Positions 1-64,000 of a stretch of DNA of 64,000 bases are shown here, piece after piece. This DNA comes from a bacterium. Lineage in GTDB: Bacteria; Eisenbacteria; RBG-16-71-46; CAIMUX01. The stretch is from the NCBI GenBank assembly GCA_030431975.1, contig JAUIHP010000009.1:62001-126000 (forward strand), in the 5' to 3' direction. Under the pieces are notes generated by a model. That model saw only the letters and a program-made list of their open reading frames with translations. It searched no databases and was not told where the DNA came from. The translations under genes were made by a program, and so were the position numbers. Positions within the stretch are counted from its first letter, which is position 1. Each line of letters begins with the position of its first letter.

Positions 1-778
1 CCAGAGATGCCAGCTCTTTCAGGGACGGCGCCACCGTGTTCTCGGTGATCTTCTCATGCTCGTGGGCCAGGTCGCGGAGGTTGGGAGCCTCCCGCTTCTT
101 CAACCGAAACGAGATCAGCCTCAGCAACTCGGATTGAACGAGAATCGGAGCGACGCGCGCCGACGGTGTCGATCCCTGCTCGAGTTCCTGGTCCAGCAGC
201 GTGCCCATGATGTTGCCGTTGTCGAGGTAGAAGTCGTTGAGACAGAACTGAACGAGCACGAGGTCCGGGTCATAGGCGAGTCCCCGGTCTTTGAGCGTCT
301 CGACCTCCTGCTGCGTGTTATAACCGGAAACGGAAAAGTTGATCAACTCAACAGGACGTCCGGCATCCAGGAGCGCCTTTTCGAGGATGAAAGGAAACGT
401 GTCTTCGTAGTCATCGACAAGCAGCCCGGCTCCGATGCTGTCCCCGATCAGGACAATGCGGTACACGCCCTCGGGCTTCTCGACATCGTGATCCCGGTCA
501 CGATAGCCCAGCTTGTTGCTCGCGCCTTTGTAGTCGAAGAACTTGATCTGATCGCCGCGATAGTCGAGAGGAACCGGTTCGTATCCGATCTTGGGGTTTC
601 GGGACAGCTGGAACCGCCCCTTCTCGATGCGCCCGAGTTCGGGCGCAATCCCGAGCGCGCGGACCGCCCCCTCGGCCAAAGCCAAACCGAGAGCCAACGA
701 GCCCAACATCAAGGAAGCGCGTACGACGATCTCCCGCCCCCCCGGACGGGGACGCGGCGCTGTTTTGGAACCAGACAT
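1..778 (-). CDS. SGNH/GDSL-type hydrolase, C-terminus beyond the window
   Basis: The minus strand is open from an ATG at 778 to the window edge, about 259 codons without a stop. A hydrophobic segment near residues 20-38 suggests a signal anchor. SGNH blocks are visible: the nucleophile motif I-G-D-S-I-G-A-G (Ser114), an oxyanion-type Gly in FSVSGYN near residue 152, and the QFCLNDF block with Asn181. The catalytic Asp-x-x-His block would lie beyond the edge. SGNH enzymes are esterases or acyltransferases; the anchored form often acts on cell-envelope polysaccharides, but the substrate cannot be told here. Confidence 0.8.
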   Translation of the reverse strand, partial: MSGSKTAPRPRPGGREIVVRASLMLGSLALGLALAEGAVRALGIAPELGRIEKGRFQLSRNPKIGYEPVPLDYRGDQIKFFDYKGASNKLGYRDRDHDVEKPEGVYRIVLIGDSIGAGLLVDDYEDTFPFILEKALLDAGRPVELINFSVSGYNTQQEVETLKDRGLAYDPDLVLVQFCLNDFYLDNGNIMGTLLDQELEQGSTPSARVAPILVQSELLRLISFRLKKREAPNLRDLAHEHEKITENTVAPSLKELASL

Positions 779-884
779 CGAACTCTGGCCCTCCTCTCCC
801 GCCAACGATTGTAACCCAGGCCTGGCAAATGAGGCTGTGGATTCGGTGCGTGATCGTTGTGCGGGTAGGGAGGTTTGCGGGAAC

Positions 885-3800
885 TCAAGCGGAGAGTTGA
901 GAACCGATCTGACCGCGTATCTCCGCAGCCAAATCGACGAACCGAGGATCCGGCCGCAATCCGGTTTCGCGAAGCAACCGTTCCTCATAGTCGCGGAGCA
1001 CCAATCCGGCAGCCAAGGCTCGCTCGGAGGACAGGTACGTCTCGACCAGGGCTGCGACCCCGTCGTCCCAAAGCGGATACGCCGCGATGGTGTTCCTAAG
1101 GAGCGAGATCGCAGCCTCCCGGCGGCTGGTCTTGCGTAGCGCTCCCACGACGGAAAGCGTCAGATGCTCTCGGATCGACTCGATCTGTCGGCGCGTTGCT
1201 TCGGCGAAATCTTCATACGCCGCTTCGGGAAGAAACTCCTTTCGAGCCAGCGCCAACCAATCGACGACTTCCTCCAACCTATCCGCAGGGAACTCACCGA
1301 ACTTCGCCTCGGATCGAGACCACGTGGAGGCCGTCCGCTGGAACTCCCAGAAATCAACCACCGATCCCGGCGGAAGCGACAGGGAGTAACAGCCGTCCTC
1401 GTAGAGAACATAGGAGTGGCTGCGGGGAGTGAAGCAGTCGTCGAGATCTTTTCGAAGGTCGTTGACTGCCGTTTGAAGGCTTCGCCGACCCCGGTCCAGA
1501 TCGGCCTCGGGCCAGGATGCGTCGATCAGACGGTCTTCCGGGACAGGTTGCCCTTCCGCAATCAACAGGATCTGCAGGATCCGCTTCGAGGCCGACCTCC
1601 GAAAATCGATCCCGCCGGAAGGCCCCTGCACTCCGAAACGCCCAAAGGTCTCGATGCGAAGCTTGGGTAACGGTGCGGTGCGACTCCACTGCGTATATCG
1701 TTCGGTCGCCGCTTCAGGGACGCGGTCCCACCCGTGGGTTCCGACTAGCCCCCGAACACCCAGGGCGATCGCTTCGTCAACCCAACGTTCCAGGGCAACG
1801 TCGTCCAGATTCTCGGATGACATTGGCGCTTCGCGGAAAGCGGTTTCAAGTGGGATGGCCTCTTCCCCCGTCACCAACCGTCGCACGGTTTCGAGACGCA
1901 AACCCAAAAGCACGGCGCGAACGAACGTGAACGCCGTCAAAGCCTGCCAACTGCCCGGGTAACTTCTCCAACCCAACTCGTCGAGAATCCCCAGCGCCTC
2001 GAAGAGGGCTTCACGGCTTCCCTTCTCGTCTCCGCAAAGGAACCGCCCGCGGGAAAGAATGAACAGCGCAGTCATCATCCAAGGCTTCATTTCCGACTGG
2101 CGGGTCATCTCGACCAGCTCGTGGCCGCAATCCGTTAGCCGGAGGCCATCGTTCTGGTCGCGTTGAGCCAGGAACAGCAGGTACCGAAGGCGCAACCAGC
2201 CGTGATTCTGAGGCGGAGCACCCGGAGTCGGAGCACCCGGGCTCGGAGCCCCCGGACCCGGAGCACCCGGACTCGCGTCGCCTACGACATCCGCACCTAC
2301 GTCGACCCTCGCGGCTTCCGCGTCGACACTCGCGCCAGCATCGACATCGGGATCGAGACCCATCTGCATGCGGAGGGACGCGAGGTGGAACTGAAACTCG
2401 ACCAACGTGCGGCGGCTGAGTTGCCGACTTTGTCGTGACCATCCCTCCAGCTCTTGCAGGCTGTCTTCCTGCCGGCCGAGTTTCCACTCACAGACGCACT
2501 TGACGATGGCCGTGTCGAGATCATCGAACGGATCGTGGAACTCCGTGTCCGGCCGGGCTCGCTCCCGAGCCTTCAATGTTTGCAGCGATTCCGTCAGGTC
2601 TCCACGAAGAAGCTGGACATCCGCAAGTTGAAGGCGAGTTTCGGATGCTTTGTCAGAGAACTCCGCGCACTCTTCAGCCAACAGTGCCAGTTCAGCATCG
2701 ACGGCCTCTCCAAGGCTCGTGCGCCAGACGAGCAGCAGCCGACGATGGATGAATCGATCCTCGGGCACGGCCAGCTCATTCTCGTAGTCAGGCGAAGCCA
2801 TTTCGGACTCGAGCAGTCCGATCGCCTCTCGCAATCGAAGTTCCTCCGCCGTCGCGTAGATCAGCGCGAAACGAGCCTGCCCGGCCCTCTCGGCGAAACC
2901 CGTTCCCCTCCATTTGTCGACATGATGCTGCACCGCCGGCGCCAACTCTGCTGACGAGACGCGACCGCTGTAGACGCTGTTCATGGCCCAGGCAATCCAG
3001 ACATAGAACTGGTCGGTCGGATCCTCCAGCCGATCCAGATAGCGAGCGAGAAACGTGATGACGTCGTCGGCCCGACCCTTTCGAGCCAACAAGTGGGAAT
3101 AGACTCGAATGTAGACGCCGTGGGTTCGCAACTCTTGCGGGATCGTCTGCAGCCACGACTCTACCCACGCCCAGTCTGAGGCCAGAACATGGGCATGTCG
3201 TCCCATCAGTTCCAGAGATGCGCGCGCGTGACCGTGCTCGCACAAGAGCTTCATCGCCGCTTCGACCTCGGACTCCGACTCATAGTAGCGAGCCAGACCG
3301 TCGATGAGAGCAGCTACGCTCGTTTCATCGTGCGTGCGGCGCAGATGCTGTGTCAGCGCTGAACGAAGAAGAGAATGAAAACGAATCTTCCCGTCCGCGC
3401 TTTTCTCTATGGGCAGACGCGACGATTCCAGCAGAGAGACGAGCGCCTCGATCTCTTCCCGTTTCATCCCCAGACCGGCACAAGAGAATGAGTCCACCGT
3501 GTCGAGAAGACTGCACTTCGCCATCTGAGCCTTGGTTGTCGTATCGAAACCGTCGAGCAGGGCTTCGTCGACAAAGCGATGGGCCTTGGACTCGTATGTC
3601 TCGCGAGCCGGCGCACGTCCCTCGGCACACATGGACACCCACAGCCGTACCGCAACGGGCCAGCCGTCCGTCCACGTAAGAACCTCTTCCGGATCGGCGA
3701 AACCGTCCGGCAGTTGCGCGGCTGAAAGCAAACGGGCCACGTCCTCGCGTCCGAATGCGAGTTCACTTTGCTCGACGACACGAGCCCATCCCCGAGTTTC

Positions 3801-4259
3801 GAGCGTCATCAACTCGAGGCCGGCCCCATGACGGGTCGTCACGATCACGCGGAAGCGCTCCCGTCCGTGCTCGACGAACGTGCGCAACGCCGTCACGCAT
3901 CCGGGCTCTTCCTGCACAGCCTCGAAGTTGTCGAAGCAAATCCAGGTCTTCTCGGTCTTGGTTTCCGCCGCGAAGAAGCAAAGGGCCTCCGCCAGGTCCG
4001 GCGGCGATCCCAGGAGTCCGGGTTCGTTTTCGATTCCGAAGTTGCCGAACGAGGGAACGGCCTTCTGCAACGACGCCCAAAGGAGCCGGCCGAAGCGGTC
4101 CGGCTGGCGATCTCGCGCTTCGAGCGTCATCCAGGCGGACGGGTGATGCGCATCCTGCAGCAGCTGAGCAGCGAGAGTGGTCTTGCCGAACCCAGCCGGG
4201 GCGACAAGAAAGACGGCCACTTCGCCGGCCGAGTCCAGCGCCGGAACATGGCGGTGCAA
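885..4259 (-). CDS. STAND-ATPase / TPR / winged-helix-BTAD transcriptional activator
   Basis: A 1124-residue regulator. Walker A APAGFGKTT lies at residues 20-28 and a MalT-like NTPase fills roughly the first 300 residues. A long helical, TPR-like middle follows. From about residue 865 there is an OmpR-type winged helix (IETFGRFGVQ, then SASKRILQILL) joined to a bacterial transcriptional activator domain (YEDFAEATRRQ), as in SARP regulators. Four five-residue repeats of the type x-P-G-A-P interrupt the middle. The TTG at 4259 is probably not the true start: MalT-like homology (SKITAPASRPGT) continues upstream in frame to a stop at 4341-4343, with only a CTG at 4310 as an obvious start. DNA target and effector are unknown. 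Confidence 0.85.
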   Translation of the reverse strand: MHRHVPALDSAGEVAVFLVAPAGFGKTTLAAQLLQDAHHPSAWMTLEARDRQPDRFGRLLWASLQKAVPSFGNFGIENEPGLLGSPPDLAEALCFFAAETKTEKTWICFDNFEAVQEEPGCVTALRTFVEHGRERFRVIVTTRHGAGLELMTLETRGWARVVEQSELAFGREDVARLLSAAQLPDGFADPEEVLTWTDGWPVAVRLWVSMCAEGRAPARETYESKAHRFVDEALLDGFDTTTKAQMAKCSLLDTVDSFSCAGLGMKREEIEALVSLLESSRLPIEKSADGKIRFHSLLRSALTQHLRRTHDETSVAALIDGLARYYESESEVEAAMKLLCEHGHARASLELMGRHAHVLASDWAWVESWLQTIPQELRTHGVYIRVYSHLLARKGRADDVITFLARYLDRLEDPTDQFYVWIAWAMNSVYSGRVSSAELAPAVQHHVDKWRGTGFAERAGQARFALIYATAEELRLREAIGLLESEMASPDYENELAVPEDRFIHRRLLLVWRTSLGEAVDAELALLAEECAEFSDKASETRLQLADVQLLRGDLTESLQTLKARERARPDTEFHDPFDDLDTAIVKCVCEWKLGRQEDSLQELEGWSRQSRQLSRRTLVEFQFHLASLRMQMGLDPDVDAGASVDAEAARVDVGADVVGDASPGAPGPGAPSPGAPTPGAPPQNHGWLRLRYLLFLAQRDQNDGLRLTDCGHELVEMTRQSEMKPWMMTALFILSRGRFLCGDEKGSREALFEALGILDELGWRSYPGSWQALTAFTFVRAVLLGLRLETVRRLVTGEEAIPLETAFREAPMSSENLDDVALERWVDEAIALGVRGLVGTHGWDRVPEAATERYTQWSRTAPLPKLRIETFGRFGVQGPSGGIDFRRSASKRILQILLIAEGQPVPEDRLIDASWPEADLDRGRRSLQTAVNDLRKDLDDCFTPRSHSYVLYEDGCYSLSLPPGSVVDFWEFQRTASTWSRSEAKFGEFPADRLEEVVDWLALARKEFLPEAAYEDFAEATRRQIESIREHLTLSVVGALRKTSRREAAISLLRNTIAAYPLWDDGVAALVETYLSSERALAAGLVLRDYEERLLRETGLRPDPRFVDLAAEIRGQIGSQLSA
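2215..2274. repeat. Four tandem 15-bp units inside the regulator gene
   Basis: Four consecutive 15-bp copies of GGAGCACCCGGActc and close variants start at 2215, 2230, 2245 and 2260. On the coding (minus) strand they give a Pro-Gly-Ala-Pro rich linker of four five-residue repeats. The unit is a multiple of three, so gain or loss of copies keeps the frame. Confidence 0.9.
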
Positions 4260-4509
4260 CGTCCCGGGACGCGAGGCGGGCGCCGTGATTTTCGAATCGA
4301 GGACTCTCAGAGGGCTACTCCAAACACAGTGAAGACACTGTCATGAATAAGGTTATGGGATCCGGATGCCCGATTCAAGCGGCGCGCCGGCAGGGCTGCG
4401 GCGGCCGAAAGCGGATCCGCGGCCGAAACGTGTGAGCCCCGTGTGATTGGGGACGGCTAGGTTCGACCCCGAAACGTGAACGGACTCTGATTGTCGAGGA
4501 GACTCTCCG

Positions 4510-7500
4510 ATGCGCCCTCTGGAACGTGAGCCGGCCCTCCGCGTGGCAACCTACTCACTGGTGGCAGCCTTCCTGCTACCAGGTCTCCTTTCCTGTTCTC
4601 GGGATCGCGCGGCGACCGAGCCTTCAGAGCCCCCCATTCAGGAACAGGTCCTTCCAGCGGATCCCAACGGGATCCTGCTGCCGGGTGAGGAATCGTCTGC
4701 GGTTCGTTCCGCCGGCATCACCATGTTGCCGTCACCCGTCGCTCCTTCCGAGATCACCGAAGAAGGATACCGCCTCTCCCGAATCACGGCAGTCGTCGCG
4801 CCGGAAGTCTCCGTCGGTGAACTGAACGCAGCACTCATCGACCTGGACGCAAGAGTGATTTCGACCTCCAGCGGTCGCGGTTGGATGACGCTGCGAATCG
4901 ACCCGGCGGCGACGACCGCGGACCTTCTTGATCGCGTCGAACAGGTGCAGGCATCGCCCGTCTTTATCTTCGCGCAGCCGTCCCGGGTGGCTTCGGCGTC
5001 GTCGGGGTCTGGACAACCTCTCCCGTTGCGAGAGCTGCCTCCCAACGGAGATGCCTACGAGTTTCAGGAGAAAGCTCGGATCCCCGCCCTTTGGAACTTG
5101 AACGCCGCGCATCACACGGACGATGCAAGCTGCATCATCACGGCCTCGTTCGGTTCGGGGACCGGCGCCGCGGGAATGTCCGCTTTCATCGCCACTCCCG
5201 GATCGTCCAGCGCCCCATCGAGTACGGCCCGCGCGGCCTGGTTGAGTGCATCTCTCGTTTGCGCGGACTGGGACAGCGAGGCTCCGGGAGTCCAGCCCGG
5301 ATTGGGGGGTGACGTCGTCGGGCTCGGAAGCTACGGCCTCGATCTCGTAGAGCTTTCGCTCGAACTTGCGAACTTTGTCCGGCTAGGGCTGGAGGCGGAC
5401 GAGAACTCTCTCCTCACGATTCTCTCGACGGAGACATTCCATTCGAACGACAGCCCTGCGTTTCGCGCATTCGCTGCGTTCAGTTGGCTTACCGAGTGGC
5501 ATGCGACTTCCGGACTGCGCGGTGCGGTCCACATTGTCGATGCGGGAACCACCGCCAACGGAGAGTCCGCAGCCGTGACGTCGCCCTGGGCGCTGGCTGC
5601 GTCGGGACAACTGACCACGATGATTTCCCAGCTCGGTCCTGACGAGAGAGAGGCTCTCGGCTTCGCCTTCAGCTCGGACGGGGTTCTGCCAAACCTCGAC
5701 TCCGCATCCAATGTCCTTACGGTCGGAGGCCGAAACTTGGACGGAAGCGCGCCGGGAGCTGTTCCCGGACAGGATGTCGTCGCATTTCAGGACGTCGTGG
5801 GTCTCTGCATCGGTTCCGGCTGCACCGAGGCGACGACCGCGGGCTCCGCACCCCAACACGCCGCAGCTTTGGTCGCCGGTCTCGCCTATCGGATTCGTTC
5901 CATGGCGAGAGAGATGTCTCCGAGTGCAGTTCTGGAACGGATCCGGCTCGCGAACGCAGAGTCGACCGTCAACGGTAGCCTCGATTTCTACGTCGCGGCA
6001 CTCTCCGTCGATCAGGATTTGTTGGAGGGTTCGATGCGCCACACCCTCCTGGATGTGGTGACGAGCGGCAGCGGTGCGGCCGAACCGGACGGAAGGATCG
6101 ACGAGACCGACATCGAAGAGTTCCTCCGGCAGTTTCAGCACTTCGAAGAGCAACGCGCCAACGGCAACGACCTCGCCGACCACTCGCGCTTCGATCTCAA
6201 CGGAGACGGATACACCGGCGGTACCACGACGGCCAAGTTCGATCTGGACGCCAACAGTCCTCCCCAGTTCACGAACCTGCAGCTCGAAACCGAACTCGGT
6301 TTCACCCAGAGCTACGACGAGACCGCGCTGACGGACGCAGAAATCCTTTGCTACTACGCTCAGTCCGCGATGTACAGCGGCTCAACGGAGAGCCTCGATA
6401 TCCTGAATGAACTGGAAGGCTGCACAGAGTTGGCCATTCTCGTCGAAGTCGAGAATCCGCTTCCCGTCAGTGTGACCGTTCCGGTGCGAATTCTGGTCGG
6501 CCGGCGTGAAGCGGACGGAGTCGTCGGGGTTCCCGATACGGACCTCAGTCTGCAATCCGAGAACGCGCTTCTCGGCGCCGTGACGGGCACAACCGATGAC
6601 GAAGGTGTCTTCGAGACGACCGTGAGGGCGATGGATGCCGACTCCGTGAGACTGGTCATCGAGGCCGTCGCACCGAATGGGGACGAGAATGAACGGCGGA
6701 TCTCGATCCCGGTCGCCAGCTCCGGTGTTCGCGTTGGCCTGCCTCCGGCCTGGCCCCGGGTCGGACAAGCCGCATCGGTTCCCGTCTTCTTCTATCGGAA
6801 CGGTGACACGTCCGACCGCCTGCTCGACCATGACGTCTCGCTGATTGCAACGGGTGCGGTCACCTCCCCGGGTACCGGCGTGACGGATGCGAGTGACGGT
6901 CGGTGGACATTCGAGATGACGCCGGTCGCGGCCGCCGTGGAGTTGCGTTTTCACCTTACCTCTCCAAGCGGGACACAGATCACTCTTCCGCCCGTAACGG
7001 TAGATATGGCTCCCGACGCAGCCGCAGAGGTGACAAACAGCGGCGTGTGGATCCGGGCCGGCCTGTTTCCCGGCATCAGTACGGTCTGCTCTGGCTCGGA
7101 ATGCGGCGAGTTGTCTGACTCTTTCACCGATGAACTGGTTCGACCGTGCCGCTTCGCAGAAGACGAGGCCGTTCGAATGCAGCGTGACGTCTCCGGCAGC
7201 GTGGCCCCAACGATCATCTCGACGTCTCAGGACGAGATCACAGTGGAACTCCAATCGCGGGTGGACCTGAGTTTGTCGTCCTCTCGCGACGACGGCTTCA
7301 ATCCGCACCAGTGCGACTACGGCGCCACCGTCGCCTGGATCGAGGCACAAAGTGGCGTGTCCGTGGAGGGGTTTATCTTCGCTCGTGGCCCCGGAACGGT
7401 TCGACTAACCGTAACCGACCTGTCGACCAGCAGCCTGGAAGACGATCGCGGCGAGTCCTATTGCCAGGAGGGCAGACACGACTGTCTGCCGGAAGCCACG

Positions 7501-7698
7501 CTCCAGGCCAACCTGCGGAACTTCTTCCTCGCCGACGGCGAATCCTCGATTGAACTGAAGACACCATCCTCGCAGGACGTTCCTTTCAAGCTAACGATCG
7601 GCGCCAAAGCTACGACACACGGCATCCATATCCCCGGCGCACTGGTATCGCAATCGGAAGCGAGGTACTCCGTCTCGGTCCAATTCATTCCCGACTAG
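4510..7698 (+). CDS. Large lipoprotein with degenerate subtilisin-like domain and dockerin-like EF-hand region
   Basis: 1062 residues. The N-terminus is a lipoprotein signal with lipobox LLSC29. Residues about 85-155 resemble a subtilisin propeptide, and the following 350 residues follow an S8 outline (IPALWNLN; then VLTVGGRN). The active-site block reads T-T-A-G-S-A-P-Q at 442-449, aligning with G-T-S-x-S-A-P-Q, so the catalytic Ser is replaced by Ala444. No D-T-G or H-G-T-H motif is visible either. A dockerin-like segment with DLNGDGYTGG follows near residue 565, then Ig-like beta domains to the end. I read it as a surface pseudoprotease or binding scaffold. No sorting tail is seen. Start chosen at the ATG giving a complete signal peptide, preceded by GAGGAGA. 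Confidence 0.7.
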   Translation: MRPLEREPALRVATYSLVAAFLLPGLLSCSRDRAATEPSEPPIQEQVLPADPNGILLPGEESSAVRSAGITMLPSPVAPSEITEEGYRLSRITAVVAPEVSVGELNAALIDLDARVISTSSGRGWMTLRIDPAATTADLLDRVEQVQASPVFIFAQPSRVASASSGSGQPLPLRELPPNGDAYEFQEKARIPALWNLNAAHHTDDASCIITASFGSGTGAAGMSAFIATPGSSSAPSSTARAAWLSASLVCADWDSEAPGVQPGLGGDVVGLGSYGLDLVELSLELANFVRLGLEADENSLLTILSTETFHSNDSPAFRAFAAFSWLTEWHATSGLRGAVHIVDAGTTANGESAAVTSPWALAASGQLTTMISQLGPDEREALGFAFSSDGVLPNLDSASNVLTVGGRNLDGSAPGAVPGQDVVAFQDVVGLCIGSGCTEATTAGSAPQHAAALVAGLAYRIRSMAREMSPSAVLERIRLANAESTVNGSLDFYVAALSVDQDLLEGSMRHTLLDVVTSGSGAAEPDGRIDETDIEEFLRQFQHFEEQRANGNDLADHSRFDLNGDGYTGGTTTAKFDLDANSPPQFTNLQLETELGFTQSYDETALTDAEILCYYAQSAMYSGSTESLDILNELEGCTELAILVEVENPLPVSVTVPVRILVGRREADGVVGVPDTDLSLQSENALLGAVTGTTDDEGVFETTVRAMDADSVRLVIEAVAPNGDENERRISIPVASSGVRVGLPPAWPRVGQAASVPVFFYRNGDTSDRLLDHDVSLIATGAVTSPGTGVTDASDGRWTFEMTPVAAAVELRFHLTSPSGTQITLPPVTVDMAPDAAAEVTNSGVWIRAGLFPGISTVCSGSECGELSDSFTDELVRPCRFAEDEAVRMQRDVSGSVAPTIISTSQDEITVELQSRVDLSLSSSRDDGFNPHQCDYGATVAWIEAQSGVSVEGFIFARGPGTVRLTVTDLSTSSLEDDRGESYCQEGRHDCLPEATLQANLRNFFLADGESSIELKTPSSQDVPFKLTIGAKATTHGIHIPGALVSQSEARYSVSVQFIPD

Positions 7699-7729
7699 CC
7701 AGAACGGCACCTTTCGCAAAGTCGGCCGA

Positions 7730-8668
7730 CTAGTGTCCGGCCCAGAAAGCTGAGGCTCGCTCGTCAATAGCCGCGGCAAAACGGGACGGTGCTTCCGGGT
7801 CGGTGCGGAGAAAAAGACCGGGCTCGATGAGTTCCAGCTCCATGAGCCAGTATTCCTCGTCGCGGTCGTTGCCCCGCGCCATGTCGACGCGCGCGTAGAG
7901 CGGGGGTGGGGCATCGTGGAGGCGGACGGCCCCAGTTGCCGCCGCGATCGCCCGCTCTGCGGCGAGAACGAGTTCGGGATCGGGTACGACCGGGCGGGTC
8001 GTTCCCCCAAACTCCTCCTGCACCCGAAAGTCTCCGCGATCGGGCGTTTTGATCACCGCATGGCTAAACCTTCCAGAGAAAAAGATCAGAGAGTACTCAC
8101 CCTCTTCGACGATGCTGTCGACGAAGGTTTGGCAGAGCACGGGCTTCCCGGCGAGTGCTCGCTCGATGACGGGCCACTCGGAAGCGAGCGACGAAGCTGT
8201 AACCTGGAAGGTACGTTCCGCGCTGGCGCTGACCTGCGGCTTGATGACAAGTTTCGGTCCAAGCTTCTTCAGGGCGTGTTCCAGCTCCGAGCGGGATATC
8301 CCGTCGGAGAAATGGGTCGGCGCGAATGGGATCCCTGCGATCCAAAGACCGTCCAGATAGGTTTTGCGGGAGTTCCAACGGACGTAGGGAAGCGCGTTCT
8401 CGAGATAGGCTAGTCTGTTCCACCGATTGAGAACGGTGAGGAATCGAGCAGGCCGGTGATGGTAGTCCCACGTCGATCGGATGACGACAATGTCCGCTTC
8501 CGGTCCGGGCTCCAAGGCGGATGTCGGGCCAGGGCGCCATACCGGCCACGGCGGAACGTCGGGCCAGTTGCGAAAGGAAACGTCCCAGCCCAAATCGATG
8601 AGCGGCTGGCAGACGAGTCGGTCATCCGCCGATTCGGTACCATCGGTCAGAAGGAGACAGCGCTTCAT
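7730..8668 (-). CDS. ATP-grasp family ligase
   Basis: 312 residues. The sequence has the layout of ATP-grasp enzymes related to RimK and DcsG: an N-terminal segment with RSTWDYHHRP, a conserved WNSRKTYL, ATP-binding strands around LVIKPQVSASAERT, and the metal-binding acidic strand YWLMELELIEPGLFL near the C-terminus. These enzymes couple ATP hydrolysis to joining a carboxylate to an amine or other nucleophile. No substrate can be assigned from context. The gene converges on the preceding lipoprotein gene with a 31-nt gap. Confidence 0.8.
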   Translation of the reverse strand: MKRCLLLTDGTESADDRLVCQPLIDLGWDVSFRNWPDVPPWPVWRPGPTSALEPGPEADIVVIRSTWDYHHRPARFLTVLNRWNRLAYLENALPYVRWNSRKTYLDGLWIAGIPFAPTHFSDGISRSELEHALKKLGPKLVIKPQVSASAERTFQVTASSLASEWPVIERALAGKPVLCQTFVDSIVEEGEYSLIFFSGRFSHAVIKTPDRGDFRVQEEFGGTTRPVVPDPELVLAAERAIAAATGAVRLHDAPPPLYARVDMARGNDRDEEYWLMELELIEPGLFLRTDPEAPSRFAAAIDERASAFWAGH

Positions 8669-8810
8669 AGGTTGGATCGTAGGGGCCTAATCGCCGCGAG
8701 GGCAACCCACCGCCGCTTCCCCGGGACACCCCCGCGGATGTCGACGTGCTACACTGCAGATTCGCCCTGGATTGGACTTCGACCTTGGCCAGAGGAGACC
8801 GACAGAACGG

Positions 8811-9131
8811 ATGTTCGAGTTGGACGAGCAGCCGAACGAGCAAATGGGGTCGCCCCTCGCATCCGGAGACATCCCGTCTCCGGCCGTATGCCGGCCCGCC
8901 CCGGCCATCTCCCTGGGCGAGCTCTCCCCAAATCACATCGCCGTCGTTCTCAAAGTCACGGGCGAAGACGCCGACGTTGCCCGGCTAAAAGCTCTCGGCG
9001 TCTGCCAGGGACGGCAGGTGCAGATGGTCCAAAGCGGCGACCCTATGATCATCCGGGTTCTCGGGACCCGAATCGGCCTCGCCGCCAGACTTGCGGCCGA
9101 AGTCAGGGTCCAGCCCTGTCACAGTTGCTGA
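8811..9131 (+). CDS. feoA: Ferrous iron transport protein A
   Basis: 106 residues. The C-terminal 75 residues are a FeoA SH3-like domain (ISLGELSP, VARLKALGVCQGRQV, IRVLGTRIGLAARLA). FeoA is a small cytosolic partner of the FeoB iron channel. The ATG at 8811 is chosen over an upstream in-frame TTG (8772) because AGAGGAGA precedes it. The stop lies 7 nt before feoB, so the two form one operon. The N-terminal 30 residues are extra and low in complexity. Confidence 0.88.
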   Translation: MFELDEQPNEQMGSPLASGDIPSPAVCRPAPAISLGELSPNHIAVVLKVTGEDADVARLKALGVCQGRQVQMVQSGDPMIIRVLGTRIGLAARLAAEVRVQPCHSC

Positions 9132-9138
9132 GAGATTC

Positions 9139-11148
9139 ATGACACTAGCCGCGCCCGACCGTACGAAGTCCCGCACTCCCAACCCCGCATTGTCCCAGCA
9201 CGCCACCGTGGCGTTGATCGGTAATCCCAACGCGGGCAAGACCTCCCTCTTCAATCGCCTGACCGGGCTCCGAGCACGGACGGCGAACTTTGCGGGGACC
9301 ACCGTCGAACACCGGCGCGCGGCCACTCTTCTCGGGCAGAGGCGAATCGAGCTCATTGATCTGCCCGGGCTCTACAGCCTGGACGCCGCAACACCGGAAG
9401 AGCGCGTTGCCCACTCCACTCTCATCGGTGAAGCGACCGGCCAGACTCCGCCGGATGTCGTCGTGCTCGTAGTCGACGCCACGAACCTGGAGCGCAACCT
9501 TTTCCTGACCGGACAGGTCCTTGAACTGCAGCGCCCCGTCGTCGTCGCCCTCAACATGATGGACGAAGCCCGGCGGGGAAAGATCGACATCGACTCCGAC
9601 GAGCTTTCCCGGCAACTCGGGTGCAAGGTCGTTCCCCTTTCGGCACGGACCGGCGAGGGGCTGGACGAACTGAAGTCCGAGATCACAGCGCTGCTCGATG
9701 CTCAGTCTCTTCCCCGGGTCGATGCCACTCTCCACTCGTGCGACACCTGTGGCACCTGTCCCTACGCCGCTCGCTTTCATTGGGCAGAAGGCGTCACCAA
9801 GCAAAGCGTGACCTCGCCGCAGCCACTCCCCAGTCGTCACACGGAAAACATCGACCGGCTGCTCACCCATCGCGTCTTCGGGCTTCTTTCGGTCGGTGTC
9901 GTCCTGACCGCTATTTTTCTTCTCATCTTCTGGATCGCCCAGTATCCGATGGAAATGATTGACGGCATTTTTGCGTGGGCAGGCGAGACGGTCGCGGGCC
10001 GGCTGCCGGACAACATCCTGGGTAGTCTTGTCGTCGATGGAATCATTCCCGGCGTCGGCGGGATGCTCATCTTCCTTCCGCAGATCGTCATCCTTTTCTT
10101 CCTGTTGGCTCTGCTCGAAGACTCCGGCTACATGGCGCGGGCCGCCTTCGTCATGGACAAGCTCATGCACAAGGTCGGACTTCCCGGAAAAGCCTTCGTG
10201 CCCATGCTCTCCGGCCACGCCTGCGCGATCCCCGCCATCATGTCGACGCGAGTCATCGAAGATCATCGGGACCGGCTGGCCACTATCCTCGTCGTCCCCC
10301 TGATGTCCTGCTCGGCACGAGTACCGGTCTACGCCATGGTCGCGGCACTTCTCTTTCCCCGCCAACCGCTCTATGCGTCTCTGACGTTCGTGGGCGCATA
10401 CGGTCTCGGAATCGTGGCCGCACTGGTCATGGGTTTCCTCTTCCGCCGTACGCTGCTTCCCGGCCGGACCAGCCCGCTCGTCATCGAGTTGCCGAACTAC
10501 CGGCTTCCAAGTCTGCGGGATGCCCTGCTGCTGACACTGGATCGCGCATGGGTCTTTGTCCGTCGGGCCGGTACGGTGATCCTGGGAATCTCCATCGTAC
10601 TTTGGGCGCTGGCCACGTTTCCTCAGATGGATGAGACGAACCCACCCGCGACGGTTACCGCGCAGCTTTCCGAGTTGGAAGCCACCGGTGCGGCGGCCGA
10701 CGAGGCAAGGGAACAGATTCTGTCGCGCGCCGCACTCGAGCACTCAGCCTTGGGCCGACTCGGCCACACCATCGAGCCCGTCTTCCGCCCTCTTGGATTC
10801 AACTGGGAAATTGCCGTCGGAGTTCTGGCGTCGTTCGCCGCCCGCGAGGTCGTGGTTTCCACGCTGGCCGTCGTCTACGGAGTCGGCGAGGAGGGTGCAG
10901 AGGGCGACTCCCTGTACGGCGCCCTCCGCTCGTCGGTGTGGCCGGACGGAACACCCGTCTTCGGCTTCGCCACCTGCATGAGTCTTCTGGTCTTCTTCGT
11001 GTTGGCGATGCAGTGTCTACCGACCAACGCCGTGACCCGGCGCGAAACCGGGGGTTGGCGTTGGCCGATTTTCCAGATCGTCTACATGACCGCGTTGGCC
11101 TACAGCGCCGCGTGGCTGACGTTCGTCATCGCGTCGTCCCTGACCTGA
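9139..11148 (+). CDS. feoB: Ferrous iron transporter FeoB
   Basis: 669 residues. The N-terminal G domain has G1 GNPNAGKTS (28-36), G2 FAGTTVE, G3 DLPGLYSL and G4 NMMDE. A Cys-rich linker (CDTCGTCPYAARFHW) leads to the gated membrane domain with Gly-rich FeoB helices (GHACAIPAIMSTR, LMSCSARVPVY) and a second half beginning near FAAREVVVSTL. FeoB takes Fe2+ into the cytoplasm and is linked to GTP hydrolysis. Start set at ATG 9139, just after feoA; an in-frame upstream ATG at 9091 lies inside feoA. No feoC follows. Confidence 0.95.
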   Translation: MTLAAPDRTKSRTPNPALSQHATVALIGNPNAGKTSLFNRLTGLRARTANFAGTTVEHRRAATLLGQRRIELIDLPGLYSLDAATPEERVAHSTLIGEATGQTPPDVVVLVVDATNLERNLFLTGQVLELQRPVVVALNMMDEARRGKIDIDSDELSRQLGCKVVPLSARTGEGLDELKSEITALLDAQSLPRVDATLHSCDTCGTCPYAARFHWAEGVTKQSVTSPQPLPSRHTENIDRLLTHRVFGLLSVGVVLTAIFLLIFWIAQYPMEMIDGIFAWAGETVAGRLPDNILGSLVVDGIIPGVGGMLIFLPQIVILFFLLALLEDSGYMARAAFVMDKLMHKVGLPGKAFVPMLSGHACAIPAIMSTRVIEDHRDRLATILVVPLMSCSARVPVYAMVAALLFPRQPLYASLTFVGAYGLGIVAALVMGFLFRRTLLPGRTSPLVIELPNYRLPSLRDALLLTLDRAWVFVRRAGTVILGISIVLWALATFPQMDETNPPATVTAQLSELEATGAAADEAREQILSRAALEHSALGRLGHTIEPVFRPLGFNWEIAVGVLASFAAREVVVSTLAVVYGVGEEGAEGDSLYGALRSSVWPDGTPVFGFATCMSLLVFFVLAMQCLPTNAVTRRETGGWRWPIFQIVYMTALAYSAAWLTFVIASSLT

Positions 11149-11225
11149 TCTGATCCTTTCCGTCCCAGCATCGACGCGCTACTGATGGACGCCATGCCGT
11201 GTCGGAATGAGCGGCTCTGGACCAC

Positions 11226-12881
11226 CTACCGAAGAACGATGAGACGATGGCTATGCAAACGTCGCGTAGTCTGCGCGCGAACGAAGTACGTCCCCGACGA
11301 CACCGGGACGCCGCGATAGTCCAATCCGTCCCAGGAGGCTTCCAGCCCGCCATCCGTAGCAAGGCTCCGGATCCGGCGCCCGTTCGAGTCATAGATCGCC
11401 ATCAGGACCAGCGATTCGTTTCGGTCCAGCTCCAGCAGGATGGAGGTACGCCCGCCCCGCGTCGGATTCGGCCGCACGACGATGGAGTTGAGACGGGAAA
11501 CGAGACCATCCACGGATGTCGGATCGTTGAACGGAATGACGAAGCCGTGCTGGTTCGTGTTCCAGTTGTCGTGGAACCAGGTTCCCCACTCGACCGCGTC
11601 ACTATCGAACGACGTCGCGAAGTCCCAGACCGAGACGGAACCGTCTCCAGTCGTCATCGCGAGTTCCAGGTCCCCGTCACCATCGACGTCGCCGACTGCC
11701 GGGCTGTTCGGGAAGGCAATCCCAGGCTTGCTGATCGGGAATCCGGTCGCCGTCGAACCATCCAGGTTGAATCCGAAGATGGTTCCGGGACCACTGTTGT
11801 CGCCGATCGCGATCTCTCCGCCGGCCGCACCGTCAAAGTCGGCCACGATCGCGGAGCACTCCATGTTCGGTCCCGTCATGACCGGCCATCCCGTTAGAAC
11901 CGTGCCCGTGTGGTCCCAGGCGAAGAAGGAGGTCCCGCCACTGATCTTGCCTGCGTTGAAGATCTCCAAGTCACCGTCACCGTCGGCATCGGCGAGAACG
12001 GGACACGAAAAGGTCTGGCCGCTCGTGTGCGTGACGGGGAAACCTGCCACGGAGGTTCCGTCTCCGTTGTAGGCGTTGATGGATGTCGAAACCCCAAAGT
12101 CGTAACCGACGACCAGGACCTCGCGGGACCCGTCCCCTTCCAAGTCACCAATCGACGGAGCCGCCCAGGAACTGGAAAGACCGACGTTGATGGGAAAGCC
12201 GGGCAAGGCTGTACCGTCGGCCTGGAATCCGTAGAGTTCCTTCGACGATGAGATGGCGAAGATCTCCGGAGCCTCGTCACCGGCCACGTCACCGATGGCC
12301 AAAGTCCCGGTGATGCTTCCGGACACGGTCTGCGGCCATCCCGGATAGACCGTTCCGTCCGCGTACCACGCCCGCACGTTGCTACCGCCACCGATCAGGA
12401 CTTCAGGAGTCCCGTCATCATCGAGGTCATAGACGGAGGGAGCGAGATTGCCGTACGTGAACCCCGTTGTCTGCGGCCAACCGGCGAAGGCGGTTCCGTC
12501 GTGATGATAGATCCCGAGATTCCCGGTCTTCACCGCAACCAGGATCTCCTGATCGCCGTCCCCGTCGAGATCGGCCACTGCGGCTTTGGACTGAATCTGC
12601 CCGCCGACGTTGACCGGGAACCCACTGAGCAACGTTCCTGAGCCATCCCACGCATAGAGAAGACTGTTGCTGGACCCGACGACCACTTCATCGGAGCCGT
12701 CCTGGTCGAGGTCGGCAAGTGCCACGCCCGTCGGGCTGAACGGAACGGTCTGCCCAATGCTCTGAGGCCATCCCGACTGCAACGGCGGACTTCCTGCGGA
12801 AGTGACGGTCGCAGAGGACGCAAGGGTGGCGGTGATGACGCAGGCCACGTACAGCGGCGAGCGGGAAAGGAACGGGGTCAT
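11226..12881 (-). CDS. Secreted FG-GAP/VCBS repeat protein with C-terminal sorting domain
   Basis: 551 residues. A signal peptide (about 1-28) is followed by seven or more beta-propeller repeats, each with a D-x-D-x-D-G-x-x-E/D loop such as DLDQDGSDE and DVDGDGDLE, which bind calcium in this family. The last 85 residues form a FlgD-like tail: PNPTRGGRTS, then WDGLDYRGVPVSSGTYFVR, ending in VLR. Start at ATG 12881 is fixed by AGGAGG 7 nt upstream. The longer in-frame extension lies over the corA gene and is ignored. Probably a surface or secreted binding protein. Confidence 0.88.
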   Translation of the reverse strand: MTPFLSRSPLYVACVITATLASSATVTSAGSPPLQSGWPQSIGQTVPFSPTGVALADLDQDGSDEVVVGSSNSLLYAWDGSGTLLSGFPVNVGGQIQSKAAVADLDGDGDQEILVAVKTGNLGIYHHDGTAFAGWPQTTGFTYGNLAPSVYDLDDDGTPEVLIGGGSNVRAWYADGTVYPGWPQTVSGSITGTLAIGDVAGDEAPEIFAISSSKELYGFQADGTALPGFPINVGLSSSWAAPSIGDLEGDGSREVLVVGYDFGVSTSINAYNGDGTSVAGFPVTHTSGQTFSCPVLADADGDGDLEIFNAGKISGGTSFFAWDHTGTVLTGWPVMTGPNMECSAIVADFDGAAGGEIAIGDNSGPGTIFGFNLDGSTATGFPISKPGIAFPNSPAVGDVDGDGDLELAMTTGDGSVSVWDFATSFDSDAVEWGTWFHDNWNTNQHGFVIPFNDPTSVDGLVSRLNSIVVRPNPTRGGRTSILLELDRNESLVLMAIYDSNGRRIRSLATDGGLEASWDGLDYRGVPVSSGTYFVRAQTTRRLHSHRLIVLR

Positions 12882-13139
12882 GGAGAGCCTCCTGTGTTGC
12901 TGTTGTTCCAGACGTCCGCAGCTTACCACTCTCTGCTTCAGCAGATGTCGACGACTGTTGCTACACGCCTGCTTCCGCAGACTCCCAATCCACTCGTTCA
13001 AGGCCGGGTCGCGCAGACCGGACAACGTTCTGGATCTGAGGCAAACGAAAGCCCCCATCCCGACCTGACCGCAAATTCGTGGGTCTGCTATCTTTCTGGG
13101 GCGTCCGCTGACCGTCAGAAAGCAAGGAAGCTCAAGCTC
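12882..13139. promoter_or_regulatory. Divergent intergenic region
   Basis: 258 nt between the divergent FG-GAP gene and corA. It must carry both promoters. I see no tRNA, repeat or clear hairpin; ribosome binding sites are present at both ends (AGGAGG on the minus side, AAGGAAG before corA). Confidence 0.5.
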
Positions 13140-14210
13140 ATGCCATTTCGAAAGATGAATCCCGAGATCGGATCCAGGCCGGGCACGCTCGTCATTCCCG
13201 AGGACTCCCCAGAGACTCTGGTCCACATTACCGTCTATGACGAGTCTGGAAGCGAGACCCTCCGTGAGGTCAGTGACTCCGACATCGAGCGGTACATGGA
13301 GGATGAACGATTCCTGTGGTTCGACATCCAGGGATTCGGGAACGAGGAACGCATCCGGAAACTCGGTTCCATGTTCGGCCTTGGCAACCTCCAGCTGGAA
13401 GATGCAATCAACGTCCCACATCGGGCGAAGACGGATATCGGAGACGAATTTCATACCGTGATTGCCCGGATGCCGATGGTGGATGGTACTTCCGGACACA
13501 TGGACGTGCCTCAGGTCTGCATTTTCTTCACGGCTCACTGGGTCGTCACGTTTCAGGAGCGCTACTTCGGTTTCTTCGATCCCGTTCGGCAGAGGCTGGT
13601 GGCCGGTATCGGACAGATCCGACAGCTCGGCCCTCCCTACCTCGTCTATGCCCTCATCGATACGCTTGTCGACCGCTTCTATCCCATCGCCGAGTCTCTC
13701 TCCCAACAGCTCGACGAACTCGAAGCCGACATTACAGAAAATCCTGCAGCCGACATCCTGGCGGACGTTCACCGGATCCGTCAGCGCCTGACGGTGCTTC
13801 GGCGAATCGGACGCCCACAGCGCGAGGTTCTCAACGAACTGGGCCGCGCGGAAACTCCGTTCATCTCGAAGGAAGTTCGGGCCTACTTCAAGGACTCGGC
13901 CGACCACTACGCGCAGATCATGGAGCTGATCGACTCGAGCCGCGAGATGGCCATTGGTCTCTCCGAGATCTACATGGCCAACGTCAGTCACCGCACCAAC
14001 GAAGTCATGAAGGTGCTGACGCTGATGGCCAGCGTGTTCATACCCCTCACGTTCATCGCGGGCATCTACGGCATGAACTTCGAGAACATGCCGGAGCTCC
14101 AGCAGCGGAACTCGTATTTCGTTGTGCTAGGCGTCATGGTTCTGGTCGCTGGAGGGATGGTGTACTACTTCATCCGTCGAGGCTGGATCGGCGGCGGGGG
14201 CGGGAAGTAG
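13140..14210 (+). CDS. corA: CorA-family magnesium/cobalt transporter
   Basis: 356 residues. A long cytosolic alpha/beta and helical domain is followed by two C-terminal membrane helices. The selectivity signature Y-G-M-N-F lies at 310-314, at the end of TM1, followed by the acidic loop ENMPEL. CorA pentamers carry Mg2+ (and Co2+ or Ni2+) down the electrochemical gradient. ATG 13140 is chosen because AAGGAAG lies just upstream and it gives the usual N-terminus; in-frame codons further up lie in the divergent promoter region. It converges on the next gene with a 7-nt gap. Confidence 0.93.
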   Translation: MPFRKMNPEIGSRPGTLVIPEDSPETLVHITVYDESGSETLREVSDSDIERYMEDERFLWFDIQGFGNEERIRKLGSMFGLGNLQLEDAINVPHRAKTDIGDEFHTVIARMPMVDGTSGHMDVPQVCIFFTAHWVVTFQERYFGFFDPVRQRLVAGIGQIRQLGPPYLVYALIDTLVDRFYPIAESLSQQLDELEADITENPAADILADVHRIRQRLTVLRRIGRPQREVLNELGRAETPFISKEVRAYFKDSADHYAQIMELIDSSREMAIGLSEIYMANVSHRTNEVMKVLTLMASVFIPLTFIAGIYGMNFENMPELQQRNSYFVVLGVMVLVAGGMVYYFIRRGWIGGGGGK

Positions 14211-14217
14211 GCAGCGG

Positions 14218-17199
14218 TTACTGGAACCAGAGCTTCCGCACCGTCGACTGAGATCCGGACTGGAGACGAAGAAAGAACACGCCTCCGGAAGTCAGCTTGA
14301 GTTCCGGCGCCCAGAGAATGCGGTCGGCTTCCACCGTTTCGAAGGCGCGACTGGCTTTCCTTCGTCCCGCGACGTCGAAAAGGTCGAGTCGCACCGGACC
14401 CGCCGGAGTGGCTCGGAACCGAATTTCGACTCGATCATAAACGGGGTTCGGTCCGACTTCCGCGTCTTGAAGTGCGTCACGAACTACGTCCGTGTCATCG
14501 AACGCTGAATCCGGGGCATCGGTTTCCGCGCTGACCAACGGAATCGTGACGTACTCTGCAGAGCCCAACAGATCGCCATCACCGTTACCTGCGGGAGCTT
14601 GTGCTTCGAGAATCCCGCCATCGTCCGTTCCGTAGGCGGCCACCGCGACCCAGACCTCGCTCAGCATCCCGTCGGGATCCAGAGTGTCCAGCGACAAGGT
14701 ACCTTCGAGCACACTGCCGTTGGCGTGCCCGTAACCGCCGCCGTCCGTCACGACCTGGGAGTTCGAATCGAACCAACCGCTCCACCCGTTGCTTTCCTCC
14801 CGGGCAAGAAACGCTTCCCACTCGGAAACATCCCCGTCCTTGGCCCAAGGGGCGGCGACCGCGGCGTCAGGGGACAGCGCAACGTGCAGAAAGCGATCCA
14901 GGTTCGTGGCCTCGCCGGCGGCGGACGCCGCGACATAGAGGAACCCATCTCGCACTTCTCCCCACAGCGCCAACTCTCCGGTTTCGGCGAGAAGGGGTAC
15001 GCCTGCGTCCAAGGAGCCATCGAGTACAAAGGGAGGTTCGGATCCGCCGCTGACCGGTACCGACCAATCCTGACCGTCGTTGTTGTCCCACAGGGTTTCG
15101 TCCGCGTGTGGCTGCCAGGTAACGCCATCTCCCGGTCCGCCGCCGGAACTCCCGGTCCCAACGTAGACATGCTGGATCGGAGAGCGCTTGACGTTTCCGT
15201 TCATGTCCTCGGCTTCGACGTAGTAGTCCAACAGCACGTCGGAGAAGCCCGTGACTTCAATCCAGTACTGGTCGGCAATGAAATCGGGGAGCTCGAAGAA
15301 ATCGATTTCCGGAAGGTCCCATGGTTCTCCGACCGGGAAGCTGCGGAAGTTCATGGGAAGCGTCGTCCAGCCTCCCACTCCGGATCCGCCTGCGTACGTC
15401 TCATTGTCCGAATTCGACGGATCGTTCCAGCCATCGAGATCCGACCGCAACTTCAACTCGACGCGGGCGAGCGAGCTGACATCGTGGACGAAAGTCCAAA
15501 CATGAAACGTCGAGTCCATCGGCGCACCTTGTCCGCCCGGATACCCCCAAAGGCTTCCCCCTCCGAATCCACCCGGATTCCATGGGAGCCGCTGCGGCAG
15601 CCAGATCGTGGGCCCGACCGTGTCGACACCGCCGACAAGAAGTGGATCCGCCAACGCCGTCGCATGGTTGCAGGCCAACGTCGCCTTCACTTCCATGTCG
15701 ATCGACGCGCCATAGTACATGTATCCGCTCTCATAACCGGCAAGTAGGAAGTGCCACGCGCGTTCGGCGTCGTTCGTCCCTGAAAGCAACGGGTCGACAA
15801 CATGCGTCGGCCGTACTTCGACGACATTGGCCGCGGCGGTCTCCACACGGTTCTGCGCGGCGGTCAGTACAGCCCAGTTCCGTTCGTCCTCGGCCCATCC
15901 GCCGGGGATGTCGAAGCTTCCGTCCTGGGCGACCAACGGCCAATTCCAATTGATGAACTGGGGACTGCCGAAGTCACCATCGGCATTGACCCAGCCGCCA
16001 TCCTCCACGTGGACGACATCGGTAAGAGGCACCGGATGGTCCTGCAGGTAGGTGGCAACGGTGGTCGGGGTGTAGCCGGCCGCATCTGCGGCGTGGCTGA
16101 ACTGCGAAACGTTCTCGTAGTAGTAGCTGTGGCCTCCGCTCCATGCGTTGTCCCCATCGTGTGCGAAGAGGACCAGCATCGGGCGCTCCGGATCGTTTGC
16201 GGCCGCGATTCCGTCGATGTCGCCCGTTCCATAGAGTCCGTAGCCTTCGTCCCATCCCATCGCGTTGGACGCCGGTACCACGACCAGTTGGGACGCTGCA
16301 CCTGTCTCCGGGTCGACGTACTCCGCCCGGTGGGGAGTGAATCCATAGGGATACGGAGTTTTGACCGTGACGCCGCGAGAGATCGTGTGCTGGGTGTAGG
16401 TCCCCTGCGCCGGGTTGATCTGGTCGGCGCGATTCGGCGGATCGCAGTTGTCCTCATTTGCCGCGTACGGATAGTCCGCACAGGCACGCGAGATGTGGGT
16501 ATCACCGACGATCGACCACTCGACACCTGCATCGACGAGGGCTGGAATCAGTCGTTCGCTGAAACACATCTCGGCCGGGAAGAAGCCTTGCGAGAAGTTC
16601 GAATCGCCCCAGGCATCGCCGTAGATCTCTTTCGCGCAGGCCAGTTCCATCCGGAAGGCGACATCGTCCATCAGTGGTGCGATCGCATGGTGAAAGCCGA
16701 CCAGAACCGGCTCCAAACGCGGCTTTCCGGCGCCGTTGCTCCACGAGCGGGCCGTTCGGTAGGGCTGGTACCAATCGGATGCATAACGTCCGCCGTTCCA
16801 ACCGGCGTCTGCCAGGCTGAAGAGATTCTCGATCAAAGCGCCCGCGAAGGAGACCTGCGCTCCGGCCTCGGCGAGATCCGAGATCGAACCCACGGCATCG
16901 CGCGGTGCTTGCTGATACGCCGCCACCCGGTCGTCCATGTCGAAGATCGAGAAGACGTCGTTCTGGCTGTTCCCAAGCACGATCGTTTCGTAGGCCGTTT
17001 CGTACCGTCCCGGGTTCCAGGTGCTCTCGTCCGGCCAGTAGATCGGTTGATGCATGTGCCACAGGTAGGTCGTGTGGACACCGTCGGACCCATGGGCCAT
17101 TTCGGCCATTTCGCCACTCGCAAAGATGAAGGTCAAGGCAAGGAGCAGGCACCTGCGGCCACCGGGGAAACGGGCTCGCAAACTGGAGGCGTCGATCAC
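14218..17199 (-). CDS. Secreted GH57-like glycoside hydrolase with C-terminal sorting domain
   Basis: 993 residues. After a signal peptide (cut near residue 36), the GH57 hallmark H-M-H-Q-P lies at 48-52. The likely nucleophile block GFFPAEMCFSE and the later AHDGDNAWSGG block match GH57 conserved regions 3 and 4. GH57 enzymes act on alpha-glucans such as amylose and glycogen. Beta-rich modules fill the second half, and a FlgD-like tail ends it (VGPNPVYDRVEI to KLWFQ). The GTG start at 17199 is supported by AGGAG 7 nt upstream; codons further up fall in a tandem repeat. Confidence 0.82.
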   Translation of the reverse strand: MIDASSLRARFPGGRRCLLLALTFIFASGEMAEMAHGSDGVHTTYLWHMHQPIYWPDESTWNPGRYETAYETIVLGNSQNDVFSIFDMDDRVAAYQQAPRDAVGSISDLAEAGAQVSFAGALIENLFSLADAGWNGGRYASDWYQPYRTARSWSNGAGKPRLEPVLVGFHHAIAPLMDDVAFRMELACAKEIYGDAWGDSNFSQGFFPAEMCFSERLIPALVDAGVEWSIVGDTHISRACADYPYAANEDNCDPPNRADQINPAQGTYTQHTISRGVTVKTPYPYGFTPHRAEYVDPETGAASQLVVVPASNAMGWDEGYGLYGTGDIDGIAAANDPERPMLVLFAHDGDNAWSGGHSYYYENVSQFSHAADAAGYTPTTVATYLQDHPVPLTDVVHVEDGGWVNADGDFGSPQFINWNWPLVAQDGSFDIPGGWAEDERNWAVLTAAQNRVETAAANVVEVRPTHVVDPLLSGTNDAERAWHFLLAGYESGYMYYGASIDMEVKATLACNHATALADPLLVGGVDTVGPTIWLPQRLPWNPGGFGGGSLWGYPGGQGAPMDSTFHVWTFVHDVSSLARVELKLRSDLDGWNDPSNSDNETYAGGSGVGGWTTLPMNFRSFPVGEPWDLPEIDFFELPDFIADQYWIEVTGFSDVLLDYYVEAEDMNGNVKRSPIQHVYVGTGSSGGGPGDGVTWQPHADETLWDNNDGQDWSVPVSGGSEPPFVLDGSLDAGVPLLAETGELALWGEVRDGFLYVAASAAGEATNLDRFLHVALSPDAAVAAPWAKDGDVSEWEAFLAREESNGWSGWFDSNSQVVTDGGGYGHANGSVLEGTLSLDTLDPDGMLSEVWVAVAAYGTDDGGILEAQAPAGNGDGDLLGSAEYVTIPLVSAETDAPDSAFDDTDVVRDALQDAEVGPNPVYDRVEIRFRATPAGPVRLDLFDVAGRRKASRAFETVEADRILWAPELKLTSGGVFFLRLQSGSQSTVRKLWFQ

Positions 17200-17264
17200 G
17201 GGAGTTCTCCTGAAATACCTTCGGGACGGAACAGCAACCGTCGCCCGTCGCCCGCCGCGCGCCC

Positions 17265-17341
17265 GGCACCCGGCACTTGGCACTCGGCACTTGGAACTTG
17301 GCACCCGGCACTTGGCACTTGGCACTTGGCACTTGGCACCC
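17265..17341. repeat. Eleven tandem 7-bp units
   Basis: Eleven copies of GGCACTT and one-to-two-base variants (GGCACCC, GGCACTC, GGAACTT) fill 77 nt with no gaps, 65 nt upstream of the GH57 gene start. The unit is not a multiple of three and the stretch is best read as non-coding. Confidence 0.93.
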
Positions 17342-17387
17342 GGTGCTCAGCGTCTCTGGTCGGGCTCAATCACAGTACCACACCGGC

Positions 17388-17440
17388 ATTGATGGGCCTG
17401 ATGGGCCGCATCGGTGGGCCGCATCGACGGGCCGGATAGG
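17388..17440. repeat. Degenerate TGGGCC-GCATCG repeat
   Basis: Three to four imperfect copies of a 9-15-bp unit built on GATGGGCC / TGGGCCGCATCG, just after the 7-bp array and before the VWA gene. Confidence 0.6.
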
Positions 17441-17562
17441 TCCCCCGGCAAGGGGTTCCAGTTCGGCTACGCGGCTCTGTTACAAACCTGTTACCCACGC
17501 CTCGACAATCCAGCCGTACAAATAGGAAAGGCACTCACGACCCCGAAGAAAGGAACTCCTCC

Positions 17563-19260
17563 ATGGACCACCTCCCCGTCCGCCGCAGGCCGGTCCTTCC
17601 CGCCGTCACCGCACTCATGGTTGCCGCCTTGACCGCGATGACAACCGTGAAGTCCGAGGCCGCAACGGAGCCCGAGGAATCACGGCTCATTCAGATTGCC
17701 CTCTGTCTCGATACCAGCGGCAGCATGGACGGGCTCATCGAATCGGCCAAACAGAAGCTCTGGGCCATCGTCAACGATCTGGCCACGGCAGAGCCGACCC
17801 CGAAGCTCGAGGTTGCGCTGCTCACGTTCGGCAACGACGGGCATCTTGCGGAGAACGGTTGGGTCCACGTCGATGCCGGGCTGACCACCGATCTCGACAT
17901 GATCTCGGAACAGCTCTTTGCTCTGACCACCAACGGTGGCCAGGAGTATGTCGCCCGGGTCCTTCGTCGGACGGGATCCCTGCAGTGGAACGAGTCAGAG
18001 CAGACGCTACGTATCGCCGTCGTCGCCGGCAACGAAGCGGCCGATCAGGATCCGTCTTTCGGCTACCAGGACGTCTGCGCGCAACTCGCTGAAGAGAACA
18101 TCGTCGTCAACTCCATCTACTGCGGCCCTGCCGAAGATCCGATCGCACTGGGTTGGCGTCACGTTGCAACACTGGCCGGCGGAACGTTTGCCACGATCGA
18201 CCAGAATGATGGTCTGGTCGTTGTCGAAACGCCGTTCGACCTGAAGTTGGCCAAGCTCAGCCAGGATCTGAATGATACCTACATTCCCATCGGAAGCTCG
18301 GGAGCCGCCGGCGCCGCCAACCAGAAGCGACAGGACTCAAATGCCGCGTCCTTGGGTACTGCCGCGCAAGCCGCCCGTGGATGCACCAAGGCGAGCAAGC
18401 TCTACAGCTGCAGCTGGGACCTTGTCGATGCCGTCCGGGAAGGTCGGGTCGATCTGGCCAAAATCGAGGACTCGGAACTACCGGAAGAGATGCGGTCGCT
18501 TCCCAAGGACGCCCGATCGAAGTTCGTCGCGAAGAAGGAAGAGGACCGATCCAGGATCCAGAAGGAGATCGGCGAACTCGGCAAGGAACGGGACCGGTTC
18601 ATCAAAGACGAGATCGAACGAGCCGGACTCGATGCGTCCCTTTCATTCGACAACGTCTTGCGCACAGCGATTCGTGGCCAGGCAAAGGCTCGCGGATTCG
18701 CCTTCGAAGAAGTCGAGGATGAGGTCGCCACCGTTACGGAAACCTCGCCGCGTACCCCCGTCGTAGCCCCTTTCGCAGCCCCTTTCGCAGCCACAGCCGC
18801 ACGACCCCAAACATCATGCGCGCCTGCCCTACCGCAAGTCTCCAACACCCCGGCCGACTGGACTGCCGGATTCACGGCTGCGCGTTTCTCCGCTCCCAAC
18901 TCGATTCAGTCGGCGGCCTCGCCCGGTCCGCTCTACCAGCAGGCTCGGGCTGCGGCCAGCTTTCCGCCGCAGGCCCACCTCATCCGTCTCGACCCGCAAC
19001 GAAATGACGTGGAGGTCGCCGCCTTCGATGCCCTGATCGATGGAGCCGCTCAGCTTCGGGCCGGCAACTCCGCGGATGTCCGCATGGTCGGCGGCTCGCC
19101 ACGGGTTCCGGACGCGGTGGTGCTTCTGACCGACCCGGAGGATTGGGACCTGTTGGTTCGCCTGCTCTCGGCCAAGGCCACCCTTCCCGCCCAACAGGAC
19201 CTGGACTTCTGGCTTCGGGTGGGTGAGCGCAGCTATCTCGTATCGCGTGGAGGTTGCTAG
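17563..19260 (+). CDS. Secreted von Willebrand factor A domain protein
   Basis: 565 residues. A signal peptide (about 1-33) precedes a VWA domain whose MIDAS motif D-T-S-G-S-M is at 50-55, so metal-dependent ligand binding is likely. A charged, coiled segment (SKFVAKKEEDRSRIQKEIGE) lies near residues 320-350, followed by an Ala/Pro-rich linker and a C-terminal domain of unknown fold. There is no FlgD-like tail. It lies 225 nt upstream of a two-component system on the same strand; a link is possible but not shown. RBS AAAGGA upstream. Confidence 0.8.
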   Translation: MDHLPVRRRPVLPAVTALMVAALTAMTTVKSEAATEPEESRLIQIALCLDTSGSMDGLIESAKQKLWAIVNDLATAEPTPKLEVALLTFGNDGHLAENGWVHVDAGLTTDLDMISEQLFALTTNGGQEYVARVLRRTGSLQWNESEQTLRIAVVAGNEAADQDPSFGYQDVCAQLAEENIVVNSIYCGPAEDPIALGWRHVATLAGGTFATIDQNDGLVVVETPFDLKLAKLSQDLNDTYIPIGSSGAAGAANQKRQDSNAASLGTAAQAARGCTKASKLYSCSWDLVDAVREGRVDLAKIEDSELPEEMRSLPKDARSKFVAKKEEDRSRIQKEIGELGKERDRFIKDEIERAGLDASLSFDNVLRTAIRGQAKARGFAFEEVEDEVATVTETSPRTPVVAPFAAPFAATAARPQTSCAPALPQVSNTPADWTAGFTAARFSAPNSIQSAASPGPLYQQARAAASFPPQAHLIRLDPQRNDVEVAAFDALIDGAAQLRAGNSADVRMVGGSPRVPDAVVLLTDPEDWDLLVRLLSAKATLPAQQDLDFWLRVGERSYLVSRGGC

Positions 19261-19485
19261 GAACGACGCAACCCAAAGATGACACGACGCGGTGGAGTCG
19301 CACTTGTTCTCCCACACAGTCGTCTCCGCCGCGTTCGTGTCTGTTCTCGAATCTTTCCGGGGTCTGCTCTACTGTTGAAAGAACACCGGATCCGATCAAG
19401 ATGGGTTCGGAAAGTTGTCGAAGAGTGTCGTAAGGATCCCGGGGAAGTTCGGACGGTCTCGAAAGGTCACCAGGAGCTACGTTTG

Positions 19486-20199
19486 ATGGCACGCCCTCAC
19501 GTTCTCGTCGTCGAAGACGACTTCCCGATCCGGCGCGGAGTCGTCGACGCGCTCAAGTTCGCCGGATACGCCGTCGTCGAGACGGACCGGGGTGAAGATG
19601 CCTTCGGACTGGTTGAGGAGCACCCGATCGATCTCGTCCTTCTCGATGTCATGCTTCCCGGCCGCGAAGGCTTCGATGTGCTGCGAGAAATCCGGACTGT
19701 CTATCCGACTCTTCCCGTCATCATGCTGACCGCTCGCGGTGCGGAAGCAGATCGGGTTCGAGGGCTCGAAGGCGGGGCGGATGACTACGTGGTGAAACCG
19801 TTCAGCGCGCGGGAACTCATCGCGCGCGTCGAGGCCGTCCTCCGACGTTCCCCGGAACGCCCGGACCCTGTCCGATGGATCGAAGCCGAGGGACGCCGGG
19901 TCGACTTGTCCCGCTGCGAGGTCGTGGGAAGCGATGAGGAGCGCACGTCACTGACAGAGCGGGAGGTCGCCATCCTGAGGCACCTGGCCTCGCATCGTGG
20001 CCGGGCCATCAACCGAAACGAGTTGCTGACCCGATGCTGGGGGATCGATCCCGCAGGAATGGAAACCCGAACCGTCGACATGCACATGGCGCGGCTTCGC
20101 GACAAAGTCGAGCCGGACCCCGGCCGCCCGCGGATCATCCTGACCGTACGTGGAAAGGGTTACATGCTCGCAGACTCGGTGAGGGCAGGAGCCAGATGA
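19486..20199 (+). CDS. OmpR-family response regulator
   Basis: 237 residues. The receiver domain has acidic Glu10/Asp11/Asp12, phosphoacceptor Asp54 (VLLDVMLPG) and Lys104 (VVKPF). The C-terminal winged helix carries SLTEREVAILRHL and ends in the wing ILTVRGKGYML. ATG 19486 is chosen because CAGGAG precedes it by 10 nt and it begins directly with the receiver fold. The stop overlaps the next gene by 4 nt (ATGA), so kinase and regulator are translationally coupled. Confidence 0.93.
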   Translation: MARPHVLVVEDDFPIRRGVVDALKFAGYAVVETDRGEDAFGLVEEHPIDLVLLDVMLPGREGFDVLREIRTVYPTLPVIMLTARGAEADRVRGLEGGADDYVVKPFSARELIARVEAVLRRSPERPDPVRWIEAEGRRVDLSRCEVVGSDEERTSLTEREVAILRHLASHRGRAINRNELLTRCWGIDPAGMETRTVDMHMARLRDKVEPDPGRPRIILTVRGKGYMLADSVRAGAR

Positions 20200-21872
20200 A
20201 GTTGATCCGAAACGGGTGGCCGATTTACGTGGCTTGTTCAACGGCCATCCTCGTCATGCTCGGATGGATGACGACGCGCTTTCTGACAATGGAGCGCGCC
20301 GAGAGATCCACCGCGAGTCTGCAGGAGTACCAGGACGACGTTCGTCTTGCTCTGTGGCGGATCGACTCGTGGCTCGGCCCCCTACTTGCGCTGGAAGCTT
20401 CCCGGCCTTACTCGGACTATTTGTCGGTGACGACGGATTCCGAGCAGGCGGAGTCTCTGCGCTTCTTCCTTGTACGTTTTCAGGTCGACACCACCGACGA
20501 ACTGAGTTCGCCGGAGGTCTCCAATCCATCCGCGACGGATTCCGAGAGAAGAGAGGCTCGCCAGCATCTCGCCCGTGTCTCGAAGCTTCTCGGAGAGACC
20601 GAGCTCGAAGCCTGCCTTCGCGAATCAGAACGGATGCAGCAGCTTCTCGAAGAACGACTGCCTTCGACCGAACCTGCCATCAAGTTCGCCGGCAGCCGGC
20701 CCGACTACGAACTGAGCAAGAGGCAGGGCGCAGCGAAGACTCTGGCCCAGGCCCAGAACCAGACAGCGAACATGCTGTCCGCGCAGAGCACGGCCCGTGA
20801 AGTTCGGCTCGGAGCCTTCCTGCCGCTTTGGTTCCCGATGGAAAACGAAGAGCCGCCGGAGCTTCTCTTCGTTCGGCGGGTCATCGTCGATGGAGCCCAG
20901 CAGTTCCAAGGCTTCCTCTGCAGCTGGCCGGCCCTTCACGAAGAAATGGTCAACCAGATTCGCGATCTGCTTCCGCTCGCCGAGATCAACCCGCTCACGA
21001 CGACGGAACGAAGTGGACCGGACGCGGTGCTGGCGACTCTTCCCGCCACGATCGTTTCTCCCCTTCCGGTCGCCGAAGGCACCTCATGGAAAAGTCCGAC
21101 TCATGTCGTCCTTGCCTTGAGTTGGCTCGGTGTCATCACCGGACTCCTGGCCGTCGCATTCACCTTCCGTTCGACGGTCGCCCTCGCGGAGAAGAAGACT
21201 CGATTCGCCGCTGCTGTCACCCACGAGCTTCGCACTCCTCTCACGACCTTCCGCATGTACACGGACATGCTCTCTCAAGGGATGGTCCAGGACGACGAAC
21301 AACGCGACGAGTACATCCTGACCCTGCGGGATGAAAGCGAACGACTGGCCCGACTTGTCGAGAACGTACTTGCCTACTCGCAGATGGAAGAAGGGCGACG
21401 TCGGTCGCAGCTGGAGACCGTGACGCTGGGAGAGTTGCTCGAACGGCTGTCGCCACCCCTGCGGTCTCGAGCGGAGAGTGCCGGGCTGAGTATCGAGATC
21501 AAAGCCGGTCCGTGCGAAAACCACCGCGTCCGGACGGACGTCGACGCCATCGGTCACATTCTGTTCAATCTGGTCGACAATGCCTGCAAGTACGCCGGAG
21601 ACAATCAAGGCCTGCCGCTGATCGTGCAGTGTCGGGACCAGGGCGAGAGCGTCTCACTGGTGGTCACGGATCATGGCAAGGGAATCGCCTCCGGTCAGAC
21701 CGCGATGGTCTTCAGCCCCTTCGAGCGGGGACCGGATACCGTCGACCGTCCGGGTATCGGACTGGGTCTCGCCCTCGCCCGAGGGCTCGCCCGCGAGATC
21801 GGCGGTGAGCTTCAACTGCTTTCCGGTGGCGACGGCGGAGCATCGTTCGAGCTGACTCTTCCGAAGTCCTAG
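20196..21872 (+). CDS. Sensor histidine kinase, partner of the preceding regulator
   Basis: 558 residues. Two membrane helices (about 8-26 and 303-325) bracket a 270-residue periplasmic sensor of unknown ligand. HisKA follows with the phospho-His motif HELRTPL, then the ATPase N box NLVDNACKYAGD, DHGKGI and GIGLGLALARGLA. It should phosphorylate the OmpR-type regulator that overlaps its start. The pair's targets are not apparent. Confidence 0.92.
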   Translation: MKLIRNGWPIYVACSTAILVMLGWMTTRFLTMERAERSTASLQEYQDDVRLALWRIDSWLGPLLALEASRPYSDYLSVTTDSEQAESLRFFLVRFQVDTTDELSSPEVSNPSATDSERREARQHLARVSKLLGETELEACLRESERMQQLLEERLPSTEPAIKFAGSRPDYELSKRQGAAKTLAQAQNQTANMLSAQSTAREVRLGAFLPLWFPMENEEPPELLFVRRVIVDGAQQFQGFLCSWPALHEEMVNQIRDLLPLAEINPLTTTERSGPDAVLATLPATIVSPLPVAEGTSWKSPTHVVLALSWLGVITGLLAVAFTFRSTVALAEKKTRFAAAVTHELRTPLTTFRMYTDMLSQGMVQDDEQRDEYILTLRDESERLARLVENVLAYSQMEEGRRRSQLETVTLGELLERLSPPLRSRAESAGLSIEIKAGPCENHRVRTDVDAIGHILFNLVDNACKYAGDNQGLPLIVQCRDQGESVSLVVTDHGKGIASGQTAMVFSPFERGPDTVDRPGIGLGLALARGLAREIGGELQLLSGGDGGASFELTLPKS

Positions 21873-21946
21873 CTTGTTTTCGGCCCGAACCAGAATTGCG
21901 CGAGCCAAGCCGTCCGGTCTCAGACGTCTTCGGCGTCCCGGAAGGT

Positions 21947-23098
21947 TCAGTAGCTGTATCGAAAGCCGAGGCCGAACACGACGGCCCGGAGCGTCGACGA
22001 GCGCTGATGCCAATCCGGAAGAGCCGTCTTTCGATGATACCAAACGAGCCGCATCGAGACCCGCGGCGACTCGCCTTCATCCGCATGCCATCCCAGCATC
22101 GTTGCCGGCATCGAGGCCTGAAGTTCCAACTCTGTGGACTTCAGTTCGTCCAGTCGACCGTCCACACTACGGTAGGCCTCATCGCCCGTGTAGAACGCGT
22201 TAAAGAACTCCGCTCGACCTTGAGAGTAGACGCGACATCCGAGACTCAGCCGAATCGGATCGGCGGACCCCAACGCGCGGTGAATCCCGCCATGCAACGT
22301 TCGCGAACCAACATTCCACGAGTCCCCGTACCACCGATAGCCGAACTCCAACGAGGACCGTTCCCCCGTCGAGAGTTTGAGTGAACCTCCGACGCCCGTT
22401 CTCGACCGAGTCCACGGGTGCCGTTCCTCGAGACGATAGACCTCGCGCTGTGCAGGGTCGATCACTTCGACGACGTGGTAGGGATTCGCGAGGTAGCCAT
22501 TCATCGCGGTGTGCGTGACGTTGATCTGTAGAATCGAGCGCCGGGTCAACGCCTGGGTCAGTGACCCCGACCAATTGGTCGTGTCCTTGCTCCGTTTCCA
22601 GTCTCTCGTCACTGGAGTGACTTCATCCCAACTGCGGACGACGCCGACTTCGATTTGTGCGTTTCCCTCCGCCAGGGATCTCGTCGCGGCCAGTGCCACG
22701 GACACCGATTCGTAGTCGTTTTCGGTCCCATAGATCAAGTTTGCGGACGCCGTGTTGCGCGAGCCGATTTCCTGAGTCACTCCGCCGGCCCACTCGTGAC
22801 GGACTTCATCGAACGACCCTGTCGGTCCACCATGGGCCCGAGTGGTTGCCGAGGTGATTCCATCGACATCGATTTGACTTCGCATGGAAGCCGAGGTGAT
22901 GGCATCCACCAGATAACGAACGGAAGCTTCCGTCGTCGGACGAAGGTCTCGCCGCAGAGTCACCGATGGGTAGAGAACATCGACCCCAGCCGAGTCGGAG
23001 TACCCGTTGAAGTCGACGGACACCTCGTTCGTCGCTGACAGTGGACGGCTGCAGAAGGCTACTGCGAAAACCGTGACAACGAACGTTCTTACCCGCAA
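21947..23098 (-). CDS. DUF3570 outer-membrane beta-barrel protein
   Basis: 383 residues with a signal peptide (cut after about residue 22, PLSA-TNEV) and alternating amphipathic strands to a C-terminal aromatic-rich strand ending F-R-Y-S-Y, typical of outer-membrane barrels. The opening strands (VSVDFNGYSDSAGVDVLYPS) and overall length match DUF3570. It starts at TTG 23098, overlapping the DUF4266 stop by 10 nt. DUF3570 is commonly found with DUF4266, and the pair here is tightly coupled. Function unknown. Confidence 0.8.
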   Translation of the reverse strand: MRVRTFVVTVFAVAFCSRPLSATNEVSVDFNGYSDSAGVDVLYPSVTLRRDLRPTTEASVRYLVDAITSASMRSQIDVDGITSATTRAHGGPTGSFDEVRHEWAGGVTQEIGSRNTASANLIYGTENDYESVSVALAATRSLAEGNAQIEVGVVRSWDEVTPVTRDWKRSKDTTNWSGSLTQALTRRSILQINVTHTAMNGYLANPYHVVEVIDPAQREVYRLEERHPWTRSRTGVGGSLKLSTGERSSLEFGYRWYGDSWNVGSRTLHGGIHRALGSADPIRLSLGCRVYSQGRAEFFNAFYTGDEAYRSVDGRLDELKSTELELQASMPATMLGWHADEGESPRVSMRLVWYHRKTALPDWHQRSSTLRAVVFGLGFRYSY

Positions 23099-23346
23099 CC
23101 GCAGCCCCCTCCCTGCGCATTGCTACCCCCAACCGAACCCTCGCGGTACTCGAGATGTTGCTCATGCAGGGATCTTTCGAATCGATCCTCGGGAAAGAGC
23201 ATCAGCGGATCGGCCAGGCGATCCCTCTCCCACGCCGGAACCGTGGCGCATCCGGCCGCAAGCGCGAGGCTAAGGACCCCGATGCAACAAACCAACACCA
23301 CGCGTGGCAGCCAGAGGCTCCTATCCAACGGGGTCACTCGACGCAC
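23089..23346 (-). CDS. DUF4266 small lipoprotein with Gly-Cys tail
   Basis: 85 residues from GTG 23346. Lipobox L-A-A-G-C33 is followed by T-V-P-A-W-E-R-D, and the protein ends G-G-G-C-G-C-G. Both the WERD block and the Cys/Gly tail are hallmarks of DUF4266. The start overlaps the upstream gene by 26 nt, with GGGAGAGGAG upstream. Longer in-frame upstream codons lie inside the neighbouring gene. The conserved free cysteines at the tail suggest a metal, thiol or maturation role, but none has been shown to my knowledge. Confidence 0.78.
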   Translation of the reverse strand: MRRVTPLDRSLWLPRVVLVCCIGVLSLALAAGCATVPAWERDRLADPLMLFPEDRFERSLHEQHLEYREGSVGGSNAQGGGCGCG

Positions 23347-24214
23347 GGATGGTGAACTCCTCTCCCGTACCCACGTTGCCTTCCTCATCGACGATCTCGA
23401 TTCGGTATCCGGAACCCGTCCCCCAGGAAGGAGAAACCGTTCGTCGCAACACGCCTGTATTGCCGGCGCCATCGCGTACCGAGGCGATGTGGACGCCATC
23501 CTTCTGGAGAAACGCATCGATGACAACTCCGGACGCACAGTTCCACTGGACGACGAACTCCTGCCCGGAAACAACGTCGGTGGACCCGTTGGGTGCCGTC
23601 ACCTCAGGTCCGGAACCGGACGCGCAGATCGAGAAGCTGCGACTCGTCGCTGTGCTGCCACCAGCAGACTCGAGCCGGACGCGGTAGTCCGAACCGACTC
23701 CCCAGTCCGCATTCACATGATCAATTCGAATCACACCTTCCGCCGACACACTCTGCGCAAGTTCTGCCACCACGGTAGAACCTTCGAGAAGCGTCGCCGT
23801 CCAAGACTCCGCCGGCTCCGCCCACCATTCCAGGAGCGCCACAGATCCGTGTCTCCATACAACGCTCGAAGAGGGTGCCCAGATCTGGATTTGCTCCGGC
23901 CACCGATCCTCCCAGAGCTTTCCATGACATTGATAGCAGGAGGGAGCCGCCGCCACTTCCAACCCAGGCTTCCCATCAAGGTCCGTACGAGCAAAACCTC
24001 CCCGCAGATCAGCGTGATGACACGGCACCGCGGCGCAACCGCTCTCGAAAAAGAACGGATCGCGTGCGCCGGACCGATGAAAGGCACCATCGAGATCGAC
24101 CGTGTGATCGCGAGGAATCCCTTCTTTCTCCTCCACGGAGGCCGGGATTGAGCAGCCGAACCCTGCTAGGGCGGTTATGATGATCGCTGAGATGTGTCGA
24201 GTTCGATTCTTCAA
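23321..24214 (-). CDS. Lipoprotein with c-type haem motifs and Ig-like domains
   Basis: 297 residues from TTG 24214. Lipobox G-F-G-C21. Two potential haem-binding motifs follow near residues 60-105: CAAVPCH (CX4CH, unusual) and CYQCH (standard). The rest is two beta-sandwich repeats, each with an aromatic G-S-x-Y-R-V/I strand. It heads an operon with DUF4266 and DUF3570, suggesting an envelope redox assembly. Start codon is uncertain: the ORF runs on upstream to 24307, but the region above 24214 overlaps the divergent promoter side. Confidence 0.65.
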   Translation of the reverse strand: MKNRTRHISAIIITALAGFGCSIPASVEEKEGIPRDHTVDLDGAFHRSGARDPFFFESGCAAVPCHHADLRGGFARTDLDGKPGLEVAAAPSCYQCHGKLWEDRWPEQIQIWAPSSSVVWRHGSVALLEWWAEPAESWTATLLEGSTVVAELAQSVSAEGVIRIDHVNADWGVGSDYRVRLESAGGSTATSRSFSICASGSGPEVTAPNGSTDVVSGQEFVVQWNCASGVVIDAFLQKDGVHIASVRDGAGNTGVLRRTVSPSWGTGSGYRIEIVDEEGNVGTGEEFTIRASSDPVG

Positions 24215-24326
24215 AAGGCATTCCCTTCGACCCGGGGCCGAATCGCGGAACTCCTTCGTCCGCATACGGGGCGCAGACCCCTCCGGCTCCATTGTAGCCG
24301 GTCTCAAGATACTGGGACCCGAGATA

Positions 24327-24399
24327 CCACGTGTCCAGCTGCCACATGTCCAGTTGCCACGTGATCAGCTGCTACGCCACCGGATGCCACGTCACGAGG
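24327..24399. repeat. About five tandem 15-bp units
   Basis: Copies start at 24327, 24342, 24357, 24372 and 24387 with consensus CCACGTGTCCAGCTG; the last two are degenerate. They lie between two divergent haem-protein genes and run into the proposed ATG of the plus-strand gene. Confidence 0.85.
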
Positions 24400-25004
24400 T
24401 ACGGCGTCCCATTGCGCCGCAACTCATCACCATGGTTGCCGTGGTTGCCGTGACCGCCGTGCTCTCACTCCTCCCTCCGCTCGTCCCGCAGGCCGAAGTC
24501 CTTTGGCCGAGCTCGCCCGCCTATGCTGTCGAAGAGCTGTGGTACGAACTCTGCACCAGCTGCCATGCGGACGACAATCCCACCTGCGCCGGCTGCCACA
24601 ACCACCGCGGCGAAATGGAAGCACGCACCGCCCGCGAGTTTTACCTGCCTGGGGAATCCGTCGAAGTCGAGTTTCGAGGAGGAAACCAACCCGGTTGGAT
24701 TCGCGCACTTCTCTACGGCGAGTCCGGTGATGAGATCGATCGACGTGCCGGCCCCACCGAGACCGGAGACGACCTACGAGGCCGTGTGGACGCAGACTCC
24801 GTTGCCTTTCCTCTCGTTCTTCATGGAGTCGCGCCCAGCGAGCCCGGCGAGTACTCATGGCGCGCCGCCTACTTCGGAATCTTCCACGTCCAGGACGTGA
24901 CGCACGACGAGGAGTGGACGACGGTACCGCTCAGAGTCATCGATCCGTCGGAATGGACCGATCCAACCAGTTGGGGGCGAATCAAGAGCGTCTACCGGCG
25001 CTGA
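24384..25004 (+). CDS. Small dihaem c-type cytochrome-like protein
   Basis: 206 residues from ATG 24384. A membrane segment (about 15-34) is followed by two close haem motifs, CTSCH (57-61) and CAGCH (68-72), then a beta-rich domain of about 130 residues ending VYRR. It lies divergent from the haem lipoprotein operon. The start is uncertain: ATG 24432 would also leave a signal anchor, and the frame is open upstream through the 15-bp repeat. Likely a periplasmic electron carrier or haem-domain sensor. Confidence 0.7.
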   Translation: MPRHEVRRPIAPQLITMVAVVAVTAVLSLLPPLVPQAEVLWPSSPAYAVEELWYELCTSCHADDNPTCAGCHNHRGEMEARTAREFYLPGESVEVEFRGGNQPGWIRALLYGESGDEIDRRAGPTETGDDLRGRVDADSVAFPLVLHGVAPSEPGEYSWRAAYFGIFHVQDVTHDEEWTTVPLRVIDPSEWTDPTSWGRIKSVYRR

Positions 25005-25006
25005 TC

Positions 25007-25045
25007 CGAATCCGGCATCCGATTCCCGGCTCCCGATTCTCACTC
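25007..25045. repeat. Three tandem 13-bp units
   Basis: Imperfect copies of CGATTCCCGGCTC at 25007, 25020 and 25033, starting 3 nt after the cytochrome stop codon. Confidence 0.7.
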
Positions 25046-25223
25046 CCGCCCCAGCCCCCTCGCGGCCCTCACGCCGCCCTCACCCAGCCCGCAACCAAGA
25101 CCTGCCCACATTCCCCTCCGTCAGGACCACACCTTGCAGAACCCGTATCTGGCGGGGTCGACCCCCCGTCGTATGGCACTGCTACAGGGACGTAGCTGCA
25201 TCTCGACATGGACGGAGGTCGCC

Positions 25224-27998
25224 ATGAAACACGTATGTCTGTTCTTCATCTCTCTTGTCGCGCTCTCAGTCGGCAAGAGCGCGTTCGCAACCCAGGGAGA
25301 GTCTTCCACCCTCTATCCCAGGTACTTCCACAGAGACGATTCCGCATTTCCCGTGAGTGACACGCGGAGTCACGACAAGAACTACCTCCACCATTCCGGA
25401 GGCTGGGCACAGAACTTCTACTTTCTGCCGAAGCCTGAGACTCTTTACACCGGCTGCGGTCTGTTCTGGGAATCGTACGAAGTCGACATGGATGGCGATT
25501 CGGTTGCGGACTTCGTGGGTACCGAGGTCGAACCGATTCACTGGCAGTATCCAGCCCCACCCGTCGGCGAAATCGGTCACGAGCAGATCACGATCACCGC
25601 GGAGGGAGCTTGTGGTCCCCGCACGGCGACGTTCGACGTCCTGACCCTGGCGGAGCCGAACGTCACCTTCCGCTCTCCCGAGGGCGACTCCATGACCGGG
25701 TATCTCAGTGACGATGGCATCCTCGATCGACCGGTAGTCGTGATCGAGGGAGTCGACACCACGAACGAGACCTGGCCGTCCTTCTATATGAGTCGCCTGC
25801 TACCGCTACGAGAGCAGCTTCCGCCGGATTACGACCTTCTCGTCTACAACTATGCCGACGGCGGCGCCAGCGTTCGGGAGAACGCCATGGGTGTTCTGGG
25901 TGCACTAAGGAAGCTGGAACAGCTGGACCTTCCCTTCGAGACCCGGGTGGTCGGCATCAGCATGGGCGGTGTCGTCGCCCGATACGCCCTGGCCTATGCG
26001 GAAGAGCACGAGATCGATCACGGCTGCAACCTGTTCGTGTCCGCCGACGCACCGCAACAGGGCGCTTGGCTCAACGTCGAACTGCAGGACTACGTGAAGC
26101 AAATGAAGGACCTCGCAGGGAACAGCGTCCCGGCCCTCAATCGCTTCTCAGAACTGCTCCAGCGACCGGCAACCTTGGAACTCGTCCGCGAGAACGTCTA
26201 TGACCCGGACTACCCCGCCCTGAGACCGGAAGACACGCAGAATCGAGGGGTTGGTGACGAGATCTCCGGCGGGCAGGTTTATCGGGATTTCTTCCACGAG
26301 CTCAATGGTCTGAACGGAAACGGGTATCCGAAACGGACGCTCAACGTCGGCCTTTCCAACGGCGCCGGCGATATCGAATCCCGCTATCTGCAGGCCGCCG
26401 CGCGAGACAATTGGATCGATCAAACTTCGTTCCTGAGGTTCCGAATCGAGGGTTTCGAGGCCGCCCACCTGACGATGAAAGAACAGGACGTCTATGCGGG
26501 CTCGTATCAACCCGCGCTCAAGGCAGCCGTGTTTCCGGGTGCGGAGCATCTATCCTTCTTCATCTTCCACTTCAAGATCGGGTGGGAGCTGGAGTTGACG
26601 GGCGTGCCGAGCAGTTACATCTGGGCCAACTCTGCGCTCGACCTCTGGGGCATCGAACGGTCGCTACACGGAGAGGTCGGCGACATCCTGGATTGGGACG
26701 AAACCAAGTTCGACGAGATCTACATCAATCCAAGCACCACAGGCGCTTGGCCTAGCGAGCACAATGCCTATCACGATGACTTCTCATCGGTCCTGGTCGA
26801 AACGATCATCGACAAGCTTCATGAGGAGCCGTGTTCCATCACCAGCGTGCAAATCGAAACCGGACCGCCCCTGGTTGCAGGCGAGGTCCGTACGATTTCC
26901 GCAGATCTGAGTGGTCGCTGCGCTCGCGACGTCGAGTTCCTGGTCAGCTATGACGAAGGCCACACGTGGGAGCTGATCGAGAGCGTGCCCGCACCGGACA
27001 TGGACACCGTCCCCAACGCGACTGTCGAGATTGAGTGGGAGGCCCCGGCCGGTCCGCGGGATCACTGCGTGATCAAAGCCGTCGGAGTGCCCTTCGCAGA
27101 GGCGGTATCCGAGCCATTCACGATCTCCGACGGGATCGGGCCCAACTACGGTGGGACGCTGGTTCTTCACTGGGAGCCATCCATCGTCTACACAGCGGGC
27201 GAGGAGTACTGTGGCGCTGCCGCGATTCAATCGTGCGACGAAGTCAACGCCAAGGTCGAATACGAGGGCGGAGTCAGCGGAGATTGGCTTCTTCACGCCT
27301 TCGCCGCCTTTCCGACGACCTCGCGTCTCGCCGCGGTCTCCTTCGCCCTCGACTACCACCACTTCCTCGAAGTCGACGACTACGGCACCTGTGCGGACTT
27401 CGAGGTCACCGACTCGAACTGGCCCGACTCCGGATCCGGGGCAAGCTTGTCCTGGGAAGAGCCGGTCGAGTCGACGTTCGTACCGCTCTATTGGTTCCAG
27501 GTTCATAGCGACATCAATGAGTTCGTCTACTTCACGACGAAGAGGCATCCGGGTAACGGTGGGTACTTTCTCGATGACTCGACGCCACCCGTCCGAAGTC
27601 CGATCGTCGACCATGGCGTGGTGTCGTACGCCGCCGGGGGCGTTCATGTTCCCTGTCCGGAAACCTGGGTCGCAGACGTCAACCGGGACCTCTATGGCGA
27701 CGTGCATGGGGACGGAACGGTGGATCGGCCTCCCTCGCCGACAGGAGCCACTCTGATCTGCGAACAGAATCCGATCCGGAGTCGAGCCACCTTCTCGAGG
27801 CAGGGAGGTGATGGTGACCGGTGGAAACTGCAGATCTTCGACGCAGCCGGCGCTCTGGTGCGGTCGGAAGAGGTTCGGGGTCACCGGTGGAATTGGGACA
27901 TGAAGTCGAATGACGGCGAGAGGGTGCCGACCGGAGTCTACTTCGCTTCGACCGATGATCCCAGGGTGGAGCCCGTTAAGCTTGCGGTCGTGCGCTGA
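25224..27998 (+). CDS. Secreted alpha/beta-hydrolase (lipase-like) with C-terminal sorting domain
   Basis: 924 residues. Signal peptide 1-23. An alpha/beta hydrolase core begins with VVVIEGVDTTNETWPS near residue 170; the nucleophile elbow is G-I-S246-M-G-G, followed by VARYALAYAEEHEI and SADAPQQGAW. This matches lipase/esterase folds. Beta-sandwich domains fill the second half. The end is a FlgD-like tail with EQNPIRSRATF, DGERVPTGVYFAS and a final VVR. ATG 25224 is supported by GGAGG upstream. Substrate unknown. Confidence 0.82.
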   Translation: MKHVCLFFISLVALSVGKSAFATQGESSTLYPRYFHRDDSAFPVSDTRSHDKNYLHHSGGWAQNFYFLPKPETLYTGCGLFWESYEVDMDGDSVADFVGTEVEPIHWQYPAPPVGEIGHEQITITAEGACGPRTATFDVLTLAEPNVTFRSPEGDSMTGYLSDDGILDRPVVVIEGVDTTNETWPSFYMSRLLPLREQLPPDYDLLVYNYADGGASVRENAMGVLGALRKLEQLDLPFETRVVGISMGGVVARYALAYAEEHEIDHGCNLFVSADAPQQGAWLNVELQDYVKQMKDLAGNSVPALNRFSELLQRPATLELVRENVYDPDYPALRPEDTQNRGVGDEISGGQVYRDFFHELNGLNGNGYPKRTLNVGLSNGAGDIESRYLQAAARDNWIDQTSFLRFRIEGFEAAHLTMKEQDVYAGSYQPALKAAVFPGAEHLSFFIFHFKIGWELELTGVPSSYIWANSALDLWGIERSLHGEVGDILDWDETKFDEIYINPSTTGAWPSEHNAYHDDFSSVLVETIIDKLHEEPCSITSVQIETGPPLVAGEVRTISADLSGRCARDVEFLVSYDEGHTWELIESVPAPDMDTVPNATVEIEWEAPAGPRDHCVIKAVGVPFAEAVSEPFTISDGIGPNYGGTLVLHWEPSIVYTAGEEYCGAAAIQSCDEVNAKVEYEGGVSGDWLLHAFAAFPTTSRLAAVSFALDYHHFLEVDDYGTCADFEVTDSNWPDSGSGASLSWEEPVESTFVPLYWFQVHSDINEFVYFTTKRHPGNGGYFLDDSTPPVRSPIVDHGVVSYAAGGVHVPCPETWVADVNRDLYGDVHGDGTVDRPPSPTGATLICEQNPIRSRATFSRQGGDGDRWKLQIFDAAGALVRSEEVRGHRWNWDMKSNDGERVPTGVYFASTDDPRVEPVKLAVVR

Positions 27999-28009
27999 AT
28001 CCTGGTCGA

Positions 28010-28494
28010 TCAGGGTATGGATGGTTCGAAGACCACCCCCAAACTGAACCGGAGGGTTCGTGTCGAAAGCCGGGACTGGGAAGTCTCGACGACGCTGAGC
28101 AAGCCGACCGAGCCCTCGGTTTCCTGAAAGAACGTACGTCCTCCGAGGTCAAAGTCCGCGCCCACACCCCCGATGACAAGGGCGTCATAGTCCCGAAAAT
28201 CCGGGCGGTCCTTTCTTCCGTCCAGCTTGCGAGCTCCGTTGTTGAGCCACCCCAGACCGAGGCCCATCTTCAGATACGGAGGCTTTCCCGGATGCTGGTA
28301 GCGAGCGAGAGCGGAGAAGACCGACCAACGGCGCGTCCGTCCAATGACTGCGTGTACTCCAGGGCGGAGAAGCTCATTCCGCCGGAGAGACGCACCTGCA
28401 TCGGAGCATCTGAGCGGGCCTGAGCGTCGTTGGGCCCGACGATGAGTGACGAGATCGCGAAACAGACTGCGGCTACCAGGCGGAAAGGTGACAT
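28010..28494 (-). pseudogene. Small outer-membrane barrel gene broken by a frameshift
   Basis: A good start (ATG 28494 with GGAGGAG upstream) opens a signal peptide (MSPFRLVAAVCFAISSL, cut near AQA) and a first strand, VRLSGGMSFSALEY. That frame then stops at 28270. Barrel-like sequence continues in a second frame from about 28345 (FSALARYQHPGKPPYLKMG) to a final strand ending LGVVFEPSIP. Adding one base between about 28320 and 28350 would join the two into one protein of about 160 residues. Either a true pseudogene or an assembly error. Confidence 0.65.
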
Positions 28495-28529
28495 GGCTCG
28501 AATCTCCTCCGGGCCGGCAGTCCGGCACG

Positions 28530-28919
28530 TTATCTCGTGGGCCTCGCGGCGGGCCTTGCCCAACGACCCGCCGTCACAGCGACCGGTATGAGCATCAGCA
28601 GGAAGAGTATATGGTACCAGGATGGCATGAGTGACCAGACACCGGCTTGTACGGCAATCCCCGTAGCCAGGAGCAGTACGGCCATGATCAGGACGACTCG
28701 TGCTGTGTTGCCCCGCGCGATGCGGGCCGTCACGATACCAGCTACCACAGAGCAGACTACACTGAGGATCAGGATCCCCACCAGGGGTCCCGTCTGTTCA
28801 AAAGCCTCCCCCGCAGCGACCACTTCCCGCGCCTGCGTAAAGAGCAGGGCGTTGCCGACCAACCAAAGGACTGTCCAAGCCGCATACCCGGCAATCACCG
28901 ATCCAATATTTCGAATCAT
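28530..28919 (-). CDS. Small integral membrane protein
   Basis: 129 residues with about four membrane helices (starting near residues 4, 43, 74 and 100) and a basic C-terminus (RWARPAARPTR). ATG 28919 is supported by GAGGAAA 8 nt upstream; the in-frame extension upstream has no such features. Family not recognised. It lies downstream of the ArsR/AHSA1 pair on the same strand and may be co-transcribed. Confidence 0.7.
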   Translation of the reverse strand: MIRNIGSVIAGYAAWTVLWLVGNALLFTQAREVVAAGEAFEQTGPLVGILILSVVCSVVAGIVTARIARGNTARVVLIMAVLLLATGIAVQAGVWSLMPSWYHILFLLMLIPVAVTAGRWARPAARPTR

Positions 28920-28998
28920 CCCAGTTTCCTCGTTCCATGTGTTTGTGCGGCCGTCGCCTTCGCGCAGGATCCGCGATTTGACACTCGTCGTATTGAAG

Positions 28999-29511
28999 TT
29001 AGACAGGCCAGTGTTCGCTCCGACACTTCTTCGGAGTGGCAAAGGCCATCAGTTTGAAAAGCAGAAACAAGAAACGGGTTCCTACACTCGGACGTCCGGT
29101 TTCCATCACGCTCTTCAACGTGTTTACGATCATCGTTCCGCCGCGAACCATCTGCTTCTCGGTCCGCGTTCCGTCCGGCAGATCCTCAATCGTCAGGGTA
29201 AACCGCACTCCCCCGTCTTCGGCGACCAGGTCGTAGCGGACCTTGCACTCGGGATCCTCAAACTGTGTGAACTTGAAGGTGTGGGCGAAGCGGTGGGGTG
29301 GGTTGCACTCGAGGATTTCCCCCACGACCCCGGTGTGTTTGCCGTCCGGGGACCGCATGGCCAGCCGGGACCCGGGCTCGAGCCGACGCGTGTCTATCCG
29401 CGAATTGAAGAAGGCGGCGATCGGAGCGTCGGTACGCGTGATCTCCGCCCAGACATCTTCCAGAGATGCATCGATCCAGACCTGAAACTTGGACGACTTT
29501 TCGTCAGGCAC
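28999..29511 (-). CDS. AHSA1/SRPBCC-domain protein
   Basis: 170 residues from GTG 29511. The fold signature is clear: VWIDASLEDVWAEITR near the start, a mid-protein RFAHTFKF strand, and FTLTIEDLPDGT. These START-like domains enclose a hydrophobic cavity; the type encoded beside ArsR-like repressors is common but its ligands are mostly unknown. The start overlaps the ArsR gene end by 8 nt, so the two are co-translated. Confidence 0.85.
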   Translation of the reverse strand: MPDEKSSKFQVWIDASLEDVWAEITRTDAPIAAFFNSRIDTRRLEPGSRLAMRSPDGKHTGVVGEILECNPPHRFAHTFKFTQFEDPECKVRYDLVAEDGGVRFTLTIEDLPDGTRTEKQMVRGGTMIVNTLKSVMETGRPSVGTRFLFLLFKLMAFATPKKCRSEHWPV

Positions 29512-29866
29512 GCTTCTCCCCTTCCTCCCGCCGCTCGGCGGCGCGGGACTCCGCCCGCTCCTGAATCGAACCCAGGCGTCCCGCCCAGAACGAGCTGTAC
29601 TCATCGGTCCAGCGCTCGTACATCCGCTGGATCGGCACAACATTGAACCAATGCTTCCGCACTCTCCCCTCCTTCTCGCTGATGAGGAGCCCCGCGTCCT
29701 CGAGCACGGCCAGATGCTTCATCGTGGCGATACGGCTCGAGTCAAAGTGACTCGCGATCTCGCCCACGCTCGAACCCGGCGAAAGCCGAAGCAGGTCGAG
29801 AATGCGTCGCCGATCCGGGTGAGCCAGGGCGGAGAAAAAGGCGGTCTCTGTGTCGGGCGTCATCAT
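29504..29866 (-). CDS. ArsR-family winged-helix repressor
   Basis: 120 residues from ATG 29866 (GTG 29875 is an alternative). HTH: FFSALAHPDRRRILDLL, then VGEIASHFDSSRIATMKHLAVLEDAGLL. No metal-binding Cys pair is visible, which fits the metal-free ArsR type paired with AHSA1 proteins. A perfect inverted repeat covers the start codon, suggesting autoregulation. The transcript may be nearly leaderless. Confidence 0.88.
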   Translation of the reverse strand: MMTPDTETAFFSALAHPDRRRILDLLRLSPGSSVGEIASHFDSSRIATMKHLAVLEDAGLLISEKEGRVRKHWFNVVPIQRMYERWTDEYSSFWAGRLGSIQERAESRAAERREEGEKRA

Positions 29867-29885
29867 GTAACTCACAGGTTACATG
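29864..29885. promoter_or_regulatory. Perfect inverted repeat, candidate ArsR operator
   Basis: CATGTAAC (29864-29871), six-base spacer TCACAG, GTTACATG (29878-29885). Both 8-bp arms match perfectly. The element covers both possible start codons of the ArsR gene, as expected for an autoregulatory operator. Confidence 0.75.
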
Positions 29886-29933
29886 TTAGGCCAGCCGATT
29901 TCAAGCGCGTCTGGTCGAACTTGGGAGGAATTT

Positions 29934-29963
29934 GGAAAAGAACGGCCGAGAGAACCCGGCCGT
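29934..29963 (-). terminator. Intrinsic terminator after the FMN reductase gene
   Basis: On the minus strand, ACGGCCG (29963-29957), an 8-nt loop and CGGCCGT (29948-29942) form a perfect 7-bp stem, followed by TCTTTT. It lies 24 nt past the FMN reductase stop and separates that gene from the ArsR operator. Confidence 0.75.
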
Positions 29964-29986
29964 GTGCCGTGTGCCCAGTAGGGTCC

Positions 29987-30559
29987 TCAGCTCTGGGACA
30001 GAGCGTCCGTCATCTGGATCAGCTGTTTGACGACGCTGTTCAGTCGCTCCCGAGTACCCTCATCGGTCAACTGACCGTCGTCATCGAACACCGACCCGGC
30101 CTGCTTGACGGCCACCGTTTGGGGCACGACCGTCACTCCAAGGACTTGGAGGATAAACTGGAGGTGCGGCTGAGCTCGCGACCCTCCCCAGGCTCCCGGC
30201 GACGCCGAGACGATCGCAGCCACCTTTCCGGAGTACGCCATCCGGGGCGGCTCGTCCCCATGCTTTCTCGACATCCAATCTATGACGTTCTTCATGAGCG
30301 GAGTGACCGACGCGTTGTACTCCGGCGAAGCGATGAGGAAGGCATCGTGATCCGCAGCGATCTGCTTCAGCCTGGTGACGTCCTTGGGAACACCCGCGGC
30401 CTCGAGATCCTGATTGAAGAGAGGCAAATCAAAATCGGCAAGGTCGAGAACGGTGACCTCTGCCCCTGCATCGCGGGCCATTTCGACCGCCACACGCAGG
30501 AGCTTGCCGTTGAACGACTCGCGCCGGGTACTTCCTGCGAATGCCAGAATCTTCGCCAT
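29987..30559 (-). CDS. NAD(P)H-dependent FMN reductase
   Basis: 190 residues, flavodoxin-like. The phosphate-binding loop GSTRRESFN lies at 9-17, and the FMN-contact block SPEYNASVTPLMKNVIDW near residue 85 is diagnostic for the NADPH-dependent FMN reductase/azoreductase (YieF/ChrR-like) family. It reduces FMN, quinones or other acceptors at NAD(P)H cost in the cytoplasm. ATG 30559 has AGGAGTG just upstream. A terminator follows. Confidence 0.9.
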   Translation of the reverse strand: MAKILAFAGSTRRESFNGKLLRVAVEMARDAGAEVTVLDLADFDLPLFNQDLEAAGVPKDVTRLKQIAADHDAFLIASPEYNASVTPLMKNVIDWMSRKHGDEPPRMAYSGKVAAIVSASPGAWGGSRAQPHLQFILQVLGVTVVPQTVAVKQAGSVFDDDGQLTDEGTRERLNSVVKQLIQMTDALSQS

Positions 30560-30659
30560 TCATCACTCCTCGTCGTGAAGCGTTTCTCGCTAAGAAGCCG
30601 TCTCGTTGTGAGCCGACTTGCCGCGAGGCTCTTGCTGCAGAAACTTGGTTGCCGCGAGC

Positions 30660-32561
30660 TTATCGCTCCGCCCACCGCGGCTCTTGCGCCTCGAAGTCGA
30701 TCCGTTCTCCCCGCGTCGGATGGAGGAAGGTCAGCTTCCAGGCGTGAAGGCACATCGGCGGATCGTCGGGATGCAAGCTTGCCGCCTGCTTTGAAGCCTT
30801 TGAACCGGCCACGGAATCAGATTCGTCCCCACACCCGGAGGTGCCGGAGTACAGAGGGTCGCCCACGATCGGCAATCCGACATGCTCCAGGTGCAATCGA
30901 ATCTGATTCGTGCGGCCCGTCACCGGCCGCACCTCCAACAAGGATTGGGACGCCGCGCCATCCGACCACGTTTCAAGAAGCCGACAATGTGTGCTCGCTT
31001 CCTGCCCGTCCGGGTCGACCCTTCGCGCGCCCTTGGCCAGCGATGAGCTGCTGATCCGAGCATCGATCGTCCATTCCCGGTCGGTTGGAATGCCCTCCAC
31101 CTTGGCGAGGTAGGTCTTCTCGACCTCCCCACGCTCGAACTGAGGTTGCAGCCTACGCGCGATAGCACGGGTCCGACTGAAGACGAGAAGTCCGGAGGTG
31201 TCCGCATCGAGTCGGTGAGCCGGCCGCACTCTGCCGGGCGCGTAGACCTGGTCCAGGATGTAGGTGGCCGTGTTGCGATGAAACCTCCCGCTCGGATGGA
31301 CCGGCAGCGGAGCCGGTTTGTTCACCACGACGAGAGACTCATCCTCGTAGAGGATCTCGATCCGCCCATTGACGTCAGGTTCGACGGTCCCCGGCACGGC
31401 ATGAACGAGGATGTTCCCGGACCGCACCACATCGTCCGCTCGTAACACGTCAGTCGCACCACCGGCAACCTCTCTGCCGCCGACCTCGCGGCGCACCGCA
31501 CCGCTCCGGATCTCGCGCATCCAGTCCTCACGCGAATGGATCGTCCGCAGAGCTTCGAGGAACTCGATGACGGTGAGTCCATCCCATCTTCCAGGCACAC
31601 GAAGCGGCCGAAGGTTTTCGTAGGGGACGCTCCCCGGAAGTGGATCCGAGACAGAAGCCAGCGCCTCATTGCGCGCGGACACGCACTGGGCTCTCTCCTC
31701 TTCCGGACTGGTCCAACAGTGCGGACAGGACTCGCCTTCCACGAACTGTTCCGAGGATCGGTCGGCCCGCGTCAAAGTGGACTGACAGGCGTAGCAACAG
31801 GTCGTGTCGGTCTCCTGGAGATTGGCGTCCAGGGCGACACGCTGATCGAAGACGAAGCACTCCCCGTCGTAGTGGGAATCCCCGCACTCCTCGAAATACT
31901 TGAGGATGCCGCCGTCCAGCTGCAGAACGTTTCGGAATCCGGCTTTCTCCAGATACGGAGCCGCTTTCTCGCAGCGGATGCCGCCCGTGCAAAACGTCAC
32001 CAGCGGCGCTTCGCGAAGACGCTCCTGAGTATCTTCAGGCAACTGCGCGATGGCTTCCGGAAACTTGCGAAAGTCTTCGAGCTGAAGACCGAGCGCCCCG
32101 GCAAAAGTGCCGAGTTCGAACTCGAAGGTGTTGCGGACGTCGAGCAGATGGAACGTCTCGCCGCGATCGTACATCGCCTTGAGCTCATGTGCGGAAACGC
32201 GGGGCGAGGTGTAGTCCTGAGGAGAGATACCATCGACGCCGAAGGCAATGATCTCCTTCTTGATCTTGATGAGCATGCGTCGATGCGGAAGATGGTCGCT
32301 CGGACTTTCTTTCACTTCCAAGTCCGCGAAAGGCACGTCGGCACGAAGGTGGTTCAGGAATGAGTCGATGGACTGCCGCGACGCAGCAACGAAGAGGTTG
32401 ATCCCCTCGGGACTGAGAAGGATCGTCCCCTTGATGCCCAGCTCTTCGCAAAGAGGGCGCCACGCCTTCTGCCTCTCCTCGAGACGGTCGAGTGAGACGA
32501 ACTTGTAGGCGGCGATATTGACGAAAGGAGCTTCGACTCCCGTGGCGGATGGCATCTTCAC
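30660..32561 (-). CDS. Fusion of tRNA uridine hydroxylase TrhO and RluA-type pseudouridine synthase
   Basis: 633 residues. Residues 1-282 are a TrhO/YceA protein: N-terminal ferredoxin-like domain, rhodanese with catalytic loop C191-T-G-G-I-R-C, and a C-terminal zinc-type CxxC...CxxC (CYAC, CPHC). TrhO hydroxylates U34 of tRNA. Residues about 325-633 are an RluA family pseudouridine synthase with an S4-like start, catalytic HRLD452ADTSG and GRTNQIRLHLEHVGLPIVGDP. Both halves look intact. Start at GTG 32561 overlaps the upstream stop (GTGA); ATG 32555 is an alternative. Last gene of a six-gene operon. Confidence 0.9.
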   Translation of the reverse strand: MKMPSATGVEAPFVNIAAYKFVSLDRLEERQKAWRPLCEELGIKGTILLSPEGINLFVAASRQSIDSFLNHLRADVPFADLEVKESPSDHLPHRRMLIKIKKEIIAFGVDGISPQDYTSPRVSAHELKAMYDRGETFHLLDVRNTFEFELGTFAGALGLQLEDFRKFPEAIAQLPEDTQERLREAPLVTFCTGGIRCEKAAPYLEKAGFRNVLQLDGGILKYFEECGDSHYDGECFVFDQRVALDANLQETDTTCCYACQSTLTRADRSSEQFVEGESCPHCWTSPEEERAQCVSARNEALASVSDPLPGSVPYENLRPLRVPGRWDGLTVIEFLEALRTIHSREDWMREIRSGAVRREVGGREVAGGATDVLRADDVVRSGNILVHAVPGTVEPDVNGRIEILYEDESLVVVNKPAPLPVHPSGRFHRNTATYILDQVYAPGRVRPAHRLDADTSGLLVFSRTRAIARRLQPQFERGEVEKTYLAKVEGIPTDREWTIDARISSSSLAKGARRVDPDGQEASTHCRLLETWSDGAASQSLLEVRPVTGRTNQIRLHLEHVGLPIVGDPLYSGTSGCGDESDSVAGSKASKQAASLHPDDPPMCLHAWKLTFLHPTRGERIDFEAQEPRWAER

Positions 32562-33190
32562 GACCCTACCTTCTGCAAGTAGGCCTTCCCTCTGGGCGAC
32601 AGCCGGTAGCCGACTTTGAGACTCTCCGTGAGCCCAAGCTCTTTGAGCTGCCGGACCCGCGGTTTGAACTTGGCTTTGATCATCCCAACCTCTCCGGCCA
32701 GGTCGGGAGCGCGCACACCTGGATTGTCCGCAATCAGCCGGAGAATACGGAGCCCCCAGGGACCCGCATCGCTTCTCGCACCCAACCCCTGAACCTTGGA
32801 GTCCAGCTCGGCAAACTCCGCCTTCGTGAACCGAGTCGACTGCCGAAGCGCGATCCGCGGATCCTCTCCGATGTGGCGAAGTCGGATTCGGTAGATCGAC
32901 CCGGACCGCTGCGCTGCGAGCTGTTCGAGAAGGTCGGCCTTGCTTTCCAATCCGGCGCGGCGGGCGTCACCTGCCGTGATCTTCTCTTCCGGAACCTCGT
33001 CGACGGAAGTGACCTCGAGAACCCCCACTGACGTTTTCAGCGTCGACCCCGAGCGAACCCTCGCCGTAGCCCACCGTCGAAAGACCTGATCGACGCTTCC
33101 ATCCCGGATCGCTTCCAGAATGGGTCTCTTGATCAGCACCGTACTCTTCCTTCTCCGACTCGTCATCCGGTCGGCGCGTCGGTCCTTCAC
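32558..33190 (-). CDS. ASCH-like (PUA-fold) plus winged-helix protein
   Basis: 210 residues. The first 110 residues (STVLIKRPILEAIRDG, then VGVLEVTSVDEVP, then IYRIRLRHIGEDPR) resemble an ASCH domain, a PUA-like RNA-binding fold. The last 75 residues form a winged helix (APDLAGEVGMIKAKFKPRVRQLKELGL). Together they suggest an RNA- or DNA-binding regulator. It is joined by a 4-nt overlap to an RNA-modification fusion gene, which fits an RNA role. GTG 33190 follows the previous stop by 3 nt; ATG 33166 is possible. Confidence 0.65.
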   Translation of the reverse strand: MKDRRADRMTSRRRKSTVLIKRPILEAIRDGSVDQVFRRWATARVRSGSTLKTSVGVLEVTSVDEVPEEKITAGDARRAGLESKADLLEQLAAQRSGSIYRIRLRHIGEDPRIALRQSTRFTKAEFAELDSKVQGLGARSDAGPWGLRILRLIADNPGVRAPDLAGEVGMIKAKFKPRVRQLKELGLTESLKVGYRLSPRGKAYLQKVGS

Positions 33191-33193
33191 CTC

Positions 33194-33925
33194 TCACTCG
33201 TCTGCAACTTCCACCGGGAATCGGTAATGCCCGGTCAATTCGTGCGCATCGATGCAGTCTTCCAGCTCTGGGCCGCGTCCAATGTTGTGCAGAATCAACG
33301 GCCGAGCGCCATCCGCCGATCGTCGGTCCGAAACGATCCCAATGTGAGGGAGCCGGCCGGCGACCGTGAAGGTTACGAGATCACCCGGTCGAAAGGCATC
33401 CCAGTCTAGCGGATCGTCGAGAGGAATCTCCGCACCCTGCCTCTTGAGGAATGTCCGCAGATTCGGGACCCGGCGATGATCGATGTTGCGATCGGGACGG
33501 CTCAATCCCCAGATCTTCGGGTACACCCCAAAGGCGCGGGTCATGTCCTCGTGAACGGCCTTTTGCAGATCAAACCCGAGCACACGATACGACCGTATGA
33601 CCAGATCGGTGCATACACCCGTACCCTCCGGGACATCACCGCCCGGATAGGGGATCGAGACGTAGGCCCCGTCGTAGCGCACCGGAACCCGGGTCCTGGC
33701 GGTCGCCGCTTCGACGAGTTGCAAAGCCCACGGATCGGCGAGTGGTTCGATCTGATCCGCACGCGTGACGACGGCAGTCATCACCGTCGTCACCGTTATC
33801 AAGGACAGCACAACAGCCGCGACGAACGACCTCTTCAGGGCGTCCCCGCGAACACGGCTGACTTCTGCAGCGGCACTACGTTGCCATCCACTGGTTGGCC
33901 GAATCTGCGAACCCAAGTGTTTCAA
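33194..33925 (-). CDS. DUF1287 (NlpC/P60-like) protein
   Basis: 243 residues. A membrane anchor near residues 32-52 precedes a DUF1287 domain: YDGAYVSIPYPGGDVP, then the Cys-containing GVCTDLVIRSYR, VHEDM, and NIDHRRVPNLRTFLKRQG, followed by GDLVTF and PHIGIVSD. The Cys/His/Asp-type layout suggests a papain-like amidase in the periplasm. The TTG start overlaps the SDR stop as TTGA, a coupled non-ATG start. No later ATG precedes the membrane helix. Confidence 0.82.
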   Translation of the reverse strand: MKHLGSQIRPTSGWQRSAAAEVSRVRGDALKRSFVAAVVLSLITVTTVMTAVVTRADQIEPLADPWALQLVEAATARTRVPVRYDGAYVSIPYPGGDVPEGTGVCTDLVIRSYRVLGFDLQKAVHEDMTRAFGVYPKIWGLSRPDRNIDHRRVPNLRTFLKRQGAEIPLDDPLDWDAFRPGDLVTFTVAGRLPHIGIVSDRRSADGARPLILHNIGRGPELEDCIDAHELTGHYRFPVEVADE

Positions 33926-34650
33926 GGCTCGAAACGCTTTTCGGAGAACCGTTCCCCGCTCCGCCCGTCCAGGAAGCTGAGCATCGGAACCACCACGGAC
34001 TCGGCAGGCTGAAGTGACCCGCTTTCGTGAAACCCTTTGAAAACCTGGGCGGAGGGAAACTCGTTGTCATCGGCGGATCGCGCCTCCACTTGCATCGGCG
34101 TGTCGACGATCCCCGGTTCGTAACTCAGGATTTCGATGTCCTCACGCTGTGCCATCTCTTCGGCCAGGGTCATCCCGACGAGACGGAGCGCGGCTTTGGA
34201 TCCACCGTAGTCTCCGAGTCCGGGAATCCCACGGCCGGCCGCTCCGGTAGAGAGGTTGATCACACGCAATGGGACGTTCTTTGGCGCCTGTTTCGCGACC
34301 GTGCCCATGAGGTGCATCGGTGCGATGGTGTTGACGGCGAAGATGCGCGCCACCTCCTGCGGGGACGCATGTCCCAAGGCGCGAAGCGTACCGATAGCCG
34401 CGGCGTTGTTGACCAGTCCGACTCGCGTCGTGGATGGATCCTCCAGGAAGCGAGGTAGCTCGACCCGAGTGAAGCGATCCAGCTGCTCCGGGTCCGCCAA
34501 GTCCAACTCGATGTGCGCGTAGTTCTCGTTCTCCCGCTCGACCGCACGCCGGGAAACCCCGAGGACCCGCCAACCTCGATCCAGGAGTCCGTCGACCAAT
34601 GCCGACCCGATTCCGGTACTCGTTCCCGTCACCAACGCCCATGAACTCAT
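33922..34650 (-). CDS. Short-chain dehydrogenase/reductase
   Basis: 242 residues. NAD(P)-binding TGTSTGIG at 8-15, VNNAA near 80, catalytic Ser134 (INLSTGAAG) and Y148-G-G-S-K152. Overall it resembles the sepiapterin reductase branch. Substrate unknown. ATG 34650 overlaps the upstream GNAT stop by 4 nt (ATGA); an upstream GTG at 34662 is possible. Confidence 0.88.
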   Translation of the reverse strand: MSSWALVTGTSTGIGSALVDGLLDRGWRVLGVSRRAVERENENYAHIELDLADPEQLDRFTRVELPRFLEDPSTTRVGLVNNAAAIGTLRALGHASPQEVARIFAVNTIAPMHLMGTVAKQAPKNVPLRVINLSTGAAGRGIPGLGDYGGSKAALRLVGMTLAEEMAQREDIEILSYEPGIVDTPMQVEARSADDNEFPSAQVFKGFHESGSLQPAESVVVPMLSFLDGRSGERFSEKRFEP

Positions 34651-35156
34651 CTGAGAAAACACTCCGTGATCACTTCGTCCAGGTACTTTCCGTCGACGCG
34701 CGCGTGTTCCCTCGCGACGCCGACCGTCTCGAAACCCAAACTTCGGTAGTAGGCCAATGCGGCTTTGTTGTCTTTTCGGATGTTTGCGCGAAGCTTGCGA
34801 AATCCACAGGCCTTGGCTCGTTCGAAAGTCTCCGCGGCGAGCGCTCGACCGACCCCGGAACGATGAGCGCGGGCGGCGACGAAGGTGCTGATCTCGCCCA
34901 CGTGAAGAAGTGCCGGCTCTTCAGAAAACGGCAGCACGTCCTGGATTCCGAGAATCCTGGATTCCGAGACCGCGGCCACGTAGGAACTTCGGACAGGAAG
35001 GCCCCGGATGAAGCTGATCTGATCATCCACCGTTCCGGCCGATTCCATGATCGTGAAGCGGCCGTCACTGATCACCTCTTCAAGAAGAACAGTGATCGAC
35101 TCGGCGTCGCGAATCTCGACGGGTCGGACAAGTAGTTTGGAGTCGCACGTGCTCAA
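34647..35156 (-). CDS. GNAT N-acetyltransferase
   Basis: 169 residues. Motif A is ARAHRSGVGRALAAETFERA, with acetyl-CoA pyrophosphate loop R-S-G-V-G-R-A; motif B is NKAALAYYRSLGF. Acetylates an amine on a small molecule or protein N-terminus. TTG 35156 overlaps the upstream stop as TTGA. Third gene from the operon's end toward its start. Confidence 0.88.
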   Translation of the reverse strand: MSTCDSKLLVRPVEIRDAESITVLLEEVISDGRFTIMESAGTVDDQISFIRGLPVRSSYVAAVSESRILGIQDVLPFSEEPALLHVGEISTFVAARAHRSGVGRALAAETFERAKACGFRKLRANIRKDNKAALAYYRSLGFETVGVAREHARVDGKYLDEVITECFLR

Positions 35157-35863
35157 CGAATGCGAATCTCATCCGTCTCGGCCGTCTCTTCGGGCCAACG
35201 CCATTCCTCGCGCCACGAGTCCTTTTCGTAACCCGACGTCCCGCCGTAGATCGCTCCCAGGGCAGCCGCACCTCCCACCATCCACCAGGCCGTGTCCTCA
35301 TCCATCCATCCAAAACTGGTGGCCATGGCCGCGCTGAAAAGCCCCAGTTTTGCGCCCAGGTCCGCTCCCTTGAGCGTGGTGCCTCCACGTCCGTACTCGT
35401 GGTACCTCATTCCGTAGAGAGCCGCGACTTTTGGAGAGAGGAGCAATCCGGATCGGGTGCGAACGCCCTCTCGTTGGTAGTACTGCGGGACGAAATCGCT
35501 GCCGGCGCCGGGGGGAACTAGGGACTCCCGCATGAACGCGCTTCCGGATGCGGTGAGCCCGGCGCTTCGCACGGGCGGTCGCATTTGTAGCCGGCCTCCG
35601 GAGAGGTAGAACCGGCGAACTGTAGGGGCAACAGCGCTCGGAGCGTCATCGCCACTTGCTGACTCGGCAACGGTGGGCGCTTCTTTCGGCGCCGCCCCAT
35701 CCTCTGCCCAGCTGACACCCACAAGAATGCTTACGAAGATCAAAGTGCTCACGAGACTCAGGAATCCCAGCGAACCCGTCGTCGCCACGACACGCCACGA
35801 CGGGAGCGCGGCTTCCCGTTTCGGCCATCCGTGCCACCGTTGAGTCCGGCCCGGACGGCTCAT
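35153..35863 (-). CDS. Secreted or envelope protein of unknown function
   Basis: 236 residues from ATG 35863. A membrane segment at about 28-48 is followed by Ala/Pro-rich sequence and, near the end, two short hydrophobic Gly/Ala stretches (LGLFSAAMATSFGW, WWMVGGAAALGAIYGG) that could be a helical hairpin in the membrane. The C-terminus is acidic. The in-frame extension beyond 35863 overlaps the DUF6174 gene and is likely spurious. First gene of the coupled operon. Confidence 0.6.
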   Translation of the reverse strand: MSRPGRTQRWHGWPKREAALPSWRVVATTGSLGFLSLVSTLIFVSILVGVSWAEDGAAPKEAPTVAESASGDDAPSAVAPTVRRFYLSGGRLQMRPPVRSAGLTASGSAFMRESLVPPGAGSDFVPQYYQREGVRTRSGLLLSPKVAALYGMRYHEYGRGGTTLKGADLGAKLGLFSAAMATSFGWMDEDTAWWMVGGAAALGAIYGGTSGYEKDSWREEWRWPEETAETDEIRIR

Positions 35864-35933
35864 TGTCTTTGTCTGGCAACCTATGCGCATCGAGAAACCT
35901 GATCCTTGGCGCCGTAACCCGGCTGCCACTGCA

Positions 35934-36410
35934 CTACGGAGAGGGAGCGGCCAAAACCAAATCCGACATCTTCCACCGAGTCTCGTCGTCGGCAATTCCC
36001 CGGTTCCAATCGACGTAGAATTCACGCGCGAATCCGAAGACCGGATCGAATTCGACGTGGATCTCAGCAGCCTCCGCTTGGGCCCGCTCCACCAGATCGA
36101 AAACGTCTGCCACCGTTCGCGCGGACTCGAGTTCGACGACGCCTCCGTCCGAGCCGTCGGCATGCACAGCCACCAACTTGCCCGACTCGACGTCCGCTCT
36201 CCACGAACGCGGTCCCGCGCAGAAGCAAACCCTCTCCTGACGAATCGAGTAATTCTCCGAGCCGCGAGTCGCCCAGAGTTCGCGGGCCGTCTCCAGATCC
36301 GTGACATCGACCGGCTCCGGCGGATCCAAAACGGAATCGGAGCCCGAGCACGCGATACCGGTCGCCAGCAGGACGAACGAAACGGGAATCAAGACCATAG
36401 AGCGGAACAT
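35934..36410 (-). CDS. DUF6174 lipoprotein
   Basis: 158 residues. Lipobox G-I-A-C21. The body has the DUF6174 outline: NYSIRQERVCFCAGPRSW, then VESGKLVAVHADGS, VADVFDLVERAQ, and a last strand VEFDPVFGFAREFYVD. The C-F-C pair is typical. Function unknown. It precedes the six-gene operon on the same strand with a 70-nt gap. Confidence 0.78.
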   Translation of the reverse strand: MFRSMVLIPVSFVLLATGIACSGSDSVLDPPEPVDVTDLETARELWATRGSENYSIRQERVCFCAGPRSWRADVESGKLVAVHADGSDGGVVELESARTVADVFDLVERAQAEAAEIHVEFDPVFGFAREFYVDWNRGIADDETRWKMSDLVLAAPSP

Positions 36411-36514
36411 ATCGTCATCTCCAGGACTCAGGCCTGTCGCATGAAAGCCAGTGCCGTGACGACTTCCATTCTACGCTCCGGGCCGATTCCAGTCCCGCCT
36501 CTTGTCCCGGTCAA

Positions 36515-37912
36515 CTACCGCGTCGCGTGCGCAGCCAGCACGTCCGCAACACAGGCGGTACACCGCTTCACAGCCGGAAGATGCAAAAACTCGTTCGGTC
36601 CGTGAGCGTTCGAATGGGGCCCGAGCACGCCGGTGATCAGGAACTGAGCCTCCGGGTAGAGCTTGCCGAGCAGCCCCATGAACGGAATCGAGCCGCCCTC
36701 GCCCATATAGACCACGTCTTTGCCGAAGTACTTCTGGGATCCCTCCGCCAGAGCGTTCGCCATCCACGGCGCCAGCTCCGGCGCGTCGAACCCGGCGCCC
36801 GGCTCGGCGTTGAATCGCACGTGCGCGGAGTACGGCGGGTCGGCTTCGAGGATCTTCTTCAGCGCAGCCGCACCGGCGGCACAGTCCGCTCCGGGAGACG
36901 TACGGAACGAAAGCTTCACGGCGGTCTTCGGCCGTAGCACATTCCCAGCTTCACGAAGCGGTGGCGCGCCTTCGATCCCGGTGACGGAAAGCGTCGGCCG
37001 GAGAGTGCGATTGAAGATGAGCTCCGCCGGATCGTCGACGACGGGTCGCGCTCCCTCGACCCAGGGGAAGTTCGCCCGAACACTGTCGCCAAGGATCTCG
37101 GCCGCCTTCTGCACCTGTTCCTTCCGCTCCGGAGAAATCTCGGCCCAAAGCTCGTCGACCAGAACCCGACCCGTCTCCTGATCCTCGATGCGGGACAGAA
37201 GCTGGCGAAGGATGCGGAAGCTGGAAGGTACGACTCCACTCGCTCCGCCGGAGTGGACGCCGTCCTTGAGAATGTCGATGGTCAGGTTTCCGACGATGTT
37301 GCCGCGCAGAGAAGTCGTGCACCAAAGCTGGTCGTAGTTGCCGCAGCCAGAGTCCAGACAGACGATGAGGCTGGGCGTGCCGATGCGCTCCGAAAGATGC
37401 TCGATGTAGGGAGGCAGATCGGGTGATCCGCTCTCTTCGCTGCCTTCGATGATGACGACACAACGGGCAACCTTGCCGCCTTGTGCACGGACCGCCTGGA
37501 TCGCCGCCAACTCTGCAAAAAGCGCGTAGCCGTCATCGCCGGAGCCGCGACCGTAGAGCTTGTCGTCATGAACCCGCGGAGTCCACGGACCGAAACCCTC
37601 CCACCAACCTTCGGCTTCGGGCTGCTTGTCGAAATGGCCGTAGAGCATGACCGTGTCGTCGGTGTCTCCCGGAATCTCGATGAAGAGAAGCGGAGTGCGC
37701 CCTTCGAGCTGCAGGATCTCGGACGTCATTCCCGGAATCCCGAGCGCGTCCGCCCAGTTCTTCATGAGCTTGGCCGCTTCATCCAGGTGCCCGTGCCCAG
37801 ACCAGTTTGCGTCAAAAGCCGGCGAAAGGGCCGGAATGCGAACAAAGTCGCTGAGCGCAGGAACGATCGAGTCGTCCCACATCTTCGTGACAAAGTCCTG
37901 TGTCGCGGTCAT
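36515..37912 (-). CDS. M20-family metallodipeptidase
   Basis: 465 residues. Metal-site motifs of the M20 CNDP-like branch are present: MLYGHFDKQPEAEGW (His93, Asp95), YGRGSGDDG, the catalytic Glu block EGSEESGS near 156, CLDSGCG, and a late His block LGPHSNAHGPNE. The lid dimerisation domain (HSGGASG) is intact. It hydrolyses dipeptides or N-acyl amino acids in the cytoplasm. ATG 37912 with AGGAAG upstream. Confidence 0.93.
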   Translation of the reverse strand: MTATQDFVTKMWDDSIVPALSDFVRIPALSPAFDANWSGHGHLDEAAKLMKNWADALGIPGMTSEILQLEGRTPLLFIEIPGDTDDTVMLYGHFDKQPEAEGWWEGFGPWTPRVHDDKLYGRGSGDDGYALFAELAAIQAVRAQGGKVARCVVIIEGSEESGSPDLPPYIEHLSERIGTPSLIVCLDSGCGNYDQLWCTTSLRGNIVGNLTIDILKDGVHSGGASGVVPSSFRILRQLLSRIEDQETGRVLVDELWAEISPERKEQVQKAAEILGDSVRANFPWVEGARPVVDDPAELIFNRTLRPTLSVTGIEGAPPLREAGNVLRPKTAVKLSFRTSPGADCAAGAAALKKILEADPPYSAHVRFNAEPGAGFDAPELAPWMANALAEGSQKYFGKDVVYMGEGGSIPFMGLLGKLYPEAQFLITGVLGPHSNAHGPNEFLHLPAVKRCTACVADVLAAHATR

Positions 37913-38219
37913 TTGTGCTTCCTTTCCAACGTGGGATCCGTCACGCCGAGAGCCTCACGGCATCCTGAACGGTTCGTCTACTCGGGGCCGGGGCCGGGGC
38001 CGCTGCCGGTGCGCCATCATCTCCTGCGGCCAAGACCGAAGCGCAATCCTATCTTGGGACCGAGGCCGGAGTGTAACGGAACGAAGAGGAAACGTCAGGA
38101 TTTCGCCATATCGTGATATCATCTCCACTGCGCCAACCGGGGGTGGGGATACTCGGCGGGCAGGCGCGTCTCCGGTCGCAGACATCAAAGTCACTCACAG
38201 GACCCAGGGAGTCGCACAA
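37913..38219. other. Intergenic region between divergent M20 and candidate selenoprotein genes
   Basis: 307 nt without a credible gene. It holds three tandem GGGGCC units at 37984-38001 and a short dyad, ATATC-GT-GATAT, at 38108-38119, about 100 nt before the candidate selenoprotein start. The AT-rich dyad could be part of its promoter or operator; this is inference. Much of the rest is C/G-rich with no hairpin-plus-U-tract. Confidence 0.45.
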
Positions 38220-39125
38220 ATGGGGCTGTTCGAGACTCTTCAGTCTTGGTTCGGGAAGCCATCCCGGACCTCACGACGTCGCAAACGCAAATCAAATGAT
38301 CGCAGTGTGTACGACCCCGTGGCTCGCCGCTCTCCGCGGATGATGAACGCTGCGTCGGACTCGGCAACCGCGACGGCGTCGTCCAGGACTTCGACCGCCG
38401 CTCACGAACTGGACCGATCCACCGAGTCGGTCAGGGCTGAGGCCCAGGCTCGCGGCGCCTCGCCGATCGGCAGTTCGAGAGCCGGCCAGTCGAGGACCGG
38501 GGACACGACGAGCGGGCGACCAGGGAGCCAGAGTTCGAAGAACGGACGTGCGCAGAACAGAGACCTTCGAAGCGCCGCAACTCCGGACACAAACCCCGCC
38601 GCTTCCATGTCCACCTACTCCAACGGATTCGCATGGACCTCCGCAGAAGCGGCGGCAGCGCAGTCGACGAACGTCGACCGCCCCACGCCGGACGTCACGG
38701 CTGAGCCTGCGACCTCCAAGAGCGAAACGGTTCCAAGGAAGGACGAAACCGTGACGGAACAACCCGGGTCGGACGCCCCCCCGGTTCAGGTCCTTATGGA
38801 AGGCGGGCTCGCCGACCTCAAGAAGATCTCAAAGCACCTCTCGTCCGTCGGTGTGGAGTCACAGATCGTGATGCCCCCCGGCGGCTGCAACACCTGAGGC
38901 ACGAAACTCCAGCTCGCGGTCGCGAGCGTCGATGTTCAAAAGTCTCGGATGGCACTGCAGAGAAAATGGGAAGAGGAAGCGAGCGAAGAGCAGTTGCAGG
39001 CGGCGCAGCACGTCGTCAATTTGGATTCTGCAACTTTGACGTGTCCCGCGTGTCAGACGAGTTTCGACAATCCGGGACCCGGGGTTGCCTGTGAATGTCC
39101 GAACTGCGAGCTGAGGCTGGCGTAG
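38220..39125 (+). CDS. Candidate selenoprotein: DUF2007-like domain with C-x-x-U motif and zinc ribbon
   Basis: The frame opens at ATG 38220 (GGGAG 8 nt upstream) and meets TGA at 38895-38897 after 225 codons. The same frame runs on for 75 codons to TAG at 39123. Residues about 30-180 are a disordered Ser/Arg/Thr/Pro-rich linker. From about 192 (PVQVLMEGGLADLKKISKHL) there is a small alpha/beta fold like DUF2007 signal-transduction proteins. The TGA sits in P-P-G-G-C-N-T-(TGA)-G-T-K-L, a possible redox motif Cys-x-x-Sec. After it come the expected last strand (KLQLAVASVDV), a helix, and a zinc ribbon CPAC...CECPNC. A hairpin fitting the bacterial SECIS model follows the TGA. A plain stop, giving 225 residues, is the alternative. 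Sec machinery is not in this window. Confidence 0.7.
38912..38927 (+). promoter_or_regulatory. SECIS-like hairpin downstream of the in-frame TGA
   Basis: GCTCGC (38912-38917), loop GGTC (38918-38921), GCGAGC (38922-38927): a perfect 6-bp stem with a four-base loop. The loop begins 20 nt after the TGA, inside the 16-37 nt window of the bacterial SECIS model, and a G is in its first two positions as that model requires. The hairpin lies in coding sequence, as bacterial SECIS elements do. Confidence 0.65.
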
Positions 39126-39419
39126 AGAACCGCGTTCCCATCTTGGTGGCGACCGCCTAAGTCCCAGCCCATGGCCTAGGCAACGAGTTCGGTCTCTGAT
39201 CTCCGGACATCAGCCCGAATGACAGCCCGTTGTCTCCTGGCCCTCGGGTGCTAACCTGTCGTCAGAGACTAAGGGGTCTCCGTGAACCAAAAGAGCCCCG
39301 CCGAAGCGAGGCCCAAGAAATCAGGAATTGGCCATTTGAGACAGTTCTCGAACCTATCTAAACAGTCCGTGGAGCAGAGGCACAGCCGCAGCCTCTGAAG
39401 AAAAGGTTCAAAGGTTCTG
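39126..39419. other. Intergenic region after the candidate selenoprotein gene
   Basis: 294 nt, visibly more A/T-rich than the surroundings. No tRNA, repeat or terminator with a clear U-tract was found. A 38-codon GTG frame at 39282-39398 is the only candidate gene and is weak. The region separates a plus-strand gene from the tail of a minus-strand gene. Confidence 0.5.
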
Positions 39420-40880
39420 TCACCGTCCGAACGAGATTAGTCTCTGGGTGAGCACTCGACCGCTAGGCAGGCTCAATCTCAAAAGGAAACTCCCCGATAC
39501 CCCCAAGCCAACATCGACTTCTTCGTCGTTATTGCCCTCACTCACCATGAGAGGGAAAGACGCAACGACTCTTCCTCCTGGATCGATCAGCGCGGCAGTC
39601 GCTGGTCCTTGCTCAAGAGAAGCGAAGGACAGCTTCAATCGCCCCCCTTGGATTGGATTCTGGGCAAATGGAGGCGTGGCAGTCGGCTCAGGCTCGGAGA
39701 GACCCGCCGGGTCCAGATAGAGCAGATTCTGGTGAATCGTCACCGCCTTGTCGATCTCCCCGCCGACAACGTCCAGTCCCTCGTACCCATCGACGTCAAG
39801 CAGTGTGATCCCCGCTACACCAGCGTTCGAATAGCCAAGCACGTCGAATGACATCTCTCCTTGTCCCTGAGCAACGAAGAACCAGCCGGCATTGCCGCCG
39901 ACGAGATCCAGGATACTGTCGCCGTTCAGATCCAGAAACGCGAACTCCCGAGGGGAGATTCCAGGGTCGAACTCTGGCTCCTCAACCCATTCGGGCCCCA
40001 CGTACATGTGAAGTAGGGTCGAACCTATCGCCAGATCAACCACGGCATCATCGTTGAAATCGCCGGTGACCAATCGTGTGAATGGCGAGTCGTCGTACGT
40101 CTCGCGCACAACCCAATCAATGAGTCCAAAGTCCCCCGTCCCATCCCCGTAGAAGGCACCGACGCCGCGCCAGGATGGACTGCAGGCGGGGTCATCATTG
40201 AAGGCTGCGATCACTACATCGTCGTTGAGATCGCCGTTCAGATCCTCCAAGAGGACACTCGTGTTGATGTTGCTCTCGGGTATGCCGCACGCGGGGTGAA
40301 CTCGAACGGTGAATGTACCGCCGTACGACATCGTCGAGCTTCCACCGAGGAATAGGTCGACGAAAGACGTGGGGCCGGTCACCACAATGTCGTCGTAGGA
40401 GTCTCCGTTGGCATCCCCACTTCCCGACGTACTGATCGTAAACGGTGACAGCAATCCAGAAGCCCGGACGAACCCAGCACCATCATCTTTCCAGACGACG
40501 ACGCTGTCCTGTGCCTGAAAGCTGTTGAACGCAACGGCAATCTCGTTCTCCTCGCCTCCCAGGTAGTTCCCGACGGTGACTGAAGCAAACTCACCGATCA
40601 CTTGAAACTCCGAGTCGAGTCGCAGACCAGTTCCTACTCCCGTGTTCTCGAACACAAGGATCTGACCCTGCCGCGTGCCTACAACGACATCGAGTCGCTC
40701 GTCACCCACAAGCTGCCCGACATCCATCGTGTAAGGTTGGCTATCGACCGGAATCCAGGTTGCCTCCCCGAACCATCCTCCCTGCGCGGCAGCGTCCGGA
40801 GCACCCAACGTCCAAACTGTCGCCGAAGCCAGTAGCGACACAGCCGCTGAGACATTGACGCCCTTGACTCTGGCTGGCAT
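39420..40880 (-). CDS. Secreted FG-GAP/VCBS repeat protein with sorting tail
   Basis: 486 residues. Signal peptide 1-33. Beta-propeller repeats carry calcium-type loops such as DANGDSYDD, DLNGDLNDD and DFNDDAVVD. The tail begins near FAQNPIQGGRLKLSF and ends LISFGR, a divergent form of the FlgD-like sorting domain. Domain content is like the 551-residue FG-GAP protein at 11.2-12.9 kb, but the two are not close copies. Codon use is less GC-biased than in neighbours. Confidence 0.8.
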   Translation of the reverse strand: MPARVKGVNVSAAVSLLASATVWTLGAPDAAAQGGWFGEATWIPVDSQPYTMDVGQLVGDERLDVVVGTRQGQILVFENTGVGTGLRLDSEFQVIGEFASVTVGNYLGGEENEIAVAFNSFQAQDSVVVWKDDGAGFVRASGLLSPFTISTSGSGDANGDSYDDIVVTGPTSFVDLFLGGSSTMSYGGTFTVRVHPACGIPESNINTSVLLEDLNGDLNDDVVIAAFNDDPACSPSWRGVGAFYGDGTGDFGLIDWVVRETYDDSPFTRLVTGDFNDDAVVDLAIGSTLLHMYVGPEWVEEPEFDPGISPREFAFLDLNGDSILDLVGGNAGWFFVAQGQGEMSFDVLGYSNAGVAGITLLDVDGYEGLDVVGGEIDKAVTIHQNLLYLDPAGLSEPEPTATPPFAQNPIQGGRLKLSFASLEQGPATAALIDPGGRVVASFPLMVSEGNNDEEVDVGLGVSGSFLLRLSLPSGRVLTQRLISFGR

Positions 40881-41140
40881 GGCTTACCTCGCAACAATGA
40901 CATGTCGTTGGATATTGGAATCGCTGACCTCAGCCCTAGTAGTGAAGTATACACCGTTTGACACGCGCCGCCCGCCCGATGCCGTCCTACCCCAGCGCCG
41001 GCTGGCGCGGAATCGACTACTGGACATTGTCGTTTCTTCGTGCAGACAGTAGAGTGACCGAGAAGGGACTGCTCAAGGACCCTCTTCGATCCGCTAGCGA
41101 TCATCGCGGACCGCCATAAGGCATCTTCGACAGAAATTGG
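40881..41140. other. Intergenic region
   Basis: 260 nt between two minus-strand genes. It must hold the FG-GAP gene promoter. AT content is above the window average; I see no gene, tRNA, tandem repeat or terminator here. Confidence 0.4.
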
Positions 41141-42022
41141 TCACCGGGAATCCTGCCAGCGCCCGATCCGCTCGAGAATCTCGAACTCGCCCAGTTCCGC
41201 ACAGAAGCTTTCCAGTTCTTGGCGGACGGCTCCCTTCCACTCCAGGTCCGCAAGCGTTTCCTCGAGCGGAACGTCGAACCGCAGGGTCGCAAGTTTCTTG
41301 TAGAGCTCGGCCTCCGCACGGTGCGCGTTCAGACTCTCGGCCAAACCCTTCTTCGCACGCACATCCACATTCCAGACGACAGGATCGCGCGGGATGTCCT
41401 CGATCGTTCCGTAGGCGGCCAGTAGCGTGGAACTTGCCTTCGCTCCCCACTTGGGAATCCCCGGAATACCGTCGGCCGCATCTCCGACCAATGCGAGGTA
41501 ATCGGGAATCGACTCCGGTCCGACACCGAACTTCTCGCGCACTCCATCCTCGTTGAGGATTCTCTCGCGACGCCGGTCGAGACAGACGATCTCGTCACCG
41601 GTGACAACCTGCCCAAGGTCTTTGTCCGGGCTGCAGATGACGATCTGCTCGACTCGGGGGTCCGTCGTCCACTGCCGGGCGGCCGTGGCCAGCGCATCGT
41701 CGGCCTCGAACTCCATCATCGGCCAGGTCACGATGCCGAGCGCGCGCGTCGCCCGCTCCGCCAAAGGAAACTGCGCGTAGAGATCCGGCTCGATTCCTTC
41801 TCCGGTCTTGTATCCGTCGAAGAGACGGTTTCGGAAGGAGAGGATCTCCTGGTCGAAGGCGATGCCGACATGGGTGACGTCGGGCTGACGCAGCAGACTG
41901 AGCAACGTCCGCATGAGCCCGCGGGTTGCGCCCACTTCCTGCCCGGTCGCCGAGACAGAGGGCGGGGCTCCGAAGTAGTTGCGGAAGAGTTCGTACGTTC
42001 CGTCGACGAGATGGACTTTCAT
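41141..42022 (-). CDS. 5'-3' exonuclease / flap endonuclease (Pol I N-domain type)
   Basis: 293 residues. Metal-site acidic residues are in place: VHLVDGTYELFR (Asp near 7), GIAFDQEILSFRNRLFDGYK, and MEFEADDALATAARQW followed by CSPDKDLGQVV and LVGDAADGIPGIPKWGAK (helix-hairpin-helix). It matches the exonuclease domain of DNA polymerase I as a free-standing enzyme, like Xni. It should remove 5' flaps and RNA primers. ATG 42022 chosen over TTG 42025. Confidence 0.9.
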   Translation of the reverse strand: MKVHLVDGTYELFRNYFGAPPSVSATGQEVGATRGLMRTLLSLLRQPDVTHVGIAFDQEILSFRNRLFDGYKTGEGIEPDLYAQFPLAERATRALGIVTWPMMEFEADDALATAARQWTTDPRVEQIVICSPDKDLGQVVTGDEIVCLDRRRERILNEDGVREKFGVGPESIPDYLALVGDAADGIPGIPKWGAKASSTLLAAYGTIEDIPRDPVVWNVDVRAKKGLAESLNAHRAEAELYKKLATLRFDVPLEETLADLEWKGAVRQELESFCAELGEFEILERIGRWQDSR

Positions 42023-42113
42023 CAACTATCCATCCCCGAACCGACTTGCCTGCCCGTTTCATCCCGAGGAATCGGCATCTTGACCTCTCCGAGTTAGCTT
42101 CGTCGAATCGGGT

Positions 42114-42530
42114 CTAGAACTCCGTCTCGACACTTGCCGTGCAGTGAATGAGAGCCCGGTTCGCCGCCGTGTGCTTGAGCAACGTCATCTTGCCCCCGTC
42201 GACCTTCATCTTCCCGGTAAGAATGGCCGTCGCGGCCAAGGTCTTTCGCTCGAGGATGTCTTTCCACAGCGAGAAGGGCGCCCGAAGAACGAACCCGGCA
42301 TCGTCGTGATTGGCGGCATCAATGAAGTCCGCCCCCTGACACTGACCTTCTTTGAGACGGATGAGCAACTGGAGTGGCGTCTTCAGCTGATCGTCGGCCT
42401 CGAACGCGAAGAGCATGTTTCCGTTGAAGTCCGTGGCCCAGTTCTTCGCAGCATTCTTGTACTCCGAAGAACCGTTGATTTCGGCGACCAATGCATCCGC
42501 CCACTCATCCGTTCCGAACTTGACCGTCAC
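42114..42530 (-). CDS. SCP2 sterol-carrier domain protein
   Basis: 138 residues, almost all one SCP2 domain: FGTDEWADALVAEIN, WATDFNGNMLFAFEAD, then APFSLWKDILERKTLAATAILTGKMKVDGGKMTLLKH. SCP2 proteins hold lipid acyl chains or sterols in a hydrophobic tunnel. The GTG start is 10 nt after the flavoprotein stop, so both are likely on one transcript. Confidence 0.85.
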   Translation of the reverse strand: MTVKFGTDEWADALVAEINGSSEYKNAAKNWATDFNGNMLFAFEADDQLKTPLQLLIRLKEGQCQGADFIDAANHDDAGFVLRAPFSLWKDILERKTLAATAILTGKMKVDGGKMTLLKHTAANRALIHCTASVETEF

Positions 42531-42540
42531 CTGAGCCCCC

Positions 42541-43962
42541 CTAGCTGTTCGCGCCGGCCGGCTCGGTTTTCAGAGCATCGCCGTACTTGATGAAACCCGG
42601 ATTGAGCAGACACTCCGGATCGTACTTCTTCTTCGCTGCGACCAACTCGGGCCAACGGTCTCCGAAGTGCATCCGCCACTCTTCCTCGGTGAAGTTGATA
42701 TAGCCGGAAAGGTACCTCTTCCCGCCCATGGCCTGACCGAGGAGGCTTCCATTGTCGAGGATGGGACGAACCTGGTCCCAGTAGCGCTGCGGAACAGCCG
42801 GCAGAATCCCAAAGCCGATCAGGTTGTCGCCCTCGGGTCGCATGAAGAACTTGGAGTCGGACACGGTACCCTTGGCCGGCCAAAGAAGGATGTGACCGCC
42901 GATGAGGAGTCCGGGCGGCAGATCGGGAAGGATCTGATTGATGTAGTCGGCCGCCGTATCCCACGGCATGACCAACTCCATCCACGGGTGCATGTAGTCC
43001 CAGGTACCCGCTTTCTTCCAGAGTTCAAAGACGGGAACCATGCGCTCGTGGAAGTCGATCGTCGGCAGGTCATCGGTGTAGAGATAGTCGTAGAAGTCGA
43101 GTCCTTCCAACATCTCTTTGTCGTTCGGTTCTTCCCCCGGATCGAACTCGACCGTCGGGTGGAAGGGATAGAACCACTTCGCGAAGACCCGCCGTTCACC
43201 GTTGATCGGTTTGATCCCCTGAGGACATGGCGACGCCCAGCTTTCCAGGTAGTCCCACTTGCCGTCGTCCATCATCTTCTCGGAGTCGGTCATGAACTTG
43301 CCGATGTCGTCGTAGAGCAGGTAGTAATTCCGGCACATCTTCTTGTTCTTGCGCAGGATCATGTTCGCTTTGCATAGGATGGCGCTCTGGCCGAGCCCGG
43401 CCACGACCGACCAGAAGAGCTCCGGATTCTCATCGCGGCTGCAGTGGACGATGTCCCCGTTTCCGGTGACCACTTCCATGTCGTGGACGTTGTCGCCCTG
43501 CGACCCGTACTTGAAGGACGCGACGCCGATGCCGGCCATCGAAACCGTTCCTCCGATGGTCACGCCCAGGTTGTTCGTGAGAACACGCGGTGACAGATCC
43601 CAGCGTTTCAGGTGCTGAACGAGATCTCTCCAAACGACGCCGCCCTGAACTTCGACCAGGTTCTCGCCGTGATCGACCTCATAGATCCTGTCCATCGACT
43701 TCATGTCGAGGAGGATGCCGTCCTTGCTGATCCCGAGTTCACTTTGGCTGTGGGCGCTTCCCCGCGTGGAAACGAAAAGACCGTGCTCTTTCGCGAAGCG
43801 CACGGTCTCGGCCACGTCCTGGGTCGTCAGAGGTTTGACGACGAATCGCGGCTTCCAATAGTGAATCCGGCCATAGTTCGTCAGGTGCTCTTCGCCGAAT
43901 TGATCGCGGGTGAAAACCACGCCGTCGATCCGCTCTTGAAGGGGTGAGAAAAGGCGATCCAT
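42541..43962 (-). CDS. FAD-linked oxidoreductase, cytokinin-dehydrogenase-like
   Basis: 473 residues. The FAD_binding_4 (VAO-type) domain includes VKPLTTQDVAETVRFAKEHG and TRGSAH71SQ, where His71 aligns with the covalently flavinylated His of cytokinin dehydrogenase. The second FAD block, LGVTIGGTVSMAGIG, leads to the N-V-x-x-M-E-V-V-T-G strand and GLGQSAIL. The C-terminal domain ends NPGFIKYGDA. No N-terminal signal is seen. The true substrate is unknown; pairing with SCP2 and ETF-QO hints at a lipid. ATG 43962 with GGAGA upstream. Confidence 0.85.
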   Translation of the reverse strand: MDRLFSPLQERIDGVVFTRDQFGEEHLTNYGRIHYWKPRFVVKPLTTQDVAETVRFAKEHGLFVSTRGSAHSQSELGISKDGILLDMKSMDRIYEVDHGENLVEVQGGVVWRDLVQHLKRWDLSPRVLTNNLGVTIGGTVSMAGIGVASFKYGSQGDNVHDMEVVTGNGDIVHCSRDENPELFWSVVAGLGQSAILCKANMILRKNKKMCRNYYLLYDDIGKFMTDSEKMMDDGKWDYLESWASPCPQGIKPINGERRVFAKWFYPFHPTVEFDPGEEPNDKEMLEGLDFYDYLYTDDLPTIDFHERMVPVFELWKKAGTWDYMHPWMELVMPWDTAADYINQILPDLPPGLLIGGHILLWPAKGTVSDSKFFMRPEGDNLIGFGILPAVPQRYWDQVRPILDNGSLLGQAMGGKRYLSGYINFTEEEWRMHFGDRWPELVAAKKKYDPECLLNPGFIKYGDALKTEPAGANS

Positions 43963-44105
43963 GTAGTCTCCGTGAAAAGCGGATGGAGTGACATTCCGGG
44001 TCCGTGCCCGGAAGCGACACATCTTCGTTCGGTGGGGACGGGCGAACAGATGCCTCAGGGTCCCGGTCCCACAGCCTACCACGTTCGGACCCCTTCGCGT
44101 GGCCC

Positions 44106-44170
44106 GCCGCAAATCGCCGCAGTTCCGCCGCAGTTCCGCCGTAGCTCCCCCGCAGCTCCCTGCAGTTGCC
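44106..44170. repeat. Five to six degenerate 11-bp units
   Basis: Copies of CCGCCGCAGTT and near variants fill the intergenic region between the ETF-QO gene end and the flavoprotein gene start. Confidence 0.75.
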
Positions 44171-44220
44171 CCGCGTGACCTTGGAGGCCGAGGCCCGAGC
44201 CCGACTTCTGATCGAGGGCG

Positions 44221-45876
44221 CTACATCTTCTTGTAACTGGGGCCGCTGCCGCCTTCCCTGGGCTGCCAGCGCGGGCCGACGATGTCCGTGGCCTTGCAAT
44301 CGACGCAGTTCGGCGCGTTGATGACCAGCTCCGTCCCGTTCCACTCGTAGACACCTGCCGGGCAGAGCGACTCATAGAACTTGGCCACGGCTTCCGGCAC
44401 CCCCGACTTTGCAGTGAGGTGACTCGGGATGTCATCTCGGGTGGAGTTGCCCGACCGGTAGACGGCGTCGACCTTCGAAACGACATGTGGTCCGCTCGAC
44501 TTGGGATAGTCGTTGGAGACACGGCGCTCCGCGGCGGCGTCCTCTTCCATCTCGATGGTGCCGCCGGGAAAGGCTCCCTTCGTCACCGTCATGAGTCCCG
44601 ACTTGACGAAGCCCGGCCAGAAGCCGTCCTTGAACGCGGGACGCATGTTTCGAGTCTCTTTGAGATCCGAAGCGATGTAGCTGCTGTGCAGAGTCTTGTC
44701 GTACGACGAGAGCGTCGCCTGAGTGACATCGTCCTTCTTCAACGCCTCGAAGATCGTACGCGCGGCGTAGACCCCCGATTGCATCGCATAGTGGATGCCC
44801 TTGAGCGTCGGAACATTGACCAAACCCGCGGCATCCCCGACGACGATGAGTCCGTCTCCGCTGAAACGAGAGGGAAACGCGTTGTAGCCGCCTTCCGGAA
44901 TCGTCTTAGCGCCCCACTCTTCGATCTCTCCGCCTTCCAGGACGGGAGCAAAGAGAGGATGCTCCTTCAGTTGCTGAAGCAACTGATGGACATCCAGACG
45001 GTGATCCGCATAGTCCAAGCCGACGACGAGACCGAACGACACGAGGTCATCGGCCATCGGATACATCCAGCTTCCGCCAAACGCATCGCCGGGCAGCGGC
45101 CAGGCCATCGTGTGAATGACATCCTTCGGAGCCTTCTTGACGCGCCAGAGTTCCTTCACCCCGAGTGCGTAGATCGGCGCGGACTTCCGAGTGATGTTCT
45201 GCCACTGCTGGTAGGCCTGAGTCAGCGTTCCACGTGTGCCTTCGGAAAGAACCGTAACGCGAGCCGAAATGTCCCCGGCCGGTTCGGCGCCCGGTCCCGG
45301 CGTTCCATCGCGCTTGAGTCCCGCCGGAGTCGTACGGACCCCCAGCACCTGGTTGCCTTCGACGAGCAGACCGTCGGCGGGGAAGCCGGTGAAGACGTTG
45401 ACGCCCATCCCCTCGGCCTTCTCTCCCAACCAGCGCACGATCTCGGAGATCGAAGCCACGTAGTTGCCGTGGTTCTTCATCGTCGGCGGAGTCGGAAGCT
45501 TGAACTTGCCGGTCGGCGTCAGGTAGTAGACCGCCTCGTCGCGAACTTCCGTTCGAAGGGGAAGATCCGAAATGGGAAGGTCCGGAAACAGCTCCTTGAA
45601 GACCCGGGGGTTGACGACCGCTCCGGAGAGATTGTGCTCCCCAAGATTGGCCGCCTTGTCGAGGACCCCAATCTCGAGGTCTCCGAGGCTTCCCCCTTCT
45701 TCCTTGTCTTTCGCCAGCAGCCGCGCCAACTCGATGGCGCCGCAAAGCCCGGCCGGACCCGCGCCGACGAAGAGGATGTCCATCGGGACGGCCTCTTCAC
45801 TCGGCTGCTCATGGATGATGAGCTGATCCATGGGAAGCGGCGGTTGATGATCGAGGGGACGAAACTTCTGGGTCAT
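44221..45876 (-). CDS. Electron-transfer-flavoprotein:quinone oxidoreductase, variant 4Fe-4S site
   Basis: 551 residues. N-terminal FAD motif ILFVGAGPAGLCGAIELA near residue 35; the quinone-binding, membrane-touching region (GFPADGLL, FPSRFSGDGLIVVGDAAGLVN) is conserved. The C-terminal cluster domain has Cys505 (LCPAGVYEW), Cys524 and Cys527 (NCVDCKATDI), but the fourth ligand position is Thr530; the family reads N-C-x-x-C-K-x-C-D-I. The enzyme passes electrons from ETF (acyl-CoA or amino acid oxidation) to quinone at the inner membrane. ETF alpha/beta genes are not in the window. ATG with GGAGG upstream. Confidence 0.9.
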   Translation of the reverse strand: MTQKFRPLDHQPPLPMDQLIIHEQPSEEAVPMDILFVGAGPAGLCGAIELARLLAKDKEEGGSLGDLEIGVLDKAANLGEHNLSGAVVNPRVFKELFPDLPISDLPLRTEVRDEAVYYLTPTGKFKLPTPPTMKNHGNYVASISEIVRWLGEKAEGMGVNVFTGFPADGLLVEGNQVLGVRTTPAGLKRDGTPGPGAEPAGDISARVTVLSEGTRGTLTQAYQQWQNITRKSAPIYALGVKELWRVKKAPKDVIHTMAWPLPGDAFGGSWMYPMADDLVSFGLVVGLDYADHRLDVHQLLQQLKEHPLFAPVLEGGEIEEWGAKTIPEGGYNAFPSRFSGDGLIVVGDAAGLVNVPTLKGIHYAMQSGVYAARTIFEALKKDDVTQATLSSYDKTLHSSYIASDLKETRNMRPAFKDGFWPGFVKSGLMTVTKGAFPGGTIEMEEDAAAERRVSNDYPKSSGPHVVSKVDAVYRSGNSTRDDIPSHLTAKSGVPEAVAKFYESLCPAGVYEWNGTELVINAPNCVDCKATDIVGPRWQPREGGSGPSYKKM

Positions 45877-45900
45877 GTTTTCCTCCGCGCGCCGCGTGTC

Positions 45901-46701
45901 TTATCCGACGATGGACGTGGACTTGATGTAGTCGAGCTTGGGGAAGTCCTTGTTCAGGTACTCGTTCCCCTGCCGCATGATCAGTCCCTGACTCGGTCCC
46001 GAACCACGAGGCGCTCCCTCACCGTAGTCGCTGTAGAGGCCGTCCACGACCTCCATCCCTTCGACAACCTCACCGAACGGCGAGAAGCCCTGCGGGTCCA
46101 GGCCACCACTGTTGTCACCGTAGTTGATGAAGAACTGCGTCGTCCGGGTATTGGGACCGGCCATGGCGTAGCTCACGAAACCGCGCGTATTGCTCTTGCG
46201 AACCGGATCATCCGGGAAACGGGCCGCCGTCCAGACCGAGCTGACCTTCGGGTCTCCGTGGATACCGACCTGAGCCATGAAGCCGTCGAGAACGCGGAAG
46301 AAACGGCAGTCGTCGTAGTAACCGTGCTTGACCAGGTTGTAGAAACGGTCCGCGCCACGCGGCGACCAGTCCCGGTGGACCTCGATGACGAAGTCTCCCT
46401 TCGTCGTCTCGAACTTTGCCTTGAAGGTGTCGGGCGCCTTTTCGTTGAGGGCCCGCCAGTTCAGGAGCGGGCTGTCACCCATGACATCCTGCTTGGCCTC
46501 TTCGATGGCGTTCGTCGTTTCATTCACCCGGTCGGCCGCCTGGTCGGCAACCTGCTGGGTCTTGTTTACGGCGTCCTTGGCCGCATCCGCGGCGGAGTCG
46601 GCCGCATCCTGGGCGGAATCCCCGCCTCCGGAACAGCCCGCGGCGGTGGCCATGGCAATAGCGACGGTCAGAACCGCCAGTCGCTTGAATGTCGATTTCA
46701 T
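45901..46701 (-). CDS. Periplasmic cyclophilin-type peptidyl-prolyl isomerase lipoprotein
   Basis: 266 residues. Lipobox T-A-A-G-C23, then a coiled, Ala-rich stalk (residues 28-75, DSAADAAKDAV, NETTNAIEEAK). The cyclophilin domain has FETTKGDFVIEVHRDWSP, FYNLVKHGYYDDCRFFRV (active-site FFR), GFVSYAMAG and TTQFFINYGDN. It should speed prolyl isomerisation of envelope proteins. ATG with AAGGAGG upstream. Downstream of the octahaem cytochrome pair on the same strand. Confidence 0.9.
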   Translation of the reverse strand: MKSTFKRLAVLTVAIAMATAAGCSGGGDSAQDAADSAADAAKDAVNKTQQVADQAADRVNETTNAIEEAKQDVMGDSPLLNWRALNEKAPDTFKAKFETTKGDFVIEVHRDWSPRGADRFYNLVKHGYYDDCRFFRVLDGFMAQVGIHGDPKVSSVWTAARFPDDPVRKSNTRGFVSYAMAGPNTRTTQFFINYGDNSGGLDPQGFSPFGEVVEGMEVVDGLYSDYGEGAPRGSGPSQGLIMRQGNEYLNKDFPKLDYIKSTSIVG

Positions 46702-46813
46702 TTACGAAGTCCTCCTTACGGGTGGGACGGGGTCCCCCCAAAACACATCGACCGACCGGGGATTCTATCTGCTGGCCCGGCGGAACCCAAGGGATGGGTT
46801 GCCCGAACCTCTC

Positions 46814-46871
46814 GGTCGCCGATTCCCAGGGGGGGCGCCGATTCGCAGGGGAGGTCGCCGATTCGCCGGGA
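46814..46871. repeat. Three tandem 19-20-bp units
   Basis: Copies of GGTCGCCGATTCGCAGGGG (with small changes) start near 46814, 46834 and 46853. They lie just before the stop of the minus-strand membrane protein, in the intergenic stretch leading to the cyclophilin gene. Confidence 0.8.
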
Positions 46872-47378
46872 TCAGTCCGTCCGCAGTCCGCCCGCGATCA
46901 GGGCAACCCCGAGAACGAGCAGTCCCGCCCCGACGGGCGCCAGAACGACACCGTACCCCGGATCCCCATCCAAGATGACCAGTCCGCCCAGGAAGAAACC
47001 CAAAGGCAGAAGGATCGTGCCCCCGATGAGCAGGCGGGAGATCAGGGGGACCCGTGAGAGGTGCCCGGAACCGGACAACAGTGTCAGTCCGAAGAGGACG
47101 TTCACGATGGAGAAGAGAGCTCCGTGGGCGTGGGCCAGGGTGAACATCAGACGGCGCGTTTCGTGACCGACGCTCAGGTACCAATCCAGCTTCAGCCCGT
47201 GCATGATCTCAAGGCCGAGACCAACCGCCAGGAAGACGAGAAGCATTCGCCACCCAAAGAGAAGATGACGCGAACCCGTGGCGGTTTCGACACCTCCGCG
47301 GCGACGGCCCCCGCCCTCAGCGGATCCGCCGGAGCCGGTTGTCTTCCCGTCCTTCTTGGTACCCGTTGCCTTGTTCAC
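46872..47378 (-). CDS. Membrane protein with four helices, coupled to the octahaem cytochrome
   Basis: 168 residues. A basic Gly-rich N-tail (1-35) precedes four helices starting near 42, 72, 103 and 130. Three His residues (at the H-G end of TM1 and in THAHGALF of TM2) could contact haem or metal, but this is speculation. The GTG start is 2 nt after the cytochrome stop, so translation is coupled. Family not recognised. Confidence 0.65.
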   Translation of the reverse strand: MNKATGTKKDGKTTGSGGSAEGGGRRRGGVETATGSRHLLFGWRMLLVFLAVGLGLEIMHGLKLDWYLSVGHETRRLMFTLAHAHGALFSIVNVLFGLTLLSGSGHLSRVPLISRLLIGGTILLPLGFFLGGLVILDGDPGYGVVLAPVGAGLLVLGVALIAGGLRTD

Positions 47379-47380
47379 GT

Positions 47381-49450
47381 CTACTCCGCGAGAAAGATGA
47401 TCGAGTTGTCCCGCTGTTGCAGCAGGTAGGCATACACGCTTTGGTCGTCACCGAGAAGTCCGCCCGGATCATAGAGCAGCGCGGGAAGTCCCGGCGGATG
47501 GCCCAGCTCACGCTGGCGACGAGTGTGCCTGGCGATAGCTCTCCCTGCCGCCTGCTGCAGCACCGGCACGGGAGCGTGGATGTTCATGTCGAAGTCCTCG
47601 TAGCCGGGCAGCGTCCGCAACGAGTGGTAGGTGATGTACCGGACGGCATTGTACGGGTCGAGCAAAAGCTGTGGAAGAAACGCACCGATCCACTCGTTCC
47701 CGGAAGCGGCATGGGCCTCCTCCCAACCGAAACTCCAGGCGGAAAGGGCGCGCGCCGCGGCGTCTCCCGAATACGCCCACAGGATCGACGCCGGAACGGA
47801 CTGCTCGTACTCATCGAGAAACGGCGGATCGATTCCGTACCAGGATTCCAGGTGTTCCGCGGTCCAGCCGAGTGACTTGTCGAGGTGACATTGATTGCAC
47901 GCGTTGGGCCGCCCTCCGGAATGACTGACTGCAACGTCCGGACTCTCGATGGTGTGGGAACGGATGGCCTTGAGCAGCCCGTAGGTCGTGTGCGGCATGT
48001 GGCAGTTGTAGCATTCGCTGCCGCCGGAGCCCGCGGCGTGGTGTGTGTGGGCTTGCAGCCGTTGCGTGTCCGCATACTCCGAGTGACATTGCGTGCACGC
48101 CTCGTTGCCGTCCATGCCGACGGCCAACTGATCGTTGGCCCATTCCTTGCGCGGCCGGGGATCCTCCGAGGCCTGATGCATCGAGTGACAGGACATGCAG
48201 GAAAGCTGATCGAGATGGCTGTCTGCCTTGAAGCACGGGGAATCGACGAGTCCGTTGTACTCGCGCCCGGCAACACGGACGGTTCCGTCCGGCCAGAACA
48301 TCCCCGAAAAAAGCTGCGGGAAGTCCTCGTAGAAACCTTTCACCCACGGGTCGTCGAAGTTCTCCCGCATCATGACCGTGCGGTTGTCGTGCAGGTCGTC
48401 CCCCGGAGTGAACTCCCAGCCGGATTCGGCCCAGCTGGACCAGTCTTCGCGTTCGCTCGTGGCATGGCACTGGCCGCAGACCTGGGATCCGCGCGCGGCA
48501 TCCAACCGCGCCGGATTGATGATCGTCGGATCCGGTTCGCCGGACGCACGCAGCCTGTACCGGCGCAACGGATCCTGATTCACCTCGATGTGTTCCCGAC
48601 CCGGACCATGACACGCCTCGCAGGCGATTCCGAAGTCGGCGACCTGAGTGTCGGCCGTCGATTCCGGCCCAACCATCTCTTCTCGTGTCCGAGGCGCGGG
48701 TGCGTGCGGATCCTGGCCCGCCTTCTGGATCCGCGGGACTCCCGCCGTCGAGTGACAGTTGATACAGGTGACATTCCATCGACCCGACTCGGAGTGAACC
48801 GACTCGCGGTTGTGAAACGCGGGCATGAGAAACGCCGCGAAACGGGGAATCCATTCCTGGTCCTCGATCATCCAAACGAACGGGAACTGACCCATCGAAC
48901 GCGCTTTGTCCTCGCGCGCATACCAGTACACCTGCATGTGATGAGAACCGGTGGTCATCACCATCTGGTTCGTTTCCCGCGGTGGATTCCCGTCGGGACC
49001 CGGCGGATCCCCTTCTTTCCAATCCGGGTCTACCATGTCGACGAGAAAGCGGTCGCCGTCGCGAAAGAGTCGGTAACTGTCGCCGTAGAGTTCCAGATAC
49101 ACATTGTCGAAGTTGCCGAGGGCTGCTTCGGGAAACTCCACCTGCGTCATGGTTCGGTGATAGGAATCAAACCACGAATCGTGATTGCCCGGATGACAGG
49201 ACCGGCACGACTCGGATGAAACATAGCCACGATCATCGACTTGAATGGGACGGGAGGTGATCTGGTGCTCTTCCAGCGGAAGGGTTCGACCGGCCAACGC
49301 GTAGAAAGTCCCGCCGGCCGTCAGCAGCAGCAACACAGCAAAGAGAACGAGCCGGATGTGGCGAGTGTTGGCCAGAGAAGCAATCCAGCCGAGGACGAGG
49401 ATCCCCGTTGCGGCGGCCACGAGTACGACAAGAACGAGAGCAAGGGGCAT
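47381..49450 (-). CDS. Membrane-anchored octahaem c-type cytochrome with HEAT-like C-terminus
   Basis: 689 residues. Two N-terminal membrane helices (4-26, 34-52) are followed by eight CxxCH motifs: CRSCH, CINCH, CEACH, CGQCH, CMSCH, CTQCH, CYNCH, CNQCH. The last 150 residues are helical (ALSAWSFGWEEA, FLPQLLLDPYNAVRYITYH), like HEAT repeats. It fits the cytochrome c-552/c-554-related multihaem group, exposed to the periplasm. It may move electrons to or from the quinone pool. The active-site haem and substrate are not evident. Confidence 0.88.
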   Translation of the reverse strand: MPLALVLVVLVAAATGILVLGWIASLANTRHIRLVLFAVLLLLTAGGTFYALAGRTLPLEEHQITSRPIQVDDRGYVSSESCRSCHPGNHDSWFDSYHRTMTQVEFPEAALGNFDNVYLELYGDSYRLFRDGDRFLVDMVDPDWKEGDPPGPDGNPPRETNQMVMTTGSHHMQVYWYAREDKARSMGQFPFVWMIEDQEWIPRFAAFLMPAFHNRESVHSESGRWNVTCINCHSTAGVPRIQKAGQDPHAPAPRTREEMVGPESTADTQVADFGIACEACHGPGREHIEVNQDPLRRYRLRASGEPDPTIINPARLDAARGSQVCGQCHATSEREDWSSWAESGWEFTPGDDLHDNRTVMMRENFDDPWVKGFYEDFPQLFSGMFWPDGTVRVAGREYNGLVDSPCFKADSHLDQLSCMSCHSMHQASEDPRPRKEWANDQLAVGMDGNEACTQCHSEYADTQRLQAHTHHAAGSGGSECYNCHMPHTTYGLLKAIRSHTIESPDVAVSHSGGRPNACNQCHLDKSLGWTAEHLESWYGIDPPFLDEYEQSVPASILWAYSGDAAARALSAWSFGWEEAHAASGNEWIGAFLPQLLLDPYNAVRYITYHSLRTLPGYEDFDMNIHAPVPVLQQAAGRAIARHTRRQRELGHPPGLPALLYDPGGLLGDDQSVYAYLLQQRDNSIIFLAE

Positions 49451-49737
49451 CAGCGCAGACTCTCCAAGATAATGCCTAGCCCGGATGATTCACGAAGGTC
49501 TGCTGCGTTGACGACCTTGATGAATTTATCGGGCAGGTGATCGTATCAGCCGGTAGGGAGTCGGACAAGATACGGGCGAACCACCCGGGGGCACCACCCG
49601 GCCGACCCAACGGCCGGAACCGGAAGACGGAGAGCCACTTCGAACGAGTTCTGCAGACGGGGGACGATAGACTCGACAACAGAACGGGGCGGAAACAACA
49701 GGTGGCGAAAGCGTCCACCGAACTCGTGGGAAACGTT

Positions 49738-51444
49738 ATGAATTGGCCCTTTCGCGCCGCCCTCATCCCGCTCTTCGTGGCCGGCCTCCTGCCTATTGTC
49801 TCGGAGCCCGCGTCCGCCACGACCTTCGAGGTCGGTGACGGCCAACCCTACCCGGAAATCGGTGACGTCCCGTGGGAGGGCCTACTCCCGGGCGACACCG
49901 TTCGGATTCATCATCGAGCGACTCCCTACCGCGAGAAGTGGGTCATCTGCCGAGCAGGCACGGAAGCGGAACCGATCGTCATCAGCGGCGTGCCCTCTCC
50001 CTCCGGTGATCTTCCGGTGATCGAAGGCATCGACGCGACGACCCGCGAAGAGCTCAACTACTGGAACGAAAGCCGGGGCGTCATCAAGATCGGGGGCGCC
50101 AACAATCCACCCGACACGATGCCGGCACACATCGTCATCGAGAACCTGGAAATCCGAAGCGGCCGACCACCCTACACCTTCACGGGTCGGGACGGGCTCA
50201 CTTCCTACGCCTCGAACTCCGCAGCCATCTACATCGAGAAAGGAGAGCACCTTCGGATTCGCAACTGCGTCCTTTGGGACTGCGGCAACGGGCTCTTCTG
50301 CGGGAGTGCGACGACCGACCTCGTCGTTGAGTACAACCACATCCACACGAACGGCATCGAAGGTTCGATCTACGAACACAACAACTACACGGAGGCACTG
50401 GGAGTTCTGTTCCAGTTCAACCGGTTCGGCCCGCTTCGGGACGGCTGCCTCGGCAACAATCTCAAAGACCGGTCCGCGGGAGCCGTCGTCCGCTACAACT
50501 GGATCGAGAGCGGCAACCGCCAGCTCGACCTCGTCGACAGTGGCGACCCTGATCTCTACAACGATCCGAGCTACGCGCAGACTCTCGTCTACGGAAACGT
50601 TCTCATCGAGCCGGACGGAGCGGGAAACAGTCAGATCATCCATTACGGCGGCGACTCCGGTGACACCTCGAGGTATCGGGGCGGCACGCTTTACCTCCAC
50701 AACAACACGGTCGTTTCGACGCGGAGCGGAAACACCACGCTGCTAAGGCTTTCTTCGGCGAGCGAGAACTGTGACGCACGGAACAATCTGGTCTACGTCA
50801 CCGCCGCGGGCTCGCGACTTGCGATCCTCGCGGAGAGCGGTGGGACGGTCGACTTGCAGAACAACTGGCTCAAGTCGGGATGGGTTACGTCGCACGGATC
50901 GACCTCCGGCCAAGTCTTCGATCTGGGAAACGTAGAAGGATCCGATCCAGGGTTTACGGACCTGAACATGCAGGAATTTACGTTGCTCGAAACTTCATCC
51001 TGCGTCGATGCCGGGGGTGGGCTGGCGTCTGAGATCGCGACGGAGCACACGCCCGTATTCGAGTACGTACGCCATTCGATGTCCCAACCGCGCCCTGCAG
51101 ACGGCAGTCTGGACATCGGCGCGTTCGAGTATGCGCTTCCGAGTTCAGTGGACGGCGCGGGTCCGGATCGGAATCAAGCGCAGATCCTGGCCTACCCCAA
51201 TCCGTCCTCTGACCGAGTCACCTTCGAAGCCCAGGGTCCCGCTTCCCCGGGTTCGAGTCTCTCGATCTACGGTGCGAACGGACGTCTAGTGAAGCAGCTC
51301 TCTACGAGCAGAGCAACGGACGTCGAGCGATGGACCTGGGACGGAACCGATGTGTTCGGTCGCGCCGTTCCTCGCGGGATCTACTTCGCCCGGCTGGACG
51401 GTGCGGAAGCAGCCACGCTTCGGTCGGTCGTCATCGTGCGGTAA
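49738..51444 (+). CDS. Secreted right-handed beta-helix protein with sorting tail
   Basis: 568 residues. Signal peptide 1-27. Several beta-helix coils (HIVIENLEIRSGRPPYT, LRIRNCVLWDCGNGLFC, LVVEYNHIHTNGI) with Asn/His ladders resemble pectate-lyase-like polysaccharide lyases and the Hep_Hag-free parallel beta-helix family. The FlgD-like tail starts at AYPNPSSDRVTFE, has WDGTDVFGRAVPRGIYFAR and ends VIVR. ATG 49738 gives a complete signal peptide; longer in-frame codons upstream are rejected for this reason. Confidence 0.82.
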   Translation: MNWPFRAALIPLFVAGLLPIVSEPASATTFEVGDGQPYPEIGDVPWEGLLPGDTVRIHHRATPYREKWVICRAGTEAEPIVISGVPSPSGDLPVIEGIDATTREELNYWNESRGVIKIGGANNPPDTMPAHIVIENLEIRSGRPPYTFTGRDGLTSYASNSAAIYIEKGEHLRIRNCVLWDCGNGLFCGSATTDLVVEYNHIHTNGIEGSIYEHNNYTEALGVLFQFNRFGPLRDGCLGNNLKDRSAGAVVRYNWIESGNRQLDLVDSGDPDLYNDPSYAQTLVYGNVLIEPDGAGNSQIIHYGGDSGDTSRYRGGTLYLHNNTVVSTRSGNTTLLRLSSASENCDARNNLVYVTAAGSRLAILAESGGTVDLQNNWLKSGWVTSHGSTSGQVFDLGNVEGSDPGFTDLNMQEFTLLETSSCVDAGGGLASEIATEHTPVFEYVRHSMSQPRPADGSLDIGAFEYALPSSVDGAGPDRNQAQILAYPNPSSDRVTFEAQGPASPGSSLSIYGANGRLVKQLSTSRATDVERWTWDGTDVFGRAVPRGIYFARLDGAEAATLRSVVIVR

Positions 51445-51458
51445 GAAATCGAAGCCAA

Positions 51459-51513
51459 CTTCGAGCCACGTTCGAGCCACGTCCGAGCCACATCCGAATC
51501 ACGTCTGAGCCGA
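51459..51513. repeat. Five tandem 11-bp units
   Basis: Consensus GTTCGAGCCAC, copies at 51459, 51470, 51481, 51492 and 51503, the last two degenerate. They start 14 nt after the beta-helix gene stop. Confidence 0.88.
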
Positions 51514-51599
51514 CCGAAGTAAGGGAAGCTCCGTAGTTTACCGTAAATGGAAGTGGACCCAGAGTGATGGATTCGAACCCTCCGACCCGGGTGGTAGCT

Positions 51600-53048
51600 A
51601 TGAGCCATGCTGCAGATTATTCCCAGTCCGAACGAGCCCAGTCCTTCCTCAGTCGCGTCGAGAGTCCCAAGTACGAACGCAACAATGTGAATGGGATTTC
51701 TCCATTTCTCGCCGACCGTGTGCCCGATGACATGAAGGGCTTCTACTCCGAGGCCGAACTGGCCGAGCTGGCCTCTCTTCAGGGCACGGACCGCGACGTG
51801 GAGTCGCGGATGCCGGTCAAGATGACGCGGCACTACTTCGAGATGGCCCGAACGAGCCCACCGCTGCGTCGGCTGGTCAAGGCCAGCCCGGACGAAACGA
51901 AGAGCCTGGCGGGGTCGGAAGACCCGGGTCACCAGATGGACTACAGCCCGGTCGAGGGCCTGCTTCACAAGTACGAGCTGGGTTTGCTCTATGTCACGTC
52001 GACGTGTTCGGCCCACTGCCGTTTCTGTTATCGCGAGGAGCTGATCGCCCGCAAGGAAGTCGAGCGCCAGGACGGAACGGTGGCCAAGAAGGGTCTGGCC
52101 AAGATCGACGAAGTCGCCAACTACGTGCTGCAGCACAACCGACTTGTCGCGAGCAACGGTGGCGTGCACCCGGAAACAGGCCGCGAAAAGCTACGTGAGA
52201 TTCTGTTGTCGGGCGGAGACCCCATGGTTCTTCCGAATCGGAAGCTGGCCGAGTGGCTTTCGGCGATGGGTGATGTCGGAATCGAATCCATTCGAATCGG
52301 AACCAAGGAGATGGCGTTCTTCCCGGACCGTTTCGACTCTGCTTTCGTCGACATGCTCAAGGACTTCCGGCAGAACTACCCCGAAGTCGGCCTCCACCTC
52401 ATGGCCCACTTCAACCACCCTGACGAGTTCCTGGTCAAAGATCCCGACGGGAACTATCTCGAGAACGCGAACGGGTCCTTGAAGTGGAACGACTCTGCGA
52501 ACCGGGCCATGGAACGCATCAACTCGCTGGGATGGGTCACGGTGGAAAACCAGGCGCCGATCATTCGGGGGATCAACGACGATCCCGACGCTCTTCGCAT
52601 CATGCAGCGTGCGATGAAACGGATCGGGGCCGAGAACCACTACTTCTTCTGCGGCCGCGACATCGTCGCTCACGAAGCCTTCAACGTACCGATCGAAACC
52701 GCCTGGCACATCCTGAACGAATCACAGAAGGGTTTGTCGGGAGTCGAGACCCGGGCGCGTCTTTCCATCACCCACTACAAGGGCAAGACCGAGGTGGCTG
52801 CCGTGACCCACGAGCCTCTGCAGGGCATCCCGGGCACTGAGAACGGTTTCCTGGTCTTCAAACTGCTGCGGAACGCTGCCGACGCACCGGACCGCGGGAA
52901 AGTCTGCATCGTCGGACGCAATCCCGACGCCATCTGGTTCGACGGTTACAATGACCGGGTTATCTTCGACGAAGCCGGCCTTTTCGAGTACGAGAGGGTC
53001 GAGGCGGCAAGAATCAAGGCAGAGGCCGCGGCAAAGACCGCACCTTAG
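51600..53048 (+). CDS. KamA-family radical SAM amino acid 2,3-aminomutase-like enzyme
   Basis: 482 residues. Radical SAM cluster motif C136-S-A-H-C140-R-F-C143, the KamA hallmark LLSGGDPMVLPNRKL (203-217), and a PLP-Lys candidate in THYKGKTEVA (Lys394 or Lys396). These enzymes use SAM and PLP to move an alpha-amino group to the beta carbon. Of the two Asp residues that hold the lysine side chain in lysine 2,3-aminomutase, one is matched (Asp354 in FFCGRD); the block of the other (VVDAPGG) has no equivalent. The substrate is therefore probably not lysine. An ATG at 51567 is an alternative start. First gene of a four-gene operon. Confidence 0.85.
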   Translation: MSHAADYSQSERAQSFLSRVESPKYERNNVNGISPFLADRVPDDMKGFYSEAELAELASLQGTDRDVESRMPVKMTRHYFEMARTSPPLRRLVKASPDETKSLAGSEDPGHQMDYSPVEGLLHKYELGLLYVTSTCSAHCRFCYREELIARKEVERQDGTVAKKGLAKIDEVANYVLQHNRLVASNGGVHPETGREKLREILLSGGDPMVLPNRKLAEWLSAMGDVGIESIRIGTKEMAFFPDRFDSAFVDMLKDFRQNYPEVGLHLMAHFNHPDEFLVKDPDGNYLENANGSLKWNDSANRAMERINSLGWVTVENQAPIIRGINDDPDALRIMQRAMKRIGAENHYFFCGRDIVAHEAFNVPIETAWHILNESQKGLSGVETRARLSITHYKGKTEVAAVTHEPLQGIPGTENGFLVFKLLRNAADAPDRGKVCIVGRNPDAIWFDGYNDRVIFDEAGLFEYERVEAARIKAEAAAKTAP

Positions 53049-53135
53049 TTTGGAGCGGAGGCCACGGCCACGGCCGAGCGCCCTGGACTAGAGACAAGTA
53101 AAGACCGGAACAGCCGAGGCAAGAGCAGAGATACC

Positions 53136-53846
53136 GTGATCGACAAGAGAGTCGGAAGCGTTGCGGAGGCCGTCGCCGACATCTTCGACGGCGCCACCGT
53201 CATGATCGGCGGGTTCGGGGAAGCCGGGAGCCCGATCGAGCTCATCCATGCCTTGATCGAGCAGGGTGCGACCGGGCTCACCGTCGTCAACAACAATACC
53301 GGGAGCGGCGAAGTCGGGTTGGCGGCCCTGATCAAAGCGGGCCGCGTCGCGCGCATGATCTGCTCCTACCCACGCAGCACCAACTCGACGGTTTTTCCCG
53401 ACATGTACCGAAGCGGCCAGATCGAATTGGAGCTGGTTCCGCAGGGCACACTCGCGGAACGAATCCGCGCCGGGGGTGCGGGCATTCCGGCCTTCTATAC
53501 GCCGACCGGGGTCGGCACTCCATTGGAGGAAGGCCTCGAGAAGCGTAACTTCGACGGCCGCGACTACGTCATGGTTCGCGGCCTCAAGGCTGACTTCACC
53601 CTCATCAAAGGACAGGTCGCCGATTCCCACGGGAACATCGTCTACAACAAGACGGCCCGGAACTACAGTCCCGTCATGGCCATGGCGGCAACGACCACGA
53701 TCGTCCAGGCGACGTCGGTAGTCGAACCGGGAAAGATCGATCCAGAGACGGTCGTCACGCCGGGCGTTTTCGTCCGCCGAGTCGTCGAGGTCCCGAATCC
53801 CGCCCAGGAGTCGGTTCTGATCGCAGCCGGAGTCACCTTTCCATGA
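53136..53846 (+). CDS. 3-oxoacid CoA-transferase subunit A
   Basis: 236 residues from GTG 53136. Class I CoA-transferase alpha signature: VMIGGFGEAGSPIELI near residue 25, then VVNNNTGSG, and CSYPRSTN. With the next gene it forms the AtoD/AtoA- or SCOT-like pair that moves CoA from acetyl-CoA or succinyl-CoA to a 3-oxo or other carboxylic acid. The next gene overlaps by 4 nt (ATGA). 87 nt separate it from the aminomutase. Confidence 0.92.
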   Translation: MIDKRVGSVAEAVADIFDGATVMIGGFGEAGSPIELIHALIEQGATGLTVVNNNTGSGEVGLAALIKAGRVARMICSYPRSTNSTVFPDMYRSGQIELELVPQGTLAERIRAGGAGIPAFYTPTGVGTPLEEGLEKRNFDGRDYVMVRGLKADFTLIKGQVADSHGNIVYNKTARNYSPVMAMAATTTIVQATSVVEPGKIDPETVVTPGVFVRRVVEVPNPAQESVLIAAGVTFP

Positions 53847-54505
53847 GCGAGCAGCGACAGGGTTGGACCCGTGAGCAGATGGCCGAGCGGTGTGCCTTCG
53901 ACATTCCGAACGGCTCGTACGTCAATCTCGGGATCGGCATTCCGGAACTCGTCGCGGACTACGTCCCGGAAGGTCGTGAGCTGATCTACCACACGGAGAA
54001 CGGGCTTCTCGGAATGGGGCCGTCTCCGGCCGAAGGCGAGGGTGACCCGGAACTGATCAATGCCGGAAAGAAGAAGGTCACTCTCAACCCCGGCGCCGCG
54101 TTCTTCCATCACGCGGACAGCTTCGCCATGATTCGCGGCGGACACATCGATGTTTGCGTTCTCGGCGCTTTGCAGGTCGCGCAGAACGGCGACCTCGCCA
54201 ACTGGTCCACCGGTGCTCCCGGCGCCATTCCCTCGGTTGGCGGAGCGATGGACCTCGTTGCGGGCGTGCGAACGATCTACGTCATCACTCAACACACGAC
54301 GAAGGACGGGACTCCCAAGCTCGTCGAGTCGTGCACGTTCCCTTTGACCGGCGTTGGGGTCGTGAAGCGTATCTACACCGACCTTGCCGTCGTCGATGCC
54401 GTGGGCGGACACTTCCAGTTGGTGGAACTCAGTCCTGGAGTCGACTTCGACTACGTGCGGGAAAGAACCGCAGCTCCACTGCTTCCCATCGTCCAAGGAG
54501 ACTAA
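53843..54505 (+). CDS. 3-oxoacid CoA-transferase subunit B
   Basis: 220 residues. The catalytic Glu motif is T-E-N-G-L-L-G-M-G, the Glu that forms the gamma-glutamyl-CoA intermediate. The GIGIPELVADYVP start and the FFHHADSFAMIRGGHIDVCVLGALQV block are typical of class I beta subunits. It overlaps subunit A by 4 nt, and the aminotransferase start follows its stop by 1 nt. Confidence 0.93.
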   Translation: MSEQRQGWTREQMAERCAFDIPNGSYVNLGIGIPELVADYVPEGRELIYHTENGLLGMGPSPAEGEGDPELINAGKKKVTLNPGAAFFHHADSFAMIRGGHIDVCVLGALQVAQNGDLANWSTGAPGAIPSVGGAMDLVAGVRTIYVITQHTTKDGTPKLVESCTFPLTGVGVVKRIYTDLAVVDAVGGHFQLVELSPGVDFDYVRERTAAPLLPIVQGD

Positions 54506-54506
54506 G

Positions 54507-55823
54507 GTGTCCGAACAGGTGTCGACTCGAAGCGCCCAGATCTACGAACGGGCCTTGAAAAGCATGCCCGGTGGTGTGAGCCGGAACACGGTTCTTCGCA
54601 AACCCCACCCCCTCTATGTCGTCAAAGGTGAGGGGGCGCGAATCACCGACGTGGAAGGCGTGGAGCGGATCGACTTCGCCAACAACATGGCCTCGTTGAT
54701 TCACGGCCATGCCCACCCGGAAGTCGTGGCGGCCGTGACGGAGCAATTGCAAAAAGGAACGGCCTTCGCCGAGGGAACGGAAGCCGAAGTCGAGTTCGCG
54801 GAACTGATTCTCAGCCGAAACGACAACTTCGAGAAGATCCGGTTCGTAAACTCGGGCACCGAAGCGATCATGTCCTGTCTGAAAGCCTCACGCGCGTTCA
54901 CCGGTCGACCCAAGGTGGCCAAGGTGGAAGGGGCCTATCACGGCCAGTACGACTACGCGGAGGTCTCGCAGAATCCGACGCCGGTCAACTGGGGCGACGT
55001 CGACCGGCCGATCAGCGTTCCGGTGGCGAAAGGCACACCGCCCAACGCTCTGGCCGATGTGATCGTGATTCCCTTCAACGACATCGAGCGCGCCCTCGCC
55101 TTGCTGGATCAGCACAAAGGCGAAATCGCCTGCGTGCTCATGGACTTGATGCCGCACCGCGTGGGACTGAAACCGGCCGACCCGGAATTCGTGAGAGCCA
55201 TCCGGGAATGGACTCGGGCGGATGGGGCATTGCTCGTTCTGGACGAGGTCATTACATTTCGATCGTGTTTCGGCGGCGCCGAGGACTGGTACGACCTGGA
55301 CCCCGACCTGACCGCGTTGGGCAAGTTCATCGGAGGCGGCTTCCCCGTCGGCGCCATCACCGGACGCGCCGACGTCATGAGCGTGATGGACCCGTTGGTG
55401 CCCGTCGTTCAGTTCCCCCACTCGGGAACCTTCTCCGCCAACCCCGTCACCATGACGGCCGGCCTGATCACGATGAAGTTGTTCGATCAGGGCGCCATCG
55501 ATCACGTCAACGGACTGGCGACCCGAATGCGGGAAGGCATCGAAGCCGCAATCCGCGAGACCGGGATCACTGCCTGCGTTACCGGAGGCGGATCACTTCT
55601 ACGGCTGCACATGCGGGCAGAGCCGCCGCGGAACTATCGCGAAGCCTTCTGGAACGATGAACAACGGAGTCACCTGACCGGATTGATCGATCACCTTCTG
55701 AATGAAGGCTTCACCGTGGTCAACACGTGCACTGCGGTCATGTCGACGGCGCATACGGAGGCGGACGTCGACAGCTTCGTGGCGGCGATGAGGAGAGGGT
55801 TCGAGAAGATCGCCGCAGAGTAG
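54507..55823 (+). CDS. Class III aminotransferase, glutamate-1-semialdehyde-mutase-like, likely beta-amino acid type
   Basis: 438 residues from GTG 54507 (AAGGAG 7 nt upstream). PLP-binding Lys is in DLTALGKFIGGGFPVGA; GTEA, VEGAYHGQYD and LVLDEVITFR are typical of the GSAM group. Arg26 in PGGVSRNTV aligns with the carboxylate-binding Arg41 of beta-phenylalanine aminotransferases (from memory of the Variovorax enzyme); GSAM has Pro in this region. That favours a beta-amino acid substrate over a role in haem synthesis. It is the last gene of the operon, after an aminomutase and a 3-oxoacid CoA-transferase. Confidence 0.85.
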   Translation: MSEQVSTRSAQIYERALKSMPGGVSRNTVLRKPHPLYVVKGEGARITDVEGVERIDFANNMASLIHGHAHPEVVAAVTEQLQKGTAFAEGTEAEVEFAELILSRNDNFEKIRFVNSGTEAIMSCLKASRAFTGRPKVAKVEGAYHGQYDYAEVSQNPTPVNWGDVDRPISVPVAKGTPPNALADVIVIPFNDIERALALLDQHKGEIACVLMDLMPHRVGLKPADPEFVRAIREWTRADGALLVLDEVITFRSCFGGAEDWYDLDPDLTALGKFIGGGFPVGAITGRADVMSVMDPLVPVVQFPHSGTFSANPVTMTAGLITMKLFDQGAIDHVNGLATRMREGIEAAIRETGITACVTGGGSLLRLHMRAEPPRNYREAFWNDEQRSHLTGLIDHLLNEGFTVVNTCTAVMSTAHTEADVDSFVAAMRRGFEKIAAE

Positions 55824-55888
55824 GAGCGATCCATACCTACGGACCAGGTCTACGGTTCCAACCTACGATCTTGCCCCAGGATCCAGGC

Positions 55889-57502
55889 CTACAGGATCGA
55901 GTAGCTGTAGCCCACTGAGACCCGTGTATCCCACGAAGACCAGCCCCGCACGGACACCGGAGTCTCGACCGGCAACGTTCGTCGTTCAACGGCCTCATAT
56001 CGGTCGTAGCCGGAAGACAGGGTCACGTCGAGCTGGGTCTTGAAGGACAGAGTTCGCGTCCACGACAATGCCACGTCCAATGACTTGGCATTGGTCTCTC
56101 TCTCGCTTCTTCTTCGCTCCGACTCCGTCGCAGAACGAACTGTCGACGTTTCGTCCAGGTCCCGATACGTCGCAACCAAGTTCGCTGCGACCTCGTCGCG
56201 TGAGTTTGGATAATAAGCCAGCCCGACCGAGCCCGAGAGCCGCAGCTCTTCGTCGTCTTCGTGCGACGAACTCTTCACACGCCGTTCCTCCTGATCCCCG
56301 TAGAAGTGATCTTCCACTTTAGTCTCGTCGTCGATTCCCGAGAGGGACACCCAGGCACGGTTGGACCACTGCAGTCTCTTCGATAGCGGAACCTCGCAGG
56401 TAAAGTCGATCCGGGCCCACATCCGATCCTCAGTCCCACTCCTCTCGCGGTCACGATACGTAATCCCTCTCTCTTCGACCGGCAGAATCCGACGCCGGAT
56501 CTCGTCGTCTGTGACTCGAGACTCCGTTCTCCGCCCGCTGAAGCTCACTTTCACCTCGGTGCCGGAGTACCTCGCTGGATTATTCGCGTACCTGAACCTG
56601 TCATCGATGGTGGTGAACGTTTCCACATCCAGACCTTCCACCAATCCGCGCTCCTGGAGAAAGTCCACCAGCTGCCGCATCTCGTAGGTTCTCTTCTCTC
56701 TGGAATCGAAGACCCGAGCGTTCCGGATCTGACGAATCCGATTCCCCAGGGACTCGACGTCTTCGTCGGTGGGCTCTCTGGAAAGAACACCGGAGTCCGA
56801 CAGGCCGTCGAGTATGTAGAGCCCGGCTCGGACATCAAACAGCGGATACAGTCGTCCCCATCCCATCGAAACGTCGCCCTCCAAGGAGGCGTTCCGACTG
56901 TTCGAGCTGGTCTCTTGTTCTGCCCTCGTCACATCGCCCGAAAGCGGATCGACCTCCCGATCGGAAGCAACGTTGCGCCAGTCCACGCCCCCGTCCAGGT
57001 CCAGACCAAACTCCCAGAACAACTGGTCGGCGACGTACTGCCGGTGGCTCCCACCGAAGCCCGCGAAGATGACGTGCCCCCAGCGTGAGAGTTCGCGGTC
57101 ATCGGACCAGGACGCTGTCTCGGAAAAGCTCGCTTCCGACAACTGCTCATCCTTGTTGTACGACGGCTGGAACGCGAAGTAGCCATGAGTCGTGCGAATC
57201 TTGCGCGAGAGCTCGACAAGGCGGGTAAAGGACAGGTTGAGCGCGCCGAGATGTGACCAGGCCGAGGACTCCGTATCGGAGCGGGTTTCGAGGTCGTTCT
57301 CCGGATGGTTCCAGGTCTCTCCCTGGTCCCGGGAACTGTTGAAGTTCCCCGACAGCACGAGCTCGTTCCGGTAGAGATCTCCTGTCCGGTACTGGGACAG
57401 GTCGTAGGCAACATCTTCGGAGAGGGCTGGATGGGCAGTCCACAAGAGCAGAGTGCCCAGAGTGAGGGTAGCCGGGACGCGAACCGAGTTTTCCCGATAC
57501 AT
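55889..57502 (-). CDS. Outer-membrane beta-barrel protein of unknown family
   Basis: 537 residues from ATG 57502. Signal peptide 1-28 (HPALSEDVAYDL). Dense alternating strands with high Arg/Glu/Ser content throughout, ending in a last strand R-V-S-V-G-Y-S-Y-S-I-L, the usual aromatic/hydrophobic C-terminus of a Gram-negative barrel. No TonB plug domain or signature is seen. It converges on the aminotransferase gene. ATG 57502 preferred to the upstream in-frame start as it begins the signal peptide. Confidence 0.7.
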   Translation of the reverse strand: MYRENSVRVPATLTLGTLLLWTAHPALSEDVAYDLSQYRTGDLYRNELVLSGNFNSSRDQGETWNHPENDLETRSDTESSAWSHLGALNLSFTRLVELSRKIRTTHGYFAFQPSYNKDEQLSEASFSETASWSDDRELSRWGHVIFAGFGGSHRQYVADQLFWEFGLDLDGGVDWRNVASDREVDPLSGDVTRAEQETSSNSRNASLEGDVSMGWGRLYPLFDVRAGLYILDGLSDSGVLSREPTDEDVESLGNRIRQIRNARVFDSREKRTYEMRQLVDFLQERGLVEGLDVETFTTIDDRFRYANNPARYSGTEVKVSFSGRRTESRVTDDEIRRRILPVEERGITYRDRERSGTEDRMWARIDFTCEVPLSKRLQWSNRAWVSLSGIDDETKVEDHFYGDQEERRVKSSSHEDDEELRLSGSVGLAYYPNSRDEVAANLVATYRDLDETSTVRSATESERRRSERETNAKSLDVALSWTRTLSFKTQLDVTLSSGYDRYEAVERRTLPVETPVSVRGWSSWDTRVSVGYSYSIL

Positions 57503-57865
57503 GCGCTTCTTTCTGTGCCATCGAAAGGACGGCGTCACGTCCCAGCCTTGCTTCACTCAAGCGGCGACAGTGTGACTATGTTTGCGTACACAGGTTAGCT
57601 CAACCGATTCCCTGTTTCCGAGCTTTTCCGTGCCGGGCTATCGCAGGAGAACAAATGGAACCGCCCGTCTCTCGGTTCCGTCATCGATGACGGCCCAGTA
57701 GGTACCGTTGGCCAGCTTCCGGCCCGTCGCCCAGCTCGATCGGGTGGAAACGTATACGCAGAGTCACTCATGGGCGGCCCGGATCCGCGGTCCTATATTC
57801 GAGTATCCGGATAAGAACGCACTTGGCTCCGGAACCCTCCCCGGGCTCCGGAAAGGAGGTCGCAC
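57503..57865. other. Intergenic region before the hydrogenase operon
   Basis: 363 nt between divergent genes. It holds the sorting-tail remnant at 57638-57763 on the minus strand. The 100 nt before hoxF should carry the hydrogenase promoter (an AT-rich TATATT lies near 57793). A strong AAAGGAGG lies at 57852-57859. Confidence 0.45.
57638..57763 (-). pseudogene. Remnant of a FlgD-like sorting tail
   Basis: The minus strand here reads V-S-T-R-S-S-W-A-T-G-R-K-L-A-N-G-T-Y-W and continues to A-V-P-F-V-L-L-R then TAG at 57638. The order Trp...Gly-Arg-x-Leu-x-x-Gly-x-Tyr... and a hydrophobic strand ending in Arg is the last third of the sorting domains seen elsewhere in the window. An in-frame TGA at 57764-57766 cuts the frame upstream, and no start is present. 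It looks like the tail of a lost secreted-protein gene. Confidence 0.6.
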
Positions 57866-57868
57866 GTG

Positions 57869-59740
57869 ATGTGTGTCTCGAACGAAGCTGCGGTGCGAGA
57901 GGTCTGCGAGCGATTCGACCACGACCGGACCCGTCTGCTCGACGTCGTCCGGGAAGTCGACGAGCGGCTCCGCTGCGTCGACGACCGGTCCATGGATGCC
58001 ATCGCCAGAGAGCTCAAAGTCCCTCGGGCCGACGTCGAAGGTGTCGTCTCCTTCTATTCCTTCCTCTCCACGAAAGACAAGGGTGAGATCACGATTCGCG
58101 TCTGCAACGACGTGGTCGACCGGATGAAAGGAGGCGATGAGGTCGCTGCCGCGTTCGAACAGGCTCTCGGGGTGCCGTTCGGCGGCGGAGTCGGACGTGG
58201 ATCGGCCGGGGCCGGCAAAGGAGGAGTCGACGGCGGCGACATCGAGGGCGGTGTCTCGCTCGAGTACACCTCATGCATCGGGATGTGCGATCAAGCGCCT
58301 GCCGCACTCGTCAACGATGTCGTCGTGACTCGTCTCACGCCTTCGGCTGCACGGACGATCGTCCGCAAGCTGAAAGACCGCTCCGGATCCGAGGACCTGC
58401 GCACGCTCCTCGCCGACTCCTTCGGCGACGGCAACAACTCGCATGACCTCGTCCGCTCGATGGTCGAGAACTCCATCCGGCGCGCGGGTGAAGTCGTTCT
58501 GGCTCCCTATGAGAGCGACGCCGGGCTGACGAATGCATTCAGCTCGAGCCCGCAGGAAGTCATCCGCGTCATCAAAGCCTCGCGGCTGCGGGGCCGGGGC
58601 GGAGCCGGTTTCCCCGCCGGAGTCAAGTGGGAGCACACGCGCGCCGCCGCCGGGGACCAGAAATACATCATCTGCAACGCGGATGAAGGAGAGCCCGGTA
58701 CTTTCAAGGACCGGGTCATCCTGACCGAGCGGGCCCACCTGATGTTCGACGGCATGACCATCGCGGGCTACGCGATCGGGGCGACCCAGGGCATCGTCTA
58801 CCTTCGGGCGGAATACGCGTACCTGCGTCACTTCCTCGACGACGTGCTGGCGGCCCGCCGACGTGACGGCCGTCTCGGATCGGGACTGGCAGACGGATTC
58901 TCGTTCGACATCCAGATTCGAATGGGTGCCGGAGCCTATGTTTGCGGCGAAGAGACCGCACTCATCGAGTCGCTGGAGGGAAAGCGTGGCCAGCCCAGGT
59001 TCAAGCCGCCGTTTCCCGCGGTGAAGGGCTACCTGGGAAAGCCGACTTGTGTCAACAACGTCGAAACCTTCTGCTGCGTCGCCCGCATCTTCGAGAAAGG
59101 CTCAGCTTGGTTCTCTTCGATCGGTTCGGCCGGAAGCTCGGGAACGAAAGTACTGAGCATCTCCGGAGACTGTCACCGTCCAGGCATCTATGAGGTTCCG
59201 TTCGGAGTTTCTCTTCGCGACGTGCTCGCACTTTGTGGGGCCACGGATGTCGCGGCCGTTCAGGTCGGGGGACCGAGTGGGCGAATGGTTCCTCCCGCCG
59301 ACTTCGACCGGACTCTGTGTTACGACGACCTGGCCACCGGTGGCGCGCTGATCGTCTTCAACCAAGGGCGGGATCTTATCGACATCGCGTCCCAGTACCT
59401 CGGCTTCTTCATCCACGAATCGTGCGGCTACTGCACCCCTTGCCGAGTCGGAAACACACTGCTCAAGGAACGGATCGACAGAATTCGGGATGGGCACGGA
59501 CACCCGAGTGATCTCGACTACCTGAAGGAGCTGTCCTCGACGATCACGACCGCCAGTCGATGCGGGCTCGGTTGGACCTCACCCAACCCCGTGACGTCCC
59601 TCATCACGGGCTTCCCCGAGTTGCTCGAACAACGGATTCCCTTGGATCCCTCGAACAACGGAACTGGCTTCGATCTGGAGACCAGCCTGAGGAAAGCCGG
59701 CCAAGATTCCGGGCTACCTTCTTATGAGATGGAGGTCTGA
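57869..59740 (+). CDS. hoxF: HoxF: diaphorase subunit of NAD-linked hydrogenase with N-terminal HoxE-type domain
   Basis: 623 residues. Residues 1-155 are a NuoE/HoxE-type [2Fe-2S] domain; of four expected Cys ligands, three are present (C79, C136, C140) and the second is Asp84 (C-N-D-V-V-D). Residues about 215-620 are NuoF-like: GRGGAGFPAGVKWEH for NADH/FMN, GAGAYVCGEETALIESLEG, and the [4Fe-4S] motif ESCGYCTPCR with a later Cys in SRCGLG. It oxidises or forms NADH at FMN. Size fits HoxF of soluble hydrogenases. A GTG 3 nt upstream is an alternative start. Confidence 0.92.
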   Translation: MCVSNEAAVREVCERFDHDRTRLLDVVREVDERLRCVDDRSMDAIARELKVPRADVEGVVSFYSFLSTKDKGEITIRVCNDVVDRMKGGDEVAAAFEQALGVPFGGGVGRGSAGAGKGGVDGGDIEGGVSLEYTSCIGMCDQAPAALVNDVVVTRLTPSAARTIVRKLKDRSGSEDLRTLLADSFGDGNNSHDLVRSMVENSIRRAGEVVLAPYESDAGLTNAFSSSPQEVIRVIKASRLRGRGGAGFPAGVKWEHTRAAAGDQKYIICNADEGEPGTFKDRVILTERAHLMFDGMTIAGYAIGATQGIVYLRAEYAYLRHFLDDVLAARRRDGRLGSGLADGFSFDIQIRMGAGAYVCGEETALIESLEGKRGQPRFKPPFPAVKGYLGKPTCVNNVETFCCVARIFEKGSAWFSSIGSAGSSGTKVLSISGDCHRPGIYEVPFGVSLRDVLALCGATDVAAVQVGGPSGRMVPPADFDRTLCYDDLATGGALIVFNQGRDLIDIASQYLGFFIHESCGYCTPCRVGNTLLKERIDRIRDGHGHPSDLDYLKELSSTITTASRCGLGWTSPNPVTSLITGFPELLEQRIPLDPSNNGTGFDLETSLRKAGQDSGLPSYEMEV

Positions 59741-59742
59741 AC

Positions 59743-60468
59743 GTGTCGAGCCATGAAGTCACCCTGTTCATCGACGGCAAGGAGATCCAGGCGAACAAGG
59801 ACGTCACCGTCCTCGAGGCCGCCGAGGAGAACGGGATCTACATCCCGAGGCTGTGTTGGCTGAAGGGACTGTCTCCGTTTGGCGCATGCCGGGTATGCCT
59901 GGTTCGCGCCAACGGCCGGCCACAACCCGCCTGCACCCAGAGAGTCATGGACGGGATGGTCGTCGACAACGACACCGAGGAACTTCGGGGGATCCGCAGA
60001 AACATCATCGACATGATCTTCGTCGAGGGAAACCACTTCTGCATGTTCTGCGAGAAGAGCGGCAATTGTGAGCTTCAGGCCATGGCCTACCGACATGGAA
60101 TCACCGCTCCGAAGTATCCCTTCCTCTTTCCTCAGAAGGCGGTGGATGCATCCCACCCGGACGTCCTCATCGATCGCAATCGGTGCATCCTCTGCTCTCG
60201 TTGCGTTCGGGCCTCCAAGGAACAGGACGGTAAGGGCGTGTTCGGGTTCACCGGCCGAAGCATCGACAAGCGACTTGCCGTTTCATCCGGCGAAGGCCTC
60301 GCCGGAACGACACTCGACGTCGACGACGAAGCGGTCAGCGCCTGTCCGGTGGGTTGCCTGATGAAGAAGCGAGTCGGGTACGCCATTCCGGTTGGAGAGC
60401 GACGGTACGATCAGGAGCCGATCGGTAGTGACATCGAAAGCGTTGCTGCAAACAAAGGAGGCGAGTGA
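59743..60468 (+). CDS. hoxU: HoxU: diaphorase iron-sulfur subunit
   Basis: 241 residues from GTG 59743. N-terminal [2Fe-2S] ferredoxin-like domain (CWLKGLSPFGACRVC and a later Cys), then the NuoG-type His/Cys cluster HFCMFCEKSGNCEL and a [4Fe-4S] site CILCSRC with CPVGC. It carries electrons between HoxF and the hydrogenase half. Begins 2 nt after hoxF; its stop overlaps the hoxY start. Confidence 0.93.
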   Translation: MSSHEVTLFIDGKEIQANKDVTVLEAAEENGIYIPRLCWLKGLSPFGACRVCLVRANGRPQPACTQRVMDGMVVDNDTEELRGIRRNIIDMIFVEGNHFCMFCEKSGNCELQAMAYRHGITAPKYPFLFPQKAVDASHPDVLIDRNRCILCSRCVRASKEQDGKGVFGFTGRSIDKRLAVSSGEGLAGTTLDVDDEAVSACPVGCLMKKRVGYAIPVGERRYDQEPIGSDIESVAANKGGE

Positions 60469-61013
60469 TGTCCAAAGCCAAAGTGGCGACGACGTCCCTG
60501 TGCGGCTGCTTCGGTTGCCACATGTCGGTGCTGGACATCGACGAACGCATCCTCGATCTCGTGCAGCTTGTCGAGTTCGACCGCTCGCCGATCAACGACA
60601 TCAAGCACATCGAAGGGACCGTCGATGTGGGGCTGGTTGAAGGCGGTTGCGCCAACGAAGAGAACGTGGCCGTCCTAAGGGAGTTCCGCGAGCACTGCAA
60701 GGTACTCATCTCCCTGGGCGACTGCGCGATCAATGGAGGCGTGCCCGCGCTCCGCAACATGGTGCCGTTGAAAGAGTGTTTCGAAGAGGCGTACCTGCAG
60801 GGCCCAACCGTGCACAATCCCGAGGGACGCATACCCGATGACCCCGAGATTCCGCGGCTTCTCGACAAGGTCTATCCCTGCCACGAGGTGGTCAAGGTGG
60901 ACTACCACCTGCCGGGATGCCCGCCATCCGCCGACACGATCTGGGCCGCACTGAATGCGCTGCTGACCGGCGCACCTCTCGAACTTCCCTATCAACTGGT
61001 CAAGTACGACTGA
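60468..61013 (+). CDS. hoxY: HoxY: [NiFe]-hydrogenase small subunit
   Basis: 181 residues. Proximal [4Fe-4S] ligands: C-G-C-F-G-C-H near residue 13, EGGCANEEN, and PGCPPSADTIW near 150; short like other group 3d small subunits with a single cluster. ATG 60468 overlaps the hoxU stop by one base and has AAGGAGG upstream; the GTG 3 nt earlier is an alternative. Confidence 0.94.
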   Translation: MSKAKVATTSLCGCFGCHMSVLDIDERILDLVQLVEFDRSPINDIKHIEGTVDVGLVEGGCANEENVAVLREFREHCKVLISLGDCAINGGVPALRNMVPLKECFEEAYLQGPTVHNPEGRIPDDPEIPRLLDKVYPCHEVVKVDYHLPGCPPSADTIWAALNALLTGAPLELPYQLVKYD

Positions 61014-61029
61014 GAAGGATGGGAACGTC

Positions 61030-62469
61030 ATGAGCACGACGACAGAAAAGAAGATCACGATCGAACCGGTGAGTCGCGTCGAAGGCCACGGCAAGGTCAC
61101 TCTGATCCTCGATGAAGAGCGGAAGGTCGACGAAGCTCGCTTTCATATCGTCGAGTTCCGCGGATTCGAACGATTCGTCCAGGGCCGGTTGTTCTGGGAG
61201 CTTCCGGTTCTCGTGCAGCGATTGTGCGGCATTTGTCCGGTCAGCCATCACCTGTGTGCGAGCAAAGCCGTGGACAAGATCGTGGGTCTCGATCAGATCA
61301 CACCTACCGGTGAGAAGATGCGATGCCTCATGCACTACGGCCAGATGTTCCAGTCGCACGCCCTTCACTTCTTCCATCTTTCCTCACCGGATCTTCTCTA
61401 CGGATTCGAAGCTCCACGCGAGCAGCGCACGATCACTCATGTCATCGAAGCCCATCCGGAGCTGGCCGTTCAGGGCGTAGCCATGCGACGCTGGGGGCAG
61501 GAGATCATCAAGGCGACGGCAGGAAAGAAGGTCCATGGTACAGGCGCCGTTCCGGGAGGAATCAACAAGAGCCTGAGCCTTTCGGAACGCGATGCGCTGA
61601 AGTGTGAGCTCGACAAGATGCTCGAGTGGGCCGAGGCGGCCGTCAGGTTGGCCCGCCAGTACACTCTCGATCACCTTGAGGAACTCGCCGAATTCGGAAC
61701 GATGAAGTCCAACCACCTCTCCATCGTCGGCGACGACGGGCGCATGGAACTGTACGACGGGAAGTACCGCGCGATCGATCCGAACGGACGAGTCCTGATC
61801 GACGGCGTCCCTCCGGAGGACTATCTGAAGATCTTCCGCGAGGAGGTACGGCCCTGGTCGTACATGAAGTTCCCCTTCCTTATTGACGCGGGCCCGGAAG
61901 ACGGTTGGTTCCGGGTCGGCCCACTCTCGCGGCTCAACACGTGCACCTACATCGACACACCGCGCGCCGAGAACGCTCGTGTCGACTTTCATGAAAAGCT
62001 CGGTGAGGTCGCCCAGGCCACCATGGCCTACCACTGGGCCCGGATGATCGAGCTCCTGCACGCAGCCGAAAAGATTCGCGAGCTGCTGGACGACCCCGAC
62101 CTGCAGGGAGAGGACCGGGTGGCTGCCTGGGGCACGCGTCGTGAGGAGGCCGTCGCCGTCATCGAAGCGCCGCGCGGCACTCTTCTGCACCACTACAAGG
62201 TGAACGAGAACGACCAGGTCGTCATGGCCAACCTCATCGTGTCGACGACCAACAACAACGAGGCCATGAACCGCACCGTTCAACGCATCGCAGAGTCCCA
62301 CCTCTCCGGGAAGCCGGAGATTACGGAACCCATGCTGAACAACATCGAGGTCGGTATCCGCGCGTACGATCCTTGCCTGTCCTGCGCAACGCACGCTCTC
62401 GGCCAGATGCCGCTCGAAGTGACGATCGTCGACCACCAGGGCGAGATCGTCGATCGGAAGCTCCGATGA
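61030..62469 (+). CDS. hoxH: HoxH: [NiFe]-hydrogenase large subunit
   Basis: 479 residues. L1 motif RLC66GIC69PVSHH and L2 motif DPC449LSC452ATH455, which hold the Ni-Fe(CN)2CO site. A 24-residue tail after His455 is expected to be removed by the protease encoded next. The sequence matches group 3d bidirectional NAD(H) hydrogenases. L2 has Cys, not selenocysteine. No Hyp maturation genes are in the window. Confidence 0.95.
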   Translation: MSTTTEKKITIEPVSRVEGHGKVTLILDEERKVDEARFHIVEFRGFERFVQGRLFWELPVLVQRLCGICPVSHHLCASKAVDKIVGLDQITPTGEKMRCLMHYGQMFQSHALHFFHLSSPDLLYGFEAPREQRTITHVIEAHPELAVQGVAMRRWGQEIIKATAGKKVHGTGAVPGGINKSLSLSERDALKCELDKMLEWAEAAVRLARQYTLDHLEELAEFGTMKSNHLSIVGDDGRMELYDGKYRAIDPNGRVLIDGVPPEDYLKIFREEVRPWSYMKFPFLIDAGPEDGWFRVGPLSRLNTCTYIDTPRAENARVDFHEKLGEVAQATMAYHWARMIELLHAAEKIRELLDDPDLQGEDRVAAWGTRREEAVAVIEAPRGTLLHHYKVNENDQVVMANLIVSTTNNNEAMNRTVQRIAESHLSGKPEITEPMLNNIEVGIRAYDPCLSCATHALGQMPLEVTIVDHQGEIVDRKLR

Positions 62470-62975
62470 AGCCGGACAAGTCTGAGGATACGCGTCGAGG
62501 CACTCTGGTGTTGGCCTGGGGAAATGCCGGGCGCATCGACGACGGACTGGGGCCCCGCCTGGCCGAGGCACTCGAGACCTTGGAGCTTTCGGACGTGACC
62601 GTCCTCTCGGAGTACCAACTCCAGGTCGAGCACGCTTGGGAAGTCGCGAGGTTCCGCCGTGTCGTTTTCGTCGATGCGGATCGTACGGCGGAAGCTCCGT
62701 TCCGCATGGTACCCCTGCTCGCGGAATCCGGACCCACCCGATACACCAGTCACGAGCTGCCCCCTGCGGCGGTCCTGGCCTTGGCCCGTGATCTCTACGA
62801 CGCTCGCCCCGAAGCCTGGCTTATGGGCATTCGCGGTTACGAGTTCGACGAGTTTGGTGAATGGCTGTCGAGTGGAGCCTCTGCCAATCTCGAGGCCGCA
62901 GTCCGGTTCCTCGTGTCCCGTTTCAGAAGCTTTGGCGACTCCGCCGCACCTGTCACGACCTCGGTGACTAGATAA
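62466..62975 (+). CDS. hoxW: HoxW: hydrogenase maturation endopeptidase
   Basis: 169 residues. HybD/HycI fold motifs: WGNAGRIDDGLGPRLAEAL at the start (first nickel-contact Asp/Glu region), the second Asp in VVFVDADRT, and His in YTSHELPPAAVLALARDLY. It trims the C-terminal tail of HoxH once nickel is inserted. ATG 62466 overlaps the hoxH stop (ATGA), so amounts should be tied to HoxH. Confidence 0.9.
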   Translation: MKPDKSEDTRRGTLVLAWGNAGRIDDGLGPRLAEALETLELSDVTVLSEYQLQVEHAWEVARFRRVVFVDADRTAEAPFRMVPLLAESGPTRYTSHELPPAAVLALARDLYDARPEAWLMGIRGYEFDEFGEWLSSGASANLEAAVRFLVSRFRSFGDSAAPVTTSVTR

Positions 62976-62986
62976 GCGAGGACGAT

Positions 62987-63364
62987 ATGGAAGACAAGCC
63001 GACCATCCTGTGTGTGGACGACGACCCCGACATCCTTTTGTACCTGGAGACCGTCCTCGCCGCGGAAGGTTTTCGCATCGTGACGGCGCCCAGCGCAGAA
63101 GAAGCTCTGCGGATCTACAAGAGAAGTCCCCCGGACGCCTTCATCGTCGACATGATGATGGAAGAGGTCGACGCCGGAACATCATTCGTCAAAGACCTCC
63201 GTGCGTCAGGCAACACCGCGCCCATCTTCATGCTCAGTTCGGTGGGCGACAGCCTGAGCTACACGGTGGAACTCGACGAACTCGGTTTGTCCGGGGTGTT
63301 TCAGAAGCCGTTGAAGAAGGAGCATCTTCTGTCGGTTCTGAGGGTCAAACTCGCCCACGCCTGA
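62987..63364 (+). CDS. Single-domain (CheY-like) response regulator
   Basis: 125 residues, receiver only. Acidic pocket Asp11-Asp12-Asp13, phosphoacceptor Asp55 (AFIVDMMM), and Lys in VFQKPLKKEHL. No output domain. It follows hoxW by 11 nt, so it is likely read with the hydrogenase operon. It converges on a histidine kinase gene, a possible partner. Confidence 0.9.
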   Translation: MEDKPTILCVDDDPDILLYLETVLAAEGFRIVTAPSAEEALRIYKRSPPDAFIVDMMMEEVDAGTSFVKDLRASGNTAPIFMLSSVGDSLSYTVELDELGLSGVFQKPLKKEHLLSVLRVKLAHA

Positions 63365-63411
63365 GACCCTTCGGGCGAGCACGTCGCATACTACTTTGCG
63401 CCCTCACCGCC

Positions 63412-64000
63412 CTACTGCGAGACCGAGGTCGTCGCCGTCTGAATCAGGGCCGGGCGCTCTTTGGGCCGGAGCGAGTAGAGTTCGACCGTGACCCGTGTCC
63501 CCTTCCCTTCTTCACTCTCCAGGAAAAGGTGACCACGGTGCCGGTCCACAGCTTGCTTGACGAAAGCGAGTCCAAGGCCCGTGCCGGTCACGTGGAGTTT
63601 TTTGGCGTTGGTCGCCCGAAAGAACTCGTGGAAAAGCCGATCCTGCTCATCCTTGGGAACACCGATTCCTGTATCCGAAACGGTGATGCGGACTCGCGCG
63701 GAATCCGGACTCGCAACCGACAAATGGACGTCTCCCCCTTCCGGCGTGTACTTGATCGCGTTGGAGACGAGGTTTTCCAGGATCTTCGCCACCAGGTCCC
63801 CGCCGCTCTCCACGGTCGGAAGCGCATCCTCGATGTCCACCTGGAACCGGACCTTTCGCTTCTCGGCATCGCTTCGAAATGTGGACTCCACCTCGCGCGC
63901 CAAGTCACCGACCTGGACGACGACGTCCGGAATCTCCCGGGCCCAGTCCCGGGACTTTGCAATCTGGAGTAACTCACCCACGGTGTCGTCGAGGGCTTGA
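63412..64000 (-). CDS. Histidine kinase, C-terminal part only
   Basis: Open from the window edge to a stop at 63412; about 196 residues, the start lying beyond the window. HATPase boxes: NLVSNAIKYTPEGG, VSDTGIGVPKDEQDRLFHEFFR and GTGLGLAFVKQAVDRH. The DHp helix is seen only at its end. Sensor domain not visible. It faces the CheY-like regulator end to end. Confidence 0.88.
   Translation of the reverse strand, partial: QALDDTVGELLQIAKSRDWAREIPDVVVQVGDLAREVESTFRSDAEKRKVRFQVDIEDALPTVESGGDLVAKILENLVSNAIKYTPEGGDVHLSVASPDSARVRITVSDTGIGVPKDEQDRLFHEFFRATNAKKLHVTGTGLGLAFVKQAVDRHRGHLFLESEEGKGTRVTVELYSLRPKERPALIQTATTSVSQ

What the first reader, a model, noticed from the sequence alone, without database searches (positions are those of the whole stretch)
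38220..39125. Candidate selenoprotein with a Cys-x-x-TGA motif and C-terminal zinc ribbon
The frame meets TGA at 38895 directly after Cys-Asn-Thr and then continues, with no stop, for 75 codons. What follows is not random: it supplies the missing last strand of the preceding alpha/beta domain (G-T-K-L-Q-L-A-V), a helix, and a clean four-Cys zinc ribbon. Other genes here end in TGA, so it is not a reassigned code. I do not recall a described selenoprotein with this layout of disordered linker, DUF2007-like fold with Cys-x-x-Sec, and zinc ribbon. Sec in place of Cys would make a strong redox pair with the upstream Cys.
Basis: partly seen in the sequence, partly recalled or inferred. Interest (0 to 1): 0.92.

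Follow-up and report, generated by a model that had tools for sequence, protein, structure and literature searches.

The report
Divergent selenoprotein DG in an Eisenbacteria genome
The internal TGA in this gene very probably encodes selenocysteine: the genome has the full selenocysteine machinery and distant relatives keep the same TGA, but the protein belongs to a selenoprotein family (DG) first reported in 2025, so it is a new variant of something known.

Summary
The frame from 38220 meets TGA at 38895-38897 and stays open for 74 more sense codons to TAG at 39123. The open stretch alone is weak evidence (chance 11-21%). Comparative evidence is strong. Three other genomes (one in the same class, two of one genus in another phylum) keep an in-frame TGA at the same place and the same downstream strand, helix and four-Cys ribbon; Cys stands at or next to this position in further homologues. 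This genome has tRNA-Sec, selA, selB and a selD that itself contains an in-frame TGA. A 6-bp hairpin 20 nt after the UGA fits the published bacterial SECIS model and recurs in all four genes. The 'disordered linker' is doubtful: a GTG at 38751 behind AAGGAAGG gives a 124-aa protein like the other Sec members. CxxU spacing is not conserved. New here: the domain is related to zinc-ribbon/DUF2007 proteins, with Sec in the loop before its third strand. Function is unproven; a selenol redox or metal-responsive switch is most likely.

The parts
38220..39125 (+). longest reading of the selenoprotein gene (301 aa with Sec226), ATG 38220 with AGGGAG upstream, stop TAG 39123
   Evidence: translation with TGA=U; start context
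38751..39125 (+). alternative, shorter reading: GTG 38751 behind AAGGAAGG, 124 aa, the size and layout of the other Sec-containing members
   Evidence: start codon list and anti-SD duplex -7.4 kcal/mol against -7.5 for 38220; other Sec members are 113-115 aa
38262..38780 (+). Ser/Ala/Thr/Arg-rich, probably disordered stretch; translation uncertain
   Evidence: 10% hydrophobic, P 0.048 against a Markov-1 null; codon-usage score ambiguous
38781..39000 (+). DUF2007-related beta-alpha-beta-(Sec loop)-beta-alpha domain
   Evidence: NF049953 E 3.3e-15 over residues 188-300; hhalign 95.7% to zinc-ribbon/DUF2007 proteins; AlphaFold2 pLDDT 79.5, pTM 0.56
38895..38897 (+). UGA read as selenocysteine
   Evidence: in-frame TGA at the same place in L021/L038, L043/L073, L074/L081; Cys at or one residue from it in L039, L040, L042
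38912..38927 (+). SECIS-like hairpin GCUCGC-GGUC-GCGAGC, apical loop 20 nt after the UGA
   Evidence: folds; pair counts, one compensatory C-G to U-A in L038; fits the bSECIS constraints quoted; synonymous-codon null gives P 0.30 for this gene alone
39042..39122 (+). C-terminal zinc ribbon, CPAC...CPNC
   Evidence: sequence; all four Cys invariant in alignments A3 and A5

Best explanation
The gene encodes a small selenoprotein of the DG superfamily. SelB with Sec-tRNA(Sec) reads UGA 38895 as selenocysteine, directed by a hairpin directly downstream. The product is a DUF2007-derived beta-alpha-beta-beta-alpha domain with Sec in the loop before the third strand, followed by a structural C-terminal zinc ribbon. 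The Sec, with a second thiol whose position in the loop varies (Cys three residues upstream here), most likely forms a reversible selenenylsulfide or metal-binding switch on a small regulatory protein. Shown by sequence: conserved UGA, machinery, Cys alternation (to within one residue of register), downstream selection. Inferred: that Sec is actually inserted, and the whole of the biochemical function. The confidence given is for Sec decoding and family; the switch mechanism is about 0.5.
For: tRNA-Sec with anticodon TCA, selB, selA and selD with its own in-frame TGA in this genome. Conserved TGA and downstream protein in G011 (41-43% identical), G276 and G390 (39% and 37% identical). Genomes carrying a TGA form have tRNA-Sec where tested (G000, G011, G276). 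Three genomes with Cys forms (G272, G137, G235) show neither selA nor tRNA-Sec, while G194 has both and still uses Cys. dN/dS 0.25 downstream of the TGA between L043 and L074 at dS 0.85. SECIS-like hairpin at the same place in all four, meeting the published constraints. Fold.
Against: No peptide or selenium-labelling data. The hairpin in any one gene is not significant against synonymous recoding (P 0.06-0.30), and covariation rests on one pair change in one sequence of four (144 of 500 shuffles do as well). selA was not found over the cut-off in G011 (88% complete). selC was not searched in G390. The Cys alignment has a one-residue register ambiguity (KGCCG against NTUG). Gene neighbours are not conserved, so function rests on fold and motif only.
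Confidence: 0.93

Rival explanations
1. UGA is an ordinary stop; the gene makes a 225-aa (or shorter) protein ending at Cys-Asn-Thr and the downstream ribbon is an untranslated remnant or chance.
For: The open stretch after the TGA is not rare by itself (0.11 to 0.21); genes in this window do end in TGA.
Against: The downstream protein is conserved in three other genomes with the same in-frame TGA and evolves under purifying selection. Homologues without TGA run straight through. Termination would remove a core strand.
Confidence: 0.03
2. Recent nonsense mutation or sequencing error of a Cys (TGC/TGT) or Trp (TGG) codon: a pseudogene.
For: A single base change would give TGC, TGT or TGG.
Against: The same TGA is kept in four genes from two phyla at near-saturated synonymous divergence, and the genome has all four Sec genes.
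Confidence: 0.01
3. Programmed UGA read-through by a near-cognate tRNA without Sec, giving a minor extended form.
For: A hairpin after a stop can promote read-through in general (general knowledge).
Against: Cys, not Trp or Arg, occupies or flanks this position in several homologues; tRNA-Sec is present in the three TGA-form genomes tested.
Confidence: 0.03
4. Selenoprotein as in the best explanation, but acting as a metal or metalloid binding protein rather than a redox switch: Sec and the loop Cys are ligands. (A sub-case of the best explanation; its confidence overlaps with it.)
For: The spacing of the second thiol varies (CxxU, CxxxU, Cx7U), as ligands can; Cys forms carry two or three clustered Cys (CRKGCCG, CSRGC); in G390 the next gene downstream is a CobW/COG0523-type GTPase.
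Against: That neighbour is seen once only; other neighbours are PPK2 and a phosphate cotransporter (G011) or unrelated genes.
Confidence: 0.3

Closest known systems
Hypothetical protein DG / zinc ribbon-containing (seleno)protein DG (NCBIfam NF049953; deep-Sep paper PMC12013277, from Desulfosediminicola)
   Same: Homologous over profile positions 58-171 (E 3.3e-15): Sec loop, following strand and helix, C-terminal four-Cys ribbon; Sec and Cys forms both exist.
   Different: 56 bits against a cut-off of 130; no N-terminal zinc ribbon; Sec motif xUGxK instead of GUxG (as listed in the review PMC13188914), a one-residue difference; found in Ca. Eisenbacteria and one further phylum instead of Desulfosediminicola.
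DUF2007 (PF09413), including zinc-ribbon/DUF2007 proteins
   Same: Same order of strands and helices; profile-profile probability 95.7%; a DUF2007-like solved structure, 2hfv, is at Z 7.1, rmsd 4.0.
   Different: PF09413 itself does not score on the window protein; the ribbon is C-terminal; no Sec or Cys loop in the ordinary DUF2007 proteins seen here.
Ring-building domain of PrgK/EscJ
   Same: Best solved-structure match of the predicted domain, Z 9.9, rmsd 1.7, 57 residues.
   Different: A common small alpha/beta arrangement; no sequence relation, ribbon or Sec. A shared fold only.

Membership tests
Selenoproteins (bacterial UGA-Sec) | in-frame UGA conserved in homologues, with Cys replacing it in others | tested here: met
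   TGA in four genes; Cys in L039, L040, L042, with one-residue ambiguity for L039/L040
Selenoproteins (bacterial UGA-Sec) | SelA, SelB, SelD and tRNA-Sec in the genome | tested here: met
Selenoproteins (bacterial UGA-Sec) | bSECIS: 3-9 nt loop, 4-16 bp stem, G in the first two loop positions, 16-37 nt from UGA, MFE at or below -7.5 kcal/mol | tested here: met
   loop GGUC, 6 bp, 20 nt, -13.3 kcal/mol; not significant for one gene alone
Selenoproteins (bacterial UGA-Sec) | Sec found in the protein | not testable with these tools
   needs mass spectrometry or 75Se labelling
NF049953 (seleno)protein DG | score over the curated cut-off (130 bits) | tested here: not met
   56.4 bits; none of the homologues examined here meets it either, 66-88 bits
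NF049953 (seleno)protein DG | full profile, including the N-terminal ribbon (positions 1-57) | tested here: not met
   match covers 58-171 only; Cys forms L039-L041 do cover the N-terminal part
NF049953 (seleno)protein DG | homology over the Sec domain and C-terminal ribbon | tested here: met
   E 3.3e-15
DUF2007 (PF09413) | Pfam gathering score 25.7 | tested here: not met
   no PF09413 match up to E 10
DUF2007 (PF09413) | distant homology of the domain | tested here: met
   hhalign A5 against A7 95.7%, E 9.8e-9; L057 shows ribbon-DUF2007-ribbon

The most novel reading that the evidence does not exclude
A distinct, short DG subfamily (no N-terminal ribbon, xUGxK motif) found in Ca. Eisenbacteria and a second phylum, in which selenium is grafted onto a DUF2007 signal-transduction-type domain as a Sec-based redox or metal sensor.
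Probability: 0.4. Interest if true: 0.55.

Novelty: new variant of a known kind. Interest (0 to 1): 0.4.

Why it matters
It extends selenoprotein DG outside the Desulfosediminicola strains in which it was reported, to Ca. Eisenbacteria and one further phylum. It ties a family reported without conserved domains to the zinc-ribbon/DUF2007 group, and gives a compact 113-124 aa target for finding out what the Sec does. Gene callers that stop at TGA would truncate it.

Tried and rejected
Reassigned code: rejected, TGA ends 14 of 31 long ORFs. Open-frame length as evidence: rejected as weak. Single-gene SECIS significance: rejected. Rfam at the site: only chance matches. Sequence relatives in the PDB and in plasmids: none. 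The genome-contig scan found only the Eisenbacteria record already known, because its two patterns were poor; the viral scan found nothing. The Haft and Tolstoy 2025 paper (PMC12013261) is not held. Apparent NF049953 matches covering mainly the N-terminal half (L023-L028 and similar) are ordinary zinc-ribbon/DUF2007 proteins or frames over unrelated sequence, not DG. Conserved operon partner: none found. One Pfam call failed on a mistyped range. In one search the eighth protein was a made-up DUF2007-like yardstick, not a database sequence, and is not used as evidence.

Full report
What is there. The frame 38220-39125 reads 225 codons, TGA at 38895-38897, then 74 sense codons and TAG. The stretch after the TGA holds GTKLQLAVAS, a helix, and CPAC...CPNC. 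An open stretch of this length after a TGA is not rare at 61% G+C: 0.11 by base composition and 0.21 counted over all 1681 TGAs of the window. The case has to rest on comparison.

Machinery. The window's genome has tRNA-Sec with anticodon TCA, selB (366 bits with its second segment), selA and selD. selD itself has an in-frame TGA near its start, TCAGU, the place of the catalytic Cys/Sec in SelD proteins (general knowledge), so the genome has a second selenoprotein gene as an internal control.

Homologues. NCBIfam NF049953, 'zinc ribbon-containing (seleno)protein DG', matches residues 188-300 at E 3.3e-15. Searches over about 400 genomes found three more genes with an in-frame TGA: L021/L038 in G011, identified as Ca. 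Eisenbacteria by record JABDJR010000076.1; L043/L073 in G276; and L074/L081 in G390, same genus as G276. Around the TGA they read PPGGCNT-U-GTKLQLAVAS (window), PEDCGNT-U-GVKYRLAVAS, PPGSGHG-U-GTKFLLAVAS and PPGSGHG-U-GVQYLLAVAS. Forms without TGA read through with Cys: CRKGCCG (L039), CGKGCCG (L040), CSRGCK (L042) and GGCNCHG (L041); others lack any Cys in this loop (L044, L045, L052). The alignment puts the last Cys of KGCCG under the Sec, but the review's motif GUxG would put the first there; one residue of register is open. Three Cys-form genomes (G272, G137, G235) show neither selA nor tRNA-Sec. G194 has both and still uses Cys. G011 has tRNA-Sec but no selA over the cut-off in an 88% complete assembly.

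Selection. Between L043 and L074 the downstream part has dN 0.21, dS 0.85, ratio 0.25. The upstream part has ratio 0.69 on few sites.

SECIS. GCUCGC-GGUC-GCGAGC starts 14 nt after the UGA, with its loop 20 nt after it. The same hairpin is found in all four genes; in L038 it is GCUUGC-AGUU-GCAAGC, with one C-G pair changed to U-A by synonymous changes on both sides. It meets the constraints of the bSECIS model as given in PMC13188914. Caution is due: LAVAS in high-G+C codons forms such a stem easily (P 0.30, 0.095, 0.064 and 0.157 under synonymous recoding), and 144 of 500 shuffles do as well on covariation. The degenerate hairpin sequence occurs once in the window (0.01 expected).

Fold. AlphaFold2 on the domain with one homologue gives strand 4-10, helix 12-24, strand 29-32, loop with Sec41, strand 45-50, helix 51-68, then the ribbon (pLDDT 79.5, pTM 0.56). 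The DG profile is related to zinc-ribbon/DUF2007 proteins (95.7%, E 9.8e-9), although Pfam DUF2007 does not reach the window protein by itself. Structure matches are to the ring-building domain of PrgK/EscJ (Z 9.9) and the DUF2007-like 2hfv (Z 7.1, rmsd 4.0), which may reflect a common small fold.

Where the protein starts. The other Sec members begin just before the domain. In the window a GTG at 38751 follows AAGGAAGG and pairs with the anti-SD as well as the ATG at 38220 does (-7.4 against -7.5 kcal/mol). The Ser/Ala/Thr/Arg-rich stretch before it is poor in hydrophobic residues (10%, P 0.048) but its codon usage does not favour this frame. I hold both starts possible, so the 'disordered linker' should not be counted as part of the architecture yet.

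Novelty. 'Hypothetical protein DG' was reported as a new selenoprotein family with Cys- and TGA-containing homologues in 2025 (PMC12013277) and is listed as NF049953 with motif GUxG in a 2026 review (PMC13188914). The window gene is a homologue far below the NF049953 cut-off, without the N-terminal ribbon. It is a new variant of a known selenoprotein family, not a new kind.

Mechanism. I commit to a Sec-containing switch domain: the selenol, paired with a loop thiol whose position shifts between relatives, is oxidised or binds metal and changes the state of a DUF2007-type domain; the ribbon is structural. Only Sec decoding is well supported (0.93); the switch is inference (about 0.5, redox slightly ahead of metal).

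Noticed in passing
L018:1531-1533 (G000:C52): selD of this genome is itself a selenoprotein gene (TCAGU).
   Followed up: yes
window 38751: GTG behind AAGGAAGG, an alternative start that would remove the supposed disordered linker.
   Followed up: partly
L057 (G364), about 1501-1917: A zinc ribbon-DUF2007-zinc ribbon protein, an architecture between ordinary DUF2007 proteins and DG.
   Followed up: partly
L099:22-3159, minus strand (G235): A 1045-aa protein with HNH and RuvC_III domains and an RuvC-I-like start, Cas9- or IscB-like.
   Followed up: partly
L096:6080-7009 (G390): A CobW/COG0523-type GTPase gene directly after the DG selenoprotein gene, same strand.
   Followed up: partly
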